Origin: Stackebrandtia endophytica
GTDB taxonomy: Bacteria; Actinomycetota; Actinomycetes; Mycobacteriales; Micromonosporaceae
Reading direction: 5' to 3'
Length of the DNA stretch: 64,000 nucleotides
Assembly: GCF_006716355.1 (NCBI RefSeq)
Contig: NZ_VFOW01000001.1
Location: 3,720,001 to 3,784,000, forward strand
In this document: one piece after another, positions 1 to 64,000 of the stretch
How the letters are laid out: each line of letters begins with the position of its first letter
How positions within the stretch are numbered: the stretch's first letter is position 1
The notes under the pieces: generated by a model
The model's input: the letters and a program-made list of their open reading frames with translations, nothing else
The model's database searches: none
Told to the model about the DNA's origin: nothing
Translations under genes and position numbers: made by a program

Positions 1-1342
1 GGGCCACCGGTTCGGCGGGTGCCGTCTCCACGACCGGTGGTGCCGGCGGGGGAGGTGGCGGCGGCGGTGCTGCCGCCTCGGCGGGAGCGAACTCGACCGG
101 TGCCGGCGGTTCGTCGGCTTGAACCGGGCTGTCCTGCGCCGCCACCGGTCCTGCCGGAACCGGGTCCGTCGCCTCTACACGACGGCGTGGACGACCGAGA
201 ATTCCGGTGCCGGGATCCTCCGAGGGCACCGCGAAGCCCGGCACCGAGGGCGGCGGGGCAGGTGCGGCCGGCTCCGGCTCCGGTGTGACGGCTTCCGGCT
301 CCGGTTCGGGCAGCGGCGGAGGCAACGGTGGTGGAGTGGTCGCGGCGGGTTGCCACTGTGGTCCCGGTGGAGCACCCGGAGGTGGCTGGTTCGGTGGTCC
401 CCACGGCTGCTGCCCCGGGGGCGGGCCGGGCGGAGGCTGTTGCCCCTGCGGCGGTCCCCACGGCTGCTGGCCGGGTGGCGGTGGAGGAGGTCCCTGCGGG
501 CCCCACTGCTGGGGTGGCTGCTGGGGTTGAGGCGGGGGCGGTCCCCACTGGGCACCCTGCGGTGGCCCGCCGTGTGGTTGTTGTCCCGGCGGCGGTCCAT
601 GATGCTGAGCCGGTGGTCCGGCCGGGCCCCACTGGGGTCCGTTCGGTGGCGGCCCTGCCGGCGGTCCCCACTGAGGACCGTTAGGTCCGGCGGCCGGTGG
701 CCCGGACATGGGTGGTCCCGACATCGGCGGGCTCGACATGGGAACACCGGAGGTCGGTGCACCGGGCGGTGAGCCCCACTGTGGACCATTCGGTGGCCCC
801 GACATCGGCGGACTTGACATGGGAACACCGGAGGTCGGCGCGCCCGGAGGCGGACCCCACTGTGGACCATTCGGTGGTCCGGACATCGGTGGTCCCGACA
901 TCGGAGCGCCGGAGGGCGGTCCCCATTGGCCACCGCCGGGCGCGCCCGAGGTCGGTGCGCCGGGAGGCGGACCCCATTGTGGACCAGGGCCCTGCGGTCC
1001 GGGTTGACCCTGCGGTCCGGGTTGACCTTGCGGTCCGGGGCCGGGCTGACCGTCCTGACCCGGAGCCCAACCCGTCGACTGCTCGTAATGCTGCGAGTAC
1101 TCGGGTCCGGGAGGCGGCTGCTGCGGAGGCCGATTTCCGTCCGGGCGCCACGGCATGGGCGTACCCGGTTCCTGTCCATACTGGCCACCGTGCGGGGGAC
1201 TGGGAGGCGGGCTGGGCGGGCCGTAGCCACCGCCCTGCTGGAACCCACCGGCCGGAGGAGCAAGCGGCACACCGCATTGCGGACACCGCGGCGCACCCGG
1301 TGTCAGTCGGGTACCGCATGCCACACAACTGTTGTTGTCCAT
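1..1342 (-). CDS. Zinc-ribbon protein with long Pro/Gly-rich repeat tail (3' end outside window)
   Basis: The reading frame starts at the ATG at 1342 and stays open to the window edge, giving about 447 residues with no stop. The N-terminus (MDNNSCVACGTRL, then CPQCG) has Cys6, Cys9, Cys20 and Cys23, a CxxC-x10-CxxC zinc ribbon like those at the start of many actinobacterial membrane proteins. Residues of about 30-330 are low-complexity, rich in Pro, Gly and Gln, with recurring WGPP, SGPP and GAPTSG units, including an 81-bp tandem repeat. The visible end turns acidic and Ala/Pro-rich (PEPEPEA). An SD-like GGAG lies about 10 bases upstream of the start. Function is unknown. Proteins of this design often continue into a membrane segment or FHA domain, but that part is not visible. 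Long open frames on the opposite strand are mirror images of the repeat. Confidence 0.7.
   Translation of the reverse strand, partial: MDNNSCVACGTRLTPGAPRCPQCGVPLAPPAGGFQQGGGYGPPSPPPSPPHGGQYGQEPGTPMPWRPDGNRPPQQPPPGPEYSQHYEQSTGWAPGQDGQPGPGPQGQPGPQGQPGPQGPGPQWGPPPGAPTSGAPGGGQWGPPSGAPMSGPPMSGPPNGPQWGPPPGAPTSGVPMSSPPMSGPPNGPQWGSPPGAPTSGVPMSSPPMSGPPMSGPPAAGPNGPQWGPPAGPPPNGPQWGPAGPPAQHHGPPPGQQPHGGPPQGAQWGPPPPQPQQPPQQWGPQGPPPPPPGQQPWGPPQGQQPPPGPPPGQQPWGPPNQPPPGAPPGPQWQPAATTPPPLPPPLPEPEPEAVTPEPEPAAPAPPPSVPGFAVPSEDPGTGILGRPRRRVEATDPVPAGPVAAQDSPVQADEPPAPVEFAPAEAAAPPPPPPPPAPPVVETAPAEPVA
711..872. repeat. 81-bp tandem coding repeat, two copies
   Basis: Two adjacent copies with 81-bp period begin at 711 and 792 and share long identical stretches, such as GACATGGGAACACCGGAGGT. 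Each encodes, on the minus strand, one 27-residue unit of the Pro/Gly-rich tail of the zinc-ribbon protein. The period is a multiple of three, so copy number can change without breaking the frame. Shorter degenerate copies continue to about 1000. Confidence 0.75.
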
Positions 1343-1369
1343 CTGCTGGGCTCCAAGCCGAGGTCTCTG

Positions 1370-1375
1370 TATATA
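1370..1375 (-). promoter_or_regulatory. Candidate -10 box for the zinc-ribbon gene
   Basis: TATATA sits 28-33 bases upstream of the ATG at 1342, in otherwise GC-rich DNA, as expected for a -10 hexamer reading leftward. No clear -35 was found at 16-19 bp, so this is only a candidate. Confidence 0.3.
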
Positions 1376-1635
1376 GGCACGACGCGGTGGCGCTCGAACC
1401 GTCGTCGTGCCGTCGGTTGTCAACGGTGCCATACCGTCGCAACGTCGGCGTCGGACGTCCCGATGCGTGCCTTTCCCTGATCCGCCTGCCCCAATGCGAT
1501 CGATCGACCGCATCACGTGACGCGATCGGCCCGGTGCGAAGGGTCGTCGGAACCGTCGCCACGCAGCAGGATATCGGTGTCCAACGCCAGCTTGTCACGT
1601 GCGGGCGGTAATGGCCACCGGGTGATCGGGTGTTC

Positions 1636-2943
1636 TCAGCCGGTAGGCGTGGGGGACGGGCCCGGTTCACTCGTGGTGGTTTCGGAGGACGGTTCCTCGC
1701 TCGGTTGGTCGTCGGGTTCGGTGGACGGCGACGGGTTCGGTTCCGGGCTCGGGGAGGTCTCCGGCTCCTTCGGTTCTTCGGGCGTGGAGTCGTCCACCTT
1801 GACCGCGGCGATCACGCGATGTGCTCCGAAGAAGTCGCTGAACCAGACGGGCACGACCTTCACGCTGTCGCCGGGGCGTGGTGCGTGAACCATCTGACCG
1901 TCACCGATGTAGATACCCACGTGGTACACCGAGGTCCAGTCGCCGGCCCGGTCGCCGTAGAAGATGAGGTCGCCGGGCAGCATCTTGGAGACGTCGACCG
2001 CCATGGTCCGGGTCGCCCGGAACTGGTCGTTGGCGACTCGCGGCAGTTGCACACCCTGTTTTCCGTACGCGGTCAGGACGAGTCCGGAACAGTCGAACGT
2101 GTTGGGGCCGACGGCGCCCCACTCGTAGGGCTTTCCGACTTGCGCGACCGCGTATCGCACCGCATCCTGCGCGGCCGGTGCGGCCTGCCAGCCGTCGATG
2201 TCGGTGCCGATGTCACCGAGTTGGTGATCGGGGTTGCGTTCGGCCTGCTCCTCTTGGAGCGCGATGGCCTCGGCGTTCTTGTCGATGAGGTCTTCGAGCT
2301 TCTCGGTTTGAGTTTTCAGCTCATCGGACAGGCCGTCCCGGGTGGTGATCGCGATGGTTTCGGCGGCGGAGGCGGCGTCGTACCCGGCGAGGGCGACCGC
2401 CGCATCGGAGACGGCGTCGTTGGCTTCCTGCTGAATCGTGGTGAGATCGTCGGTGAGCAGGGTGGGGTACAGCTCGAACAGTCGATCGAACTCGTCGGTG
2501 ACACCTTGGATCTGGGAGCCGGATTCCTGGTACGCCTGTGCCGCCATGTCGGCGACGAGCTCGGTCAGCTCGTCGGCGCGTACCTGCTGGTCGTACCAGT
2601 GCTCGAATGCGGCCTGCCGGGTATCTGCGCGCAGCTGGACCTCTTCGATCGCGGCGGTCGTGGCCTCGCCCACTGCGGCGACGTTTCGGGCGAGTTCGGC
2701 GATTCGGTTGGCATACGGGCCGCGACTGACGCCGGGGCCGGCGACGGGGGAGTCACCCGACGACGGCAGCGGATCGCCGCCGACCGTCCCGGGATCACCG
2801 TCGGGGCGCGAACCGCCGTCGGGAACCATCACTTCGGGGGGATCGGCGAGAGCGGCGGTCGGTGCGGCCGCCAACAGTACGATCGCGGTGCCGCAGGCGA
2901 GAACGATGCGGCCGAGGCGACGACTCCGTGGGATGATTCTCAT
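1636..2943 (-). CDS. Secreted NlpC/P60 (C40) peptidoglycan hydrolase
   Basis: This is a 435-residue secreted cell-wall endopeptidase. Residues 1-34 form a signal peptide (RSRRLGR, a hydrophobic run, then TAALADPP). Residues of about 75-240 are Ala/Glu/Gln-rich and helical, a likely coiled coil as in RipA-type enzymes. The C40 catalytic domain follows at about 260-385: YEWGAVGPNTFDCSG with nucleophile Cys285, then YHVGIYIGDG with the catalytic His, and a HAP motif. The last 50 residues are a Pro/Ser/Glu/Thr tail. The family cleaves stem peptides between D-Glu and meso-DAP. An AAGGCAGGA sequence upstream supports the start. The gene stands alone, facing the same way as its neighbours on both sides. 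The partner that regulates it is not evident. Confidence 0.9.
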   Translation of the reverse strand: MRIIPRSRRLGRIVLACGTAIVLLAAAPTAALADPPEVMVPDGGSRPDGDPGTVGGDPLPSSGDSPVAGPGVSRGPYANRIAELARNVAAVGEATTAAIEEVQLRADTRQAAFEHWYDQQVRADELTELVADMAAQAYQESGSQIQGVTDEFDRLFELYPTLLTDDLTTIQQEANDAVSDAAVALAGYDAASAAETIAITTRDGLSDELKTQTEKLEDLIDKNAEAIALQEEQAERNPDHQLGDIGTDIDGWQAAPAAQDAVRYAVAQVGKPYEWGAVGPNTFDCSGLVLTAYGKQGVQLPRVANDQFRATRTMAVDVSKMLPGDLIFYGDRAGDWTSVYHVGIYIGDGQMVHAPRPGDSVKVVPVWFSDFFGAHRVIAAVKVDDSTPEEPKEPETSPSPEPNPSPSTEPDDQPSEEPSSETTTSEPGPSPTPTG

Positions 2944-3181
2944 GTCCTGCCTTGGGGTTCAGCCGGGGTTTATCGACGAATACCGATAGACACAATACGA
3001 CGGTTGTCACCTCGTGCACCAGTGGCACGGCAAACCTGATAGGACAATGCACATAAAACGGGTGCGTGGTGGGCGATATGGGTGTTGTGCGCCCTTTATG
3101 TCGTCGGGCTTGCCGTCATGGTTGCCCACGGCTCGATCACGGCGGTCTCGGCCGAGCCGGCGGCGGATGTGTTGGGGAGTA

Positions 3182-3742
3182 TCAGTACTCGCCACATCCG
3201 AAGGGGCCTTCGTCTTCGCACTCGTAAGGTGGTGGGGTGTGGTTCTCGACCGCTTCGTCGAACTCCGCGTCGGACCCGATCAACGTCCATTCCTGGGTGG
3301 ACGGGCCGAACGTGCCGTTGAGGATGAGGGTGTCGCCCTCCAACGTCCCGGTGTAGATTTTGCCGTTGCTGCTCAGCCCCGTGAGTTCGAAGTAGCCGTC
3401 GGTGAATGTGCCGCCGAACGGTTCGGGATCGTCGTAGTACGGCTTGCCGTTGTCGCCCCAGCGGACGAAGAGGTGCTCTCCGGTGATCTGCCCGTCCGGT
3501 CCGATGGTCATGTTGAGCTTGGAGAGTGCGCCTTCGGTCTCGGCCATGAAGATGTAGGTCCGGGTGGTCTCGGTGTCCCCGCTGTCTCCGGTGACGTCGG
3601 GTCGGTCGCCGTTTGATCCGGATGCCAGGACCACTATGAGCGCGATCAATGAGAAGGACGCGATAACGGCGAGCAGGACGATGATGGTTCGTCGGCCGTC
3701 CGACGTCTGACCGGGTCGACCGTTCGGCGGATCATGGGTCAT
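3182..3742 (-). CDS. Membrane-anchored extracytoplasmic protein of unknown function
   Basis: The 186-residue product has a short cytoplasmic N-terminus, one transmembrane segment at about residues 19-41 (IIVLLAVIASFSLIALIVVL) and an outward-facing domain of about 140 residues. The domain shows alternating polar and hydrophobic stretches that suggest beta structure (GTFTDGYFELTG, IYTGTLEGDTLILNGTF), and ends in an acidic segment with two cysteines (YECEDEGPFGCGEY). Those two cysteines could form a disulfide. I recognise no family. Codon use is typical of the neighbours, so it is probably a real gene. Confidence 0.65.
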   Translation of the reverse strand: MTHDPPNGRPGQTSDGRRTIIVLLAVIASFSLIALIVVLASGSNGDRPDVTGDSGDTETTRTYIFMAETEGALSKLNMTIGPDGQITGEHLFVRWGDNGKPYYDDPEPFGGTFTDGYFELTGLSSNGKIYTGTLEGDTLILNGTFGPSTQEWTLIGSDAEFDEAVENHTPPPYECEDEGPFGCGEY

Positions 3743-4093
3743 GACGATTCCCTTCGTCCTGCGCGAAGGGCGGAACCCCGGTCCCGGCTTCGAACGCTTC
3801 GTACGGCGGGCACAGGGTTGGGTGGCTCGGTGCGCCCTACCTGCAGATGGTATTCGTCACGGCACCGGTTTACTAGGGCCCCAACGAATACATGAGTCGG
3901 TGTGTGCCCCGGATCGATCGGACGCGCACTCGGACGACGTCCCCGGTCGTGTGGGCGCGGTCATCGGTGGCCGCCTGCCGCGGGGGCGTCGCCACCGCAA
4001 CGACCCCGGCGGATAACCGGGGCGACAATTCGCACACCCTCTCGATGGAAATCACCGACGTCAATTATGGTCGACGTTCGAAGAGGTGAGACG
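3743..4093. other. Intergenic region between divergent genes
   Basis: No convincing gene is seen. The left end has an inverted repeat, CCCTTCG...CGAAGGG, at about 3750-3769, just upstream of the leftward membrane-protein start. The right end is richer in A/T (CAATTATGG near 4065) and carries ACGTC...GACGT flanking that A/T stretch, which could be the promoter region of the rightward MqnE-like operon. Neither is strong enough to call as a site. Confidence 0.4.
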
Positions 4094-4744
4094 ATGACGA
4101 ACGAACTGCAGCGCGCCATCGAGGCGAGCTTGGCCGACGGCCACCGCCTGTCCGGCGAGGACGGGATCGGCCGGGTCGAGGACCCGGTGTGGCTGGGACG
4201 TCTGGCGCATCGTGCCCGGGTGGCCGCCTCCGGCGAGAAGGTGACGTTTCACCTGGGAGAAGACTCCTCACCGCAGACGTGCGCGACCGTCGCCTACGAC
4301 GGTGACACCGAAAGCCTGCTGGGCCGACTGTTGCAGTTGCGGGACCGACAGGACGAGGGCGCCGGGTTGCTCGTGGTGGCGCCGGTTCCGCAGGGACCGG
4401 TGGTCGCCGTCGACGCGTTGCGGGCCTTCGCCCTGTGCCGCCTCATCTTGGACAATGTGGAGCATGTTCGGTGCCGGTGGGACGACCACGGCCTCGACGT
4501 CGCACAGCTGTCGTTGAACTTCGGCGCCGACGATCTGAGCGGCGGCGTCACCGGCTACCGCTCCACCCATGACGCGTCTGGCCGCTCCACCAAACCACTG
4601 GAACCGGAGGAGTTGGCCGAACTCATTCAGGACGCCGGGTTCACCCCGATCCAGCGGGACGCCGACGGCGGTGTCGTGCGGGAGTTCGAGCCGCCGTTGC
4701 CCGCCGCGATCCGCCGGGCCGAACCTCAGAAGGTGTGGGCGTGA
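4094..4744 (+). CDS. MqnE-like protein lacking the radical-SAM core
   Basis: The 216-residue product looks like the two ends of aminofutalosine synthase (MqnE) joined together. Residues 1-55 match the MqnE N-terminus (HRLSGEDGIGRVEDPVWLG, LAHRAR...GEKVTFHL). From about residue 70 they match its C-terminal part (LLQLRDRQDEGAGL, ALCRLILDNVEHVR, LSLNFGADDLSG, ELAELIQDAGFTPIQRD). The CxxxCxxC iron-sulfur motif and most of the TIM barrel between them are missing, so it should not be catalytic. MqnE is normally about 380-390 residues. The start at 4094 is set by AGAGGTGAG just upstream; a longer frame from 3902 lacks a ribosome site. It overlaps the next gene by GTGA, and a DUF4229 gene follows, a neighbour I associate with futalosine-pathway loci. 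Role unknown. Confidence 0.75.
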   Translation: MTNELQRAIEASLADGHRLSGEDGIGRVEDPVWLGRLAHRARVAASGEKVTFHLGEDSSPQTCATVAYDGDTESLLGRLLQLRDRQDEGAGLLVVAPVPQGPVVAVDALRAFALCRLILDNVEHVRCRWDDHGLDVAQLSLNFGADDLSGGVTGYRSTHDASGRSTKPLEPEELAELIQDAGFTPIQRDADGGVVREFEPPLPAAIRRAEPQKVWA

Positions 4745-5172
4745 CCGAGACCGAACAGACCGAACGCTTCCCCAAGCGTGACGACGACGGTCGAATCGTC
4801 TCCCTGGTCGAGATGATGCTGTTCGTCATGATCCTGCTGCTCGTGGGTGTGCTCATGCTGTCGGCCATCGACGGCTTGTTCTGGCTGCTCGGGTTCGGCG
4901 AGTTCGGGCAGATCTCCGGTTGGATCGCCGGTCTGCTGGCCATCTTCGTGTTCTTGGACGACTTCCGCGCGTGGAAGGAGTTCCGAGTGCGATGGGGTGT
5001 CGCCCCGGTGGCCCTGGTGTTGTCGACGGTCGCCGGACTGGGCGTGGTGAGCATCATGCCGGAGTTCTGGTTGCCGCTGTACCACGGTGCGCTGGGCGTC
5101 ACCGTGTTCGCGTTGATCTATACGGTGCTGTGGTTCACCGGCATGCGTTTGATGGGGGAGCGGGAGATATGA
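4741..5172 (+). CDS. Four-helix integral membrane protein of unknown function
   Basis: The 143-residue protein begins at the GTG that overlaps the upstream stop (GTGA); a GTG two codons earlier is also possible. After a charged N-terminus (TEQTERFPKRDDDG) there are four hydrophobic segments, at about residues 19-45, 56-75, 85-105 and 115-135. The loops contain DDFRAWKEFRVRWG. I do not recognise the family. Tight coupling to the MqnE-like gene and to a DUF4229 gene suggests the three are co-expressed membrane-associated proteins, but nothing in the sequence shows an activity. Confidence 0.7.
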   Translation: MTETEQTERFPKRDDDGRIVSLVEMMLFVMILLLVGVLMLSAIDGLFWLLGFGEFGQISGWIAGLLAIFVFLDDFRAWKEFRVRWGVAPVALVLSTVAGLGVVSIMPEFWLPLYHGALGVTVFALIYTVLWFTGMRLMGEREI

Positions 5173-5420
5173 GCCCCACTGTGAAGTATCTGCTCGGCCG
5201 GGTCGGACTGTTCGTGGTTCTGCTGGCGTTGTTGTGGCCGACCGGGTTGAACCCGTTGGTGATCGCCATGATCGCGATGCTCGGTTCGTTCGTGTTGTCT
5301 CTGGTGGTGTTGCGCAAATGGCGCGACGAAATGGTGTCGAATGTGGATGCAACGGTGCAGCGTCGTCGTGAGCAGAAGGAGAAGCTGCGCCGCGAACTCG
5401 CCGGTGACGAGGTCGACTGA
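5169..5420 (+). CDS. DUF4229-type small membrane protein
   Basis: This 83-residue protein has two transmembrane helices (residues of about 5-22 and 28-48) and a basic C-terminal tail (VQRRREQKEKLRRELAG). The opening, KYLLGRVGLFVVLLALLWP, and the VLRKWRDEM segment after the second helix are typical of DUF4229, a family of unknown function found across actinobacteria. It starts at an ATGA overlap with the preceding gene and ends a three-gene operon. In other actinomycetes I recall DUF4229 genes beside menaquinone (futalosine) genes, which fits the MqnE-like gene two places upstream. Confidence 0.75.
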   Translation: MSPTVKYLLGRVGLFVVLLALLWPTGLNPLVIAMIAMLGSFVLSLVVLRKWRDEMVSNVDATVQRRREQKEKLRRELAGDEVD

Positions 5421-5513
5421 CCGGTCGGCCGACCGAGGATTCGTGGAGTTCGATGAGATTGCGGGTACCTAGTATGGTGCGCCCGTAGGAACGACCACGA
5501 CCGGAGGACAGTC

Positions 5514-6317
5514 GTGACTCAGAGAACACCACACGTGAACTCCATTGGCCGCTTCATCCGTTGCCTCGTCGGCACCGCACTCGCGATCGCGGTGGTCGGC
5601 GGGTGCTCCACGGGTGATCCGGGGGTCGATCCGACCGATACTGGGACCAGCGAGGAACCGGCCGGCAACGGTTCGGGAACCGATCCCGGCGACGAGTCCA
5701 GCGACGGCGCCGTGCTTGAGTTGGTCGAGTCGGCGGTCACGGTGACCGAGGACTCCACCGGCCCGATGGCTTCATACGCCGTCGTCGTGTCCAACCCCAG
5801 CGTCGACATCGCGCTGTACACCAAACTCGAAATCCAACTACTCGACGGCGGCGGCGATCCCGTTGTGGACCTCGATGCCGATCGTGAGGTCGTCAACCGC
5901 GACGCCCATCTGATCATGCCCGGTCAGACACAGGTGATCAGCAACTTGACATACATCGAAAGCGACGCGGTCGAAACGATCGACGTCGTTCTCCACGGCA
6001 CCAAATGGGCTGCTGCAGATGATCGGCGGTTCCTGCCGTTGACGGTCGACGGCGTCTCGGCTCAGGCTGACGGTGACGGGGCGGTGGTGACTTTCACGGT
6101 CGACTCGCCGTATGGGGAGAAGCTCCCCACGGTGTCCACCTATGCGATATTCCGGGACTCGTCGGGAACGCTGTTGGGCGGTAGCGCCCCCATCGACGCC
6201 GACCCGCTGTCGTATGTTCCGGGCGCCAACGACGCTGTGATCGAGGTTTCGACCGGCGTCCCGCCGGAGTGGGACCCGGGTTCGACCGAGGTTTTCGTCG
6301 ATCCGTTTGTCGGGTAG
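5514..6317 (+). CDS. Lipoprotein of unknown function
   Basis: The 267-residue product has a basic N-terminus, a hydrophobic stretch and a lipobox (AIAVVGGCS) with the lipidated Cys at about residue 31, then a Thr/Gly/Ser/Asp-rich linker. The mature part has two beta-rich stretches (PMASYAVVVSNPSVDIALYT; LPTVSTYAIFRDSSG) like Ig-type or FxLYD domains that hold extracellular proteins together. GGAGGA nine bases before the GTG sets the start. A possible -10, TAGTAT, lies at 5470-5475. No family was recognised beyond this. It is followed in the same direction by a YbaB-like gene 30 bp later. Confidence 0.75.
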   Translation: MTQRTPHVNSIGRFIRCLVGTALAIAVVGGCSTGDPGVDPTDTGTSEEPAGNGSGTDPGDESSDGAVLELVESAVTVTEDSTGPMASYAVVVSNPSVDIALYTKLEIQLLDGGGDPVVDLDADREVVNRDAHLIMPGQTQVISNLTYIESDAVETIDVVLHGTKWAAADDRRFLPLTVDGVSAQADGDGAVVTFTVDSPYGEKLPTVSTYAIFRDSSGTLLGGSAPIDADPLSYVPGANDAVIEVSTGVPPEWDPGSTEVFVDPFVG

Positions 6318-6347
6318 CTGCATTCATACCGGGAGGTTGATTGACAA

Positions 6348-6908
6348 ATGACCATTTTGCGGGACCGGCTTGACAGTCTCAAGGTCAACGTGACCTCACC
6401 CGACGGCCAGATCAAGGCTCGACTGGTGGGTGGGGACGACCTGAAGATCGCGTTCCGGCCAGGGGCGTATAAGCAATACGGAGAGCGCGAACTGGAACAC
6501 CAGTTGGAGCGGCTCGCCGTCCTGGCCTGGGTCGGATATCGGCGAGGCTATTTCCAGGCGATGTCGGAATCCAGTGGCGAGTCCATATCGGAGGTGCAGA
6601 AGCCTCATTGGAATGCCAAGCGCCGCAGGTACACCGAGGCCGTCGCGGAGATGGTGGCCCAGGGTGAGTCGCAGTCGGGCGTGATCCAGGCGAAAAGCAA
6701 GGGATACGCGTTCTGGAAGGTGCGAATCGAGGACGGCACCGTGGACAGAATGGACGAACAACAGTTCCTGTCCGAGGCGCTGTCGACCTTCCAGCAGGTT
6801 CGCATCGACGGTGAGAGGCTTCGGACCCTACTCAAGGACGAACACTTCGGGCTCAACATTCCACCGGAGGTTCGTCGTCGGGTGGCGGCGAGACAAGAGG
6901 AACAATGA
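6348..6908 (+). CDS. YbaB/EbfC-like protein linked to a type VII-like locus
   Basis: The 186-residue protein opens with VNVTSPDGQIKARLVGGDDL, the pattern seen in YbaB/EbfC-like proteins found near actinobacterial WXG100 genes. A helical region follows (LEHQLERLAVLAWVGYRRGYFQAM). The rest is charged and helical with no signal peptide or membrane segment, so it is likely cytoplasmic. It ends in RRRVAARQEEQ. GGGAGG upstream of the ATG supports the start. It converges on two WXG/LXG-type genes across a shared terminator. DNA binding or a chaperone-like role are both possible for this family; nothing here decides. Confidence 0.55.
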   Translation: MTILRDRLDSLKVNVTSPDGQIKARLVGGDDLKIAFRPGAYKQYGERELEHQLERLAVLAWVGYRRGYFQAMSESSGESISEVQKPHWNAKRRRYTEAVAEMVAQGESQSGVIQAKSKGYAFWKVRIEDGTVDRMDEQQFLSEALSTFQQVRIDGERLRTLLKDEHFGLNIPPEVRRRVAARQEEQ

Positions 6909-6915
6909 GTGTGTG

Positions 6916-6953
6916 AAACGGCGGGCCCCGAGACAATCCGGGGCCCGCCGTTT
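6916..6953. terminator. Bidirectional rho-independent terminator
   Basis: A perfect 15-bp inverted repeat (AAACGGCGGGCCCCG at 6916-6930, complement at 6939-6953) with an 8-base loop has A and T runs on its outer sides. It therefore can end transcription of both the YbaB-like gene and the convergent gene ending at 6972. Confidence 0.9.
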
Positions 6954-6971
6954 TGTCTGGCTATCGAAGAA

Positions 6972-7955
6972 TCATTCGCGATCGGGTGTCATTCCCGTTG
7001 TGGGATTGTCGGCGTCGGCGAGCGTCGGTCGCATCGGCAACAGCGGGCTGACCTTCCCCTGGGAGTTGGACAGCTGGCGCAGCGACGTGATCAGGGTGAA
7101 GTTGTCGTTGAGCACTTCGGTGATCTTCTGCTCCTCGTCGCTCAGCGACATGTTGATGTCGGAACTGGCGCTGATCATGTTGCTCATCACTTCGCTGACC
7201 GTCGGTGCACCGAGTTCGATGTTGTCGGTCGGGTCGGAACCGTCGATCGCGCCGGCGGCGAGACTGGATCCGGCACCGATCGTGGCCAGCACCAGTCCGG
7301 TCACGGCCAGGGAGGTACCGCCGGATGGGATGGCCAGCGCCGCGCCGACCACGCCCGTGAGTGCCGACAAGATGGTCAGACCCATCTTGGCGCCGCCACC
7401 GTCTTTCTGGCCGCAGTCTTTGAGCGCCTCGATGGTCTTGTCAGCCAGTGCGCTGTTGTCTCGCCGGTAACCGTGGTAGAGGTTGACGATTCCCTCAGCT
7501 GCTCCGACGAGCATCTCGGCGACGGTGACCTGGTTGCCCTTGATGATCTCGAAGGGGGCGGTGACGCTGGTCTGGAAGTTGTTGATGAAGGTGCCCCTCC
7601 ATTCCTCGATCTCCCCTTGGACCAGGTTCATGGCTCCCAACGCGGTGTCGCTGGAGAGTTTGAAGTGGACTTGCTGAGCCGACGTGACGATGTCTTCGAA
7701 GTCGGCCGGATCCGGCTTGGCCCGGCTTTCGAGCCAGTCGGGGATCCAGTCGTACTGTTCTCGAACCCAGGTCCGGATCTCATCTTCGGAGTAGTACGGG
7801 CTCGCCGGTCCCTCCTCACCTGCGGCGAGGTCATCTTGACGACGTTCGTAGTTTGCTTCGAGGAAGGAATCTTGTTCCCGAATGGTGGCGTTGGCGGCCT
7901 CTTCGACGATCTCCTCGCCTTTGGCTCGCAGTTCGCTAGGACTGTAGTACGACAT
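6972..7955 (-). CDS. LXG/WXG-like helical protein with hydrophobic Gly-rich core
   Basis: The 327-residue protein has no signal peptide. The first 170 residues are mostly helical and charged, with tryptophans (WVREQYDWIPDWLE, EIEEWRG) and a stretch like T7SS substrates (QVTVAEMLVGAAEGIVNLYHGYR). Residues of about 190-240 form a hydrophobic Gly/Ala-rich stretch (ILSALTGVVGAALAIPSGG, LVLATIGAGSSLAAG) that could insert in a membrane. The C-terminus is again helical. It lies 2 bp after the preceding gene, so the two are co-translated. Together they resemble type VII secretion substrate or partner pairs, but no ESX core gene is present nearby. A secreted effector is conceivable, not shown. Confidence 0.55.
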   Translation of the reverse strand: MSYYSPSELRAKGEEIVEEAANATIREQDSFLEANYERRQDDLAAGEEGPASPYYSEDEIRTWVREQYDWIPDWLESRAKPDPADFEDIVTSAQQVHFKLSSDTALGAMNLVQGEIEEWRGTFINNFQTSVTAPFEIIKGNQVTVAEMLVGAAEGIVNLYHGYRRDNSALADKTIEALKDCGQKDGGGAKMGLTILSALTGVVGAALAIPSGGTSLAVTGLVLATIGAGSSLAAGAIDGSDPTDNIELGAPTVSEVMSNMISASSDINMSLSDEEQKITEVLNDNFTLITSLRQLSNSQGKVSPLLPMRPTLADADNPTTGMTPDRE

Positions 7956-7957
7956 GC

Positions 7958-8518
7958 TCAGCCTTCCCCGTCCTCTTCGGGCTCTTCTTCTTCGGGTGGT
8001 TCGGGCATGTCATCGATGATGTCCTCGATGTCCTGCTCCGTCTGGGTCGGATCCTCCGCCTCCTCGTCACCGGGAGAGTCGTAGTCGTCCGGGAAGTCGG
8101 GTTCACCGGGCGGTTCTGCCGGTGGGTTCTGGGACGGGTCGTTGGGGTCGTGCAGTTGAGTGCCGTCGTAGGGGTCGCCTTCGAGGATCGAATCCAGGTC
8201 GTTTCCGGCGGCCGTGTCCTCCTCGCTGAAGTTCTCGATCGCCTTGTTCACCGCGGAGGCGGTGTCGAGCAGGTTCTGGCCGGTTTGGGCCAAGACATGT
8301 TGGAATTCGCTGTGCAGGCTGTAGAACGCTTCACAAGGGCCGCCGTAGATTGTTTGGCCGTGCGGTCCTTCACCGCCTGTTTCAAAGGCTCCTCGAATAT
8401 CGCCCTGGTTTCCACCCATTTCCGAACTACCTGATGTGTATACGGCGGCCACGTTCGGTAGGTGTACATTTGCCACCGTCCACAATTTATAAAGATCGCC
8501 GCCGGTTACATCGGCCAT
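7958..8518 (-). CDS. WXG100/EspC-like secretion-target protein with acidic tail
   Basis: The 186-residue product starts at MADVTGGDLYKLW (ATG 8518, preceded by GCGAGG). A longer frame from 8614 has an Arg/Ser-rich start that looks untranslated. Residues 1-110 are helical with a pattern seen in type VII targets (FYSLHSEFQHVLAQTGQNLL, then AIENFSEEDTAAG). The last 70 residues are Pro/Glu/Asp-rich (PEPPEEEEPEEDGEG) and surely disordered. It is the first gene of a two-gene operon with the LXG-like gene 2 bp downstream. I infer a small secreted or chaperone-like partner. No WxG motif is present, so family membership is tentative. Confidence 0.55.
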   Translation of the reverse strand: MADVTGGDLYKLWTVANVHLPNVAAVYTSGSSEMGGNQGDIRGAFETGGEGPHGQTIYGGPCEAFYSLHSEFQHVLAQTGQNLLDTASAVNKAIENFSEEDTAAGNDLDSILEGDPYDGTQLHDPNDPSQNPPAEPPGEPDFPDDYDSPGDEEAEDPTQTEQDIEDIIDDMPEPPEEEEPEEDGEG

Positions 8519-8753
8519 GGCGAACCTCGCTTTCGTTCGCTTACTTAGGGCATGGCGACAGCTCTGGGGTGAGCATGGTCGCGCTGTGCTCGCGAGGGTA
8601 TTGGGTTGGGGCAACCCGTTAGCTGAGATTGATGACCGAATGCGGATCCGTCAATCGAACTTGGCTGATAGGCGGAATATGTGCGTAGGCGCGCGGTGAC
8701 GCCGCGAGACGCCCGTGGTGGTCGTCGCGGAAACGGGTGGGGATGGAGTTCCC

Positions 8754-9482
8754 TTATATCTCGTTGCAGATCTTGGTCGTCACGTCGGCACCGTGTGCGA
8801 GCGCCTGTCCATAATGCTTCAACCATGACCGCAGGCCGTCGGGGCTGCCGGTGGTGAAGGCGCCGGAGGCGCCGACGTATTCGGGGGACCGTTCGGCGTG
8901 CCCGACGTCGATCGCGACCAGCAGACGCGGGTCGAGGCCCCTCGCGGCCAGCGTCAGACGGGCCGCTGCGCGTGCGACAACCCCTGCGGCGGTGGGGAAG
9001 GGGCGCAGCGCCAACATCTCGCCGTGCACGACGGCGGCCACCAGTGCGGCGGGCAGGGTGGTCTGACTGGTGACCAGGACGCACAGCGTGGCCAAGCGGA
9101 CCGAGCCGTCGGAGTCGACGACGGGACGGCCCAGGTCTTCGGGTGCGGCGAGGTCACGGGCGGCGAGCAGATGCAACCGGGCCAATACCTGGCGCGGCGC
9201 CTTCTGCCACGTGTCGACCATGCTGGGGAGTTCGCCGGCGACCCGCAGCGCTCCCTGAACGGTCGGGTCGGTCACCGTTCCGCTGCGAACCTCGTCCACA
9301 TCGAACTGTGCGCCGTCGAGGGCGGCTGAGGCGACCGCTGAACGCAGCGATACCTCGGTGGCGACTGCGGCGCCACTGTTGCGAAGGGTGCGATGCCACA
9401 GGGTGCGGTCGACGGCAGCGCGCGACTGCTCCAACGCGTCGGCTACTTCGGCCAGTTCCAAAAGGGGGGCGAGCGGATCCAC
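8754..9482 (-). CDS. Degenerate Fic-fold protein divergent from acs
   Basis: The 242-residue protein is all-helical in pattern and resembles the Fic/DOC fold. The region HGEMLALRPFPTAAGVVARA lines up with the Fic active-site loop HxFxDGNGRxxR, but the His, the Asp and the GNGR core are replaced (RPFPTAAGVVAR), so AMP transfer is unlikely. The upstream part (LRSAVASAALDGAQFDVDEV) matches the Fic inhibitory or first-helix region, including the SxALDG-type motif. Genes like this are often annotated as oxidoreductases next to acs in actinobacteria. It is divergent from acetyl-CoA synthetase with 314 bp between starts. A regulatory or scaffolding role linked to Acs is possible but unproven. Confidence 0.6.
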   Translation of the reverse strand: MDPLAPLLELAEVADALEQSRAAVDRTLWHRTLRNSGAAVATEVSLRSAVASAALDGAQFDVDEVRSGTVTDPTVQGALRVAGELPSMVDTWQKAPRQVLARLHLLAARDLAAPEDLGRPVVDSDGSVRLATLCVLVTSQTTLPAALVAAVVHGEMLALRPFPTAAGVVARAAARLTLAARGLDPRLLVAIDVGHAERSPEYVGASGAFTTGSPDGLRSWLKHYGQALAHGADVTTKICNEI

Positions 9483-9796
9483 GATCCCAGACCATACCCG
9501 TTAGGTAAGAGTGATCAAACGATTGGCGGCGATCTTTTGAAGTGATTGATATTGCATGTTCCCGCGCATCTTATGCACGCCAACTGCGGTTCCCAATCAC
9601 AAGGGCGCAGTGGACACGGACAGGCGCGGAGACTATCGTCATGCCCTGAGACCCGCAACACGCACGAGACAGGTTCGATCGACCGTTTCACCCCGGCATC
9701 GCGCGACGATATGTGTCCGAGGGCGATGGTTTGACGGTGGTTCGACCGGGTTCGCTGATCGGGGACGCCTGGTATGCGATACAGAGGAGATGGCAC

Positions 9797-11767
<1,971 letters not shown>

Positions 11768-11860
11768 ACCGGTGTGGCGAGACACCGTTGGAGTGATCCA
11801 TCGGCCGTCGGTCCAGGTGCGAGTCCGACCGGCGGCCGCTCCATGAATTAGCCTGGAGGT

Positions 11861-13018
11861 ATGAAAGGCAGACGTCCGGCCGTCGACGACAGCGCCGTCC
11901 TCATCGAGGGCCCGTGGCAACACCGGTTCGTCGATGCCAACGGAGTCCGTTTCCACGTCGTTGAGATGGGAAGCGGGCCGCTGATCCTGTTGCTGCACGG
12001 ATTTCCCGAGTTCTGGTGGACCTGGCAGCACCAGATTCCCGCCCTGGCCGAAGCCGGCTATCGAGTCGCCGCCGTCGACCTGCGCGGTTACGGCGCCAGC
12101 GACAAGCCACCGGACGGGTACGACGTCTACACGATGGCCTCCGACATCACCGGACTCATCCGGGCGTTGGGCGAACGCGACGCCGTCGTCGTGGGACACG
12201 ACCTGGGCGGCACCCTCGGCTTCGCGGCCGCCGGATTCCACCCCCGCAGCTTCCGCCGACTGGTCGTGTTGTCCTCGGCGCACCCGTTGCGACAGCGGGC
12301 CGCACTGGCGGTCGACCCACGAGGCCAGCTGTCGGCCAGTCGCCATCTGCTGGCGTTCCAGCTGCCCCGATACGAACACGTCGTGACCCGCGACGACGCG
12401 GCGATGGTCGCCTCGCTCATGCGCCACTGGGCCGGGCACGCTTGGCGCGACACTCCCGAGTTCCACCGATACGTACGGGCGTGCCGTGACGCGATTCAAC
12501 TGCCCCAGGCGGCGTTCTGCGCATTGGAGGCGTACCGCTGGGCGCTGCGCAACGTACTGCGGGTCTCAGGGCGTCGGTACGTGAAACTGCTGCAGGAGCC
12601 GTTGAAGGTCCCGACCCTTCAACTGCACGGCGAACGTGATCGTTGTGTGTTGCCGCGCACCGCGCAGGGTTCCGGCCGGTACGTCGCCGCCAACTACGAG
12701 TGGCGCGTTCTGAAGGACATCGGACATTTTCCGCAGCTCGAATCCCCCAACCTGGTGACCGCCGAGATCCTGCGGTGGTGCAAGGAGTTATCCCCGTGCA
12801 CGACTCGTGCCGAACTCGTGCAACCGGATGGGATGGTTGTGTCACGGCGGCGGCCCGAGGTGATCGATCGCTCCAGCGATGACGACTCATCTCGGACTGA
12901 CACGGGAAGACGAGTTCTCTGGCGAGAACTCGGGGCAGGTTTGGGAGTCCTCACGCCGATCGACCTCGATCCGGTCGTTCACGGATGCGACGCGGTCCCT
13001 CCAAACGAGGTCGTTTGA
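11861..13018 (+). CDS. Alpha/beta hydrolase, epoxide-hydrolase type, with anomalous C-terminal tail
   Basis: Residues 1-309 form a standard alpha/beta hydrolase: oxyanion HGFPEFWW, nucleophile Asp114 in GHDLGG, acid Asp in GERDRC, and catalytic His in DIGHFPQLESP. An Asp nucleophile is typical of epoxide hydrolases and haloalkane dehalogenases; HGFPE favours epoxide hydrolase. Family members end near the ILRWCKE segment. The last 76 residues, beginning with a TTA codon at 12788, have poor third-position GC, no recognisable fold, and cover a hairpin (12911-12932) that looks like a terminator. I infer loss of the original stop or a frameshift near 12788. Catalysis may be intact because all active-site residues precede the tail. 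Confidence 0.85.
   Translation: MKGRRPAVDDSAVLIEGPWQHRFVDANGVRFHVVEMGSGPLILLLHGFPEFWWTWQHQIPALAEAGYRVAAVDLRGYGASDKPPDGYDVYTMASDITGLIRALGERDAVVVGHDLGGTLGFAAAGFHPRSFRRLVVLSSAHPLRQRAALAVDPRGQLSASRHLLAFQLPRYEHVVTRDDAAMVASLMRHWAGHAWRDTPEFHRYVRACRDAIQLPQAAFCALEAYRWALRNVLRVSGRRYVKLLQEPLKVPTLQLHGERDRCVLPRTAQGSGRYVAANYEWRVLKDIGHFPQLESPNLVTAEILRWCKELSPCTTRAELVQPDGMVVSRRRPEVIDRSSDDDSSRTDTGRRVLWRELGAGLGVLTPIDLDPVVHGCDAVPPNEVV
12911..12932 (+). terminator. Hairpin inside the hydrolase tail, possible former terminator
   Basis: CGAGTTCTC (12911-12919) pairs perfectly with GAGAACTCG (12924-12932) across a 4-base loop. There is no T-run after it. Its position inside the atypical coding tail suggests the region was once intergenic. 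Confidence 0.35.
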
Positions 13019-13265
13019 GGGCTCCCATTCCATCACCGGCGCAACCGGTCACATGAGACACCTTAGGCGTCGGCCGACCACATGCGAGGGTCCGCCTTCA
13101 CCGCGAGTGTGGATCTCTCTGTCGCGAATGAGTCACAGCATCCGACACTACTTGACATTCTTCAACAAAAGGTGGAACGTCAGGCGCACCCCATCGTGGC
13201 CGCCGTGGTGGACACGGTGAACCACCGCGTCACCCCCAGCCCGCGTAACTGAATTGGAGCGCGAT

Positions 13266-14516
13266 ATGAAGCGCCGCAGCTTTATGGCCCTTGCCGCCGC
13301 GCCGGTCGTAGCCCCGCTGCTCACCTCGTGCAGCGGCAACGCCAACCAGATGGAAGTCTTCACCTGGTGGACCGGTCCGGGTGAGGGTGAAGGACTCGCC
13401 GAACTGGAGAAACTGTTCGCCGCCGCCAAACCCGACGTCGAGTTCGTCAACGCCGCGATCGCCGGAGGCAGCGGCGATCAGGCCAAAGCAGCCCTGGCCG
13501 CCCGGTTGCAGGCCTCCGATCCGCCGGACTCGTTCCAAGGTCACGCCGGTGAGGAACTGGCCGACTACATCGACAGCGGCGTCATCGAAGACCTCAGTGG
13601 ACTGTACGAGTCCGAGGGTTGGAACTCCGTCATGCACCCCGGACTGCTGGAGAACCTCACCAAGGACGGCAAGCTGTACGCGGTACCGGTGAACATCCAC
13701 CGCGCGAATCTACTGTGGTACAACCCCTCCATCCTGGAGGAGAACCGGTTGGAGGTGCCGCAGACCTGGTCCCAGCTCATCGAACAGAACGAGGTGCTGT
13801 CCGAACAGGGCATCGCCACCCTGTCGATCGCCTCCGCCTGGACCCAACTGCACCTGTTGGAGACGGTGCTGCTCGGCGAACTCGGCGCCGAAGCCTACAA
13901 CGGACTGTGGGACGGCACCGTCGGGTGGCAGACCGGTGAGGTCATCGCCGCCCTGGAGACCTACACCGCCGTCCTCGAGGTGTCCAACCTCAGCGAGGCC
14001 GCCGCCGACTGGCAACCCCAACTGGACAGGCTCATGGACGGCACCGCCGCCTACGCCGTCATGGGCGACTGGGCCTACTCCTACCTCGCCACCAACCAGG
14101 GCAAGGTGTACAACGTCGACTACAGCGTCGCCGAGACCCCCGGATCGGTCGGTGTCTTCGACTACCTGTCCGACGCGTTCACCCTGCCCGTCGGCGCCAA
14201 GAACCGCGAGAACGCCGAAGCCTGGTTGACGGTGTGCGCCTCCATCGAGGGGCAGGACGCCTTCAACACCAAGAAAGGCTCGCTGCCGGCGCGCACCGAC
14301 ACCGACCAGTCGCTCTACACCGACTACCTCGCATGGAATCTCGGGCAGTGGCTCGACAGCTCCACCGTCGTGGTCGGATCGCTCGCACACGGCGCCGTCG
14401 CCCGACCCGGCTGGGCCACCGAGATCCAGACCGCCCTGGGAGTCTTCGTCCAAAACGGTGACGCCGTCGCCTTCGCCGACGCGGTCGCCCTGGCCTACCA
14501 GAACACCAAGTCATAA
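13266..14516 (+). CDS. Sugar ABC transporter substrate-binding lipoprotein
   Basis: This is the extracellular sugar-binding component of an importer. The 416-residue product has a twin-basic N-terminus (MKRRSFMALAAAP) and a lipobox ending in Cys at about residue 24 (LLTSCSG), then an extracellular solute-binding protein family 1 domain (VFTWWTGPGEGEGL, SFQGHAGEELADYID, AVPVNIHRANLLWYN). It resembles the glucose/mannose GtsA-type group. The start at 13266 follows GGAGCG; a TTG four codons earlier is less likely. Two permease genes follow at once, but no ATPase gene, so a shared MsiK-type ATPase elsewhere is likely. A possible operator, TTGA-CATTCT-TCAA, lies at 13152-13165, upstream of the operon. 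Confidence 0.9.
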   Translation: MKRRSFMALAAAPVVAPLLTSCSGNANQMEVFTWWTGPGEGEGLAELEKLFAAAKPDVEFVNAAIAGGSGDQAKAALAARLQASDPPDSFQGHAGEELADYIDSGVIEDLSGLYESEGWNSVMHPGLLENLTKDGKLYAVPVNIHRANLLWYNPSILEENRLEVPQTWSQLIEQNEVLSEQGIATLSIASAWTQLHLLETVLLGELGAEAYNGLWDGTVGWQTGEVIAALETYTAVLEVSNLSEAAADWQPQLDRLMDGTAAYAVMGDWAYSYLATNQGKVYNVDYSVAETPGSVGVFDYLSDAFTLPVGAKNRENAEAWLTVCASIEGQDAFNTKKGSLPARTDTDQSLYTDYLAWNLGQWLDSSTVVVGSLAHGAVARPGWATEIQTALGVFVQNGDAVAFADAVALAYQNTKS

Positions 14517-14582
14517 CGGGTCCGGGTCGGCCACCGGTACGGCGGCCGACCCGCCACGCATCACGTGGAGGGAGTCGCGGAA

Positions 14583-15575
14583 ATGGTGAGGCAACCGCGA
14601 ACCACCGGCGACGAGAAAACGGCGACCACACCGGGACAACGACAACACCGACCCCGGACCGTGAACCGTCGCGCCGGGCGGCGACGAGCCCGCTGGCGCA
14701 AAACCTGGCCCGCGCTGCTGCTGGTCTCGCCGTCGCTGATCCTGGTCGGGATATTCGTCTACGGATTCCTCGGCTGGAACCTGCGGGTATCGGTGACCAG
14801 CTGGCAGGGATTCGCACCGGTATACGACTTCGTCGGCATCGACAACTACATCGCGTTGATGAACGACCCGATCTGGTGGCGGGACGTGCGACACGTCCTC
14901 ATCTTCACCCTCGTGTTCGTCATCGGTGCGTTGGCCGTCGGCTTCCTCCTGGCGCTGCTCATGGAGAAGGGCGTCCGCGGCGAGAACTTCTTCCGCAGCG
15001 TCTTCCTGTTCCCGATGGCGATCTCATTCATCGCCACCGCGATCATCTGGCGCAGCCTGCTGGACAACGGAACCGGCGAGAACACCGCCGGAATCAACCA
15101 GCTGTTCGCCTACATCGGACTCGACGCGTTGCACAGCGACTGGCACAAGTCCGACTCCACCTGGGCGATCTCGGCGATCGCGTTGCCCGCCGGCTGGGCA
15201 CTGTCGGGATACATCATGGCGCTGTTCCTGGCCGGAATGCGCGGCGTACCCGACGAACTACGCGAAGCCGCCCGCGTCGACGGAGCCGGCGAAGGTCGCG
15301 TCTTCTGGCACGTCGTGCGGCCCATGCTGTGGCCCACCACCATGGCCGCCGTGGTGCTGCTGGCGCACATCTCATTGAAGACCTTCGACCTGATGTTCGC
15401 CATCGACCAACGCTCACCCCGCATCGAGACACCCGCGCTGTACATGTACCACAGCGTCTTCCCCGGCAGCTTCTACGCGCGCGGCGCCACCATCGCGACC
15501 ATGCTCGTCATCGGAATCGCCGTGCTCATCATCCCCTACATCTGGTACACGATGCGATCGGAGCGGCGCCCATGA
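14583..15575 (+). CDS. Sugar ABC transporter permease (first)
   Basis: The 330-residue membrane protein has a basic N-terminus (RRAGRRRARWRK) and six transmembrane segments, the first at about residues 43-65. The cytoplasmic EAA loop that contacts the ATPase reads ELREAARVDGAGEGRVFWHV. This places it with MalF/UgpA-type permeases of carbohydrate importers. The ATG at 14583 lies ten bases after GGAGGG; a GTG at 14565 is an alternative. It overlaps the second permease by ATGA, so the two are translated together. Confidence 0.9.
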   Translation: MVRQPRTTGDEKTATTPGQRQHRPRTVNRRAGRRRARWRKTWPALLLVSPSLILVGIFVYGFLGWNLRVSVTSWQGFAPVYDFVGIDNYIALMNDPIWWRDVRHVLIFTLVFVIGALAVGFLLALLMEKGVRGENFFRSVFLFPMAISFIATAIIWRSLLDNGTGENTAGINQLFAYIGLDALHSDWHKSDSTWAISAIALPAGWALSGYIMALFLAGMRGVPDELREAARVDGAGEGRVFWHVVRPMLWPTTMAAVVLLAHISLKTFDLMFAIDQRSPRIETPALYMYHSVFPGSFYARGATIATMLVIGIAVLIIPYIWYTMRSERRP

Positions 15576-16735
15576 CGAGCCGGCCCGCGATCCAATCCCC
15601 CTGGGCGCCATACATACGCGGCCTGAAATACCTGCTGCTGTTCATCTTCGTGCTGCTGTTCCTGATGCCGGTCTACGCCGTCGTGGCGACCGCCCTCAAA
15701 ACCTCCGCCGAAGTCAGTGTGCCCGGCATGTGGGAGTTTCCCTGGCCACTGTCCCTCGACAGCTTCACAACGGTCCTCGACAAACCCGAGATCCAAAGAG
15801 GACTAATCAACAGTCTGCTGTTGGCCGTCCCCGCCAGCATCCTGTCGGCGATCCTCGGCGCGGCCAACGGATTCGTCCTCTCCAAATGGCGCTTCAAAGG
15901 CGCCGACCTCGTCTTCTCAATCCTGCTGTTCGGAATGTTCATCCCCTATCAGGCCGTCCTCATCCCCATGACCCAGTTCATGACCCAGATAGGCCTGCGA
16001 GGCGGCTCCGAACCCACCGGCGGACTTCTAGGGCTCATCCTCGTCCACGTCGTCTACGGAATCCCCATCACCACCCTGATCTTCCGCAGCTACTACGCCG
16101 GAATCCCCGACACCGTCTTCGACTCCGCCCAAGTCGACGGCGCCGGAATGCTGCGAGCCTTCTGGCACATCGCCCTACCCCTGGCGCCACCGGCATTCGC
16201 AGTCACCGTGATCTGGCAATTCACAGCAGTCTGGAACGACTTCATCTTCGGCGTCGTGATGACCTCCACAACAGCCTGGCCCATAACCATAGGGCTCAAC
16301 AACATCGCCGCCGTACAAACCATCCCCTTCGACCAGGTCATGGCATCAGCCCTCATAGCCAGCCTGCCGACCCTCCTGGTCTACATCCTGTTGGGCCGTT
16401 ATTTCATGAGGGGTCTCCTAGCCGGTTCCCTCAAAGGCTTACGCGCCTGCCCAGGCACGTACCTCGCGGCGTTGCAGGCTTCCTTGCCTACAAAACCCGT
16501 AGGCGGCGGAAGCCTGCGCCTTGCGATGCACGCACCTGGACGGGCGCATCCCGCTCGTCCAGGCACGTGTCTGGCGGCGCCGCTCGCGGGCTTGCCTACC
16601 AAACCCGTAGGCGGCGCCTGGCGCCGTGTCCACCGGGTCGGCTGGGCACGCACCCCGGGCGTCGCGAACCTGGAGACACGACACGGCCCGGCCAACCTGA
16701 ACGGTCGGGCCGGGCCGGAATCGTTGCAGTACTAG
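15572..16735 (+). CDS. Sugar ABC transporter permease (second), extended through palindromic repeats
   Basis: Residues 1-289 are a complete MalG/UgpE-type permease with six transmembrane segments and the EAA loop SAQVDGAGMLRAFWHIALP. They end in GRYFMRGLLAGSLKG, where family members stop. The frame instead goes on for 98 residues, starting with a TTA codon at 16439, through two palindromic repeat elements and a terminator-like hairpin. The tail is Pro/Gly/Arg-rich and contains LPTKPVGG twice, once per repeat copy. The stop TAG overlaps the stop of the convergent DUF368 gene at the palindrome CTAG (16732-16735). I infer that insertion or growth of the repeats removed the stop. Whether the tail harms transport cannot be told. 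Confidence 0.85.
   Translation: MTSRPAIQSPWAPYIRGLKYLLLFIFVLLFLMPVYAVVATALKTSAEVSVPGMWEFPWPLSLDSFTTVLDKPEIQRGLINSLLLAVPASILSAILGAANGFVLSKWRFKGADLVFSILLFGMFIPYQAVLIPMTQFMTQIGLRGGSEPTGGLLGLILVHVVYGIPITTLIFRSYYAGIPDTVFDSAQVDGAGMLRAFWHIALPLAPPAFAVTVIWQFTAVWNDFIFGVVMTSTTAWPITIGLNNIAAVQTIPFDQVMASALIASLPTLLVYILLGRYFMRGLLAGSLKGLRACPGTYLAALQASLPTKPVGGGSLRLAMHAPGRAHPARPGTCLAAPLAGLPTKPVGGAWRRVHRVGWARTPGVANLETRHGPANLNGRAGPESLQY
16441..16550. repeat. Palindromic repeat element, copy 1
   Basis: The 110-bp segment is an imperfect inverted repeat with arms of about 50 bp centred on AAAACCC (16492-16498). About 36 of 50 arm positions pair, including GCAGGCTTCC against GGAAGCCTGC and TTGCCTAC against GTAGGCGGC. 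It looks like a REP or small MITE-type element. It lies inside the extended permease frame. Confidence 0.75.
16551..16650. repeat. Palindromic repeat element, copy 2
   Basis: A second, more diverged copy has the same core: TTGCCTAC (16592-16599), CAAACCC, GTAGGCGGC (16607-16615), 108 bp after the first. The left flank CCAGGCACGT also repeats. The arms pair less well than in copy 1. Confidence 0.65.
16684..16718 (-). terminator. Hairpin downstream of the DUF368 gene
   Basis: CGGCCCGGCC (16684-16693) pairs with GGCCGGGCCG (16709-16718). It is placed just after the leftward DUF368 stop and just before the rightward permease stop. No T-run follows on either side, so it is a GC hairpin terminator of the actinobacterial kind at best. 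Confidence 0.5.
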
Positions 16736-17685
16736 ACACCCACGCGGGCGTCGGTGTCGGTGCCGGACTCGACGGTGGTGGCGGCCTCGCGGAGCGCGGC
16801 ACGGCGGTTGGCACGCACCTCGACGATGATCATGACCAACACGATGGCGGCGCCGACGGCGGCCAACAGAGCCAATCCCCCGATGTTGTCACCACCGGGG
16901 GTGTGCAGGGCCCGGGTCTCCTCGTTCTGCCAGGGCCACAACACCCGAAGCGAACCGATCATCAGACCGGTCATCAGGGCCAACGTCGCCTGGTGCTTGT
17001 GATGCAGCAGCCACTGCAAACCCTTGACGAAAGTGGACAGACCGATCAGGGCCCCGAGTGCGAATACTCCGATGTAGAGCAGATCGCGATCGTTGAGGGC
17101 GGCGATGGTGGTGGTGTACATGCCCATGGTCAGCAACATGAACGAACCGGACAGGCCCGGCAATACCAGTGCGTTGATGGCGATCGCCGCCGCCAACGCG
17201 ACCAACCACAATGGTGGATCACTGACGTGTCCCTGTGGCAAACCGGTCAGGATCACCGCGGCGACGAGACCGATCACGATGAGGGCGATGTCGAGGAATC
17301 GCATACGTTGCCGCATCATCCGGATCGGGATGGCGATCGATACCAGGATCATGCCGAAGAACAGCGCGTTGGTCTCCTGCGGATAATCCTCCAGCAGCGG
17401 AGCCAACAGACGGGCGGCAAGCAACAGGAAGACCGCCATACCGATCAACGACGGGACGACGACGCTCCAATTGACCTTGCGCAGGTTCTCCTTGGCTTCG
17501 GCACCACGCCCGATGGTGAGCGATTTGATCGCGCTGACGACGTAGCCGGCGCCGTCGATCAACGTGTCGTACAAACCGGTCACCAAGGCGATGGTGCCGC
17601 CGCTGATGCCCGGTATCGCCTCGGCTGTACCGATGAGGCCGCCGCGAACAAAACTGCTGAACCACCGGCCGAAGGGTTTAGTCAT
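16732..17685 (-). CDS. DUF368 (PopT-type) polyprenyl-phosphate translocase
   Basis: The 317-residue membrane protein has the DUF368 signature near its start: FVRGGLIGTAEAIPGISGGT, then ALVTGLYDTLI, and later INALVLPGLSGSFMLL. About eight hydrophobic helices follow. DUF368 proteins (PopT) have been shown in other bacteria to return undecaprenyl phosphate across the membrane for reuse in wall synthesis. The ATG at 17685 begins MTKPFGRW; the longer frame from 17850 adds an Arg-rich segment without family similarity. The stop overlaps the convergent permease stop. Position beside a LicD operon and in a window rich in polymer genes suits a lipid-carrier recycling role. Confidence 0.85.
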   Translation of the reverse strand: MTKPFGRWFSSFVRGGLIGTAEAIPGISGGTIALVTGLYDTLIDGAGYVVSAIKSLTIGRGAEAKENLRKVNWSVVVPSLIGMAVFLLLAARLLAPLLEDYPQETNALFFGMILVSIAIPIRMMRQRMRFLDIALIVIGLVAAVILTGLPQGHVSDPPLWLVALAAAIAINALVLPGLSGSFMLLTMGMYTTTIAALNDRDLLYIGVFALGALIGLSTFVKGLQWLLHHKHQATLALMTGLMIGSLRVLWPWQNEETRALHTPGGDNIGGLALLAAVGAAIVLVMIIVEVRANRRAALREAATTVESGTDTDARVGV

Positions 17686-17880
17686 GGTGAGACACGTTAG
17701 GCGAGCTGATAATCGGGTGTCGCAGTAGGGCGATGTCCGGTGGCGGACTCGAAGCGCGGCCGTTCGGCTTCGGACGGGTGTGACCGCCAGAGGCGATCGG
17801 GGCGCGATACCGCGGTCGAGGCGGGTGAGAGACGAGAGTTGGAGATACACCGGGAATCCGCCAACCCCCGTCTCGTCCCA

Positions 17881-18984
17881 TCAGACTCGGTCGAGCCATT
17901 CGGTCTCGCCCAGCTCACGCAGGAGGCGTTTGTATCGGTCGATCTTGGTCTGGTTGTGCTTGCCGATACCGTCGAGCAACGCGAAGTAGTTCAGGGTGTC
18001 CAGGAACGCCCGGTCGGTGACCTCGGCGTTGGGTGCGTCGATCCGCGCGTCGAACTGCGGGTCGGGGACACGCCAGTTGCCGTAGTTCTCGTCGAGGTAC
18101 TGCTCCGGCGGATCGGGTACGAACTGCTGTTGGCCCAGGAACTCCACGGTCGTCAACTCGAACGGCGAGTTCCACCAGCGGGTGGCGGTGCCGTCGTGCC
18201 AGATCCGGCCGTCCTCGCCCTCGTAATGCGGGAACAGGTCGATCATCATTCCGTTGGAGTGGTTGACCCGCAGTCGTTCCGAGTTGAAGTCGAGGCGCTG
18301 AACGTTGAACTCGGCGGCACCCTCGAAGGCGGCCACCAGTTCGGCGGTCGACTTCTCCGCGGTGAAGAACCCCAGGTCGATGTCCTTGTCCCAGCTGATG
18401 AAGCCGGCGTTTCGGACGTAACCCAGCAGCGTGCCGGAGATGAGGAATCCACGAACACCGAGGTCGGCGAATCGGGTGTTGAGTTCCTTGAGCGCCACGG
18501 CGGCGCGGTGTTCGAACGAACCGACGTCCTCGGTCGGTTTCGCCGACCGCACCTGGGTCATTGCGCTGGACTTCACGCGGGACAGGCGGGACCGCAGTCG
18601 CTTGCCGCGCATCGCCTGCAACACGGCCGCCTTGCGTACCAGGGCGCGTGCCTCGTCGTGTTCGCCGGCCGCGGCGGCGGCGCGGGCGATCGTCGTGATC
18701 AGCGGGATGACCCCGTGCGCACCGCGCGGGCTCTCCCACCACAGGTCCCGGATGGCGGCGTAGTCCGCAGGTGACTCCATCATGGCCCGCATTTCGGTCC
18801 ACAGTCGAGCGTATCGCCACAGTCCGCCGCGAATCGCGCCCAGGAGATACTGTTCGGCTCCGGCACGGTCACCGGAGGCACGCAGTCGACGTGCCTGCTC
18901 CAGGTGTTGCACGGCCGCCTTCTCGCGCTCGGCGGGACTGGCCGACAACGCCGTCGCGGTGGCGGGGGTATTGGTCGCGGTCAT
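17881..18984 (-). CDS. LicD-family nucleotidyltransferase-fold protein
   Basis: This 367-residue protein ends in a LicD domain at about residues 180-340. The diagnostic GTLLGYVRNAGFISWDKDI motif carries the Asp pair (DKDID) of the nucleotidyltransferase fold. The rest includes MIDLFPHY and WWNSPFELTTVEF. Residues 20-140 are helical repeats rich in Ala/Arg, perhaps TPR-like. LicD proteins attach phosphocholine or other phospho-groups to wall glycopolymers. The start at 18984 overlaps the previous gene's stop by ATGA; a frame from 19287 runs back through that gene and is rejected. Third gene of an operon with a nucleotidyltransferase and a second LicD. Confidence 0.8.
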   Translation of the reverse strand: MTATNTPATATALSASPAEREKAAVQHLEQARRLRASGDRAGAEQYLLGAIRGGLWRYARLWTEMRAMMESPADYAAIRDLWWESPRGAHGVIPLITTIARAAAAAGEHDEARALVRKAAVLQAMRGKRLRSRLSRVKSSAMTQVRSAKPTEDVGSFEHRAAVALKELNTRFADLGVRGFLISGTLLGYVRNAGFISWDKDIDLGFFTAEKSTAELVAAFEGAAEFNVQRLDFNSERLRVNHSNGMMIDLFPHYEGEDGRIWHDGTATRWWNSPFELTTVEFLGQQQFVPDPPEQYLDENYGNWRVPDPQFDARIDAPNAEVTDRAFLDTLNYFALLDGIGKHNQTKIDRYKRLLRELGETEWLDRV

Positions 18985-20342
18985 TGTTGTACGCCCAATC
19001 GTTTCGCCAGGTCGGCTTCTCCGGCTCGCTGAAGTTCGACGGCGGCGGCCTTGCGGTCTCCCTTCGACAGCGCCTTGTAGCCGCGTCGAATGAAGTGGAA
19101 GCGCAGGTAGTCGTCCCAGGTGGTTTCCACGTTCGGAGCGTCGCCGTCGAAGAAGGCGTCGAAACCGGGGTAGGGCTTGCGCCAGTCGCCGTAGTTCTCG
19201 GTCAGGTAGGTGTCCGGGTCGGCCGGAAGCGGCAGATCCATGCCCCGAATCGTTTGGCGCCGCACCTCGAACGGGCTGTTGCCCCACCGCACGAACACCG
19301 CGTCGTGGTACACCTTCTCGCCGTCTCGGTAGAAGCGGAAGATGTCGATGGGGGAGCCACCGCGGTGGCGCAGGCCCAGTTTCTTGGTGCGCGGATGTAC
19401 CACGTCGAAGTCGAACATGGGGTGTTTGGCGAACAGTTCGACCATCGCCTCGCGGTCGAAGTGCTCCTCGAAGACCCCGACGTCGATGTCGTTGTCGGCG
19501 GCCAGCACACGGCCCTCCCGGACCAGGCCCAGCGCGGTACCCGCGGCGATGAAGTAGGGGATTCCTGCCCCGTCGAGGGCCTTGTGGAGGTCTTCGAACG
19601 CGGTCCAGGCGCTCTTGCCCTCAAGTTTGCTGTCGACGATCGGCCCACCCATCGAACCGCCCTTGATCACCAGGTCGATCGCCTTGGCGAACAGGCCGAC
19701 GGCGGCGTCGACGTCACCGGCGCGGCCGGCGGCGGTGGCCAGCTGGCGTACCGCGCGGAACAGATCCTCGGGTCGGGTCGAGAGGCGATCCCACGCCTCC
19801 TGCAAGCGCCGATACTGTTCGGGGGAGTCGCACATCTTGGCGACGGCCCACAACACCTCACCGTTGAGCGGGAATCGTTGCAGCGCCGTCACTGCGGCCT
19901 CATCGGCCTCTCTGGTCGACAGGACTCGATAACCGTAGGTCACCACCCGTGCCACCGATCCGGCGTGGGACGGCTGCAGCATCCGGCCGCGTCGGGCCGT
20001 GGCCAGCGCACCCTCGTAATCGCCGTGGTAGGCGAGGAAGTCGGAGCGCAGGGCGGGCAGGTCGGGTGATTCGGGGAACCGTGCCTCCAACGTGTTGAGC
20101 GTTTCGCTCAGCAGGTCGTCGGCTCCGGCACGGAACACGGCGCGCGCGGCGATCAAGGCCGTGGACAGGTGTCGGGTCGGGATGCCCCCGGATTTGCGGA
20201 TGAACTCGGTGATCTCTTCGCCGGAGGCGTTATCGCCCAGGTATTTCAGTGCCGCATAGGTACGCATGGCGCCCTGCGGCAACGCCCGGTAGAGGGGTGT
20301 TCGACTGAGCACCCTGACAACGGACTGTTTGGCAGACGGCAT
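18981..20342 (-). CDS. TPR-LicD protein
   Basis: The 453-residue protein has helical repeats over residues of about 40-220 (LPALRSDFLAYHGDYEGALA and similar TPR-like units), then a LicD-like domain at about 240-400. The active-site region is GTALGLVREGRVLAADNDID, followed by PIDIFRFYRDG and WGNSPFEVRRQTI. It is related to the next gene but only distantly. The same design twice in one operon suggests two steps or two acceptors in decorating a wall polymer, which is inference. AGGAAGGCGAAA precedes the ATG. The nucleotidyltransferase gene ends 10 bp upstream. Confidence 0.8.
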   Translation of the reverse strand: MPSAKQSVVRVLSRTPLYRALPQGAMRTYAALKYLGDNASGEEITEFIRKSGGIPTRHLSTALIAARAVFRAGADDLLSETLNTLEARFPESPDLPALRSDFLAYHGDYEGALATARRGRMLQPSHAGSVARVVTYGYRVLSTREADEAAVTALQRFPLNGEVLWAVAKMCDSPEQYRRLQEAWDRLSTRPEDLFRAVRQLATAAGRAGDVDAAVGLFAKAIDLVIKGGSMGGPIVDSKLEGKSAWTAFEDLHKALDGAGIPYFIAAGTALGLVREGRVLAADNDIDVGVFEEHFDREAMVELFAKHPMFDFDVVHPRTKKLGLRHRGGSPIDIFRFYRDGEKVYHDAVFVRWGNSPFEVRRQTIRGMDLPLPADPDTYLTENYGDWRKPYPGFDAFFDGDAPNVETTWDDYLRFHFIRRGYKALSKGDRKAAAVELQRAGEADLAKRLGVQQ

Positions 20343-20352
20343 TTTCGCCTTC

Positions 20353-21045
20353 CTAGAAGGTGTCGTTGGCTCGGGCGAGGTCTTCGGCGAAATCGACCTC
20401 GATCACCGGGTGTGCGGAGATGTCCAGTGCCTCGACGCGGAGTCGGTCCTTCTCGATGGCCAGTTCGAGGCCGCGTTCGAAGTAGTCCTGGTCGTCGCAT
20501 TCCTCGAGCCGCTTGGCCAGTAGTGCCCGGTCCTGCGACGAGATGAAGTTGATCCCGACGGCCTCACCCAGCGCGCCCTCGGTGATCGTTTTCGACAGTT
20601 GCGCGATGTATCCGTCGGAGTCCAGCGTGTACTTGACCTCCTCCTCGGCGACGGAGTCGGTGTTGACACACACGAACGACCGGTCCATCGCGATGTGGGG
20701 AAGCAGATCGTCCAGCACTTCCTCGGCGTAGACGACGTCCCCATTGAACCACAGAACCCCGCCGGGACCGGCGATGTTGAGTGCCTTCAACAGGCTCTTG
20801 GAGGTGTTGGTGTCGCCGTAGGCCTGGTTGTACATGAAGCCGACGTCGGGGACGGCCTCCATGATCATTTCCTTCTTGAACCCCACCACGAGGTGGATGG
20901 AGTGGCGGCTGAAGCGCGAGGTGAGCATGCGCAGGCAACGGTGCAGAATCGTCTCTCCGTCTGACAGCGGCGTCAACGGTTTCGGATGGGGGCGCCCCAA
21001 TCTCGAACCAACCCCGGCGGCGAGAATGACGATGTTGTTTGCCAC
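20353..21045 (-). CDS. LicC-like sugar/choline-phosphate nucleotidyltransferase
   Basis: The 230-residue cytoplasmic enzyme begins IVILAAGVGSRLGRPHPKPL, the nucleotide-binding loop (GxGxRLG...PK) of the NTP_transf_3 family. Later motifs include LWFNGDVVYAEE, with the metal-binding Asp of the GD motif, and IEVDFAEDLARA near the end. Such enzymes make CDP-choline (LicC) or related activated groups. As first gene of an operon with two LicD proteins, it probably supplies the nucleotide-activated donor that they transfer. Substrate is not fixed by the sequence. GAGGAG lies 6-11 bp before the ATG. Confidence 0.8.
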   Translation of the reverse strand: MANNIVILAAGVGSRLGRPHPKPLTPLSDGETILHRCLRMLTSRFSRHSIHLVVGFKKEMIMEAVPDVGFMYNQAYGDTNTSKSLLKALNIAGPGGVLWFNGDVVYAEEVLDDLLPHIAMDRSFVCVNTDSVAEEEVKYTLDSDGYIAQLSKTITEGALGEAVGINFISSQDRALLAKRLEECDDQDYFERGLELAIEKDRLRVEALDISAHPVIEVDFAEDLARANDTF

Positions 21046-21492
21046 GGATCTCCTCAGGGAATGTCTGGTTTGTCAAATGTCGGTGGTGGGTTGCGCTCGG
21101 AACGTCGAATGCGGCGTCTGGACTGTGTTGTCGTCGCCAGTACAAAACCGGTACCGACTCCTCCTCCGCCTTGCCAGTCGTGACGGCGACTTGTCGCCGT
21201 CAGCATGAACACCGCACCTCGACGTCCCGCATCCAACACCAATCCACCGGTCACCCACGTCATCGAGAACCGGTCCGGATCGACCAGACAGGTCCTCAGC
21301 GAGTCTTCGGTTCGCCGTTCGGATCACGGCAGCCACTAGCCAGGACGAACCGGTCAAAAGGGGTTGCGCTGCTCGGATGTCGAGAGAATATATCACCGCC
21401 ATCACCGCTGTGACCTGAATGTTCGCTGGGATTTAACCTGGTTTAACCTGTGAGGCGTATCGAGGCTGGTTAATAGCTGAATCGCATGCGGC
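21046..21492. other. Long upstream region of the LicD operon
   Basis: No gene is seen in these 447 bases, which have stop codons in all frames and lower GC than the surroundings. Two direct repeats, TTTAACCTG at 21432-21440 and 21442-21450, could bind a regulator. AATATA at 21387-21392 reads as TATATT on the minus strand and might be a -10 box for the leftward operon, giving a leader of over 300 bases. Confidence 0.4.
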
Positions 21493-22428
21493 TCAGCGGT
21501 CACGGTCGGCGCCCGCCGTCGCGATGGCCGCGTCCAGCCTCAGGACCCCGTCGCGTTTGCGGCTTTTGTGCAGTGCATCGACACTGAACATCACCAACGC
21601 CAGCCACACGATGCCAAACCCGACCCACCGCAGGGTTGACATGGGTTCGTTGAATAGGGCGACACCGATGACGAACTGGAGTGACGGGGCGATGTACTGG
21701 CCCATTCCCAGTGCGCTCATGGGGAGTCGGGTCGCGGCTCCGGCGAAGAACAGCAGCGGCACCGCGGTCACCACGCCACCGCCGACCAGCAGCAGGGTAT
21801 GCGCCCAGGAGATCGTCGCGAAGGTCCCGGATCCGGTCGTGTGCAGGTAGATCAGGAACGCCAATGCCGGAAGGGTGACCGCCGCGGTCTCGGTGAACAG
21901 GCCCTCGGCGGCGGGGACATTGGTCTTCTTCTTGATGAGTCCGTAGAAACCGAATGAGAATCCGAGGATCAACGCGATCCACGGCAGCTGTCCATAATCG
22001 ATGGTCAATACCGCCAGCGCCACCGCTCCGGTGGCCACCGCCGCCCATTGCAGTCGCCGCAACCGTTCACCGAGGATCAACACACCCATGAGGACGGTCA
22101 CCAGTGGATTGAGGAAGTAGCCCAGCGCCGTCTCGACCACCCGGTCGGTGTTGACGCCGTAGATATAGGTGCCCCAGTTGAACGTGATGAACAGCCCGGC
22201 GGCGGCGAGCGCGATCACGGTGCGCCGGTTGCGAAACAGAGCTCGGATACCGGCGATGCGACGCAACGACAACAGGACGATCGCCGCCAGTGCCATGGAC
22301 CAGACCATGCGGTGGGCGAGGATCTCGAAGGCGGAGCTGGGCTGCAACAGTTTCCAGTACAGCGGAAACAGGCCCCACAACCCGTAGGCGGCTCCCGCGT
22401 ACAGATAGCCGCGTTTCAGCTCGGACAC
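21493..22428 (-). CDS. rarD: RarD/EamA-family transporter
   Basis: The 311-residue protein has ten hydrophobic helices in two EamA halves. The start, GYLYAGAAYGLWGLFPLYWK, and the motif FNWGTYIYGVNTDRVVETAL are characteristic of RarD, as is GYFLNPLVTVLMGVL. RarD proteins belong to the drug/metabolite transporter superfamily; the E. coli member is linked to chloramphenicol sensitivity but the natural substrate is unsettled. It follows galK after 97 bp in the same direction, and could be co-transcribed with the gal genes, although no function links them. Confidence 0.9.
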   Translation of the reverse strand: MSELKRGYLYAGAAYGLWGLFPLYWKLLQPSSAFEILAHRMVWSMALAAIVLLSLRRIAGIRALFRNRRTVIALAAAGLFITFNWGTYIYGVNTDRVVETALGYFLNPLVTVLMGVLILGERLRRLQWAAVATGAVALAVLTIDYGQLPWIALILGFSFGFYGLIKKKTNVPAAEGLFTETAAVTLPALAFLIYLHTTGSGTFATISWAHTLLLVGGGVVTAVPLLFFAGAATRLPMSALGMGQYIAPSLQFVIGVALFNEPMSTLRWVGFGIVWLALVMFSVDALHKSRKRDGVLRLDAAIATAGADRDR

Positions 22429-22525
22429 GGGGGCAAAGGTATACCCGTATCGACACCGCCGCCGGTCCGTCGCATGTGGCGTCGGTCACCGGCCGACGCG
22501 GGGCGGTCCGGCACCCGGCCCGGGG

Positions 22526-23684
22526 TCATCCCACGCGGTGCGCGCCTCGGGAGGGGACGGCGGAGTAAAAACGGGGTTCGTTGTATCCGCGTTGGTGTGC
22601 CTGGAAACGGATCTCGTCGCACATGGCCTCGCGATTCTCCCGGTTGACCAGGCAGATCACGCTGCCGCCGAAGCCGCCACCGGTCATCCGGGCACCCCAC
22701 GCGCCACCGCGCAGCGCCGCGTTCACGGTGTGGTCCAGTTGCGGGATCGTCACCTCGAAGTCGGCCATGAGACTGAGGTGCGATTCGAGCATCAGTTCAC
22801 CCAGGAACCGCAGATCCCGCTCCCCGTCGCGCAGCCGGTTCGCCGCGGTCAGGGTGCGCTGGTTCTCGGTCACCACGTGACGCACCCGCCGCTTCATCAA
22901 CAGGTCGGGCAGGCTCAACAGTTGACCGCGAACCACGTCACGCAGACTGTCGACCCCGAGGTGCTCGGCGGCCAGTTCGCAGTCCTCACGCCGATCGGCG
23001 TACTCGCCGTCGCTGTGCCGATGGGGGGAGCGGGTGTCGACGACGATCATCTCCAGCCCGGTCTCCTCCAGTGGGAACGGCAACGCCTCCACGACCTGGG
23101 ACCGGCAGTCCATGAACAACGCGGTGCCCGGCTGCGACCGGATCGAGGCGGTCTGGTCGAGGATGCCGGTGGGGGCGCCGACGTATTCGTTCTCGGCGAA
23201 CTGCGTGATCAGCACCTTGCGTTCGTCGTCGAGCTTGATGTCGTAGAGATCGCACAGCGCCGACAGCACCGACACCGACAGTGCCGCCGACGACGACAGG
23301 CCGGCGCCCAGCGGAACATTGGAGGCCAGGGCGATGCGGGCGCCGCCGATGGAGACGCCGGTCATGTGCTTGAGCGCCCAGACGACGCCGGCGACGTAGG
23401 CCGCCCAGCCCGAGACGGCTTGACTGCGCGGCAACTGCTCCCGCACCCGGCCGGGACCGAACGTCACGGTCTCCCCGGTCGCCTGGGACCACACCTGCCA
23501 GGTGGGGCTCTTCGAGCGGGAGGCCGCCGCGACGGTGTAGAACGGGATCGCATAGGGCAGAACGAATCCGGCGTTGTAGTCGGTGTGTTCGCCCAGCACG
23601 TTGATGCGACCGGGGGCCGCCCAGTAGCCGTCGGGGATCCCGCCGAAGGCTCTCGCGAATCCGGCGCGAGCCTGTTTGATCAAC

Positions 23685-23692
<8 letters not shown>
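22526..23692 (-). CDS. galK: Galactokinase
   Basis: Galactokinase phosphorylates galactose to galactose-1-phosphate with ATP, the first step of the Leloir pathway. The 388-residue protein has all three GHMP-kinase motifs: the galactokinase signature GRINVLGEHTDYNAGFVLP at about residue 28, the phosphate loop LGAGLSSSAALSVS at about 128, and GARMTGGGFGGSVICLV at about 345. The length is normal. It is the last gal gene of the operon and its start overlaps the end of galE by 8 bases, so expression is coupled. Confidence 0.95.
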
Positions 23693-24650
<958 letters not shown>

Positions 24651-24678
24651 GATCTCCCTTGATGGATGGAAAGTCGGC

Positions 24679-25725
24679 TCACGATGTCGGGACGGCTTCC
24701 CTGATGAGTCGGGCCGCCAGTTCGGGTTGAACGTCGTTGATGAACGCGCCCATCGCCGATTCGGAACCGGCCAGGTATTTGAGTTTGCCGGGTGCCCGGC
24801 GCACGCTGTACAGCTCCAGATGCAGCCACGCCAGGTCGCGACCCCGATCCACCGGCGCCTGATGCCAACCAGACACATAGGGCAGTGGAGAGTCGAACAG
24901 AGCGTCCAACCGGCGCAACACATCCAGGTACAGCGGCGCGAAGGCCGCCTGGAACTCCTCGGGCAGCGCCGCCAGGTCGGGGAACTGCCGATGTGGATAA
25001 ATGTGCACTTCGAACGGCCACCGCGCCGCCACCGGCACGAACGCGGTCCACAGATCGTTGGACGCTACGACCCGCTCGTCGGCGCGTTCGGCGGCCAGGA
25101 TCCCGGCGAACAGGTCGGGGCGGGCGGCCGCGCGGTTGAGCATCTGTTCGGTGGTCGGCGTGATGTACGGGTAGCCGTAGATCTGCCCGTGCGGATGATG
25201 CAGCGTCACCCCGATCTCCTCGCCTCGGTTCTCGAAGCAGAACACCTGCGCCACATCGGGAAGCCTCGACAGCTCACGGGTGCGATCGGCCAGCGCCGCC
25301 ATGACCAGCTCGACCCGCTCGGGCGACAACTGGGAGAACGAGGTGTCATGCGCGTCGGTGAAGCACACCACCTCACACCGGCCCTGCGCAGGATGATCGT
25401 GATCGGCGGTGACCGGGCCCCCGAACGACGGGAATCGGTTCTCGAAGACGGCCACCTCGTATGCGGGCGAGGGGATCTCGGTCAGTGACTCGCCCTGGCT
25501 GGGACACAGCGGGCACTCGTCGGTCGGCGGCAGGAACGGTCGCGACTGGCGGGCGGCGGCCACCGTGACCCACTCACCCCGGGCGACGTCGTAACGCAGT
25601 TCCCCGGCCGGTGGCCGGGCCGGCAGGGCACGCCGGTCCTTCTGATCGTGATCGGTGGCCACGGAATCGAAGTAGAGGAGTTCGCGGCCGTCGGCCAGTT
25701 CGACGCGGGTCCGGTGCGGTCTCAT
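24679..25725 (-). CDS. galT: Galactose-1-phosphate uridylyltransferase
   Basis: GalT exchanges UMP between UDP-glucose and galactose-1-phosphate. The 348-residue protein has the class I active site HHPHGQIYGYP with the HPH nucleophile His, FENRFPSFGG, a CPLC pair likely to bind structural zinc, and the VHIYPHRQFPDLAAL region with further metal-binding His residues. The ATG at 25725 overlaps the stop of the upstream regulator by ATGA. A longer frame to 25875 lies inside that regulator and is not used. Confidence 0.95.
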   Translation of the reverse strand: MRPHRTRVELADGRELLYFDSVATDHDQKDRRALPARPPAGELRYDVARGEWVTVAAARQSRPFLPPTDECPLCPSQGESLTEIPSPAYEVAVFENRFPSFGGPVTADHDHPAQGRCEVVCFTDAHDTSFSQLSPERVELVMAALADRTRELSRLPDVAQVFCFENRGEEIGVTLHHPHGQIYGYPYITPTTEQMLNRAAARPDLFAGILAAERADERVVASNDLWTAFVPVAARWPFEVHIYPHRQFPDLAALPEEFQAAFAPLYLDVLRRLDALFDSPLPYVSGWHQAPVDRGRDLAWLHLELYSVRRAPGKLKYLAGSESAMGAFINDVQPELAARLIREAVPTS

Positions 25726-26522
25726 CGGGTCACCTCGTTCGGGTGGTCGGCGATCACCAGGCGGCCGACCCGGTCGGTGAACACGTCGCGGGCCGACTGC
25801 GGCAGACCGGAGTCGCACACCAGGACGTCGGCCTCCTCGCATCGTGCGATGGTGCGGATACCGACGATCTCCCATTTGGTGGAGTCGGCAAGTACCACCA
25901 GCCGACGTGACGCCCGGATGAGAGCCCGATCGGTTTCGGATTCGTCGATGTTCGGTGTGGTGAACCCACTCGCCGAGATGCCGTGCACCCCCAGGAACAG
26001 GGTGTCCACGTTGATGGTGTCCAACGCCGCCACCGCGAACGGCCCCACCAGGGCGTCGGAGGGGGTGCGGATGCCGCCGGTGAGGATGACCGTCTGATCG
26101 GTGCGACCGCTGCGGTAGAACACGTCGGCCACCGGCACCGAGTTGGTCACCACGGTCAACTCCGCGACCCCGATCAGGTGCTGGGCCAGGGTCCAGGTCG
26201 TCGTGCCCCCCGACAGTGCGATCGCCTCACCGGGTTTGACGAGGTCGGCGGCGGTCCGCGCGATGGCCTCCTTGGCCTCCTTCTCCCGGACCGACTTCGC
26301 TGCGAAGCCCGGTTCGTCGGTGGACCCGATGTCGACCGCGGTGGCTCCACCATGGACTTTGGATACCAGCCCGCGGTCGGCGAGGCTCTCCAGGTCGCGT
26401 CGGATGGTCATGTCGGAGACTTTGAACTCCTCGACCAGTTCGGCGACCCGGACCGCGCCGTTGCGGCGGACCCGCTCGACGATCATCGATTGTCGTTGGG
26501 GGGCGAGCAATGCCGACTCCAA
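25722..26522 (-). CDS. DeoR/GlpR-family repressor of the gal operon
   Basis: The 266-residue regulator has an N-terminal winged helix-turn-helix at about residues 8-60 ([21 protein letters not shown]) followed by the DeoR sugar-phosphate sensor domain. The sensor has the phosphate-binding [10 protein letters not shown] and the conserved [17 protein letters not shown] segment. As first gene of the operon with galT-galE-galK it probably represses it until a galactose-pathway phosphate appears. It is divergent from trpS with 222 bp between. The start has several nearby alternatives; the first in-frame ATG at 26522 is used. Confidence 0.85.
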
Positions 26523-26744
26523 TGGGGCTCGGAGGAATTGTCGTCGAGGAGGTGCCGGATCGATCGGACGCCTTCACGAAAACAGACGGGCAACACCCGA
26601 CACTCGATCATAAACACACAAGAACGAACATTGCTGCGTGGGTTCGAGCCGGTTCGCCCGACGTCCGACCCGTCGCCTCCCGAGGCACCCACCACGGCTG
26701 GCGCGTCCTCGGCCCACCGTGACCGCGCCTGGCAGAATGAGCCC

Positions 26745-27764
26745 ATGACCACCACGCAGCCCGCCCAACGGCGCCCCCGGGTGCTATCGGGGATCCAACC
26801 CACCGCCGATTCCTTCCACCTCGGAAACTACCTGGGCGCGCTGCGAAGCTGGGTCGACATGCAGGACACCCACGACGCGTACTACTGCGTCGTCGACCTG
26901 CACGCCATCACGATCTCCCACGAGCCGAAGGTGCTGCGTCGCCGCAGCCGGGTCGCCGCCGCACAGCTGCTGGCGCTGGGCCTGGACCCGCAGCGCTGCA
27001 CCCTGTTCGTGCAGTCCCAGGTGCCCGAACATCCGATGCTGTCGTGGATCCTCGAATGCCACACCGGTTTCGGCGAGGCTGGCCGGATGACCCAGTTCAA
27101 GGACAAGTCCTCCAAGAACGAACGCGTCACCGTGGGACTGTTCACCTACCCGGTGCTGCAGGCCGCCGACATCCTCCTCTACCGGGCCGACGCGGTGCCG
27201 GTCGGCGAGGACCAGCGACAGCACCTCGAACTGGTCCGTGACCTCGCGCAACGGTTCAACACCACCTACGGCAAGATGTTCGTGGTGCCCGAAGCCCACA
27301 TCGTGAAGGAGACCGGGACCATCCAGGACCTGGCCGAACCCTCCCGCAAGATGTCGAAGTCGGCGTCGGGACCGGCCGGAATCATCGACCTGCTGGAAGA
27401 ACCCAACCGGATCCGCAAGAAGATCAAGTCCGCCGTCACCGACACCGGACGCGAGATCACATACGACCCGGAGAACAAACCCGGCATCTCCAATCTGCTC
27501 ACCATCTACTCCACTCTGGCGAAGGTGTCCATCGCCGACCTGGAACGCGACTACGACGGCAAGGGCTACGGCGACCTGAAGAAGGACCTCGCCGAAGTCG
27601 TCGCCGACTTCTGCGCACCCATCGCCGAACGCACCCGGTCGTACCTCGACGACGTCGCCGAACTGGACAAGATCCTGCTCGCCGGCGCCGAGAAGGCACA
27701 GGCCGTGGCGGGGGCCACCCTCGCCCGCGTCTACGACAAGATCGGGTTCCGCACCCCGGTGTAG
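26745..27764 (+). CDS. trpS: Tryptophanyl-tRNA synthetase
   Basis: This class I synthetase charges tRNA-Trp. The 339-residue protein has the HIGH-like motif [10 protein letters not shown] at about residue 24, [15 protein letters not shown], and the KMSKS loop ([12 protein letters not shown]) at about 203, with normal length for bacterial TrpRS. I chose the ATG at 26745 ([10 protein letters not shown]) because the longer frame from 25983 overlaps the divergent DeoR gene completely. The conserved actinobacterial order trpS, 2H phosphoesterase, YihY follows. Confidence 0.95.
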
Positions 27765-27983
27765 CCCACCCCATTGGCGCATGTGCACCCATCGGTGTCG
27801 GCGGACAGTTTGTCCGGTTCGTCGACCCGTTCGGTGGACCTGTGACCAACCAGGTCATCCTCCACCGTCCGGCTGTCGGCTGGCTGACGGTGGAAACCCG
27901 ATTTCAGGCGTTACAGTCGACGTTGTCGTCGGCGCCGGCGCGGTGTCGATCGATGTGGTTTGGCAGTCTGCGAGGTAAAACAG

Positions 27984-28505
27984 GTGACAGCTGTGACAAC
28001 TGTCGGAGTAGCGATCCCGATCCCTCAACCGTGGGGGCGGCAGCTGGACGAAGCACGGGCCCGCACCGGAGACCCGCAGGCCCCGCACGTGCCCAGCCAC
28101 GTCACCCTGCTGGGGCCCACCGAGATCCCCACCCGGCAGATGCCGGCGGTGGAGGCGCACCTGGGCCGCTGTGCCGCGGGGCACCACAACTTCGACCTTC
28201 ACCTGCGCGGCTCCGGCACCTTCCGTCCGGTCACCGAAGTGGTGTTCGTGACGGTCGCCAAGGGCATCAGCGAATGCGAGAAGCTCGAAGCGGTGGTGCG
28301 AACCGGGCCACTCGACAAGGAACTGACCTACCCGTACCACCCGCACGTGACGGTCGCCCAATCCGTGCCGACCGCCGCCCTCGACGCGGTATACGAGGAA
28401 CTGGCCGACTTCGACGCGAGCTTCGAAGTGCGCGGCTTCACGCTCTACACCCACGACGTCGACGCCCAATGGCGAGCCAGGCGAGAGTTCGACTTCGGCG
28501 TCTAG
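27984..28505 (+). CDS. 2'-5' RNA ligase family (2H phosphoesterase)
   Basis: The 173-residue protein has two HxT-type motifs that define the 2H phosphoesterase fold: SHVTLLGP at about residue 36 and YHPHVTVAQ at about residue 118. Such enzymes act on 2'-5' or cyclic phosphodiesters in RNA or nucleotides; the substrate in actinobacteria is unknown. The GTG at 27984 is preceded by GAGG; a TTG at 27960 would add eight residues. It sits between trpS and a YihY gene, a common neighbour set in actinomycetes. Confidence 0.85.
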   Translation: MTAVTTVGVAIPIPQPWGRQLDEARARTGDPQAPHVPSHVTLLGPTEIPTRQMPAVEAHLGRCAAGHHNFDLHLRGSGTFRPVTEVVFVTVAKGISECEKLEAVVRTGPLDKELTYPYHPHVTVAQSVPTAALDAVYEELADFDASFEVRGFTLYTHDVDAQWRARREFDFGV

Positions 28506-28676
28506 CCCCGGGTGTCCGTTCCCTCGATGGGCTGACCCGGCCGCGGTGCCGCCAAGATCACCGGAGCCCGGTCCGCCCCCTCCACCAGCACGATCACCCG
28601 GGAGTACCGTCCCCCATCGGCTGTCCGGCTACCGAGTTCGCCTCGCTGACGTGGACGACTCAGCCACAATGGCTTC

Positions 28677-29975
28677 GTGAAGTTTCCCGACGTCGGGGCG
28701 GCGATCGATCGTGCCGTGGACTGGTCGAGACGGCGATCCCGCTGGTTCGACCATTTTTGGCGCGCACAGGAACGCTTCTTCGAGGTTCGCGGGGGCCTGC
28801 TGTCGGCGGCCATCGCCTACTACGCGTTCTTCGCGGTGCTGTCGCTGTCGCTGCTGGCGTTGTCGGTGCTCGGTTACCTGCTGGAACTGCAACAGCTGTA
28901 CAACATCGTCGAGAAGTGGCTGTCGGAGAACCTTCCCATCATCAAGGCGGACTCGATCACCGCGTCCCGACAGACCGCCGGTCTGATCGCGTTGACCGCG
29001 TTGACCGTCACCGGTGTCAGCTGGGTACAGAGCATCCGCTCCTCGATCCGCGCCGTGTGGCTGCTGGACCCCGAACCCGGACACCCCATCTGGCGGATCG
29101 TGGTGGACTTCCTGGTCCTGGTGGGGCTGGGCCTGTTGCTGATCGCGACCCTCACCGTCACCGCCGGCGTCGAGATCGCGTTGAACTGGTTGAGCAACGG
29201 TGCCCGAGAAGGCCCCATCGCCACCGCCATCGCCTACGGCGGTACCGGTATCGGAATCCTGGTGAACATGGTCCTGGCGGCGGCACTGCTGTCGGGACTG
29301 CCCCGATTGGCGTTGCCGCTGAAGCGAGTCCTGCCGCCCGCGTTCTGGGTCGCCATCGGACTGGAACTGTTGAAGACCCTGGGAACCCTGTACATCCGCC
29401 ACGTCGAGACCCGCCCGGCCTACCAGGCGGTGGGAACCGCGGTCGGGTTGCTGATCTTCCTGTACGTGTTCAATCAGATGTTGTTGTTCGCCGCGTCGTG
29501 GACGGCGACCAGTTCGCGCGGAAACGTCCTCGACCTCGCCGATGAACGGCGCCGAGTCGATACCGGGGTGCTGGTTCGCATACCGCCGCGCCCGGAGTTG
29601 ACGGCGGCCCCGGCCGTCGTCGAGGCCGAACCCGAACCCGATCCCACCCCCGACGCCGAACCCGCCCACGACGAGGCCGACGTGGGCGAAACCGAACCGG
29701 TGACCGGGATTGCGGTGCCCGACGCGCCGAAGGCCCCCGAGCCCGACGACTCCGGGGCGAGACCGGGGGACGAGTCCGACGACGCCGAAGGCGAGGACGA
29801 GCCGGGAGCGAACGAGGAGCCGATAGAGCCCGGTGACCGAGAGGAGGCCGACGAGCCGGTTGACCTGGCCGAACCGGTCGCCAACCGTTCACGGTCGCGG
29901 CCGGAGCCGCTGCGCATCTGGACTCCGGGCCCCGCGACACCCGACCGTGTTCACCGATCCGATGGCGAGTCGTGA
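28677..29975 (+). CDS. YihY/BrkB-family membrane protein with long acidic tail
   Basis: Residues 1-290 are a YihY/BrkB domain with six hydrophobic segments and the motifs GGLLSAAIAYYAFFAVLSL, SWVQSIRSSIRAVW and PPAFWVAIGLELLKTLGT. The family has been called ribonuclease BN, but that activity belongs to another protein; the role is unknown, perhaps transport. The last 140 residues are rich in Glu, Asp, Pro and Ala (VVEAEPEPDPTPDAEP) and must be disordered; such tails are unusual in length for this family. GTG at 28677 starts within a weak ribosome site. The next gene is secE. Confidence 0.85.
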   Translation: MKFPDVGAAIDRAVDWSRRRSRWFDHFWRAQERFFEVRGGLLSAAIAYYAFFAVLSLSLLALSVLGYLLELQQLYNIVEKWLSENLPIIKADSITASRQTAGLIALTALTVTGVSWVQSIRSSIRAVWLLDPEPGHPIWRIVVDFLVLVGLGLLLIATLTVTAGVEIALNWLSNGAREGPIATAIAYGGTGIGILVNMVLAAALLSGLPRLALPLKRVLPPAFWVAIGLELLKTLGTLYIRHVETRPAYQAVGTAVGLLIFLYVFNQMLLFAASWTATSSRGNVLDLADERRRVDTGVLVRIPPRPELTAAPAVVEAEPEPDPTPDAEPAHDEADVGETEPVTGIAVPDAPKAPEPDDSGARPGDESDDAEGEDEPGANEEPIEPGDREEADEPVDLAEPVANRSRSRPEPLRIWTPGPATPDRVHRSDGES

Positions 29976-30151
29976 CGCCCCGGTGATCGGTTGTGGAGAT
30001 GGTTGGATAGGTTGACTGAACCAGCCGTATTGCCCGCAGAACCTGACTAGCCCGTCTGGTCAAGTTCCAGGTATGCTGTGCCGGCTGCCACTGTCCCGTA
30101 TCACGTGGCACCAACCGCACCGCATACCGCCCCACTTGGAGGAACGCCGCC

Positions 30152-30589
30152 GTGGCCGATGACGAAAGCCGCAACGAGGACGCCGAGAAGCGTTCCGGCA
30201 AGTCCTCCAAAAAGGACAAAAAGTCGGATGCCGAGTCGAAGACCGGTAAGACCGGTGGCGACAAGGATTCCGCAGGCAAGGCCGTCGACAAGTCGGACAA
30301 GAAATCCGACAAGACCGCCGAGAAGGCGGAGAAGTCCGACAAGGCCGTGAAGACCGCCGGGAAGAAGTCGACCAAGACGACCCAGAAGCGGCGCGGCCCC
30401 ATCGGCGCCATCTTCAACTTCCTGCGCGAGGTCGTCGAACAGCTCCGCAAGGTGGTCTACCCCACCCGCAAGGAACTGTTGACCTACACCACGGTGGTTC
30501 TGGTCTTCGTGTCGATCATGATCGGTGTCATCACCCTGCTCGACATGGGCTTCTCCGAACTGAGCCGCATCATCTTCGGCGTCCAATAG
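30152..30589 (+). CDS. secE: Preprotein translocase subunit SecE
   Basis: SecE is a small essential subunit of the SecYEG channel. The 145-residue protein has a Lys/Asp/Ser-rich N-terminal extension of about 80 residues (KSGKSSKKDKKSD-like), which is common in actinobacteria, then the conserved REVVEQLRKVVYPTRKELLTY amphipathic helix (cut here) and one membrane helix. The GTG start follows GGAGGAACG. No tRNA-Trp gene precedes it, unlike in many actinomycetes. A possible -10, TATGCT, lies at 30071-30076 without a good -35. Confidence 0.95.
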   Translation: MADDESRNEDAEKRSGKSSKKDKKSDAESKTGKTGGDKDSAGKAVDKSDKKSDKTAEKAEKSDKAVKTAGKKSTKTTQKRRGPIGAIFNFLREVVEQLRKVVYPTRKELLTYTTVVLVFVSIMIGVITLLDMGFSELSRIIFGVQ

Positions 30590-30907
30590 AGGCTGTCGAC
30601 GTGGCGGTGATCGGGCCCCTCGGGGCGCCGGCTCCGGTGGATCGCGGTGTCACCGCCCACCGGTGGAGAACACACCGACACGGCAGCAGTCTTTGACGAC
30701 CGAACCGAGACAGGACAACCGTTAAGCTGGGTGTTTTGGACCGGCGGGGTAGGATTCAGCCCGGCCACCCTCGCGGCGACGCACGCCGCCTGACGGGTGG
30801 ACGCGTGCGAGACGGTAAACTCCGAATGCACAGCGTTTCGACTAGGGCCGATTCTTGTCATCGGCCCGTGTTTTTTCGGCAAACCAAAGAGATTGTGAGC
30901 CTTAAGC
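30590..30907. other. secE-nusG intergenic region with promoter-like sites
   Basis: The 318 bases hold no gene. A possible promoter for nusG has -35 TGACGG at 30791-30796 and -10 TAAACT at 30816-30821, with 19 bp between. The same GACGG(C)TAAACTC block occurs before rplK (31661-31666). A strong terminator follows at 30845-30876, only about 20 bases after that -10. Confidence 0.45.
30845..30876 (+). terminator. Rho-independent terminator or attenuator before nusG
   Basis: GGGCCGAT (30845-30852) pairs with ATCGGCCC (30860-30867) over a 7-base loop, followed by GTGTTTTTT. It ends secE transcripts and also lies in the leader of any transcript from the candidate TAAACT promoter, 32 bases before nusG. 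Confidence 0.85.
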
Positions 30908-31597
30908 GTGTCCGAGATCGACGAGACCGCACCGCAGCCTGTCGACGAGCCGGTGGCCGTCGAAGAAGAAAAGGTTGACCCGGTGGAGGAGCTGCGTCAG
31001 GCGTTGCGGTTCGCCCCCGGCGAGTGGTACGTCGTGCACTCGTACGCTGGCTTCGAAAACCGGGTGAAGACCAACCTGGAAGGCCGGATCGCCAGCTTCG
31101 ACATGGAGGACTACATCTTCCAGATCGAGGTACCCACCCAGATGCAGGTGGAGATCAAGAACGGCAAGCGGTCTCGGGTTCAGGCCAAGGTGTTCCCCAG
31201 TTACGTGCTGGTGCGGATGGAGTTGACCCCCGAGTCCTACTCGGTGGTGCGCAACACCCCGGGCGTCACCGGCTTCGTAGGTGCCACCGACCGCACCGAC
31301 CGCCCGTCGCCGCTTCCCCTGGAAGAGGTCCTCAAGTGGCTGGCGCCGACCGTGGAGTCTCAGGAGACTCCGGCGGCCACCACCGAGGGCGGCGAAGGCG
31401 GTTTGACCGCCAAGCCGGAAATCAAGCTGGACTTCGCGGTGGGCGACTCCGTCACCGTCACCGACGGTGCGTTCGCGTCGCTGCCGGCCACCATTTCCGA
31501 GATCAACGCCGACCAGCAGAAGCTGAAGGTCCTGGTGTCCATCTTCGGACGCGAGACCCCGGTCGAGCTGAACTTCAACCAGGTCACGACCCTGTAG
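30908..31597 (+). CDS. nusG: Transcription termination/antitermination factor NusG
   Basis: NusG binds RNA polymerase and links transcription to Rho and ribosomes. The 229-residue protein has an acidic N-terminal extension of about 40 residues typical of actinobacteria, the NGN domain from about 42 ([40 protein letters not shown]), a Thr/Gly-rich linker at about 155-175, and the KOW domain ([19 protein letters not shown]). It starts at a GTG with only a weak ribosome site and sits 32 bases after a terminator hairpin, so its expression may be attenuated. rplK follows after 151 bp. Confidence 0.95.
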
Positions 31598-31660
31598 TCG
31601 GCGTCCGCGACGCTGCTCACGACGGACAGGACTCGACGTCACCGGTCGAGACCGGACGGC

Positions 31661-31702
31661 TAAACTCGACAAGTTGTCCACGGGCCTTCAGCGTGCCCGT
31701 GG
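31661..31702 (+). promoter_or_regulatory. Candidate promoter -10 and leader hairpin before rplK
   Basis: TAAACT at 31661-31666 is a likely -10 box, in the same sequence context as the one before nusG. Just after it, CCACGGG (31678-31684) pairs with CCCGTGG (31696-31702). No T-run follows. Leaders of rplK operons often carry the L1 binding site; I cannot tell whether this hairpin is one. Confidence 0.35.
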
Positions 31703-31748
31703 GTCCACCAGGCGGTGATCCGCCGCCGCAACAGCCCAGGAAGAAAAC

Positions 31749-32180
31749 ATGGCTCCTAAGAAAAAGCTCCAGGTGACCTTCAAGCTGGAGCTGACCGCAG
31801 GACAGGCCACCCCGGCTCCGCCCGTGGGTCCCGCCCTCGGTCAGCACGGCGTGAACATCATGGAGTTCTGCAAGGCGTACAACGCCGCCACCGAATCGCA
31901 GCGTGGCGAGATCGTTCCCGCCGAGATCAGCGTCTACGAAGACCGCTCCTTCACCTTCGTCCTGAAGACCCCGCCGGCGGCGAAGCTGCTGCTGAAGGCC
32001 GCGGGCGTCGAAAAGGGCTCCGGCGAACCGCACCGCGAGAAGGTCGGATCGGTCACCCAGGCGCAGGTCCGTGAGATCGCGGAGAAGAAGCTCTCCGACC
32101 TCAACGCCAACGACCTCGACGCCGCCAGCAAGATCATCGCCGGCACCGCTCGCTCGATGGGCATCACCGTCAACGCGTAG
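31749..32180 (+). CDS. rplK: 50S ribosomal protein L11
   Basis: The 143-residue L11 has the conserved segments [20 protein letters not shown] (N-terminal domain), [18 protein letters not shown] and the C-terminal rRNA-binding part [20 protein letters not shown]. It is part of the GTPase-associated centre of the ribosome. Length is normal. Its last 45 bases are partly duplicated in the spacer downstream. It is followed by rplA after 262 bp, longer than usual for this pair. Confidence 0.97.
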
Positions 32181-32310
32181 CCCGTCAAGGGGGTGCGCGA
32201 GGGTGGCGAAGCCCCCTCGCAAAAGGCAGCACAGTATCGCCGGCACCGCTCGCTCGATGGAGTGACGACGCGGCAGCGTCGACACCGCGAATACGGCACC
32301 GTCAACGCGT
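32136..32310 (+). repeat. Partial duplication of the rplK 3' end in the rplK-rplA spacer
   Basis: A 25-base block at 32136-32160 (ATCGCCGGCACCGCTCGCTC and five more bases) recurs exactly at 32236-32260, 100 bp later. CACCGTCAACGCGT at 32165-32178 recurs at 32297-32310. The copies are in the same order but with extra DNA between the two blocks in the second, so an old duplication that has since been invaded or rearranged. Confidence 0.8.
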
Positions 32311-32442
32311 CAGCGTTCGGCGACCCGTCCCGCGCGCCGATCTCGGTAGTCACCGATGGACGCGCCAGGCGAACGATCAACCGTGGCAGGGTCCGCTTAC
32401 AGCCCTAACCACGACATCCACATCAATGAGCAAGGATGCGAA

Positions 32443-33153
32443 ATGAAGCGCAGCAAGAACTACCGCAAGTCCTCAGGGCTCGTCGACCGCGACAACCTGT
32501 ACGGCCCGCTGGAAGCAGCCCGGCTGGCCAAGGAGACCAACACCACCAAGTTCGACGCGACCGTCGAGGTCGCGATGCGACTGGGCGTCGACCCGCGTAA
32601 GGCCGACCAGATGGTCCGCGGCACCGTCAACCTGCCGCACGGCACCGGTAAGACCGCTCGGGTCATCGTGTTCGCCGCCGGCGAGAAGGCCGAAGCCGCC
32701 ATCGCCGCCGGTGCCGACGAGGTCGGCTCCGAGGAACTGATCAAGCGGATTCAAGACGGCTGGCTCGAGTTCGACGCCGCCATCGCCACCCCCGACCAGA
32801 TGGCCAAGGTTGGCCGGATCGCGCGGATTCTGGGCCCGCGTGGTCTCATGCCCAACCCGAAGACCGGAACCGTCACCGTGGACGTGACGAAGGCCGTCGG
32901 CGACATCAAGGGCGGAAAGATCGCTTTCCGCATCGACAAGCACGCCAACCTTCACACCGTGATCGGTAAGGCGAACTTCACCGCGGAACAGCTGGCGGAC
33001 AACTACGCCGCCGTCGCCGAAGAGGTGCAGCGGCTCAAGCCGAGCTCCTCGAAGGGGAAGTACGTCAAGAAGGTGACGCTGTCGACGACGATGGGCCCCG
33101 GTATTCCGGTCGACCCATCGAAGATTCGCGACACCACTGACGTCGCCGCCTGA
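32443..33153 (+). CDS. rplA: 50S ribosomal protein L1
   Basis: The 236-residue L1 has the usual blocks ([55 protein letters not shown]). L1 binds the 23S rRNA stalk and in many bacteria represses its own operon by binding the mRNA. The ATG at 32443 follows AAGGATG; a longer frame from 32356 lacks a ribosome site. A strong terminator follows 15 bp after the stop. Confidence 0.97.
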
Positions 33154-33167
33154 CGCGGAGGAACACG

Positions 33168-33206
33168 GCGCCCTGGCTTCTGGTATGAAGGCAGGGCGCT
33201 TTTTTC
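33168..33206 (+). terminator. Rho-independent terminator after rplA
   Basis: GCGCCCTG (33168-33175) pairs with CAGGGCGC (33192-33199), followed by a run of six T. It closes the rplK-rplA unit just before the mycosin gene. Confidence 0.9.
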
Positions 33207-33253
33207 GTTTGGGCAAAAGGGTTCTCGACTACTTCTCATCTGGAGGACGACGG

Positions 33254-34372
33254 ATGCGGCGGATCGCGGTCGCGGTGTTGTTGGCGCTGGTCCCGGTGCT
33301 TTTCGTCGTCCCGTTGGCGAATGCCGATCCCTCAATGGACGCCGAGAACTGGTATCTGGAGGCCATGAAGGTCTACCAGGCCCGCGAACTGTCGGAGGGT
33401 GACGGAGTCACCGTCGCCGTCATCGACACCGGCGTCGACCCGGGCCGATCCGAACTCCAGGGCCGGGTACTGCCCGGCGCGATGATCACCAAGGACGGCC
33501 CGCGACCGGCACGCACCTTCGACGAGGACGGGCACGGCACCGCGATGGCCGGCCTGATCGCCGGCGCCGAGACCGGCGAGGACGACGCGATCGGGGTGGC
33601 CCCGAAGGCGACGATCCTGCCGGTGAAGATCGAACGCGATTCCGACGGAACCCTTGACCAGAAACGGGTTTACGAGGGCGTGCGCTGGGCGATCGATCAG
33701 GGCGCCCAGGTCATCAACCTCTCACTGGCCGGACGCCCCACTGAGGACGAAAGCTGGAAGCGCGAACTCGTCGAATACGCCCTGGCCCATGACGCCGTCA
33801 TCGTCGCCGCGGTGGGAAACCGTTCGGTCGCCGAGACCTCGGTGGGAGAACCCGCCTCCATCCCCGGTGTGATCGCAGTGTCGGGCATGGGCAAGGACGG
33901 CAGCATCTGGTCGGGTTCGGCCACCGGTGACCAGGTCGTGTTGTGCGCACCGGCCGAGGATCTGCCCCATTTGGACAGCGAGGGTACCCGTCGGATCGCC
34001 TCGGGTACGTCGGCGGCGACCGCACTGGTGTCCGGGACGGCCGCGTTGATCCGGGCGGCTCACCCGAACGCGTCGGCCGCCGAGGTGGTGTCGCGGTTGG
34101 TCAACACCGCCGCTGAGGCCGGGGAAGCCGGCCGTGACCCGATCTACGGGTTCGGGACCGTCGACGCCTACGCGGCGGTTTCCGCGTCGGTCTCGGGGGG
34201 AACCTACCCGCTGGACCTGGCCGGTGAGGACGTCGAGGCTGCCGGTTCCGACTCCGACCTGGGCGGCTGGTGGCTCGCCGCGCCCGCGATCGTCGCGGTG
34301 TGCGCCGGGGCCGCGGCGTTCCTGTGGTTGATGCGACGTTCTCGCGGTCGGCAGCTCGTCTCCGCCGAGTAG
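33254..34372 (+). CDS. Mycosin-like membrane-anchored subtilisin protease
   Basis: The 372-residue S8 protease has a signal peptide (RIAVAVLLALVPVLFVVPLANA), then a catalytic domain with Asp58 (AVIDTGVDPG), His94 (DGHGTAMAGLIAG) and Ser253 (SGTSAATALVSG). A C-terminal membrane helix (WWLAAPAIVAVCAGAAAFLWL) and a short basic tail follow. This order is that of MycP proteases which are part of type VII secretion systems. No ESX core gene (eccB-E) is in the window, so it is an orphan here, wedged between rplA and the rplJ leader. The ATG at 33254 is set by TGGAGGA; the frame from 33185 starts inside the terminator. Confidence 0.9.
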   Translation: MRRIAVAVLLALVPVLFVVPLANADPSMDAENWYLEAMKVYQARELSEGDGVTVAVIDTGVDPGRSELQGRVLPGAMITKDGPRPARTFDEDGHGTAMAGLIAGAETGEDDAIGVAPKATILPVKIERDSDGTLDQKRVYEGVRWAIDQGAQVINLSLAGRPTEDESWKRELVEYALAHDAVIVAAVGNRSVAETSVGEPASIPGVIAVSGMGKDGSIWSGSATGDQVVLCAPAEDLPHLDSEGTRRIASGTSAATALVSGTAALIRAAHPNASAAEVVSRLVNTAAEAGEAGRDPIYGFGTVDAYAAVSASVSGGTYPLDLAGEDVEAAGSDSDLGGWWLAAPAIVAVCAGAAAFLWLMRRSRGRQLVSAE

Positions 34373-34395
34373 CGGCACACCACGCCGGGTGCCCT

Positions 34396-34482
34396 TTCCT
34401 GAAGTCCCCTAAAGGTCGCTTTAGCCTGCGTTCAGCAAAACCGGACTACGATCAAAAATAGGGGAGGAGGATGGTGGACCCC
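34396..34482 (+). repeat. 87-bp duplicated element, copy A
   Basis: The segment from TTCCTGAA to the end of GGTGGACCCC matches copy B (55571-55657, opposite strand) at 72 of 87 positions without any gap, counted by eye. The last 22 bases are identical and contain a perfect ribosome site followed by ATGGTGGACCCC. GCCTGCGTTCAG is also identical. A TACGAT hexamer at 34447-34452 could be a -10 box. It lies between the mycosin gene and the rplJ leader. Confidence 0.8.
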
Positions 34483-34629
34483 CTGCCGAGATCGGCGCCG
34501 GGCGACTACGCCAGCGGGCCCCCGCCCCGAGAGGGTTTCCCCGGTTGGGGCGGTGAGAACGCCCTGGTAAGCTTCGTGGAGTTTCCAACAACCCGAAGAC
34601 CGTTGGTTGTCGACGTCCCACAGAGTTGA
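34471..34629 (+). CDS. Possible 52-residue small protein downstream of the duplicated element
   Basis: An ATG follows directly after AGGGGAGGAGG and opens a 52-codon frame (MVDPLPRSAPGDYASG..., ending VVDVPQS) that stops at 34627-34629. The strong ribosome site is the main support. The product is Pro/Arg-rich, has no known domain, and the frame overlaps the candidate rplJ promoter. In copy B the same start (MVDP) gives only eight codons, which argues against a conserved protein. It could be a leader peptide or not translated. Confidence 0.3.
   Translation: MVDPLPRSAPGDYASGPPPREGFPGWGGENALVSFVEFPTTRRPLVVDVPQS
34545..34573 (+). promoter_or_regulatory. Candidate promoter for rplJ-rplL
   Basis: TTGGGG (34545-34550) and TAAGCT (34568-34573) are 17 bp apart, a good fit to housekeeping promoters of actinobacteria. 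Transcription would begin near 34580. Confidence 0.5.
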
Positions 34630-34823
34630 GCGGTTCGCCGTGATGGTTCTGTGGTGTCTCGACCGAAGGTGCCGTACTCGGCGCGACCCACGTAGGGGAG
34701 CCAGGACGAATCGGCCGCTGTTCATGCGGCCTGGTGGTTCGCTCAGTGCGCCCGACGTGTGTCGTCGTTGTAGCGCATCCCCACCTTCTCATCGGTTTTC
34801 CCCGATGCCAAGGAAGGAGGGAC
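34580..34823 (+). promoter_or_regulatory. Long leader of rplJ, possible L10 autoregulatory region
   Basis: About 244 untranslated bases separate the candidate start of transcription from rplJ. They contain several pairing segments, for example CATCGG and CCGATG at about 34789-34807 just before the ribosome site AAGGAAGGAGG. Leaders of rplJL mRNAs commonly bind the L10-L12 complex; I infer that role from position and length, not from a recognised consensus. Confidence 0.4.
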
Positions 34824-35360
34824 ATGGCTGAACGAGTGATTCCCGCCGACAAGGTCTCCGCAGTAGATGAGCTGACCGAGAAGTTCCGTGATTCCAACGC
34901 CACGGTGTTGACCGAATACCGCGGATTGACGGTTCCCCAGCTCGCCGAATTGCGTACCGCGCTGGGCGCGAGTGCTTCATACCGGGTGTCCAAGAACACG
35001 CTGGCGAAGCGCGCCGCTCACGGTGCCGGATTGACCGAGCTCGACGAGTACTTCAGTGGTCCCACCGCGCTGGCGTTCGTCACCGGTGAAGTGGTGGACG
35101 CGGCCAAGGCCCTGCGTGACTTCGCCAAGGAGAACGAGGCGCTGGTCATCAAGGGCGGTGTGATGGACGGTCGTGCCATCACCGCTGACGAACTCGCCAA
35201 GATCGCCGATCTGGACTCGCGCGAGGTGCTGCTGAGCAAGCTGGCCGGTGCGATGAAGGGCAGCATGTCGAAGGCCGCGGCTCTGTTTGCTGCGCCCGCC
35301 TCGAAGATGGCGCGCGCCACCGCCGCGCTGCGCGACAAGAAAGAAGCCGCGGGCGAGTAG
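34824..35360 (+). CDS. rplJ: 50S ribosomal protein L10
   Basis: The 178-residue L10 forms the base of the ribosomal stalk and carries L7/L12 dimers on its C-terminal helix. The N-terminal rRNA-binding part is clear ([33 protein letters not shown]). The C-terminal Ala-rich helix region ([20 protein letters not shown]) is normal. The ATG at 34824 follows an excellent ribosome site; the longer frame from 34734 covers the leader. rplL follows after 64 bp. Confidence 0.97.
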
Positions 35361-35424
35361 CCCGTTCGCACGGCCGGGGACGCCGGTCTGTGCACTGTAG
35401 ACCTAAGTTTTGAAAGGAACCACC

Positions 35425-35811
35425 ATGGCTAAGCTGAGCAACGCTGAACTCCTCGACGTCTTCAAGGAAATGACCCTCCTGGAGCTGTCCGACTTCCTGA
35501 AGGAATTCGAAGAGACCTTCGACGTCACCGCCGCCGCCCCCGTCGCGGTTGCCGCTGTCGGCGGTGCGACCACCGACGCCGGTGGCGCTGCTGCCGAGCA
35601 GGACGAGTTCGACGTCGTCCTCGAAGGCGCCGGCGAGAAGAAGATCCAGGTCATCAAGGAGGTGCGCGCCCTGACCAGCCTCGGCCTGAAGGAGGCCAAG
35701 GAGCTGGTGGAGAGCGCCCCCAAGCCGGTCCTGGAGAAGGTCAACAAGGAAGCCGCCGAGAAGGCCAAGGAGCAGCTGGAAGGTGCCGGCGCGACCGTCA
35801 CCCTCAAGTAA
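35425..35811 (+). CDS. rplL: 50S ribosomal protein L7/L12
   Basis: The 128-residue stalk protein has the N-terminal dimerisation helix ([20 protein letters not shown]), an Ala/Gly-rich hinge, and the factor-binding domain ([38 protein letters not shown]). The ATG at 35425 after GAAAGGAAC gives the standard N-terminus [11 protein letters not shown] strong terminator follows 20 bp after the stop. Confidence 0.97.
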
Positions 35812-35830
35812 TCCGCTTGTCTCAAGCTGA

Positions 35831-35862
35831 AAAGCGCGTCCGGTTCGCCGGACGCGCTTTTT
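35831..35862 (+). terminator. Rho-independent terminator after rplL
   Basis: AAAGCGCGTCCGG (35831-35843) pairs perfectly with CCGGACGCGCTTT (35848-35860) over a TTCG loop, with further T residues after it. Confidence 0.95.
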
Positions 35863-35986
35863 CGTGTTCTGATTCGCCCGCCGAGGCCACTCAATCGAAA
35901 GATTGACGGCCGCAAATCTGATGCGCGAATGGCGTGGCGCTTCTAGAGTTGACGGGTGCTGATCACCAACCCCCTCGGGGCCGCAG

Positions 35987-38983
35987 ATGGAGTTTAGGAT
36001 CCTCGGGCCGCTGGAGATCATTCATCAGGGTGAACAGATCCGCATTCGAGGCCGCCACCACCCCAAAGTCCTCGCCGTGTTGCTGGCCGACGTGGGACGG
36101 GTGGTCGATCAATCTCGTCTCGTCGACACACTGTGGAGTGACGACCCGCCGAACACCGCTGTGCGTCAGGTGCAGAACATCGTGGCCCATCTGCGACGCC
36201 AGCTGGGTGAGTCGGCACCACCGGTGGAGGCGGTGGGTACCGGATATCGCCTGACCGTTCCATCGGGAAGGCTGGACGCCGCCGAGTTCGCCGCTGACGT
36301 GCGGCGGGCGGCGACGCTGCGTGAGAAGGGTGACGTAGCCGAGAGTTTCGACCTCCTCGGCACCGGCTTGGCCCGCTGGCGCGGAGCGGCGTTGGCCGGA
36401 TTGACCGGTCCGGTGATCGAGGCCGTCGCACAGCGGCTGGACGAGGCCCGGCTGGCAGCGCTGGAGGAGCAGATCGAGCTGGCCCTGGAGCTGGGACGAC
36501 ACGATCGGTTCATTCCGATACTTCGAGACGTGTCGGCTGAGCACCCCTACCGACAACGCCCGATCGGGCAGCTGATGCACGCGTTGCATCTGGATGGTCG
36601 AACCGCTGAAGCGTTGGAGGTGTTCGGGCAGGCCAGACGGCGACTGGCCGACGACCTCGGAATCTCACCGACGGAACAGCTGAACCGACTGCATTCGGCG
36701 ATCCTGCGCGACGATCCCGGGTTGCGTCCCCGGACGGCTGGGACCGTTGAGCCGCAAGCACTCCGCATCACACCGGCACAGTTGCCCGCGGCCGGTTCGC
36801 GGTTCGTGGGGCGATCGGCTGAACTGATCCGATTGGACGGTTGCGCCGCCGACGGCCGGATCGCGGTGATCAGTGGACCGGGCGGGGTCGGTAAGAGCGC
36901 CCTGGCATTCCAATGGGGACATAGCCACCGGGACGACTTCCCCGACGGCCAGCTGTATGTGAACCTGTACGGCTTCAGCCAACGGGATCCGGTCAAGACC
37001 CGGGATGTGCTGACCGGGTTCCTGCGGGCCATGGGGGTGGCCGAGTCCGCGATTCCGCCGTCGGAGTCGGAGACCCTCGCACTCTACCGCTCCATCATGG
37101 CCGATCGCCGGATGCTGGTCCTGCTGGACAACGCGCGCGACGTGGAGCAGGTGCGTAACCTGTTGCCGGGCGCGGGCGACAACTTCGTAATCGTGACCAG
37201 TCGACACCGGATGGCCGGCCTGAGCGCCCGCGACGACGCACAGCTGGTTCCGCTGCTGGCGTTGAACCCCAACGAATCGACCAGCCTGCTGTCGCGAACC
37301 CTGGGCAGTCATCGCACCGAACGGGAGCCCGAGGCCGCCGACCGGCTCGCGAGACTGTGCGGGCACCTGCCGTTGGCACTGCGGATAGCGGCCGCGCACT
37401 TGGCGGGGCGCCCCAGTGACGAGATCGAGGCGTTCACCGCTCAACTGGAATCCGACGACCGGTTGGATCTGCTGTCGGTCGACGGTGACCCGGAGGCGGC
37501 GGTCGCGGCCACCTTCGACTCCTCGTTCCAGCTGTTGAGTCGGGACGCCCAACGGCTGTTCCTGTCCGTCGGGCTGCTACCCGAAGCCCTGGTGTGTGTT
37601 GCCCAGCTGGCCACGGCCACCGGACGAACGGAGTCCGAGACCGAACAGATCCTGCGGGAGTTGGTCAACGCCCACCTCGTCGAGGTCCACCACAGTGGCT
37701 GGTACCGGATGCACGACCTGATCCGGTTGTACGCCAGACAGAAGGCGACTACCGAGGTCGATGCGACCGAGCGCGAGAATCTCACGGAGGGGCTGTTCTC
37801 CTGGTATGAGCGGATAGCAGAACGCTACTTCGATACCAGCGCCTTTGAGAGTGTCGTCGCCGGTTATTGGGAGTATCGGGAACATCCGAAGGTCTGGCGG
37901 CTGTGTGGGGTTTTGAAGGTCGGGATGAACCGAGGCGTCGGCTTCTCGGAGTGTCGGGGGATCTCAGCCGATGGCATCGCGATCGCCGACGAGCGCAATG
38001 ATCCGTTGGCACTCGCACACATGTGGGAGCTGCGCGGCACGACCGACTGGATGGTCAGCCGAACCTTCGAGGCGGTCGAATCCGGAAGGAAGGCACTTCG
38101 GTACGCCGAGATCAGCGGCCAGGTGGCCGTTGTTCGCATGTGCTCGGGAAACCTCGGTCAGATGTTGTATTCCGATGGCCGATACGAAGAGGCCGAGACC
38201 CATGTGCGGCGCAGCATCGATCTGATTTCGGAGACCGACGCACCGAGCATCGGGGCCAACGCGTTGAATCGGCTCGCTTCGATCCATCGGTGTTTGGGTC
38301 GGTATGCCGAGGCCGCAGCCGAGGCGCGGGCATCCATTGCCCGGTATCAGCAGATCCCGATACCTGATGTCGTGGCCCGTCTGACATTGGCGCGAGTCTA
38401 TCTGGACTGGGGGCGATTGCCGCAGGCGGAGCAGGAGGCGAACACAGCACTGATGGCACGGGAGGCCATGGGGGGTAGCCGATTCGAGATCCAGCTTCGA
38501 CAGGTGTTGACCGAAGTCGCCTATCGATCGGGTAGCCCCGAGGCGGCTCGTCGGCAGCTGTACGACATTGAGCGGTTGTTCGGTGCGACGACGGGCGGGG
38601 CCGTGGAGGAATCCAACCTCCATTGGGGGGCCGTGCTTGCCGCACTCGGCGAACACGAGGAGGCGCTGCGGCGAGCCAAGTCGGTGATGACGTACTTCTC
38701 GGGCACCAGCCGCACCTATGCGGCTGCCGCAGCGTACTGCCTGGCGACCGTGCACCATGCCATGGGCGACCACCTTGCCGCGCTGGCGGCGGCGCGGCAG
38801 GCTCGCGACTTCTACCGCTCGGTGTCGGCTCCGCTGCGATGGGCCCGGTCGCTGGCGTTGATGGCCTCGATTCACGAGGCGCTGCACCGTATCGACGAAG
38901 CCCGCCAATGCCGGGACGAGGCCAATCGGCTGTTTCGTTCCATCGACGTCGACGAGACCGCGCAGTTGAACAGCCCGGTGTGA
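35987..38983 (+). CDS. SARP-family transcriptional regulator with NB-ARC and TPR domains
   Basis: The 998-residue AfsR-type activator has an OmpR-like winged helix at residues of about 1-95 (FRILGPLEIIHQGEQIRI; LVDTLWSDDPP), a bacterial transcriptional activation domain to about 245, an NB-ARC ATPase from about 280 with P-loop GPGGVGKSA (Lys303), the kinase-2 segment RMLVLLDNARD, and the GLPL-like CGHLPLALRIAAAHL. The last 380 residues are TPR-like helical repeats. Such proteins often activate secondary-metabolite or developmental genes. No biosynthetic cluster is beside it. It lies 173 bp after rplL and 136 bp before the Mce operon, so it might control that operon; this is only proximity. 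Confidence 0.9.
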   Translation: MEFRILGPLEIIHQGEQIRIRGRHHPKVLAVLLADVGRVVDQSRLVDTLWSDDPPNTAVRQVQNIVAHLRRQLGESAPPVEAVGTGYRLTVPSGRLDAAEFAADVRRAATLREKGDVAESFDLLGTGLARWRGAALAGLTGPVIEAVAQRLDEARLAALEEQIELALELGRHDRFIPILRDVSAEHPYRQRPIGQLMHALHLDGRTAEALEVFGQARRRLADDLGISPTEQLNRLHSAILRDDPGLRPRTAGTVEPQALRITPAQLPAAGSRFVGRSAELIRLDGCAADGRIAVISGPGGVGKSALAFQWGHSHRDDFPDGQLYVNLYGFSQRDPVKTRDVLTGFLRAMGVAESAIPPSESETLALYRSIMADRRMLVLLDNARDVEQVRNLLPGAGDNFVIVTSRHRMAGLSARDDAQLVPLLALNPNESTSLLSRTLGSHRTEREPEAADRLARLCGHLPLALRIAAAHLAGRPSDEIEAFTAQLESDDRLDLLSVDGDPEAAVAATFDSSFQLLSRDAQRLFLSVGLLPEALVCVAQLATATGRTESETEQILRELVNAHLVEVHHSGWYRMHDLIRLYARQKATTEVDATERENLTEGLFSWYERIAERYFDTSAFESVVAGYWEYREHPKVWRLCGVLKVGMNRGVGFSECRGISADGIAIADERNDPLALAHMWELRGTTDWMVSRTFEAVESGRKALRYAEISGQVAVVRMCSGNLGQMLYSDGRYEEAETHVRRSIDLISETDAPSIGANALNRLASIHRCLGRYAEAAAEARASIARYQQIPIPDVVARLTLARVYLDWGRLPQAEQEANTALMAREAMGGSRFEIQLRQVLTEVAYRSGSPEAARRQLYDIERLFGATTGGAVEESNLHWGAVLAALGEHEEALRRAKSVMTYFSGTSRTYAAAAAYCLATVHHAMGDHLAALAAARQARDFYRSVSAPLRWARSLALMASIHEALHRIDEARQCRDEANRLFRSIDVDETAQLNSPV

Positions 38984-39119
38984 ATCGACCAAGTTCGATT
39001 TTCGTTATCGAGCTGTGCTGTGCGAATTATCCCCATTTCGCTAAGCTGCCCTGATCAGCCGAGCGCCGACGGAATCATCCCGTAACCGGCCATAAAGGGC
39101 GATCGGCGGGAGGAACCTG

Positions 39120-39914
39120 ATGGGCGTTGGCGCCGAAGTGGTGGGACTGACCAAATCGTTCGGTGAACAGACGGTGTGGTCCGACGTGTCGTTGACGGTT
39201 CCCGCCGGAGACATCACGGTTCTGTTGGGCCCCTCCGGAACCGGGAAATCGGTGTTCTTGAAGACGTTGATCGGTCTGTTGCGTCCCGATTGCGGTCAGG
39301 TCTTCATCGACGGCCGGGAGTTGACGGCCATGCGGGAGAAACAGCTCTACGAGATCCGGAAGCGCTGCGGGGTCCTGTTTCAGGACGGCGCGTTGTTCGG
39401 TTCGATGACGGTGTACGACAACATCGCGTTTCCGTTGCGGGAACACACTCGCAAGACCGAGGCCGAGATCCGCCGGATCGTCGCGGGGCGACTGGAACTG
39501 GTCGGCATGACCGGGGATGAGGACAAACTGCCGTCGGAGATCTCCGGCGGCATGCGAAAACGTGCCGGGTTGGCCAGGGCCCTGGTGATGAATCCGGAGC
39601 TGATCCTGTGTGACGAACCCGATTCCGGTCTCGACCCGGTACGCACCGCGTTCCTCGGGAAGCTGATCGCCGACTTGAACGCCGAGACCGGCGCGACCTT
39701 TCTCATCGTCACCCATGACATCAACACCGCGCGCACGCTACCCGACCACATTGGAATGCTGTACCGGGGCGAATTGATCGCATTCGATGACCGCGAGAAC
39801 ATCCTGGCGTCGACGGAACCGGTGGTGCGTCAGTTCCTCGCGGCAGGTCTCGACGGCCCCATCGGGATGGCCGAGGAACGCGATGCCGAGGAGACCGCGG
39901 AGGCGCAACGGTGA
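39120..39914 (+). CDS. Mce-system ABC ATPase (Mkl/MlaF type)
   Basis: The 264-residue ATPase powers an Mce-type lipid importer. It has Walker A GPSGTGKSVFLKTL, the Q-loop LFQDGALFGSMTVYDN typical of MlaF/Mkl, the signature ISGGMRKRAGLARAL, Walker B LILCDEPDSGLDP and the switch His in IVTHDI. The ribosome site GGGAGGAA precedes the ATG. The downstream permease start overlaps its stop by GTGA. In mycobacteria Mkl is encoded apart from the mce genes; here it leads the operon. Confidence 0.92.
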   Translation: MGVGAEVVGLTKSFGEQTVWSDVSLTVPAGDITVLLGPSGTGKSVFLKTLIGLLRPDCGQVFIDGRELTAMREKQLYEIRKRCGVLFQDGALFGSMTVYDNIAFPLREHTRKTEAEIRRIVAGRLELVGMTGDEDKLPSEISGGMRKRAGLARALVMNPELILCDEPDSGLDPVRTAFLGKLIADLNAETGATFLIVTHDINTARTLPDHIGMLYRGELIAFDDRENILASTEPVVRQFLAAGLDGPIGMAEERDAEETAEAQR

Positions 39915-40669
39915 ACGCGCTCGCCGGCCTGGGGCGGTTCACCGGGTTCTGTCTCGACACCATGAAGTCGTTGCCCAGGCGGCCGTTTCAGTTGGCGGAG
40001 GCGGTGCGCCAGGCGTGGTTCATCGCGTCGGTGTCGATCCTGCCGACGGCGTTGGTGGCCATCCCGTTCGGTGCGGTCATCGCTCTGCAGTTGGGGTCGT
40101 TGTCCCGGCAGATCGGCGCCGAGTCGTTCGCGGGCGCGGCCAGCGTGTTGGCGGTGGTCCGCGAGGCGGGACCGATCGTGACCGCGCTGCTGATCGCCGG
40201 TGCCGGTGGATCGGCGATGTGTGCGGATCTGGGGGCTCGCAAGATCCGCGAGGAACTGGACGCGATGAGAACCCTCGGCGTGGACCCGATCCAGCGATTG
40301 GTGGTCCCTCGGGTGATCGCCGGCGCCGTGGTCGCGGTCCTGCTCAACGGGGTCGTCTCGGCGGTGGGTATCGCGGGCGGCTACGTGTTCAATGTGTACC
40401 TTCAGGGCGGCACGCCGGGGGCGTACCTGTCGAGTTTCGCGGCGTTGGGGCAGGTGGCCGACCTGGTGAGCGCTCAGCTTCGGGCCTTCGTGTTCGGCAT
40501 CATCGCCGCCCTGATCGCCTGCTACCTCGGAATGAACGCCAAGGGCGGCCCGAAAGGGGTCGGTCAGGCGGTCAACACCTCGGTCGTGGTGACCTTCATG
40601 GTGCTGTTCGCGGTCAACTTCGTGATGGTGGCGTTGTACTTCCAACTGGTTCCGCAGAAGGGGTCGTGA
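39911..40669 (+). CDS. YrbE/MlaE-family permease (first)
   Basis: The 252-residue protein has five to six hydrophobic segments and the conserved MlaE core with AGPIVTALLIAGAGGSAMCA, ADLGARKIREELDAMRTLGV and DPIQRLVVPRVIAG. This is the YrbEA-type subunit of an Mce importer. Start GTG overlaps the ATPase stop; the second permease begins 1 bp after its own stop. Confidence 0.92.
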   Translation: MNALAGLGRFTGFCLDTMKSLPRRPFQLAEAVRQAWFIASVSILPTALVAIPFGAVIALQLGSLSRQIGAESFAGAASVLAVVREAGPIVTALLIAGAGGSAMCADLGARKIREELDAMRTLGVDPIQRLVVPRVIAGAVVAVLLNGVVSAVGIAGGYVFNVYLQGGTPGAYLSSFAALGQVADLVSAQLRAFVFGIIAALIACYLGMNAKGGPKGVGQAVNTSVVVTFMVLFAVNFVMVALYFQLVPQKGS

Positions 40670-40670
40670 C

Positions 40671-41459
40671 ATGTTGACCTCGCTGGGAACCCAGATGTTG
40701 TTCTATCTGCGCGCGATCGCGTGGATGCCGAGAACCCTGGTGCGGTACCGGCGTGAGGTGTTCCGGCTGCTGGGCGAGGTCAGTTTCGGCGCCGGTGGCC
40801 TGACGGTCGTCGGCGGCACCGTCGGCGTCGTGGTGTTCCTGACGTTCTTCACCGGCACCGAGGTCGGGTTGCAGGGATACCAGGCACTCAACCAGGTCGG
40901 GACTAGTGCGTTCACCGGGTTCATCTCGGCGTACTTCAACACCCGTGAGATCGCGCCCCTGGTCGCCGGTATCGCCCTGTCGGCGACGGTGGGAGCCGGG
41001 TTCACGGCACAGTTGGGGGCCATGCGGGTCAACGAGGAGGTCGACGCGCTGGAGGTCATGGGGGTGCGGTCGCTGCCGTACCTGGTGACCACTCGGATGA
41101 TCGCCGGGCTGCTGGCGGCGGTGCCGCTGTACGTGTTGGCCCTGTTGTCCAGTTATGTCGCGACCCGAACCGTGGCTACGGTCTACTTCGGCCAGTCGGC
41201 GGGCACATACGACCACTACTTCTCCACGTTCCTGGTGTCGTCGGATGTCATGTGGTCGTTCGGGAAGGTGCTCGCGTTCGCGGTGATCGTCATCGGGGTG
41301 CACTGCTACTACGGCTATCACGCCTCCGGTGGGCCGGCCGGTGTCGGTGTCGCGGTGGGGCGGGCGGTCCGCACCGCCATCGTGGCAGTGAACATTGTCG
41401 ATTTCTTTGTATCGTTGGCGGTCTGGGGCGCCACCACGACGGTGAGGATTGTCGGATGA
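40671..41459 (+). CDS. YrbE/MlaE-family permease (second)
   Basis: The 262-residue YrbEB-type subunit pairs with the first to form the membrane channel. It has REIAPLVAGIALSATVGAGF, AQLGAMRVNEEVDALEVMGV and a final basic region with YHASGGPAGVGVAVGRAVR. Its stop overlaps the start of the MCE gene by ATGA, so the four genes are one translational unit. Confidence 0.92.
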   Translation: MLTSLGTQMLFYLRAIAWMPRTLVRYRREVFRLLGEVSFGAGGLTVVGGTVGVVVFLTFFTGTEVGLQGYQALNQVGTSAFTGFISAYFNTREIAPLVAGIALSATVGAGFTAQLGAMRVNEEVDALEVMGVRSLPYLVTTRMIAGLLAAVPLYVLALLSSYVATRTVATVYFGQSAGTYDHYFSTFLVSSDVMWSFGKVLAFAVIVIGVHCYYGYHASGGPAGVGVAVGRAVRTAIVAVNIVDFFVSLAVWGATTTVRIVG

Positions 41460-42802
41460 GAGAACGCGTTGCGGGCGTCGGGTTCCTGCTGGTCCTGGCG
41501 GCGTTGCTGGGTTTGTGCGTCGCGGCCTACGCGAAGGTGTTCACGCCCGTCGTCGGCGTCACCGTCGTCGCCCCCAACGCCGGGTTGCAGATGTCCACCG
41601 GCGCCGACGTGAAGTACCGCGGCGTCTTCGTGGGCGAGGTGCGCGAGGTCGGTTCGACCGGGGACGGCGCGATCTTGTCGCTGGCGCTGGATCCGGTGGC
41701 GCGGGAGCGGATTCCGGCGGGCGTCGCGGCCCGACTGCTGCCCAAGACGCTGTTCGGGGAGAAGTACGTGGAGCTGGTGCCACCGGCGTCGCCCACGACG
41801 ACGCCCATCGCCGAACACACCGTGATCGAGATCGACGCCTCCGCTGAAGCCGTCGAACTGAATCAGCTGCTCGACGGCGCGCTGCCGCTGCTGCGGGCGG
41901 TGCCACCGGAGAAGCTGGCGGTGACCCTCACCTCGATCGCCGACGCGTTGGACGGTCGAGGCGACCGCGTCGGGGAGACGTTCGTCAAGCTGGGCGACAT
42001 CGTGCGGGAGTTGAACGCCGAGATGCCCGCGATCACCGCGGATCTGGAGCTGTTGGCGCAGGTCCTCGACGAGTATCGGGGTGCGTTGCCGGACCTGATC
42101 ACGGTGCTGGACAACCTGACCGTCACCAACCGCACGATCGCCGATCAGTCGGACCAGCTGAAGGCACTGTGGATGTCCACTGCGGACTTCAGTGACGAGA
42201 CCAGAGTGTTCCTGGACCGGTATCAGGGCCGCCTGATCCAGTTCGGAGAGGTCACCGCACCGTTCCTGGAGGTGTTGGCCGCCTACGCTCCCCAGTACCC
42301 GTGCCTGTTCGAGGGCTTGACCGCACTGGAACCGAACGTGGTGGACGCCTTCTCCGGTGGGCAACTTGACATCACCCTGGAGATCACCCGCGACAACGGC
42401 AAGTACGAGCCCGGCAGGGACGAACCCGCGTGGTTGAGTTCGTTCGGCCCCGACTGCCGAGGACTTCCGGGCCCGAACGTGCCCGGGCCCGAACGCCAGT
42501 TCTCCAACGGATACGACTACGACGCCTCCCGCGTCAACATGCCGATCCACATCCCCGGCATCACCGAGGGACTGACCTACGTCACCGACCCCGGCGCGGA
42601 GGTCGACGCCGAACAGTCGGGTGAGGATGATGGATTCCTGCCGTTCGATCCTCGGATGGGCTACGGCGGTACCGAAGCCGAGAAGCAGGTGGTGGTACCG
42701 CTGGTGGCGGCCGCGACCGGCGTCGAAGCCGAACAGGTCGGTGACATCGCGGTCCTGCTGTGGGGACCACTGTTGCGGGGTGCGACGGTCTCGGTGCGGT
42801 AG
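41456..42802 (+). CDS. MCE-family protein (MceA-like)
   Basis: The 448-residue protein has an N-terminal membrane anchor (GVGFLLVLAALLGLCVAAYA), then the MCE/MlaD domain at about residues 35-115 (ADVKYRGVFVGEVREVGSTG; LLPKTLFGEKYVELVPP), a long helical segment like the tube-forming part of mycobacterial Mce1A, and a cholesterol-uptake-porter-type C-terminus (YAPQYPCLFEGL; PIHIPGI). Normally five more mce genes (B-F) follow. Here none does; a lipoprotein array starts 63 bp later. The ATG at 41456 is set by ATGA overlap; longer frames run into the permease. Confidence 0.9.
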   Translation: MRERVAGVGFLLVLAALLGLCVAAYAKVFTPVVGVTVVAPNAGLQMSTGADVKYRGVFVGEVREVGSTGDGAILSLALDPVARERIPAGVAARLLPKTLFGEKYVELVPPASPTTTPIAEHTVIEIDASAEAVELNQLLDGALPLLRAVPPEKLAVTLTSIADALDGRGDRVGETFVKLGDIVRELNAEMPAITADLELLAQVLDEYRGALPDLITVLDNLTVTNRTIADQSDQLKALWMSTADFSDETRVFLDRYQGRLIQFGEVTAPFLEVLAAYAPQYPCLFEGLTALEPNVVDAFSGGQLDITLEITRDNGKYEPGRDEPAWLSSFGPDCRGLPGPNVPGPERQFSNGYDYDASRVNMPIHIPGITEGLTYVTDPGAEVDAEQSGEDDGFLPFDPRMGYGGTEAEKQVVVPLVAAATGVEAEQVGDIAVLLWGPLLRGATVSVR

Positions 42803-42865
42803 TCGGCTTGGCGTTCAACTTCCGTTCGCGTGCAACGTATCGGCTCGTTGACGCGTCATGGTGAC

Positions 42866-43873
42866 ATGAACGTTTTCACACGACGGGTCACGGCCGTCGT
42901 CACGGGAACCCTGCTCGCGGCCGTCCTGCTGTCGGGGTGCGGTGGTGACGCGACCGAGCCCAGCGAGGTCGATCGGATCGACGACGCGGTCAACAGCGCG
43001 ATGAGATTGCAGCAGGAATTGGAGGGGGTGACCAACCGGCTGATCGTCGAGTGCATGGTCACGGCCGGTTTCGACACCCATCCGCAGGACCTCACCCGAG
43101 ATCCCGCCGCCTGGATCGAGGAGGTTCAGCTGTTGCTGGGCTCGGATCCGCCCGGTACCAACGAGTTCCCCACCGTCGCGGAGGCCGAACAACAGGGCTT
43201 CGACCCGGTCTATCCCGACCGCTACGACGACACCGGCAACGAGCCGGATCCCTATTGGGACATGTCGAGCGAGTACACGAACGAGTACGACGTCGCCCGG
43301 TACGGGCCGGAGTTCTATGAGTTCATGCGATCCGGTGATCTCCTCTAGGAGGGACCGGATGAGGGTGGTTGCACCGGTGAGGCGAAGGCGGCCGTCGAGG
43401 AGGCGACCGGCATACCCGGAGGCAAGCCGACCTGGCCACCGGGTCTGGTCGACGCCGAAGCCATATCCGCCCGCTATCTGAACGACGCGGTGCACGACGC
43501 GCAGGACGACTGGTCGGTTTGTGTGGCCGATCGTGGGCACCCGTACTTCGAGTTCAGCGAGCATCGGTTGAACCTGAGGGGCTTCGTCGCCACGTTCTAC
43601 GAGGAATCCGGATATCAGGGCAGCCCCGAAGGGCCGCAGCACGAGCCGCCGCCGGGTGCACCCTGGTCCCCGGAAGAGGCACGCGCCAACGAGATCGCGT
43701 TCGCCGTCGACGTCGCCGAGTGCGCCGATGAGACCGGTCTGCGTAAGACGATGGAGACCGAGTGGCGCATGACCATGGAGGCCGTCGCCTTGGAGAACAA
43801 GGACGAGATCTTCGCCTGGCACGACAGCCTGGAGGAGGCGCTGGAGGCGGCCGGGGAACTCATCGCCGAGTGA
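42866..43873 (+). pseudogene. First of four paralogous lipoprotein genes, interrupted by in-frame TAG
   Basis: The frame from ATG 42866 gives a lipoprotein signal (LLAAVLLSGCGG) and family blocks up to EFMRSGDLL, then a TAG at 43346-43348 (codon 161). The same frame continues without further stops to 43873 and encodes exactly the second half of the family: GGCTGEAKAAVEEATG, SVCVADRGHPYFEF, VAECADETGLRKTMETEW, AWHDSLEEALEA. Total 335 codons including the stop, matching the paralogs. The TAG falls in the variable acidic linker. Either a recent nonsense mutation made a pseudogene, the stop is read through, or the second half is reinitiated, for example at the in-frame GTG at 43490. Everything else in the frame looks intact. 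Confidence 0.8.
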
Positions 43874-43923
43874 TCTTTCACTGTGAGGCAACGAATCGCG
43901 TCGGTCGACGCGTCGGCACGGGC

Positions 43924-44979
43924 ATGAGCTTCTCAACTCGACGAGTGGGCGTGTTGGCGGCGGGCGCTCTGACCGCCGGTGTTCTGCTGACCGGATGCGG
44001 TGGTGAGTCCGACGACGCCGTCGATCCCGGCGAAATCGCGCCGATCACCGAGGCGGTCGACGACGCGATCCAGATGGAGTCGCAGCTGCGTGGCGTGATC
44101 AGCCGCCTGATGATCGACTGCCTGACCGACGCTGGCTTCGATGTGCACGCCCCGGACCTCACCGGGGACCCGGACGCCTGGATGGCGGAGGAGGGTTTCG
44201 AACCGCTGGTGGGTTCGGACCCGCCCGGCAGCCGCGACATCCCGACCGTGGCCGAGGCCGAGGAGCGCGGTGTCTATGTCGGACTGACGCTCGATCCGGA
44301 TCGCGAACCGGACGACGACGACGGTGCCTGGGGCTACGACCCGAACGACCCGTTCTTCGCGATGCCGCTGGAATACCAGGAGGAGTATCAGCTGGCTCGC
44401 TACGGCGAGGAGTACCTGGAGGCGATCGCTCCCGGGGGCGACCCCGGTGGTGAACTGCCCGTCGAGGGTGGTTGCTCCGGCGAGGTGAACGTCGCCGTCA
44501 CCGAGGCGACCGGGTTGGAGAACGGGAAGATCGAGTGGCCGGAGGTCATGGGGCACAGCGATGCGCACCTCGCGGAGTTCGAGTCCGAGACCTTGCTCTC
44601 GGCCCGAAACGCCTGGTCGTCCTGCGTCGAGGACCGGGGCCACCCGTACTTCGAGTTCTCCCGGGGCTCGGTGGATCTGTGGAACTACGGCCAGATGTTC
44701 TATAAGGACAGTTCCTACTACTCCGATTCCAGCGAGTCGTACCCGTTCGATCCGCCGACCGGTGCCCCGTGGGAGTTCGATGAGGCCTACCCCAAGGAGA
44801 TCGCCTTCGCCGTCGACGTCGCCGAGTGCGCCGATGATTCCGGTCTACGCGAGACCATGACGACCGAGTGGAACCGAACGATGTCTCAGGCCGCGATGGC
44901 GCACCAGGAGGCGATCTTCGCCTGGCACGACAGCCTGGAGGAGGCGCTGGAAGCGGTGCAATCCCTTCTGACGGAATAG
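43924..44979 (+). CDS. Four-Cys lipoprotein, second of tandem family
   Basis: The 351-residue lipoprotein has a lipobox with Cys (AGVLLTGCGG) at about residue 28. The mature part is very acidic and carries cysteines in fixed contexts: DCLTDAGFDVH, GGCSGEVNVA, SSCVEDRGHPYFEF and AECADDSG, which could form two disulfides. A TGAPWEFDEAYPKE segment precedes the last Cys, and AIFAWHDSLEEALEA ends it. I recognise no known family. It lies 50 bp after the interrupted first copy. By position it might work with the Mce transporter, as lipoproteins such as LprK do, but sequence similarity to those is not evident. Confidence 0.8.
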   Translation: MSFSTRRVGVLAAGALTAGVLLTGCGGESDDAVDPGEIAPITEAVDDAIQMESQLRGVISRLMIDCLTDAGFDVHAPDLTGDPDAWMAEEGFEPLVGSDPPGSRDIPTVAEAEERGVYVGLTLDPDREPDDDDGAWGYDPNDPFFAMPLEYQEEYQLARYGEEYLEAIAPGGDPGGELPVEGGCSGEVNVAVTEATGLENGKIEWPEVMGHSDAHLAEFESETLLSARNAWSSCVEDRGHPYFEFSRGSVDLWNYGQMFYKDSSYYSDSSESYPFDPPTGAPWEFDEAYPKEIAFAVDVAECADDSGLRETMTTEWNRTMSQAAMAHQEAIFAWHDSLEEALEAVQSLLTE

Positions 44980-45174
44980 GTCGCTGCTTTCGTCGACGGG
45001 GCGTCAAGGACGTTCAGGGTGAGGTACATGCACTCCGACGCGACCGGAGCTGATCGCCTCATGAAGCAGACACATTCCGAACCTGAAGTGGTGGTGCGAT
45101 TACTCGATTGTGTATACGGAATTATTCAGCTGTCGAATGCAACTGTTCGAGCGGCTCATAGCGTTGTCATGGGC

Positions 45175-46251
45175 ATGAGCTTGTTCATGCGACGTGTCCC
45201 GGCCGTGGCCGCGGGTGTTCTGGTTGCCGGCGTGCTGCTGTCGGCTTGTGGCGGTGGCGAATCCGACGAGTCGAGTGAGATCGACTCCATCAACGACGCG
45301 GTCAACAACGCGATGAAGCTTGAGATGGAGTTGCAGGGGGTGACCAACCGGCTGATCGTCGACTGCATGGTCGACGCCGGCTTCGACACCCATCCGCAGG
45401 ATCTCACCGAGGACCCCGGTTCGTGGATGGCGGACGAGGACTATCAGCCGCTGGTGGGGTCGGAGCCGCCGGGTAGCTACGACATTCCGACCCTTGAGGA
45501 GGCCAAGAAGCGGGGGTTCGACATTGGTCGATACAACGACCCCGACTTCGATTGGGAGGCCGAAGACGAGGAGAACGGCTACACCACCACCGAAGACCCG
45601 TTCTGGGAGATGAACGAGAAGTACATCGAGGAGTACGAGAAGGCTCGCTACGGCGAGGAGTACTACGACAAGATGTGGTCCGATGAGGCGCCGTCGTACT
45701 CGGAGGAAGAGGAGGAGTGGCCGGCCGAAGCCGGCTGTACCGGGGAGGCGAACGCGGCCATCGCCGAGGCGACCGGCGCCAAGGAGGACGAGCTCGGCTG
45801 GCCGGATTTCCTCGACGACTGGGAGGCCCAGCTGGCGCGCTACCAGACAGAGGCGCTGCTGGACGCCCAGGACGACTGGTCGGCCTGCGTGGAGGAACGC
45901 GGGCACCCGTACTTCGAGTTCACCGACGGTTGGGTGGACCTGTGGAGCTATGTCCACATGTTCTACGACAACGGCGACGATTACATGGTGGCCGAGGACG
46001 GTGACGAGGGCCCGACCTATGACCCGCCGCCGGGCGCGCCGTGGGAGTTCGACGAGGCCTACGCCAAGGAGGTCGAGATGGCGATCGACGTCGCCGAGTG
46101 CGCCGACGAGACCGGTCTGCGCAAGACCATGGAGACCGAGTGGAACAAGACCATGGAGGCCGTCGCCTTGGAGAACAAGGACGCGATCTTCGCCTGGCAC
46201 GACAGCCTGGAGAAGGCGCTGGAGGCAGCACAGGCGGTTCTGTCCGAATAG
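45175..46251 (+). CDS. Four-Cys lipoprotein, third of tandem family
   Basis: The 358-residue lipoprotein is the closest relative of the first, interrupted copy (both have GVTNRLIV(D/E)CMV(D/T)AGFDT). Lipobox LLSACGGG, then the same Cys contexts: DCMVDAGFDTHP, GCTGEANAAI, SACVEERGHPYFEF, AECADETG. The variable linker is strongly acidic (SYSEEEEEW). Starts at 45169 and 45175 are both possible; 45175 (MSLFMRR) matches the second copy, MSFSTRR. A 195-bp A/T-richer spacer before it may hold its own promoter. A hairpin follows at 46273-46296. Confidence 0.8.
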   Translation: MSLFMRRVPAVAAGVLVAGVLLSACGGGESDESSEIDSINDAVNNAMKLEMELQGVTNRLIVDCMVDAGFDTHPQDLTEDPGSWMADEDYQPLVGSEPPGSYDIPTLEEAKKRGFDIGRYNDPDFDWEAEDEENGYTTTEDPFWEMNEKYIEEYEKARYGEEYYDKMWSDEAPSYSEEEEEWPAEAGCTGEANAAIAEATGAKEDELGWPDFLDDWEAQLARYQTEALLDAQDDWSACVEERGHPYFEFTDGWVDLWSYVHMFYDNGDDYMVAEDGDEGPTYDPPPGAPWEFDEAYAKEVEMAIDVAECADETGLRKTMETEWNKTMEAVALENKDAIFAWHDSLEKALEAAQAVLSE

Positions 46252-46272
46252 GACGGTGTGATCGTGATTCGC

Positions 46273-46296
46273 GCCCACCGGCTCATGCCGGTGGGC
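46273..46296 (+). terminator. Hairpin after the third lipoprotein gene
   Basis: GCCCACCGG (46273-46281) pairs perfectly with CCGGTGGGC (46288-46296) over a 6-base loop. No T-run follows. Confidence 0.6.
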
Positions 46297-46448
46297 ACTT
46301 CACAGGTTGTGGATTCAGCGGTCGGCTGACAACCTCGACGGCCCGGTGGGGCGTTTAAGGAACGTGCCTGGACGGACCGGGCACGTCACAGGTGGACCGG
46401 CCGCCCCAACAGGCCCATCTGGCCCGTAAGACCAGGCAGGTTTGAGAT

Positions 46449-47486
46449 ATGAGATCCCGTGTTCCCGTCGTCGTCGCGGCCGCCCTCGCCGCCGGACTGT
46501 TGTCCGCTTGTAGCGGCGATGAATCCGCCGAGCCCGAGACCGATGTCGTCGGCTACACCGATGAACTCGAAACCACGTTGACCGAATCCTTCGCGCTCGA
46601 ACTCGAGGTGCAGGAGGTCGTCAACCGGCTCCTGGTCGACTGCATGACCGAGGCGGGGTTCGAGGTTCACCCGTTCTACCTGTCGAAGCCGCCGCGGTCC
46701 TGGGAAGCCGATTTCAACGCCTACCCTGCCGTCGGCAGTGCCCCGCCGGGACTGCGTGATCTTCCGGTCTCCGTTGAGGTCGCCGCCGAGAAGGGCGTGA
46801 ACCTGGGGTCTCAATTCGGACCCGACTATCCGTACGGAACCGACGTCGGACCCGACGACCACCTGGACCTCTACTGGTCGGAGATGACGCCTGAATACCG
46901 TTCCGGCTATGAGGTGGGGTTGAACGGCCAGACCGATGAGGAGCGGTACTCGGCCGACGCGGAGGATCCTTCCGAACCGTTGCCGGGTTGCCGATCCGAG
47001 GTGTATGACGAGGTCGGTTTCGCTGAGGAGGACGTGCTGCGCCCGGCTGTCTTGGACAGCATGGCGATCGGTTCAGGTCCATATGAGACGGTTGAGGTGC
47101 TGGACGCCTGGGACGAGTGGACGATGTGCGTCGCCGACCGGGACCACCCCGAGATCGAATACCGCAACGGTTCGGTCGCCCCGTGGAACTACGTCGCCCT
47201 GTTCTACGACGGTGACAACATCGCCGCCGCAGTCGATCCGCAGAGTCAGAGTTTCGATGCGCCGACCGGTGCCCCCTGGCCGCACGAGGAGGCGCTGGAG
47301 AAGGAGATCGCGTTCGCTGTCGACCTGGCCGAATGCGCTGACGAGGTGCAGCTGCGCACCATCGGTCAAAATGCCTGGGATGAGGTCATGCGCACGTTCG
47401 CGGTGGAGAACGAGACGGAGATCTTCGCCTGGTACAAGGTGTTGCAGGATTCCCTCGCGGGCGCCCAGGCCGTATTGTCGAAGTAG
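46449..47486 (+). CDS. Four-Cys lipoprotein, fourth and most diverged of tandem family
   Basis: The 345-residue lipoprotein keeps the family plan with more change: lipobox AAGLLSACSG, then VNRLLVDCMTEAGFEVHP, a GCRSEV Cys site, TMCVADRDHPEIEY, AFAVDLAECADEVQLR and EIFAWYKVLQDSLAGAQ. The GGCTGE motif of the others is reduced to GCRSE. It has its own 197-bp upstream spacer and a terminator after it, so it is probably transcribed separately. Divergence suggests it is the oldest duplicate. Confidence 0.8.
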   Translation: MRSRVPVVVAAALAAGLLSACSGDESAEPETDVVGYTDELETTLTESFALELEVQEVVNRLLVDCMTEAGFEVHPFYLSKPPRSWEADFNAYPAVGSAPPGLRDLPVSVEVAAEKGVNLGSQFGPDYPYGTDVGPDDHLDLYWSEMTPEYRSGYEVGLNGQTDEERYSADAEDPSEPLPGCRSEVYDEVGFAEEDVLRPAVLDSMAIGSGPYETVEVLDAWDEWTMCVADRDHPEIEYRNGSVAPWNYVALFYDGDNIAAAVDPQSQSFDAPTGAPWPHEEALEKEIAFAVDLAECADEVQLRTIGQNAWDEVMRTFAVENETEIFAWYKVLQDSLAGAQAVLSK

Positions 47487-47533
47487 TCCGTCCTCCCATT
47501 GAGCTTCGAGTTGGACCGGCATCCGCTCGAACC

Positions 47534-47572
47534 GGTCGCGCCGCCCATGATCCGATCACGGGCGGCGCGACC
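47534..47572 (+). terminator. Strong hairpin ending the lipoprotein array
   Basis: GGTCGCGCCGCCC (47534-47546) pairs perfectly with GGGCGGCGCGACC (47560-47572) over a 13-base loop, followed by GTGTTT. Confidence 0.75.
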
Positions 47573-48070
47573 GTGTTTCAGTCGGATGTCCCGGCGATAG
47601 GTCGCGCGATGTCACCGTCCACTCAGTCTTGTCTAAACGGGATGGGTGGTGCGGGGAATGTCCCTCCACCGGACACGCCGTCAAGCCTCCGAGTCTCCGG
47701 GGACTTCGTCTGGTGGGCAATGGGGTTGGTTCTGTGGCTGTTCTGTGGCCCGTTCACGCCCCGCCCCAACCTTGGGGGCTAAACCACCCCGAAGGCACCC
47801 CATCACCATACGTAATCGCCGTAGGGGTGCGTCAAACCGATTTCAGGTTGGCTTCAGGCGGCCGACGGCAGCAGATTGTGCAACGCCTCGGTACGGTGTC
47901 CGCCGACTGCGTCCGGCGTAGACCCCATTCAACAGCGGATCGACCAGCCGTCGACCATTCCTCGGTCATGTGGGCCGGGCTGTTCCGGCCGTCGTCGCCG
48001 CAAGTGGCGGCGCCGCTGGTCTGGTGCACGGTTTCGGGCTACCGGCGTTGAGGGTGGTCCGGTGCCCGAA
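47573..48070. other. Gene-poor region before tetR
   Basis: Open frames here are short and lack ribosome sites or codon bias; no gene is supported. Base composition is less GC-rich near 47690-47830. The short perfect inverted repeat CCCCAA-CC-TTGGGG lies at about 47764-47777. A longer frame into tetR from 47876 has no ribosome site. Confidence 0.4.
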
Positions 48071-48111
48071 TTCCAGATACAGTATGTATCTGGAAACGGG
48101 ATGTATCTGAA
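48071..48111. promoter_or_regulatory. Palindromic TetR operator plus half-site
   Basis: TTCCAGATAC (48071-48080) and GTATCTGGAA (48086-48095) form a perfect 10-bp inverted repeat with 5 bases between. A third half-site, GTATCTGAA, lies at 48103-48111. The block ends 10 bp before the tetR start, where bound repressor would block transcription of the tetR-secA2 operon. Confidence 0.75.
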
Positions 48112-48121
48112 AGAGGCACGG

Positions 48122-48721
48122 ATGACTCAACGGTTGACCCGGCAGGAGCAGCAGGAACGCACGCGCCAACGGCTGCTGGACGCGGCCGGTGCGGTGTTCA
48201 TGCGGTCGGGGTACCTGGCGGCGTCGGTCGACCGGATCGCCGCCGAGGCCGGCTACACGCGGGGCGCGGTCTACAAGAACTTCGGCGGGAAGGAGGGGCT
48301 GTGGCTGGCGATCGTGGAACACCAACAGTGCGACCACCTCGCGGCGGTGGCCGAGGCCTTCGCAGCGGTGGATTCGCGAGCCGATCTGATCGCCGCCCTG
48401 GTCGAGATCACCGCGGAGAGCACCCGGGAACCCGCTTCCCGCTGGAGCGTGGCCAGCCTGGAATTCCTCGCCGCCTCGATCGGACGCCCCGAGGTCGCCG
48501 CACCGCTGTACCGACGACTGGACACCCAGGTGGGGGAGTTGTTGGGCGCCACCATGAAGCGGCTGGGTATACCCTCCGCACTCCCGATGCCGGACCTGGT
48601 CGCGGGACTGGTGTCACTAGGCAGCGGTCTGAGCATGCGACGACTGGTCGACCCCGGCCTCGACGTCGCAGGCATCGCCGAGGCGACCATCGCGGGACTC
48701 CTGCCGGAGGTGACGACATGA
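48122..48721 (+). CDS. TetR-family transcriptional repressor
   Basis: The 199-residue protein has a TetR helix-turn-helix at about residues 12-58 (RLLDAAGAVFMRSGYLAASV; IAAEAGYTRGAVYKNFGGKE) and a ligand-binding C-terminal domain (SRWSVASLEFLAAS; APLYRRLDTQVGELL). The ATG at 48122 lies just after the palindrome, with AAAGAGG upstream. Its stop overlaps the secA2 start by ATGA, so it very likely represses itself and secA2 in response to an unknown small molecule. Confidence 0.88.
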   Translation: MTQRLTRQEQQERTRQRLLDAAGAVFMRSGYLAASVDRIAAEAGYTRGAVYKNFGGKEGLWLAIVEHQQCDHLAAVAEAFAAVDSRADLIAALVEITAESTREPASRWSVASLEFLAASIGRPEVAAPLYRRLDTQVGELLGATMKRLGIPSALPMPDLVAGLVSLGSGLSMRRLVDPGLDVAGIAEATIAGLLPEVTT

Positions 48722-51090
48722 CCAACCTGTTCGGACGGACACTGTGGAGAATTCTGGCGAGGTCCGAAGTCGCCAGACAGCAGCACTTCGCCACCATCGT
48801 CGCCGACGCGGCCCGGCGGGATGTGTCCGAAGTCGACCCGGCCGGGGTCGCCGCCCCGTTGCGATCCGGCGAGCCCACGGCGCAGGAACTGGCGACCTGG
48901 TGCGCCCTCGTCCGTGCCGCGGCGCGACGGGGAACCGGAATGGAACCGTACGACGAGCAGTTCCTTGGCGCCCTCCACCTGTTGGACGGCGACATCGTCG
49001 AGATGGCCACCGGTGAGGGAAAGACCCTCTCCGGTGCGTTGGCGGCCATCGGATACGTCCATCGAGGGCGCCGGGTACACGTGATCACCATCAACGACTA
49101 TCTGGCGAGGCGCGACGCGACCTGGATGGGACCGGTCTTCGACGAACTCGGCGTCACGGTCGGGTGGATCGAAGAACAGTCCACACCGGAAAAACGCCGT
49201 CGGGCCTATTCATGCCAGGTCACCTACGTCTCGATCTCCGAGGTCGGGTTCGACATGCTGCGAGATCGGCAGGCACTGGACCCCGGCGATCGGGTCCTTC
49301 CCGAACTCGATGTCGCCTTGATCGACGAGGTCGACGCGGTGCTGGTCGACGAGGCACGGCTACCGCTGGTCCTGGCCGGCGCCGACGACGACGCGCTCGG
49401 CGACGATCGGGTGGCACGGATCGTCGAGCAGCTTACCGAGGGCGAACACTACGAAGTGGATACCGATCGCAACCAGACACACCTCACCGACGCCGGAGCG
49501 GATGTCGTCGCCGAACGGTTGGGTGGCATCGACCTGTACTCGACCGAGCACGTCGGCGGCGTGTTGGCAACCGTCAACCTGGCGTTGCACGCGCGGGCAC
49601 TACTACACCGGGACGTCCACTACCTCGTGACCGAACACGGCATCGAACCGGTGAGCGCCAGCCGGGGCAGGGTCGCCGAACGGCAGCGCTGGCCCGACGG
49701 ACTACACGCGGCACTGGAAGCCAAGGAGGGTCTGGCGCACAGCGCAAGCAGCAACATAGTGGACAGTGTGACGGTCAAAGGCGTCGTCGAGCGGTATCGC
49801 AGCCGGTGCGGCATGACCGGTACCGCACTGTCGGCGGCCGACACCCTGCGGGAGCTGTACTCGCTGGAGGTCACCGTGATCCCGCCGCATCGACCGCTCC
49901 GCCGCGTCGACGAACCGGATCGGCTCTACGCCACCGGGAGGCACCGCGACGATGCGGTCCTCGCCGAGATCGCCGCCCACCACGCGACGGGCCGTCCCAT
50001 CCTGGCGGTCACCGGTGACGTCGCCGAATGCGAGGACCTGGGGCGGCGCCTGGCCGACGCCGGCCTGCGGTGCTCGGTACTGAACGCGCGCAATCCCCAT
50101 CGGGAGGCCGAGATCATCGCCGAGGCCGGGCGGGAGGGCGCCATCACCGTCTCGACGCAGCTGGCCGGGCGCGGCGTCGACATCCGGTTGGGCGGTTCCG
50201 ACGAGAGCGGCCGCGATCGCGTCGCCGAACTCGGTGGGCTGTACGTGCTGGGGACACGGCACCAACCCAGCAGGCGCCTGGACGACCAGGTGCGAGGCCG
50301 GGCCGGTCGTCAGGGTGACCCCGGCGGTTCGGTGTTCTTCGTCAGTCTCGACGACGAACTACTGCAACGTCACGCCGTGATCCCGTCAGCGACGACCGTC
50401 GAACCCGATGGCCGGGTGCTCCCGGCGAATCACCGCGGCCCGTTCGCTCGACTGCGGCACCGGCCCGGCAGGACGGCGTCGCGCCCGTCGGCCGGGAGCG
50501 ACCGGGGAGCACCCGCCCGGCAGCCCGGTCCGGAACATCGCTTCATCGAGCGGGCGCTGCTCACCAGGGAGGGCGTCGATCATGAGGTCCGGTCCCTCAC
50601 CGAGAAGTACCACCGCCCCATCGACCACCAGCGCGACATCGTGGGCCGACACCGCGACCGGCTGCTGACCACCGACGCGGCCGACCGATTGCTGCGGGAA
50701 CGCCGCCCGGCCGCTCACGCCCAGGTGTCGGCTGACCGAGGCCAGGCCGAGACCGAGCGGCTGTGCCGCCACATAGTTCTGTCGACATTGGATGAACACT
50801 GGCGTGGGCGCCTCGCCGACGTCGCCGAACTGCGCGAGGGCATCCACCTGCGGGCGCTCGGACGGTATACCCCGCTGACGGAGTACCTGCGCGACACCCT
50901 CGCCGCCTTCGACGGATTCCTCGACCGCGTCCACCACGACGCGGCGGCCACCTTCGAGAAGTACGCCGCCGAGGGCGCACCAGCCGACCGACCACCCGTC
51001 GTCCGGCCCTCGGCCACCTGGACCTATCTCATGCAGGACAACCCGTTCGGCAGCGAACTGGACCGCGTGCTGCGATTCCTCGGCATGTGA
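48718..51090 (+). CDS. secA2: Accessory Sec translocase ATPase SecA2
   Basis: The 790-residue protein has the SecA motor: GEGKT P-loop at residues 99-103, DEVDAVLVDEARLPL (DEAD-like), SSNIVDSVTVKGVVERY, CGMTGTA and the second helicase motifs STQLAGRGVDIRLGG and QVRGRAGRQGDPG. It lacks the C-terminal zinc-binding and SecB-binding tail and is shorter than SecA1, as accessory SecA2 proteins are. An Arg/Pro/Ser-rich insert at about residues 570-605 (RLRHRPGRTASRPSAG) is unusual. No substrate gene is obvious next to it. It is the second gene of a TetR-controlled operon, which is not typical for a housekeeping secretion factor. Confidence 0.88.
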   Translation: MTNLFGRTLWRILARSEVARQQHFATIVADAARRDVSEVDPAGVAAPLRSGEPTAQELATWCALVRAAARRGTGMEPYDEQFLGALHLLDGDIVEMATGEGKTLSGALAAIGYVHRGRRVHVITINDYLARRDATWMGPVFDELGVTVGWIEEQSTPEKRRRAYSCQVTYVSISEVGFDMLRDRQALDPGDRVLPELDVALIDEVDAVLVDEARLPLVLAGADDDALGDDRVARIVEQLTEGEHYEVDTDRNQTHLTDAGADVVAERLGGIDLYSTEHVGGVLATVNLALHARALLHRDVHYLVTEHGIEPVSASRGRVAERQRWPDGLHAALEAKEGLAHSASSNIVDSVTVKGVVERYRSRCGMTGTALSAADTLRELYSLEVTVIPPHRPLRRVDEPDRLYATGRHRDDAVLAEIAAHHATGRPILAVTGDVAECEDLGRRLADAGLRCSVLNARNPHREAEIIAEAGREGAITVSTQLAGRGVDIRLGGSDESGRDRVAELGGLYVLGTRHQPSRRLDDQVRGRAGRQGDPGGSVFFVSLDDELLQRHAVIPSATTVEPDGRVLPANHRGPFARLRHRPGRTASRPSAGSDRGAPARQPGPEHRFIERALLTREGVDHEVRSLTEKYHRPIDHQRDIVGRHRDRLLTTDAADRLLRERRPAAHAQVSADRGQAETERLCRHIVLSTLDEHWRGRLADVAELREGIHLRALGRYTPLTEYLRDTLAAFDGFLDRVHHDAAATFEKYAAEGAPADRPPVVRPSATWTYLMQDNPFGSELDRVLRFLGM

Positions 51091-51234
51091 CCCCGGTAGC
51101 CGAACCACGGCAGTCGCGCCGTATCGCTCGGCGAACCCAGCATGGCCGGAGGGTTAAAGGCTTCACGGTAGGATGGGCTGCTGCGTCGACCGAATGGCGC
51201 CGAATCCCCGCTGCCTGCCTAAGGAGTTTGTCAC

Positions 51235-51975
51235 GTGCGTGGTGTGGTACTGGCCGCTGGACAGGGACAACGGCTGAGGCCGGACACCGACGACCTCCCC
51301 AAGACACTGCTGCCGGTCGACGGCGAGACCACCATCCTCGACATCGCGTTGCGCAACCTCGCGAAAGCCGGGGTCACCGACGCCTCCGTCGTCGTGGGGT
51401 ACGCCGCACATGCGATCGAAGCCCGTGTCGAGGACATGTCGCGGCGTCACCACCTCGACATCCGTCTCATCCACAACGACCGCGTCGACTGGAACAACGC
51501 CTACTCGCTGTGGCACGCCCGCGACGTGTACGCCGACGGCGCACTGCTGGTCAACGGTGACACCGTGCACCCCGACTCGGTGGAGAAGGTACTGCTGTCG
51601 GCCGAACCGCAGGGAATCCTGCTGGCCACCGATGACGTCAAACAGCTCACCGACGAGGCGATGAAACTCCAGTGCGACGCCGACCGCGTCGTCAACCTGG
51701 TCACCAAACAGATGCCCGTCGAGACCGCCTTCGGCGAGTACATCGGCGTCGCCCGCATCGACCCCTCGATCGCCGGCGACCTCACCGCCGCGTTGGAAAC
51801 CACCTTCAAACGCGACCCGAACCTGTACTACGAGGACGCGTTCCAACTGCTGGCCGGCCGCGACGGCGACACCGCAGGCCGCCTCCACGCCATCCCGATC
51901 GGCGACACCGAGTGGGTCGAGGTCGACGACCACACCGACCTCGCGCGGGCGAGGGAGATCGCATGCCGCTGCTAG
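51235..51975 (+). CDS. Sugar- or polyol-phosphate nucleotidyltransferase
   Basis: The 246-residue enzyme starts MRGVVLAAGQGQRLRPDTDD with the GxGxRLRP loop and LPKTLLPVDG, marks of the NTP_transferase family. LLVNGDTVHPDS carries the metal-binding Asp. Its partner gene overlaps by 13 bases and encodes a glycerol-1-phosphate dehydrogenase-like enzyme, so the substrate may be glycerol-1-phosphate or another polyol phosphate, giving a CDP- or similar nucleotide donor. That is inference. GTG start after AAGGAG. First gene of a three-gene operon with an export permease. Confidence 0.8.
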   Translation: MRGVVLAAGQGQRLRPDTDDLPKTLLPVDGETTILDIALRNLAKAGVTDASVVVGYAAHAIEARVEDMSRRHHLDIRLIHNDRVDWNNAYSLWHARDVYADGALLVNGDTVHPDSVEKVLLSAEPQGILLATDDVKQLTDEAMKLQCDADRVVNLVTKQMPVETAFGEYIGVARIDPSIAGDLTAALETTFKRDPNLYYEDAFQLLAGRDGDTAGRLHAIPIGDTEWVEVDDHTDLARAREIACRC

Positions 51976-53018
51976 CCCGGACCGTACCCAGCCCGCTGGT
52001 CGTCGAGGTCCACCCCGGCGCGGTCGCTCACCTGGGCGACCTCCTCGCCGACGGGCGGATCTCCTCCGGAGGCGAGGTCGCGGTGGTGGTCGGTCCCGGC
52101 ATCGGCAAGGAAGCCGCCGAACAGGCCCGCAAAGGGCTCAGCCAGGCCGAGATCATCACGATCAGCGCGGGAACCCACTCCGACGCCCTCGCCCTGGCCG
52201 ACAAGCTCAAAAGCCGCAACTTCGACGCGGTGATCGGCATCGGCGGTGGCCGACTCATCGACACCGTCAAATACGCCTCGTTCCGGCAGGGACTTCCCAT
52301 GGTCTCGGTGGCGACCAGCCTCGCCAACGACGGCATCGCCTCACCGGTGGCCTCGCTCGACCGTGACGGGCACTCCATCTCCTACGGCGCCCACATTCCG
52401 ATCGCCGTGATCGTCGACCTCGACTTCGTGCGTCGTGCCCCGATCCGGCAACTGCGCTCCGGCGTCGGCGACGCCATCGCCAACCTGTGCGCCACCGCCG
52501 ACTGGCAGCTCAGCCACATCGCCACCGGTGAAGCCATCGACGGACTGGCCATCGCGGCCTCCCGCAGCGGCGCCGAGGCGGTACTGCGACACCCCGGTGA
52601 ACTCACCGACGACGACTTCCTCAGCACCCTCGCCAACGCGCACATCCTGGGAGGCACCGCGATGGCCATCGCCGGAACCTCCCTGCCGTGCAGTGGCGCA
52701 TGCCATGAGATCGCACACGCGCTGGAGGAACACCACCCGGGAGCCGCCACCCACGGCGAACAAGCCGGCATCGGCGGCCTGTTCGCCACATACCTGCGCG
52801 GTGACCTGCCGCTGTTCGCCGAGATGGCCGCGACCATGAAGCGGCATGCCCTGCCCCGCACGCCATCCGACATAGGGCTTACTGTGGATCAGTTCGCCAC
52901 CGCGGTCGCATACGCACCGCGGACCAGGCCCGGTAGGTACACCATCTTGGAGCACCTAGATCTTGACGTTTCCGCTTTGCGCGCAAGGATTACGGATTTC
53001 GTAGATGACCTCACCTAG
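51963..53018 (+). CDS. Glycerol-1-phosphate dehydrogenase-like (AraM/EgsA type)
   Basis: The 351-residue protein belongs to the iron-containing alcohol dehydrogenase-like superfamily. It has the NAD-binding VIGIGGGRLIDTVKYAS, the SLANDGIASPVASL segment typical of G1PDH, and likely metal ligands: Asp in SGVGDAIANL, His in CSGACHEIAHALEE, and His in AATHGEQAGIGG. Archaeal and AraM enzymes reduce dihydroxyacetone phosphate to sn-glycerol-1-phosphate. In this setting it could make a polyol phosphate for a wall polymer. The ATG at 51963 overlaps the previous gene, and its own end overlaps the permease start, so all three are coupled. Confidence 0.82.
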   Translation: MPLLARTVPSPLVVEVHPGAVAHLGDLLADGRISSGGEVAVVVGPGIGKEAAEQARKGLSQAEIITISAGTHSDALALADKLKSRNFDAVIGIGGGRLIDTVKYASFRQGLPMVSVATSLANDGIASPVASLDRDGHSISYGAHIPIAVIVDLDFVRRAPIRQLRSGVGDAIANLCATADWQLSHIATGEAIDGLAIAASRSGAEAVLRHPGELTDDDFLSTLANAHILGGTAMAIAGTSLPCSGACHEIAHALEEHHPGAATHGEQAGIGGLFATYLRGDLPLFAEMAATMKRHALPRTPSDIGLTVDQFATAVAYAPRTRPGRYTILEHLDLDVSALRARITDFVDDLT

Positions 53019-53868
53019 TACCGCACCACCCGCACCCGTCGCCCCGCCTAAGCGGATCTTCCCCAAAACGACCGGTTTGACCGCGTTGTGGCGGCACCGG
53101 CAGTCGTTGTCGGTGCTGGTGCGCCGCGACCTCGCCGTGAAATACCAGGCCACCGTCATGGGGTATCTGTGGTCGCTGATCGAGCCGTTGGGCTTGGCGG
53201 CGATCTACTGGTTCATCTTCGGAGTTCTCTACGATCGAGCGGGTCTGGACGGCATCGAGTACCCGCTCTACATCGTCAGCGGTATCTTCGCCTGGATGTG
53301 GGCCAGTTCGGCCATGACCGAGTCCAGCACCTCGTTGACCTCGCAGTCGACCCTGATCACCACGATGCGCGTACCGCGCGAGGTGTTCCCGGTCGCGCGG
53401 GTCTTCGCCCGATTCGCCGAGTTCCTGGCCGGGATCCCGATCCTGCTGTTGTTCGTGGTGCTGTTCGACGGACAAGTCGGCTGGCATACCTTCAACATGC
53501 TGTTGGCGATCGTCCTGCAGTTCATGATCCTCACCGGGCTGTCGTTCATCCTCGCCTCGGTCAACGTGCTGTACCGCGACGTGCAGCGGTTCATGCGACT
53601 GGTGATGCGCTGCCTGTTCTACGGCAGCCCCATCATCTACCCGCTTTCGAAGGTCATGGACAACCCGAACGTTCCCGAATGGGCGCAGATCCTGTACCAG
53701 TGCAACCCGTTCGTGGGCATCATGCAGCTGCACCGCTCGGCGTGGATCCCCGAGATCACCGCGAGCTGGTTCCAACTGGGCATCTCAGTCGGATTCAGCG
53801 TCTTCCTGCTGTTCTTCGGCCGTTGGCTGTTCTACAAACTGGAACCAGCGGTGCTCAAGGAGCTGTAG
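53005..53868 (+). CDS. ABC-2 type polymer-export permease (TagG/Wzm-like)
   Basis: The 287-residue membrane protein has a cytoplasmic Pro-rich N-terminus and six hydrophobic segments. SVLVRRDLAVKYQATVMGYLW and FIFGVLYDRAG are typical of TagG/RfbD/Wzm transporters that export teichoic acids or O-polysaccharides, as is NPFVGIMQLHRSAWI. Such permeases need an ATPase (TagH/Wzt), normally the next gene; none is present in the window. It starts inside the end of the dehydrogenase gene. A strong hairpin follows. Confidence 0.9.
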   Translation: MTSPSTAPPAPVAPPKRIFPKTTGLTALWRHRQSLSVLVRRDLAVKYQATVMGYLWSLIEPLGLAAIYWFIFGVLYDRAGLDGIEYPLYIVSGIFAWMWASSAMTESSTSLTSQSTLITTMRVPREVFPVARVFARFAEFLAGIPILLLFVVLFDGQVGWHTFNMLLAIVLQFMILTGLSFILASVNVLYRDVQRFMRLVMRCLFYGSPIIYPLSKVMDNPNVPEWAQILYQCNPFVGIMQLHRSAWIPEITASWFQLGISVGFSVFLLFFGRWLFYKLEPAVLKEL

Positions 53869-53889
53869 CGCCGCCCGGGTTTAATCGAA

Positions 53890-53925
53890 CATTGACGCCG
53901 CTACAACGCAGTAGCGGCGTCAATG
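53890..53925 (+). terminator. Perfect 15-bp hairpin after the export permease
   Basis: CATTGACGCCGCTAC (53890-53904) pairs with GTAGCGGCGTCAATG (53911-53925) over 6 bases. No T-run follows, but position and strength fit a terminator. Confidence 0.75.
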
Positions 53926-54031
53926 CGTTATAGATATGTCAAAAGCCTCTCCAACCCCATCCCGGCGAGACCCCTCAATCCGGTCCGTCGGACACTTAAA
54001 ATCGATACTTGTGACGAAACGGCAGGCGAGA

Positions 54032-55447
54032 ATGCGCAGCACGAATCTCCCCAATGACGCGGAATCGATTATCACCTCCGGCGCACCGCGTCCCCGCCTG
54101 ACATTCCTGGGCGTGGGACCACTGGGCGGCACCTACGCCGCCTGTTACGCCGAACTGGGTTACGAGGTCCTCGGTTACGACGTCGACGAGGGCCGTGTCG
54201 CCAAGTTCAACGCCGGTGAACTCCCGTTCTACGAGCGCGGGCTCGACGAACTGCTCACCAAGAACCTCGCCAACGGTCGGCTGCGGTTCACCACCGACAT
54301 CCGCGAGGTCGCCGAGTTCGGTGACGTCCACTTCCTGTGCGTCGGCACCCCGTCACGTCCCGACTCCCACTCCGCGGACCTGTCGTACCTGGAATCCTGT
54401 GTCACCACGCTGGCACCGCACCTCGACCGGCGGTGCATCCTGGTCGGCAAGTCCACCGTCCCGGTCGGCACCTCCTCGTGGGTGCAGCAACTGCTCGACG
54501 AGCATTCACCGGCCGACGTGGAGGTCGAGGTCGCCTGGAGCCCCGAGTTCCTGCAGGAGTCCAACGCGGTTCAGGACGTGATGCGCCCCAACCGGGTCGT
54601 GCTCGCCGCTCAGAGCGACTGGGCGCAGCAGCTGCTGCAGGCCGCCCACAAGGGCGTCTACGAGCTGGCCGCCCAAGAGGATCGTGACGTACCGCTGGTC
54701 GTCACCGACTTCGCCACCGCGGAACTGGTCAAGGTCGCCTCCAACGCGTTCCTGTCCACCAAGATCTCCTACATCAACGCCATGGCGGACCTGTGCGAGG
54801 TCGCCGGCGGTGACGTCGCGGCGTTGGCCCGGGCCATGGGCCACGACGACCGCATCGGGAACAAGTTCCTGCGCGCCGGTATCGGCTTCGGCGGTGGTTG
54901 CCTTCCCAAAGATCTGCGCGCCTTGGCATCCCGGGCACAGGAGCTCGGTGTCGGCGAGTCGCTGCGGTTCCTCGCCGAGGTCGACGAGGTCAACACCCGT
55001 CGCCGGACTAAGGCCGTGAAACTGGCCGCCGAACTGTGCGGACGCCAGGTCGGCCCGGCCGGGCCGCGCCTGGACGGACTCAACATCACCGTCCTGGGCG
55101 CCACATTCAAACCCGACACCGACGACATCCGGGACTCCCCGGCCCTCGACATCGCCGCTCGGCTGCGCAACGCCGGAGCCTCGGTGACCGTCTACGACCC
55201 CAAGGGCATGGACAACGCCCGGGTCGCGCAGCCCAACCTCACCTATGTGAAGCCGCTGAGCGAAGCCGTCGAAGGCGCCGACCTGATCTGCCTGCTCACC
55301 CCCTGGGAGGAGTTCCGGCACCTCGACCCGGCCGCCCTGGCGGATCTGGTCAGCCACCGACGCATCCTCGACGGCATGAACGCCTTGGACCCCCAGCTGT
55401 GGCGCAACGCCGGCTGGACCTACCAGGGCATGGGCCGAGGGAACTAG
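54032..55447 (+). CDS. UDP-glucose/GDP-mannose dehydrogenase family enzyme
   Basis: The enzyme oxidises a nucleotide sugar twice to its uronic acid with NAD. The 471-residue protein has an N-terminal Rossmann motif (LTFLGVGPLGGTYAACYAEL), GKSTVPVGTSS, WSPEFLQESNAVQD, the catalytic Cys290 in GFGGGCLPKDLRAL, and the C-terminal LGATFKPDTDDIRDSPA. UDP-glucose to UDP-glucuronate is the likeliest reaction. The start is uncertain: ATG 54032 is used, GTG 54011 and a frame from 53936 are alternatives. It stands between two hairpins as a single transcription unit in the polymer region. Confidence 0.9.
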   Translation: MRSTNLPNDAESIITSGAPRPRLTFLGVGPLGGTYAACYAELGYEVLGYDVDEGRVAKFNAGELPFYERGLDELLTKNLANGRLRFTTDIREVAEFGDVHFLCVGTPSRPDSHSADLSYLESCVTTLAPHLDRRCILVGKSTVPVGTSSWVQQLLDEHSPADVEVEVAWSPEFLQESNAVQDVMRPNRVVLAAQSDWAQQLLQAAHKGVYELAAQEDRDVPLVVTDFATAELVKVASNAFLSTKISYINAMADLCEVAGGDVAALARAMGHDDRIGNKFLRAGIGFGGGCLPKDLRALASRAQELGVGESLRFLAEVDEVNTRRRTKAVKLAAELCGRQVGPAGPRLDGLNITVLGATFKPDTDDIRDSPALDIAARLRNAGASVTVYDPKGMDNARVAQPNLTYVKPLSEAVEGADLICLLTPWEEFRHLDPAALADLVSHRRILDGMNALDPQLWRNAGWTYQGMGRGN

Positions 55448-55485
55448 GACGCTAGACCTTATCCGGCATAGATATCGTGCGAATG

Positions 55486-55515
55486 GGCGCTCGCACCGTA
55501 TTCGGTGCGAGCGCC
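55486..55515 (+). terminator. Hairpin after the UDP-sugar dehydrogenase gene
   Basis: GGCGCTCGCACC (55486-55497) pairs perfectly with GGTGCGAGCGCC (55504-55515) over 6 bases. Confidence 0.75.
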
Positions 55516-55570
55516 TTCGCGAGTCGCTGGGAGATGGCGGTGGTCGGTTGTGGGATCATGTGGTTTCACA

Positions 55571-55657
55571 GGGGTCCACCATCCTCCTCCCCATATTTTG
55601 AGCGTAGACCGGTTTCCCTGAACGCAGGCTTAAGTCAGCTTGAGGCGGTTTCAGGAA
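55571..55657 (-). repeat. 87-bp duplicated element, copy B
   Basis: Read on the minus strand, this segment is the counterpart of copy A at 34396-34482, with 72 of 87 matching positions and no gap. It lies between the ends of two convergent genes and their terminators, so it is not an ordinary promoter for either. After its ATGGTGGACCCC the frame closes after eight codons (MVDPCETT). The rest of the 302-bp gap (55448-55749) is filled by two hairpins. Confidence 0.8.
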
Positions 55658-55696
55658 CTGGTTGGGGAAGCATCGACCTCTGCTCCAAACGCTGCG

Positions 55697-55731
55697 AGTC
55701 GGCTTGTCGAAGAGTGTTCGACAAGCCGACT
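55697..55731 (-). terminator. Hairpin ending the PIG-L lipoprotein gene
   Basis: AGTCGGCTTGTCGAA (55697-55711) pairs perfectly with TTCGACAAGCCGACT (55717-55731) over 5 bases, 19 bp past the leftward stop at 55750. Confidence 0.75.
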
Positions 55732-55749
55732 TCGTCGTTACTGCAACCG

Positions 55750-57900
55750 TTACCGCAGCGGCAACTGAGCCCAACGTCCCAAATTGCCGGTGCCCGCCTG
55801 GGCCTGGTGGGTTGCATAGACCGAACCGTCCATGCCGACGGCCATGCTGAAGACTCGACCGCTGCGATCCAGCACCATCGTCGGCTGACGTTGCTGCTGG
55901 GGACCCGATTGCGCCCAGTCGGGTTGGGTGACCGCCGTGCCCGGCCGCAGATCGGCATAGTTCACGACGGCGAAACTGCTGCGTGCCTCGTCGTCTCGAT
56001 GCAGAATCGCCACCGTGGTCTCCCACGGCCGCATCACCATGGCCGACACCTGGTCGATTCCCCCGTTGCCCCCCAGGATCACCGGCGACCTCAGCCACTC
56101 CTCGTTGGAGCCGGGACGCTGATACATCACGATCGCGGAGGTACCGGCCTGCCGGGCCAACAGAATGATCCGGCCGTTGCGGTCGGACACCGCCGTGACC
56201 GGCCCCGCCGGGGGGTCGATGGTCAACAGTTCGGTCGAGTGCTCATCCTGACTCACCACGTGCCACATGCGGATGCCGTCGGAGGCGGCGGCGAACAGCC
56301 GGATCGAGTCGTCGGCGTGATCGACGATCGCGGTCAGACCGTCTTGTGTGTTCTCACCACCGAGGTCGATCCAACCGGTCCACTGTCCGTGTTCGAGTTC
56401 CATCCGGGCCGATAGGCCCTTGCCGTGGTTGCGGCAGAACACCATCCGAATCCCGTCGGAGGAGACCAGTACCTGCGGCCCCCCGACATCGCGAACCGCC
56501 TCGGATCCGGCGGCGGCCGGGTTGCCGAGATCGTGCCACCGGACGTCGTCGGGCGTGGTGGGGTCGATCTCTGCCAGCACGACGTTGCGCACATGGGATG
56601 ACGGATTGTCTCCGATGTGGTATTCGATCCCGGCGATCAGGATCTGTCCGTCTTGATCGACCGTTGCACTCGTATAGGGCAGCAACGGGAGTTCGCGAGG
56701 GAACTGTGCTCGCTTCCACAGGCTCCTGGTGGTGGGATCACCGGAGTACATATTCAACTGTCCGCTCACGACGGATGCGGCGTGAATGCGTCCATCGTGG
56801 CCCAGGACCAGTGACGGGTCGGCGCCCTGATGCCGATGGATCGTGCTGCTGCCGTACCGTTTTCCCACGCCGTCGGCGGGCAGTTTGCTGTCGCCGCACC
56901 CCACCGGGTCACCGCAGTCGCGTTCATCCGCCCACGCGTAGGTGTCGAGATAGCGGCCCTTCTCCTGCCGCGCATCGGGACTCAGGTTCCTGGGCCACCG
57001 CTGGTTGTAATACCCGCGGTAACCGATGACCCTGGTGTGAGCCTGCTGGTTCTGAGGCAGCCACCGTTCCAACGCTCCGGCGGCGAACCATGCCGCACCG
57101 GTGTGGTCGATGTGGTCGGAGTAGCCGTCCTGTTCCGCGAACTGCGGATGGTCGTTGTCGTGCAGCTGCGGATCCGGATCGGCGTCCATGATGCGCACCA
57201 CGTCGGGTTGAAACTCGTCCAGCAACTGCACCAGGCTGTCGATCAGGTCGTCACGACTCAACGTCGCGACCTCACTGACCTTCCCGCCGGTCAACGGCAG
57301 GGTCGGCAGGTCGCCGGCGGTCCCGTTCCACAGGTTGTTCAACCGCCGATCGCCGCCGTGCCCGGAGTGTTTCCCGTTCTCCAGTAGGGAGAAGTACAGC
57401 AGGATGACGTTCGGGTTCGCGACCAGCGTCGCCTTCTCCACCCGTAGGTAGTTGGAGACGGGATACGCCTCACGTTCCCATTCGGCGTCGACGTCCCCGG
57501 TGGCCATCTGGGCGTAGGTCCGGCGGGCACCGGTGAACCGCGCTGCGGCGTACCCGGCGTAGTCGGTGGGGGTCGACTCCCACGCGGCCTCCTTGCGGGC
57601 CAGATTCTTTCCGTCGGCCTCGCCGGCGGACAGGCACACCGTGATGATGCGGTGTCCATCTTGGAGCGACCGTGCCAGGTCCAGGTTGAAGAAGTAGAAG
57701 TCGTCATCGGGGTGAGCGATGATCTGCAGGTGCGTGGCGTGCCCGGCCGGCGCGTCCGGCGGCTGCGCCGATTCGGCGCGGTCGGTGCAGCCGGCCAACG
57801 CCACCGCAGCGGCACTTCCCAACGCGCCCAACAACAGTGGGCGCCGAGCCAGCCGGATTGAGTTATCCGGTTCCGGGTGCGGGTGGCTCGAATATGTCAT
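55750..57900 (-). CDS. Secreted PIG-L deacetylase lipoprotein with beta-propeller-like C-terminus
   Basis: The 716-residue product has a twin-Arg segment and lipobox (RLARRPLLLGALG..., VALAGCTD). Residues of about 58-290 are a PIG-L/LmbE deacetylase: zinc motif IIAHPDDDFYFF and a second site DHIDHTGAAW. The last 350 residues contain repeats with the pattern xxDxDGRI (GHDGRIHAAS, VDQDGQILIAG, SDRNGRIILLA, LDRSGRVFSMA), a likely beta-propeller that could bind sugar. PIG-L enzymes remove acetyl groups from GlcNAc-type sugars, so a wall or polymer glycan is a plausible target. ATG 57900 is used; a GTG at 57936 that overlaps the upstream stop (TAGTG) is an alternative. Confidence 0.8.
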   Translation of the reverse strand: MTYSSHPHPEPDNSIRLARRPLLLGALGSAAAVALAGCTDRAESAQPPDAPAGHATHLQIIAHPDDDFYFFNLDLARSLQDGHRIITVCLSAGEADGKNLARKEAAWESTPTDYAGYAAARFTGARRTYAQMATGDVDAEWEREAYPVSNYLRVEKATLVANPNVILLYFSLLENGKHSGHGGDRRLNNLWNGTAGDLPTLPLTGGKVSEVATLSRDDLIDSLVQLLDEFQPDVVRIMDADPDPQLHDNDHPQFAEQDGYSDHIDHTGAAWFAAGALERWLPQNQQAHTRVIGYRGYYNQRWPRNLSPDARQEKGRYLDTYAWADERDCGDPVGCGDSKLPADGVGKRYGSSTIHRHQGADPSLVLGHDGRIHAASVVSGQLNMYSGDPTTRSLWKRAQFPRELPLLPYTSATVDQDGQILIAGIEYHIGDNPSSHVRNVVLAEIDPTTPDDVRWHDLGNPAAAGSEAVRDVGGPQVLVSSDGIRMVFCRNHGKGLSARMELEHGQWTGWIDLGGENTQDGLTAIVDHADDSIRLFAAASDGIRMWHVVSQDEHSTELLTIDPPAGPVTAVSDRNGRIILLARQAGTSAIVMYQRPGSNEEWLRSPVILGGNGGIDQVSAMVMRPWETTVAILHRDDEARSSFAVVNYADLRPGTAVTQPDWAQSGPQQQRQPTMVLDRSGRVFSMAVGMDGSVYATHQAQAGTGNLGRWAQLPLR

Positions 57901-57935
57901 CAGGGGTGATGTCAACGCTGAAGGGTGTGCGGACA

Positions 57936-58535
57936 CTAATGCGTGATCTCGAGACTCTGCTGAACCGCCTGACAACCCTGATACATCGCGGTCCGAATCT
58001 CGGGAGTGCTGTCCTTCTCGTCCCACTGGCAGGTGATCTGAATGACCTGGAGCCCGTAGAACAGGTAGGTGTTGTCCTGGTAGACACGCTTGCCGCTGCT
58101 GTTGGCGTACAGGGCCCGCCGGAAGAGACCCTTGTCACCGCCCACCAATGCCAGGTTCACCGCACCGTCGTCCAGGTTGCCGATGACCTTGTCGTAGTCG
58201 GCGAGCAGAACTTCCTGCTGGTTGCGGTTCTCGGTCGGAGTATCCGGCTCCAGCAGGTACGAGACCACGTAGATCATCTCATTGCTGGTCGCGTCGTCGA
58301 GTTGCAGTGCGCTGGCGCTGTACTCGGCGGTGACCGGGTACTCGATTTCAGCGTTGGAGACGCTGGTGAAACCGTCCGGGGCACTATAGGTGAGTTCAGC
58401 GGGAGCGGTCGCCGGGGGCTGGGTGCTCTCACTGGTCTCGGGGTCGGCGACGGTCGGTTCCTCGGCACCGCACGCGGTCAACGTGAGCATGACGGCGACC
58501 GCGGCACTACTCGCCAGGGCCTTGGTTCGTCTCAT
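57936..58535 (-). CDS. Small lipoprotein of unknown function
   Basis: The 199-residue protein has a basic start (MRRTKALASSAAVAVM), a lipobox with Cys at residue 21 (TLTACGAEE), a Thr/Pro-rich linker and a mature domain with alternating beta stretches (MIYVVSYLLEP, AVNLALVGGDKGLF, NTYLFYGLQVIQITC). Two cysteines near the end may form a disulfide. It is like other short actinobacterial lipoproteins with PsbP/Lpp-type folds, but I recognise no family. It ends at the point where the PIG-L gene may start, so the two are one operon. Confidence 0.7.
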   Translation of the reverse strand: MRRTKALASSAAVAVMLTLTACGAEEPTVADPETSESTQPPATAPAELTYSAPDGFTSVSNAEIEYPVTAEYSASALQLDDATSNEMIYVVSYLLEPDTPTENRNQQEVLLADYDKVIGNLDDGAVNLALVGGDKGLFRRALYANSSGKRVYQDNTYLFYGLQVIQITCQWDEKDSTPEIRTAMYQGCQAVQQSLEITH

Positions 58536-58619
58536 GACATTTTCCTCTTTGGCAATGGGGCGTGGGTGAAATGGCAGTAAAGACCGTGTCGAATAAGGAT
58601 AACCCGCGGCGACCAGTAG

Positions 58620-60617
58620 TCACTCGGTCGCGCGTCCGGCTCCCCGAGCGACCCGGATGGCCTCATCGGTGGCTTCGATGAACCTGGCCAGGGACGGGGG
58701 ATCCGTTGGCCCGAGCAGGTACTCGCGAAGTTCTCGACGGGTCGACAGCAGCGGGTCCTCATACGTGGAATCGGCGCGCAGTTTCTCAACATGTTCGAGA
58801 ATGTCCCGCAGGCCCGCCAAGTCCGGGTTCAGCAGGTAGCCGCCCTTGGTCGACGGGTTCGTGGTCTGGAACGCCTCGGGGGCCTGCGCCGCCGGATTGC
58901 ACACCACGTACGGCTTCTCACTGGCGATGAAGTCGGAGACGACACTGGAGATGTCGGTCACCAGGACGTCCGACTGGTTGAACATCTCGTACAGCGTCGG
59001 CAACGGCATCTTCGTGACCACGTGATGCCGGTGGGGGTCGGCGGCGCTCCAGTAGCCCTCCTGCCACTGCTGTCGCAGGCGCTCGATCTCGTCACCGAGG
59101 TCGGGGCGGGTGAAACCGCCGTCGCGGGACCGCTGCGCCTCGTCGACGTCGGTGGGTGAGGAGCCCAGCCTGGCGATCTCCTCAGCCAGCGGGTGAAGGT
59201 CCTCCGGTACCCAGGTAGCAGCGGGGCAGCCGGCGCGCGTGTTCGCGTCGTCGAGGATCTCGGTGATCTTGCGGTGCGCGGCCAACGTCGCCCGATCGCG
59301 CGTGCCGGTCAGCGGATGCGGGCGGTACAGGATCCGCACGCCCGGAATCTCCCGCAGCAGGAACTCGATGAGCTTCGGCCCGATCTTCACCAGCGAGGTG
59401 TGTTGCAGATTGGCGGTCCAACCCTCCCAGGTCGGCGCGTACAACACGGTGAGCGCCGGAGCGAACCGCCGCTGCGACGCCAGGTGGACACCGTGCAACT
59501 GGGGTCGGCCGACCTCTCGGATGTCGGCGTCGTCGACACCGATGTCGGCCACCCGGTATCGATCGCGTCCGGCTTTGCCCGCCGACCAGATCTGGTTGTA
59601 GACCTTGGAGAACGGGTTGAAACTGGCGGGCTTGTCGCTGTCGCCGTGGCCTATGAACACATGGGTGACACCGGGAATCCGCAACATGTGGATGTTCTTC
59701 CCGGCGTTACCGGGGTACAGCGCCACCCGGATGGTGGGCAGCTCGAAGTTCATGAGGTCGATGTTGTCGGGGATGCACACCGTCGGAACACTGGTCGAAC
59801 CCAACTGCTTGAGCAGCCCACGTTCCCGCATGATGATGACGGCACTGCGGTCCAACTGTTCGAGGGTCCGCAACCACATGTTGATCTGGTAGACGCTGGT
59901 TTCCGAACCGGTGAAATACAGCGCCACCTCGGGGGCGGTACCCGCGACCTCGTCCCTGACCCGGTCCAGCACCCAACGTTTACGTTTGAGATGCCGATTC
60001 GAGTAGGCGCTCGACAGCAGGACGGTCGCGCGGACCGCCGTGATGGTGATGGCCACGCCGGCGCCGATCGCGATCGCCGCGTCGAACCCGGTGGCGATCG
60101 CCACGAAGACACCGGCCGTGATCGGAATGTCCATTTCGAACAGAATCCGGCGCTGTGACGGCGTCCACCGTCGGTGAATCGAATCCGGGATGCGCAGAAT
60201 CGACAGGTTGACGTTGCGGGTCGCGATCGGCAACTTGCGTCGTGCCGTCACGTAGGTCAACAGGGCGGTGACCGCGGCACGCACCATGTGGCCGACGACG
60301 AATCCGATCGCCAGGAACCACAGGCCGACCTGCCCGATCTCCACCGATACCGCCGCCAGCAGTACGACGGCCACCTGCCGGATCAACGTCAGGATCGAGG
60401 TCCCCAACTGCACCCGGCGCAGAATGTCGATGAACGCCGGGACGGTGTGGTTGGTCCACGTCTCGGTGATGTACGTGCTGCCCAACACGATTGCGAACAG
60501 CCACCAGGGGCTGCTCACCGCCAACATCGGGAGGATCACCAACCCGATCAGCAGCAGAACGACCGCCGCGTGCCCGGAACGGGGAGCGTGGCGAACATCG
60601 GTCAGTACCTTGCTCAT
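58620..60617 (-). CDS. TagF-like polyol-phosphate polymerase with N-terminal membrane region
   Basis: The 665-residue protein has about six hydrophobic segments in residues 15-215, then a CDP-glycerol glycerophosphotransferase-like domain. The domain has FIGHGDSDKPASFNPFSKVY, LYAPTWEGW (like the APTWR motif of TagF) and the typical C-terminal SDVLVTDISSVVSDFIASEK, which binds the nucleotide. TagF/TarL enzymes polymerise glycerol- or ribitol-phosphate for teichoic acid. A membrane domain in front is less usual; TagF is normally membrane-associated only by a helical layer. The ATG at 60617 overlaps the upstream gene by ATGA; the frame to 60833 is inside that gene. Confidence 0.85.
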   Translation of the reverse strand: MSKVLTDVRHAPRSGHAAVVLLLIGLVILPMLAVSSPWWLFAIVLGSTYITETWTNHTVPAFIDILRRVQLGTSILTLIRQVAVVLLAAVSVEIGQVGLWFLAIGFVVGHMVRAAVTALLTYVTARRKLPIATRNVNLSILRIPDSIHRRWTPSQRRILFEMDIPITAGVFVAIATGFDAAIAIGAGVAITITAVRATVLLSSAYSNRHLKRKRWVLDRVRDEVAGTAPEVALYFTGSETSVYQINMWLRTLEQLDRSAVIIMRERGLLKQLGSTSVPTVCIPDNIDLMNFELPTIRVALYPGNAGKNIHMLRIPGVTHVFIGHGDSDKPASFNPFSKVYNQIWSAGKAGRDRYRVADIGVDDADIREVGRPQLHGVHLASQRRFAPALTVLYAPTWEGWTANLQHTSLVKIGPKLIEFLLREIPGVRILYRPHPLTGTRDRATLAAHRKITEILDDANTRAGCPAATWVPEDLHPLAEEIARLGSSPTDVDEAQRSRDGGFTRPDLGDEIERLRQQWQEGYWSAADPHRHHVVTKMPLPTLYEMFNQSDVLVTDISSVVSDFIASEKPYVVCNPAAQAPEAFQTTNPSTKGGYLLNPDLAGLRDILEHVEKLRADSTYEDPLLSTRRELREYLLGPTDPPSLARFIEATDEAIRVARGAGRATE

Positions 60618-62050
60618 GCCGGCGCCTCGGAAGTCTCTGAACCAGGGGTGGCTCGACGTACATCTACCACATGACCGGTCAGCGGCGATATCAGCACGTC
60701 GACCGAACTGTGAGCCACCGCCTCGGCGCTCAACAGCGTGTCCGAGGGTTCCACCCCGAACGCCTTGGTCCGCATCGGCGTCGCCGTACGCTCCGGGTTG
60801 ACACAGTTGATGCGCACCCCGGTGTCGGCCCATTCGTCGGCCAACGCCTGAACGAGGTTCACGATCCCGGCTTTCGCGGAGGAGTAGAGGCTGTAACCGG
60901 CCCGGCCCCTGGTATAGGAGCTGGACGTGAACAACAGCAGGCTTCCCCGAGTGTCACGCAGGTAGGGCAAGCTGGCGCGGGCGATCACGATCGGTGCGAG
61001 GAAGTTGACCCGCATGGAGTGTTCGACGTCGTCGTCGTCGCACTCCTCCAACCGAGCCTTATGAAGCGAACCTGCCGTGTTCACCACGTAGTCGATACGC
61101 CCGTAATCGTTGTGTGCCTGACGAAGTGCCTCGTCCACCTGGACGGGGTCCTCGACGTGGACACCCGATTCGGACCTGCTGTGCCGAGCGACGTTCGCGC
61201 CGTGAGCCTCCGCCAGCCGCGCGATGGACGCACCGATGCCGTAGCTGGCGCCGAAGACCACCATCGTCCGTCCCGCCAATGCGGTCCGAAGCTCCGCCGG
61301 ATCGGCGGGCCTCTGCGGGGCCTGCGAACTCAACTGGAACAGCCGGTCCGCCAGATAGATGTCGATGGGGTGGGTGATCTTCATGTTGTGTTCGCTGCCG
61401 GCGACGACGTGAATCGGGACGTCCGGCAGGTACCTCCGGACGACACCGCAGTCGTCGGTGGTGGTGAAGTCCGGGTCGGTCGCCGCGATCTCGTAGGCGC
61501 GTCGCAGCACCGAGAGGGTGAAGCCCTGCGGTGTCTGTCCTCGCCGCAGCCGCGCGCGGTCCGGGATATCCGCGATCGTCTCATCGCCGTTGTCGGAGTC
61601 CACGGCGATGATGGTGTCGGCGGAGGGAATCGCCACGTCGATGGCATCGAAACGATTCAGCGCAGTCACACAGTCCCGCAGGATCCGGTCGTCGACCAGT
61701 GGCCGGACCGCATCATGCAGCAGGATGTTGCAGTCACGATCACCCAGTTGCGCGATGGCGGCTCGTGTGGTGTCCGCGCGGGTGTCGCCCCCGGGAAGAA
61801 CCGTGGTGACCTTGGAGTACCCGCGTTCGGCGACGATCTTCTCGGCATCGGCGATGAAATCGGCGTTCATCATCACCAGGATTTCGCCGATGTGTTCACA
61901 GGCTTCGAAGACGTCGAGGGTGTGTTCGAGGATCGTCTTCCCGGACACCTTCAAGAGTTGTTTGGGAAGCGAGGCGCCGAAACGTTGGCCGGTGCCACCG
62001 GCGAGGATCACTGCAACCGTGGGGCGTTCGGCGCGCTCAAGACTCATCAT
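60614..62050 (-). CDS. Bifunctional cytidylyltransferase / SDR reductase (CDP-ribitol synthase)
   Basis: The 478-residue fusion has an IspD-type cytidylyltransferase at about residues 10-235 (VAVILAGGTGQRFGASLPKQ; NILLHDAVRPLV; RGQTPQGF) and a short-chain reductase at about 255-470 (GASYGIGASIARLAEAHGAN; catalytic Tyr/Lys in YSLYSSAKAG). Such fusions (Bcs1/Acs1 of Haemophilus) reduce ribulose-5-phosphate and make CDP-ribitol, done by TarI and TarJ in Gram-positives. The polymerase gene next to it fits a ribitol-phosphate polymer. The start is uncertain: no good ribosome site exists; ATG 62050, ATG 62047 and GTG 62113 are possible. Confidence 0.85.
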   Translation of the reverse strand: MMSLERAERPTVAVILAGGTGQRFGASLPKQLLKVSGKTILEHTLDVFEACEHIGEILVMMNADFIADAEKIVAERGYSKVTTVLPGGDTRADTTRAAIAQLGDRDCNILLHDAVRPLVDDRILRDCVTALNRFDAIDVAIPSADTIIAVDSDNGDETIADIPDRARLRRGQTPQGFTLSVLRRAYEIAATDPDFTTTDDCGVVRRYLPDVPIHVVAGSEHNMKITHPIDIYLADRLFQLSSQAPQRPADPAELRTALAGRTMVVFGASYGIGASIARLAEAHGANVARHSRSESGVHVEDPVQVDEALRQAHNDYGRIDYVVNTAGSLHKARLEECDDDDVEHSMRVNFLAPIVIARASLPYLRDTRGSLLLFTSSSYTRGRAGYSLYSSAKAGIVNLVQALADEWADTGVRINCVNPERTATPMRTKAFGVEPSDTLLSAEAVAHSSVDVLISPLTGHVVDVRRATPGSETSEAPA

Positions 62051-62324
62051 CAAATGTGGGGGCACCACCGAAACGACCACCGGTGGTGGGGGGTCCCATG
62101 CTCCTGTTCTCACCTGAATACTGGCACGCGTTCATCCTTGACGCGAGCCCATAACTATTGGGGTGACCTGATTCCGTGCTGTGGCTCACCGGGGCGAGGA
62201 GCCCTGGGGCATTGACATACACGATAACGGACCGCGTCAGGTTGCAAAAAACACCACATTGGGCCGTCGGAGTTCGACAACCCCGCAATCCGGACACCGG
62301 TCACAGTGGTGTGCCCGTGTCGCA
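62051..62324. other. Spacer between the acyltransferase and CDP-ribitol synthase genes
   Basis: No gene is supported. The part near 62205-62260 is A/T-richer (GCATTGACATACACGATAAC, including TTGACA at 62212-62217) and could hold a promoter, although a hexamer at the right spacing and direction was not convincing. Confidence 0.35.
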
Positions 62325-64000
62325 TCACGCGGGGTCCCGATCGTCGGTGATCTGCAGCGCCTTGCTCAGCAGCGGACTGATGAACTCGGAGTATGTGCTG
62401 GTCATGTGGTGACTGTCTCGATACATGAGGACGTTGCCCAAGACCACCGGGCAGGTGTCGGCGGCGCAGAACCAGGGCAGCGGATCGACGACGGTGACAT
62501 CCTCCGCGTCCAACGCCTCCGTCACCATGTCGCGTCGATCGGGTTGGAGGACCACGTCCGCCTGATCGGCGGTGCACCGTGAGACGCCGTCGAGGTTGGC
62601 GGCGACGCAGTCGGGTACCTTCTCCTCGAAGTTGGGCGTGTCGGCCAGGTAGAACAGTTCGGTGTCGTCGTCGGCGACCGTACGGAACGAGTCGACGAAC
62701 CCGTCCACCCAGACTTGATCGGCGTTCTCCTCCTCGGCGGGGCTACTGGCATCGCTGGTCGCCATCACCACCATGTCGGGTTCGATGTCCTGCATCAGCT
62801 CCAATGACTCGTCCCGCCACTGCTCGCACTCGTCGTAGTCGCGTTTGAACAGTGAGCTGTAGGTGACGACGTCGGACGCGGGACAGGCGCTCTTGGTGAG
62901 ATTGACGAGTTCCCAACCTTGATCGGTCGCAATGGACTCCAAGGCCGGAAACCAATGGGCCGCATGTGAATCCCCGAACAACACCATGGTCTGGTCGGCA
63001 TCGGGGTCGCCGTAACGGCAGGAGGCCTCAGTGGACACCTCGTCGAAGTCCAGGTGGCAGCGATCGGGGTAGGTCCGCGGCAGATCCGCGCCGACCTCGT
63101 CCAACGACGGGGTGAGGTTGACGGGGACGTTTCGGACCCCGGCGGCGGCGGTCAGCGCGTCGGTCAGATCCTCCTGCGTCAATTCGTCCACGGCGATCTC
63201 GGTTTCCTCACCGGTACCGGTGGTGCTGGGCGCCACCAATCCCGCCAGCAGGCTGACGACGACCACCATACTGGACAGAGCGAACCCAAGGCCTATGCCC
63301 CGCCACGGCTTCGATGTCAAAGAACGTCGATGACGAACCGGGTTCTCGATGAGACGATACGAGGCCAGCGAGATCGCCAACCCCAGCAACACCAGCCCCA
63401 GATTCACCGGAACGGAGGCCTCGACTCCCAACGCGTAGGGCCCGATCATCAAGACCGGCCAATGCCACAGATACCAGCCGTACGACAGCTTGCCGATCCA
63501 CTGCATCGGCTTGACACCCAGCAGCGAATGAACCACCGAACCCCGATCGGCGCAACCGGCGGCGATGACCAGGACGGTCCCCGACACCGGCAGCAGCGCC
63601 AGGTAACCGGGAAAGACGGTGGCCCCGTCGAAGAGGACCGCCGCACCGAAGATCAACGCGACACCTACGCCACCCAACGGACCGGCCAGGACCCGCGGAA
63701 TCCGGGTCGCCTGCGCGGCGAACACCGCCAGCAGCGCGCCCAGCGCCAGTTCCCAAGCACGCGTATGGATCCCGAAGTACGCCCATGGAGCCGACGCGCT
63801 GGTTTGAACGACACTCAGATAGAAGGACGACCCGGCCACTGCAACCAGGGCGACCGTGACCGGACCGGTCATCGAACCCCGACGGTGGCGCCACATCACC
63901 GCGATCGACAACAGCAACAACGGCCACACGATGTAGTACTGCTCCTCGACCGCCAAGGACCAGAAATGTTGAAGTGGCGACGGTTCGTCGTCAGAGGCCA
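62325..64000 (-). CDS. OafA-type acyltransferase with SGNH domain (5' end outside window)
   Basis: The frame is open to the window edge (codons up to 63998), so the N-terminus is missing. The visible 558 residues begin SDDEPSPLQHFWSLAVEEQY, the conserved acyltransferase_3 motif, followed by about eight membrane segments. From about 62325 to 63180 the extracellular SGNH hydrolase-like domain shows GDSHAAHWFPAL with the nucleophile Ser and RDSHHMT with the Asp-His pair. OafA/OatA-type enzymes acetylate surface sugars such as peptidoglycan or O-antigen. Its place beside teichoic acid genes suggests acetylation of that polymer or of the wall. An apparent start at 63956 is an internal Met or Val codon. 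Confidence 0.9.
   Translation of the reverse strand, partial: ASDDEPSPLQHFWSLAVEEQYYIVWPLLLLSIAVMWRHRRGSMTGPVTVALVAVAGSSFYLSVVQTSASAPWAYFGIHTRAWELALGALLAVFAAQATRIPRVLAGPLGGVGVALIFGAAVLFDGATVFPGYLALLPVSGTVLVIAAGCADRGSVVHSLLGVKPMQWIGKLSYGWYLWHWPVLMIGPYALGVEASVPVNLGLVLLGLAISLASYRLIENPVRHRRSLTSKPWRGIGLGFALSSMVVVVSLLAGLVAPSTTGTGEETEIAVDELTQEDLTDALTAAAGVRNVPVNLTPSLDEVGADLPRTYPDRCHLDFDEVSTEASCRYGDPDADQTMVLFGDSHAAHWFPALESIATDQGWELVNLTKSACPASDVVTYSSLFKRDYDECEQWRDESLELMQDIEPDMVVMATSDASSPAEEENADQVWVDGFVDSFRTVADDDTELFYLADTPNFEEKVPDCVAANLDGVSRCTADQADVVLQPDRRDMVTEALDAEDVTVVDPLPWFCAADTCPVVLGNVLMYRDSHHMTSTYSEFISPLLSKALQITDDRDPA

Follow-up and report, generated by a model that had tools for sequence, protein, structure and literature searches.

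Results

We have examined a 64,000-nucleotide stretch of the Stackebrandtia endophytica genome (the window), in which an open reading frame on the forward strand at 4094–4744, with an ATG start and a putative ribosome-binding site (AGAGGTGAG, 4082–4090, +, recognized by eye) 5' of it, encodes a 216-residue product derived from the aminofutalosine synthase MqnE. It is followed by a membrane-protein gene that matches no Pfam family (4741–5172, +) and by a gene for a DUF4229 membrane protein (5169–5420, +; 54 bits to the Pfam model). A possible GTG start of the first of these at 4741 overlaps the mqnE stop codon by four bases (GTGA), and the ATG of the DUF4229 gene at 5169 overlaps the stop codon of its predecessor by the same number (ATGA). 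On the other side of mqnE lies a divergently oriented NlpC/P60 gene (1636–2943, −; assigned with Pfam) that serves as a synteny marker, and the arrangement of NlpC/P60 gene, mqnE, membrane-protein gene and DUF4229 gene is conserved in relatives. The first-pass annotation had counted the coupling to the two membrane-protein genes as specific evidence for the short gene, but these genes are not peculiar to the short form, because full-length mqnE has the same pair downstream; both genes trail mqnE widely, whether it is short or full-length, and DUF4229 is encoded within 700 bp downstream of mqnE at 60 of 80 loci, some of them in Frankia-related and further lineages that do not belong to the family. 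The pair itself (4741–5420 in the window; loci L227–L306) suggests that DUF4229 may be tied to menaquinone synthesis. We also note a 186-residue gene (3182–3742, −) that separates the NlpC/P60 gene from mqnE, has an N-terminal hydrophobic stretch judged by eye and lacks a counterpart in the related loci compared, and two adjoining genes of 327 and 218 residues without a Pfam match at 6972–8614 (−).

The similarity of the 216-residue protein to MqnE is significant, and both ends of the enzyme can be recognized in it, as had been proposed from the first reading. Against the NCBIfam model for MqnE, TIGR03700, the protein scores 95 bits (E=4e-27), far under the curated cut-off of 434.55, and the strongest segment places protein residues 103–190 on model positions 259–346 of 351. 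Pfam CofH_C scores 33.8 bits (cut-off 27), MqnE (6xi9) is the only strong relative in a sequence search of the PDB (8e-11), and homology of the N-terminal part is borne out by tblastn against congeners. Three of these congeners (G001; G002, Candidatus Stackebrandtia faecavium; and G004, presumably S. nassauensis) carry a full-length mqnE at the syntenic locus. Alignment to the full-length congener proteins shows that approximately 150 residues (about 63–212 of the full-length protein), which make up the radical-SAM barrel including the CX3CX2C cluster motif, are missing, as are about 20 residues in a second gap (about 252–271), in agreement with the earlier estimate of some 170 lost central residues. 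Mapped onto the forward strand of the window by alignment columns, the kept N-terminal part, with its helices and strand beta-1 (full-length residues 1 to about 60), occupies 4094–4264, the main in-frame deletion junction lies at 4265–4273, the junction of the second deletion is placed approximately at 4385–4390, and the kept C-terminal part, which includes the CofH_C region and ends in the tail RRAEPQKVWA, occupies 4274–4741.

The short gene is a descendant of MqnE that cannot be an MqnE. Descent, as homology and not function, is indicated by the CofH_C region together with sequence, fold and locus, but the CX3CX2C motif and a complete TIM-barrel core are both absent, and the predicted model is a reduced barrel. 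Judged from its sequence, the protein cannot be a radical-SAM enzyme because the segment 63–212 with the cluster motif is gone. MqnC (TIGR03699) belongs to the same CofH-type superfamily and its model matches the C-terminal region of the short form with E=8e-16, although less well than that of MqnE, and the genome carries an intact MqnC gene at a different locus.

A profile search for the same deletion, together with a further search of genus g31, found short forms of 165–270 residues in 32 of 355 family genomes, at the syntenic locus wherever that locus was examined. They include a 270-residue form in the fourth congener (G003), which still has the motif CPQRCAFC, forms in Paractinoplanes aksuensis and P. 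bogorensis, one in G034, and one in each of the six members of genus g31, where both MqnE ends lie close together in frames of 168–184 residues. Short and full-length mqnE were seen together in none of the 355 family genomes searched, and in 26 genomes, S. endophytica included, a single match spans the short-form profile and leaves no room for an additional full-length copy. Among 395 class-wide genomes (which included that of S. endophytica and two others of the family) only S. endophytica itself was positive, and no short form was found outside the family. Close relatives thus do have a full-length gene at this locus, as three congeners demonstrate, but this does not make the short gene a dead product of recent deletion, as had been attached to such a result, given that short forms are maintained in another congener and in numerous further lineages.

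Impairment of MqnE in other genera forms a graded series (L144:5158–6222, L319, L314–L316 and L318). The cluster motif has been lost through partial deletions in Rugosimonospora africana (G024, 355 residues) and in G371 (333 residues), and by substitution and small gaps in G372; in G035, G368 and G369 the motif is kept, with strong divergence at positions that are invariant elsewhere. In G045 an N-terminal mqnE fragment (C54:3955–4212, order relative) has two in-frame stop codons and looks to be truly decaying, in contrast to the short forms with their open frames.

Menaquinones MK-10 and MK-11 are tabulated for Stackebrandtia species (PMC8289206). The S. endophytica genome, a single contig of 5.66 Mb that is 99.98% complete, contains no other mqnE, full-length or otherwise, in a search with TIGR03700, the sole other match being MqnC, which is over its own cut-off (477 versus 428 bits). 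There are two copies of the MqnA/MqnD family PF02621, and the futalosine hydrolase MqnB exceeds its cut-off both here and in G003. We take the PF02621 copy that lies beside MqnB and has the motif SPCPNDTF to be MqnD, and the other to be MqnA, by analogy with the gene order in Streptomyces. MenD was searched for in 42 genomes, 32 of them with short forms, and was found neither over its cut-off in S. endophytica and 12 relatives nor at E≤1e-30 in 29 further genomes. MqnA and MqnD are present in all 32 short-form genomes, and the family-wide search, at its threshold, did not show MqnC in G106 or G107. The futalosine pathway is therefore present in S. endophytica with a hole at MqnE, since MqnA, MqnB, MqnC and MqnD are kept and both MenD and any other mqnE are absent. 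The values of dN/dS between S. endophytica and G003 are 0.04 for MqnC and 0.12 for each PF02621 gene, and the remaining pathway is therefore under strong selection. The classical pathway was rejected as an explanation on the outcome of the MenD search. In no member of the genus, G004 included, does a MenD exceed the NCBIfam cut-off. This contrasts with a report that both menaquinone pathways occur together in the S. nassauensis proteome and in no other (PMC3914697).

Selection on the short forms is purifying, yet clearly relaxed relative to full-length forms. By simple Nei-Gojobori counts, whose values are approximate in this GC-rich DNA, nine close short-form pairs have dN/dS of 0.23–0.46 with every bootstrap interval below 1, compared with 0.05–0.06 in two comparable full-length pairs and 0.05 to 0.24 in a wider set of full-length pairs; some distant short pairs are higher, with values up to 0.93 (G015 versus G005). 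Full-length forms share 109 invariant positions, and at 36 of these no more than two of 27 short forms deviate; 22 columns are invariant among the 27. The short form is confidently modeled as a reduced MqnE fold: AlphaFold2 predictions for the S. endophytica protein (pLDDT 92.2, pTM 0.88) and for a minimal form of 165 residues (pLDDT 92.5, pTM 0.86), made with alignments of relatives only, which included full-length forms for the latter, both have MqnE as their top fold match in the PDB (6xi9/6xig).

These data give good support to maintenance of the short gene at the protein level, and the marks of a pseudogene, namely frameshifts, stop codons and dN/dS near 1, are not what we see; the frames are open in all of the short forms listed, and the initial impression that this is no decaying remnant stands. 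A functionless remnant might nonetheless decay slowly while translational coupling to the overlapping membrane-protein and DUF4229 genes keeps its frame, and the four-base overlaps, the relaxation of selection relative to full-length pairs and the graded series of shrinking forms are all in keeping with such a course. We consider it unlikely, however, both because coupling of this kind sits poorly with the amino-acid constraint in the nine close pairs, the 22 invariant columns and the confident folded models, and because the coupled genes are not adjacent to the short gene in G015 (about 2.7 kb downstream) or at L227 (1.2–1.9 kb), and a flank search in genus g6 found no homologue of the membrane-protein gene.

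Shortening appears to have been recurrent, with the flanking genes implying approximately seven to nine independent events in place. On a tree of flanking proteins, from which mqnE was excluded, the distribution of short forms requires eight changes, of which the starred branches force seven (bootstrap range 7–9). A tree of mqnE third codon positions requires six changes overall and clearly separates two lineages, placing G081/G078 beside full-length G132/G032 (97/89) and G098/G117 beside full-length G125 (97/79), and recurrence within the Actinoplanes-like genus g29 is clear. Within Stackebrandtia, recurrence is suggested by the flanking genes and by an AU test that does not reject a clade of the genus's short and full-length forms (p=0.41), and this case is weaker, with synonymous sites close to saturation in the genus; the corresponding constraint for the g29 group is likewise not rejected (p=0.13).

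These results bear on a different account of origin, in which one ancient short form spread to the mqnE loci of several genera by horizontal transfer or gene conversion, and which does not conflict with a maintained function. All 27 short forms group together (99/99) in the tree built from the retained protein ends, and the main deletion boundaries near 62 and 212 are nearly identical in most lineages; both would fit such an account. The branches in that tree are long, however, and invite false grouping, the flanking-gene tree scatters the short forms, the third-position tree puts two Actinoplanes-group lineages beside full-length sister species, and the Stackebrandtia clade is not rejected. 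There are also distinct intermediates, with G003 retaining its cluster motif and G024 and G371 lacking only part of the core. We therefore think a single origin improbable, and favor the interpretation that the shared boundaries reflect the few foldable ways in which barrel units might be removed.

No replacement aminofutalosine synthase was found in a radical-SAM census of the genus or in neighborhood comparisons. The census, made with PF04055, is blind to radical-SAM proteins outside that family and to other kinds of enzyme, and within the genus it yielded STM4012 as the only radical-SAM family present in both short-form genomes and absent from the three full-length ones; in a wider search, STM4012 proved to be missing from the short-form genomes G005, G015 and G034 and to occur in genomes with full-length mqnE, and was rejected. 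PaaA, which adjoins mqnA in all of the short-form genomes first compared, is an ordinary phenylacetyl-CoA epoxidase subunit and is also present in full-length congeners. Comparison of short and full-length genomes around mqnE, mqnC, mqnA and mqnD gave no convincing gene restricted to the short ones. The literature searched contained nothing relevant on a missing MqnE, on MqnE pseudoenzymes or on a radical-SAM menaquinone pseudoenzyme. That the short form might be catalytic, performing the MqnE reaction with MqnC or by itself as two half barrels, seems very unlikely. In its favor, no dedicated replacement was found, the short form still has conserved residues from the C-terminal side of the MqnE barrel, and MqnC, whose benzoate-bearing substrate resembles that of MqnE, is the nearest radical-SAM relative to remain. 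Against it, MqnC in eight short-form genomes has no shared substitutions and no consistent acceleration relative to full-length genomes, which also argues against a bifunctional MqnC, and the S. endophytica short form has no cluster motif.

Discussion

We have described an mqnE gene that has lost its radical-SAM core, and consider it probable that it encodes a maintained MqnE-derived pseudoenzyme, with aminofutalosine made by another route and the retained parts of the protein keeping a non-catalytic job. In this model the organism's only mqnE would have lost the catalytic, radical-SAM half of the barrel in place and in frame, and another activity would make aminofutalosine from the product of MqnA, such that MqnE catalysis would have become dispensable and MqnA, MqnB, MqnC and MqnD would have stayed under selection. 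An alternative route of this kind is likely because the other pathway genes are retained. The N- and C-terminal parts would fold into the reduced barrel, and docking or scaffolding, serving either other enzymes of the futalosine pathway or the membrane proteins coupled to the gene, is the most plausible job for it, although we propose this role only tentatively. There is no full-length copy for the remnant to partner, since the genome has no other MqnE. It is also conceivable, if speculative, that the family has an aminofutalosine synthase non-homologous to MqnE and that the remnant is its adaptor or accessory subunit, which would explain why catalysis could be lost repeatedly and the gene kept.

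The maintained pseudoenzyme that we propose resembles other enzyme-derived pseudoenzymes in that catalytic residues are lost and the remainder is retained under selection. It differs from them in that half of the barrel has been excised, apparently repeatedly, and in that the genome contains no intact paralogue; this is thus an apparent case in which half of a TIM barrel can be removed again and again with the rest remaining under selection.

The finding reveals a missing step in a pathway that had been regarded as fully worked out, with MqnA, MqnC and MqnD kept, MenD absent, and no competent MqnE. The missing enzyme could be sought in the closely related species pairs that differ in whether MqnE catalysis is present. 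The futalosine pathway has been considered a possible target for drugs against pathogens, among them Helicobacter pylori (PMC13280913), and an alternative to MqnE would bear on such targeting.
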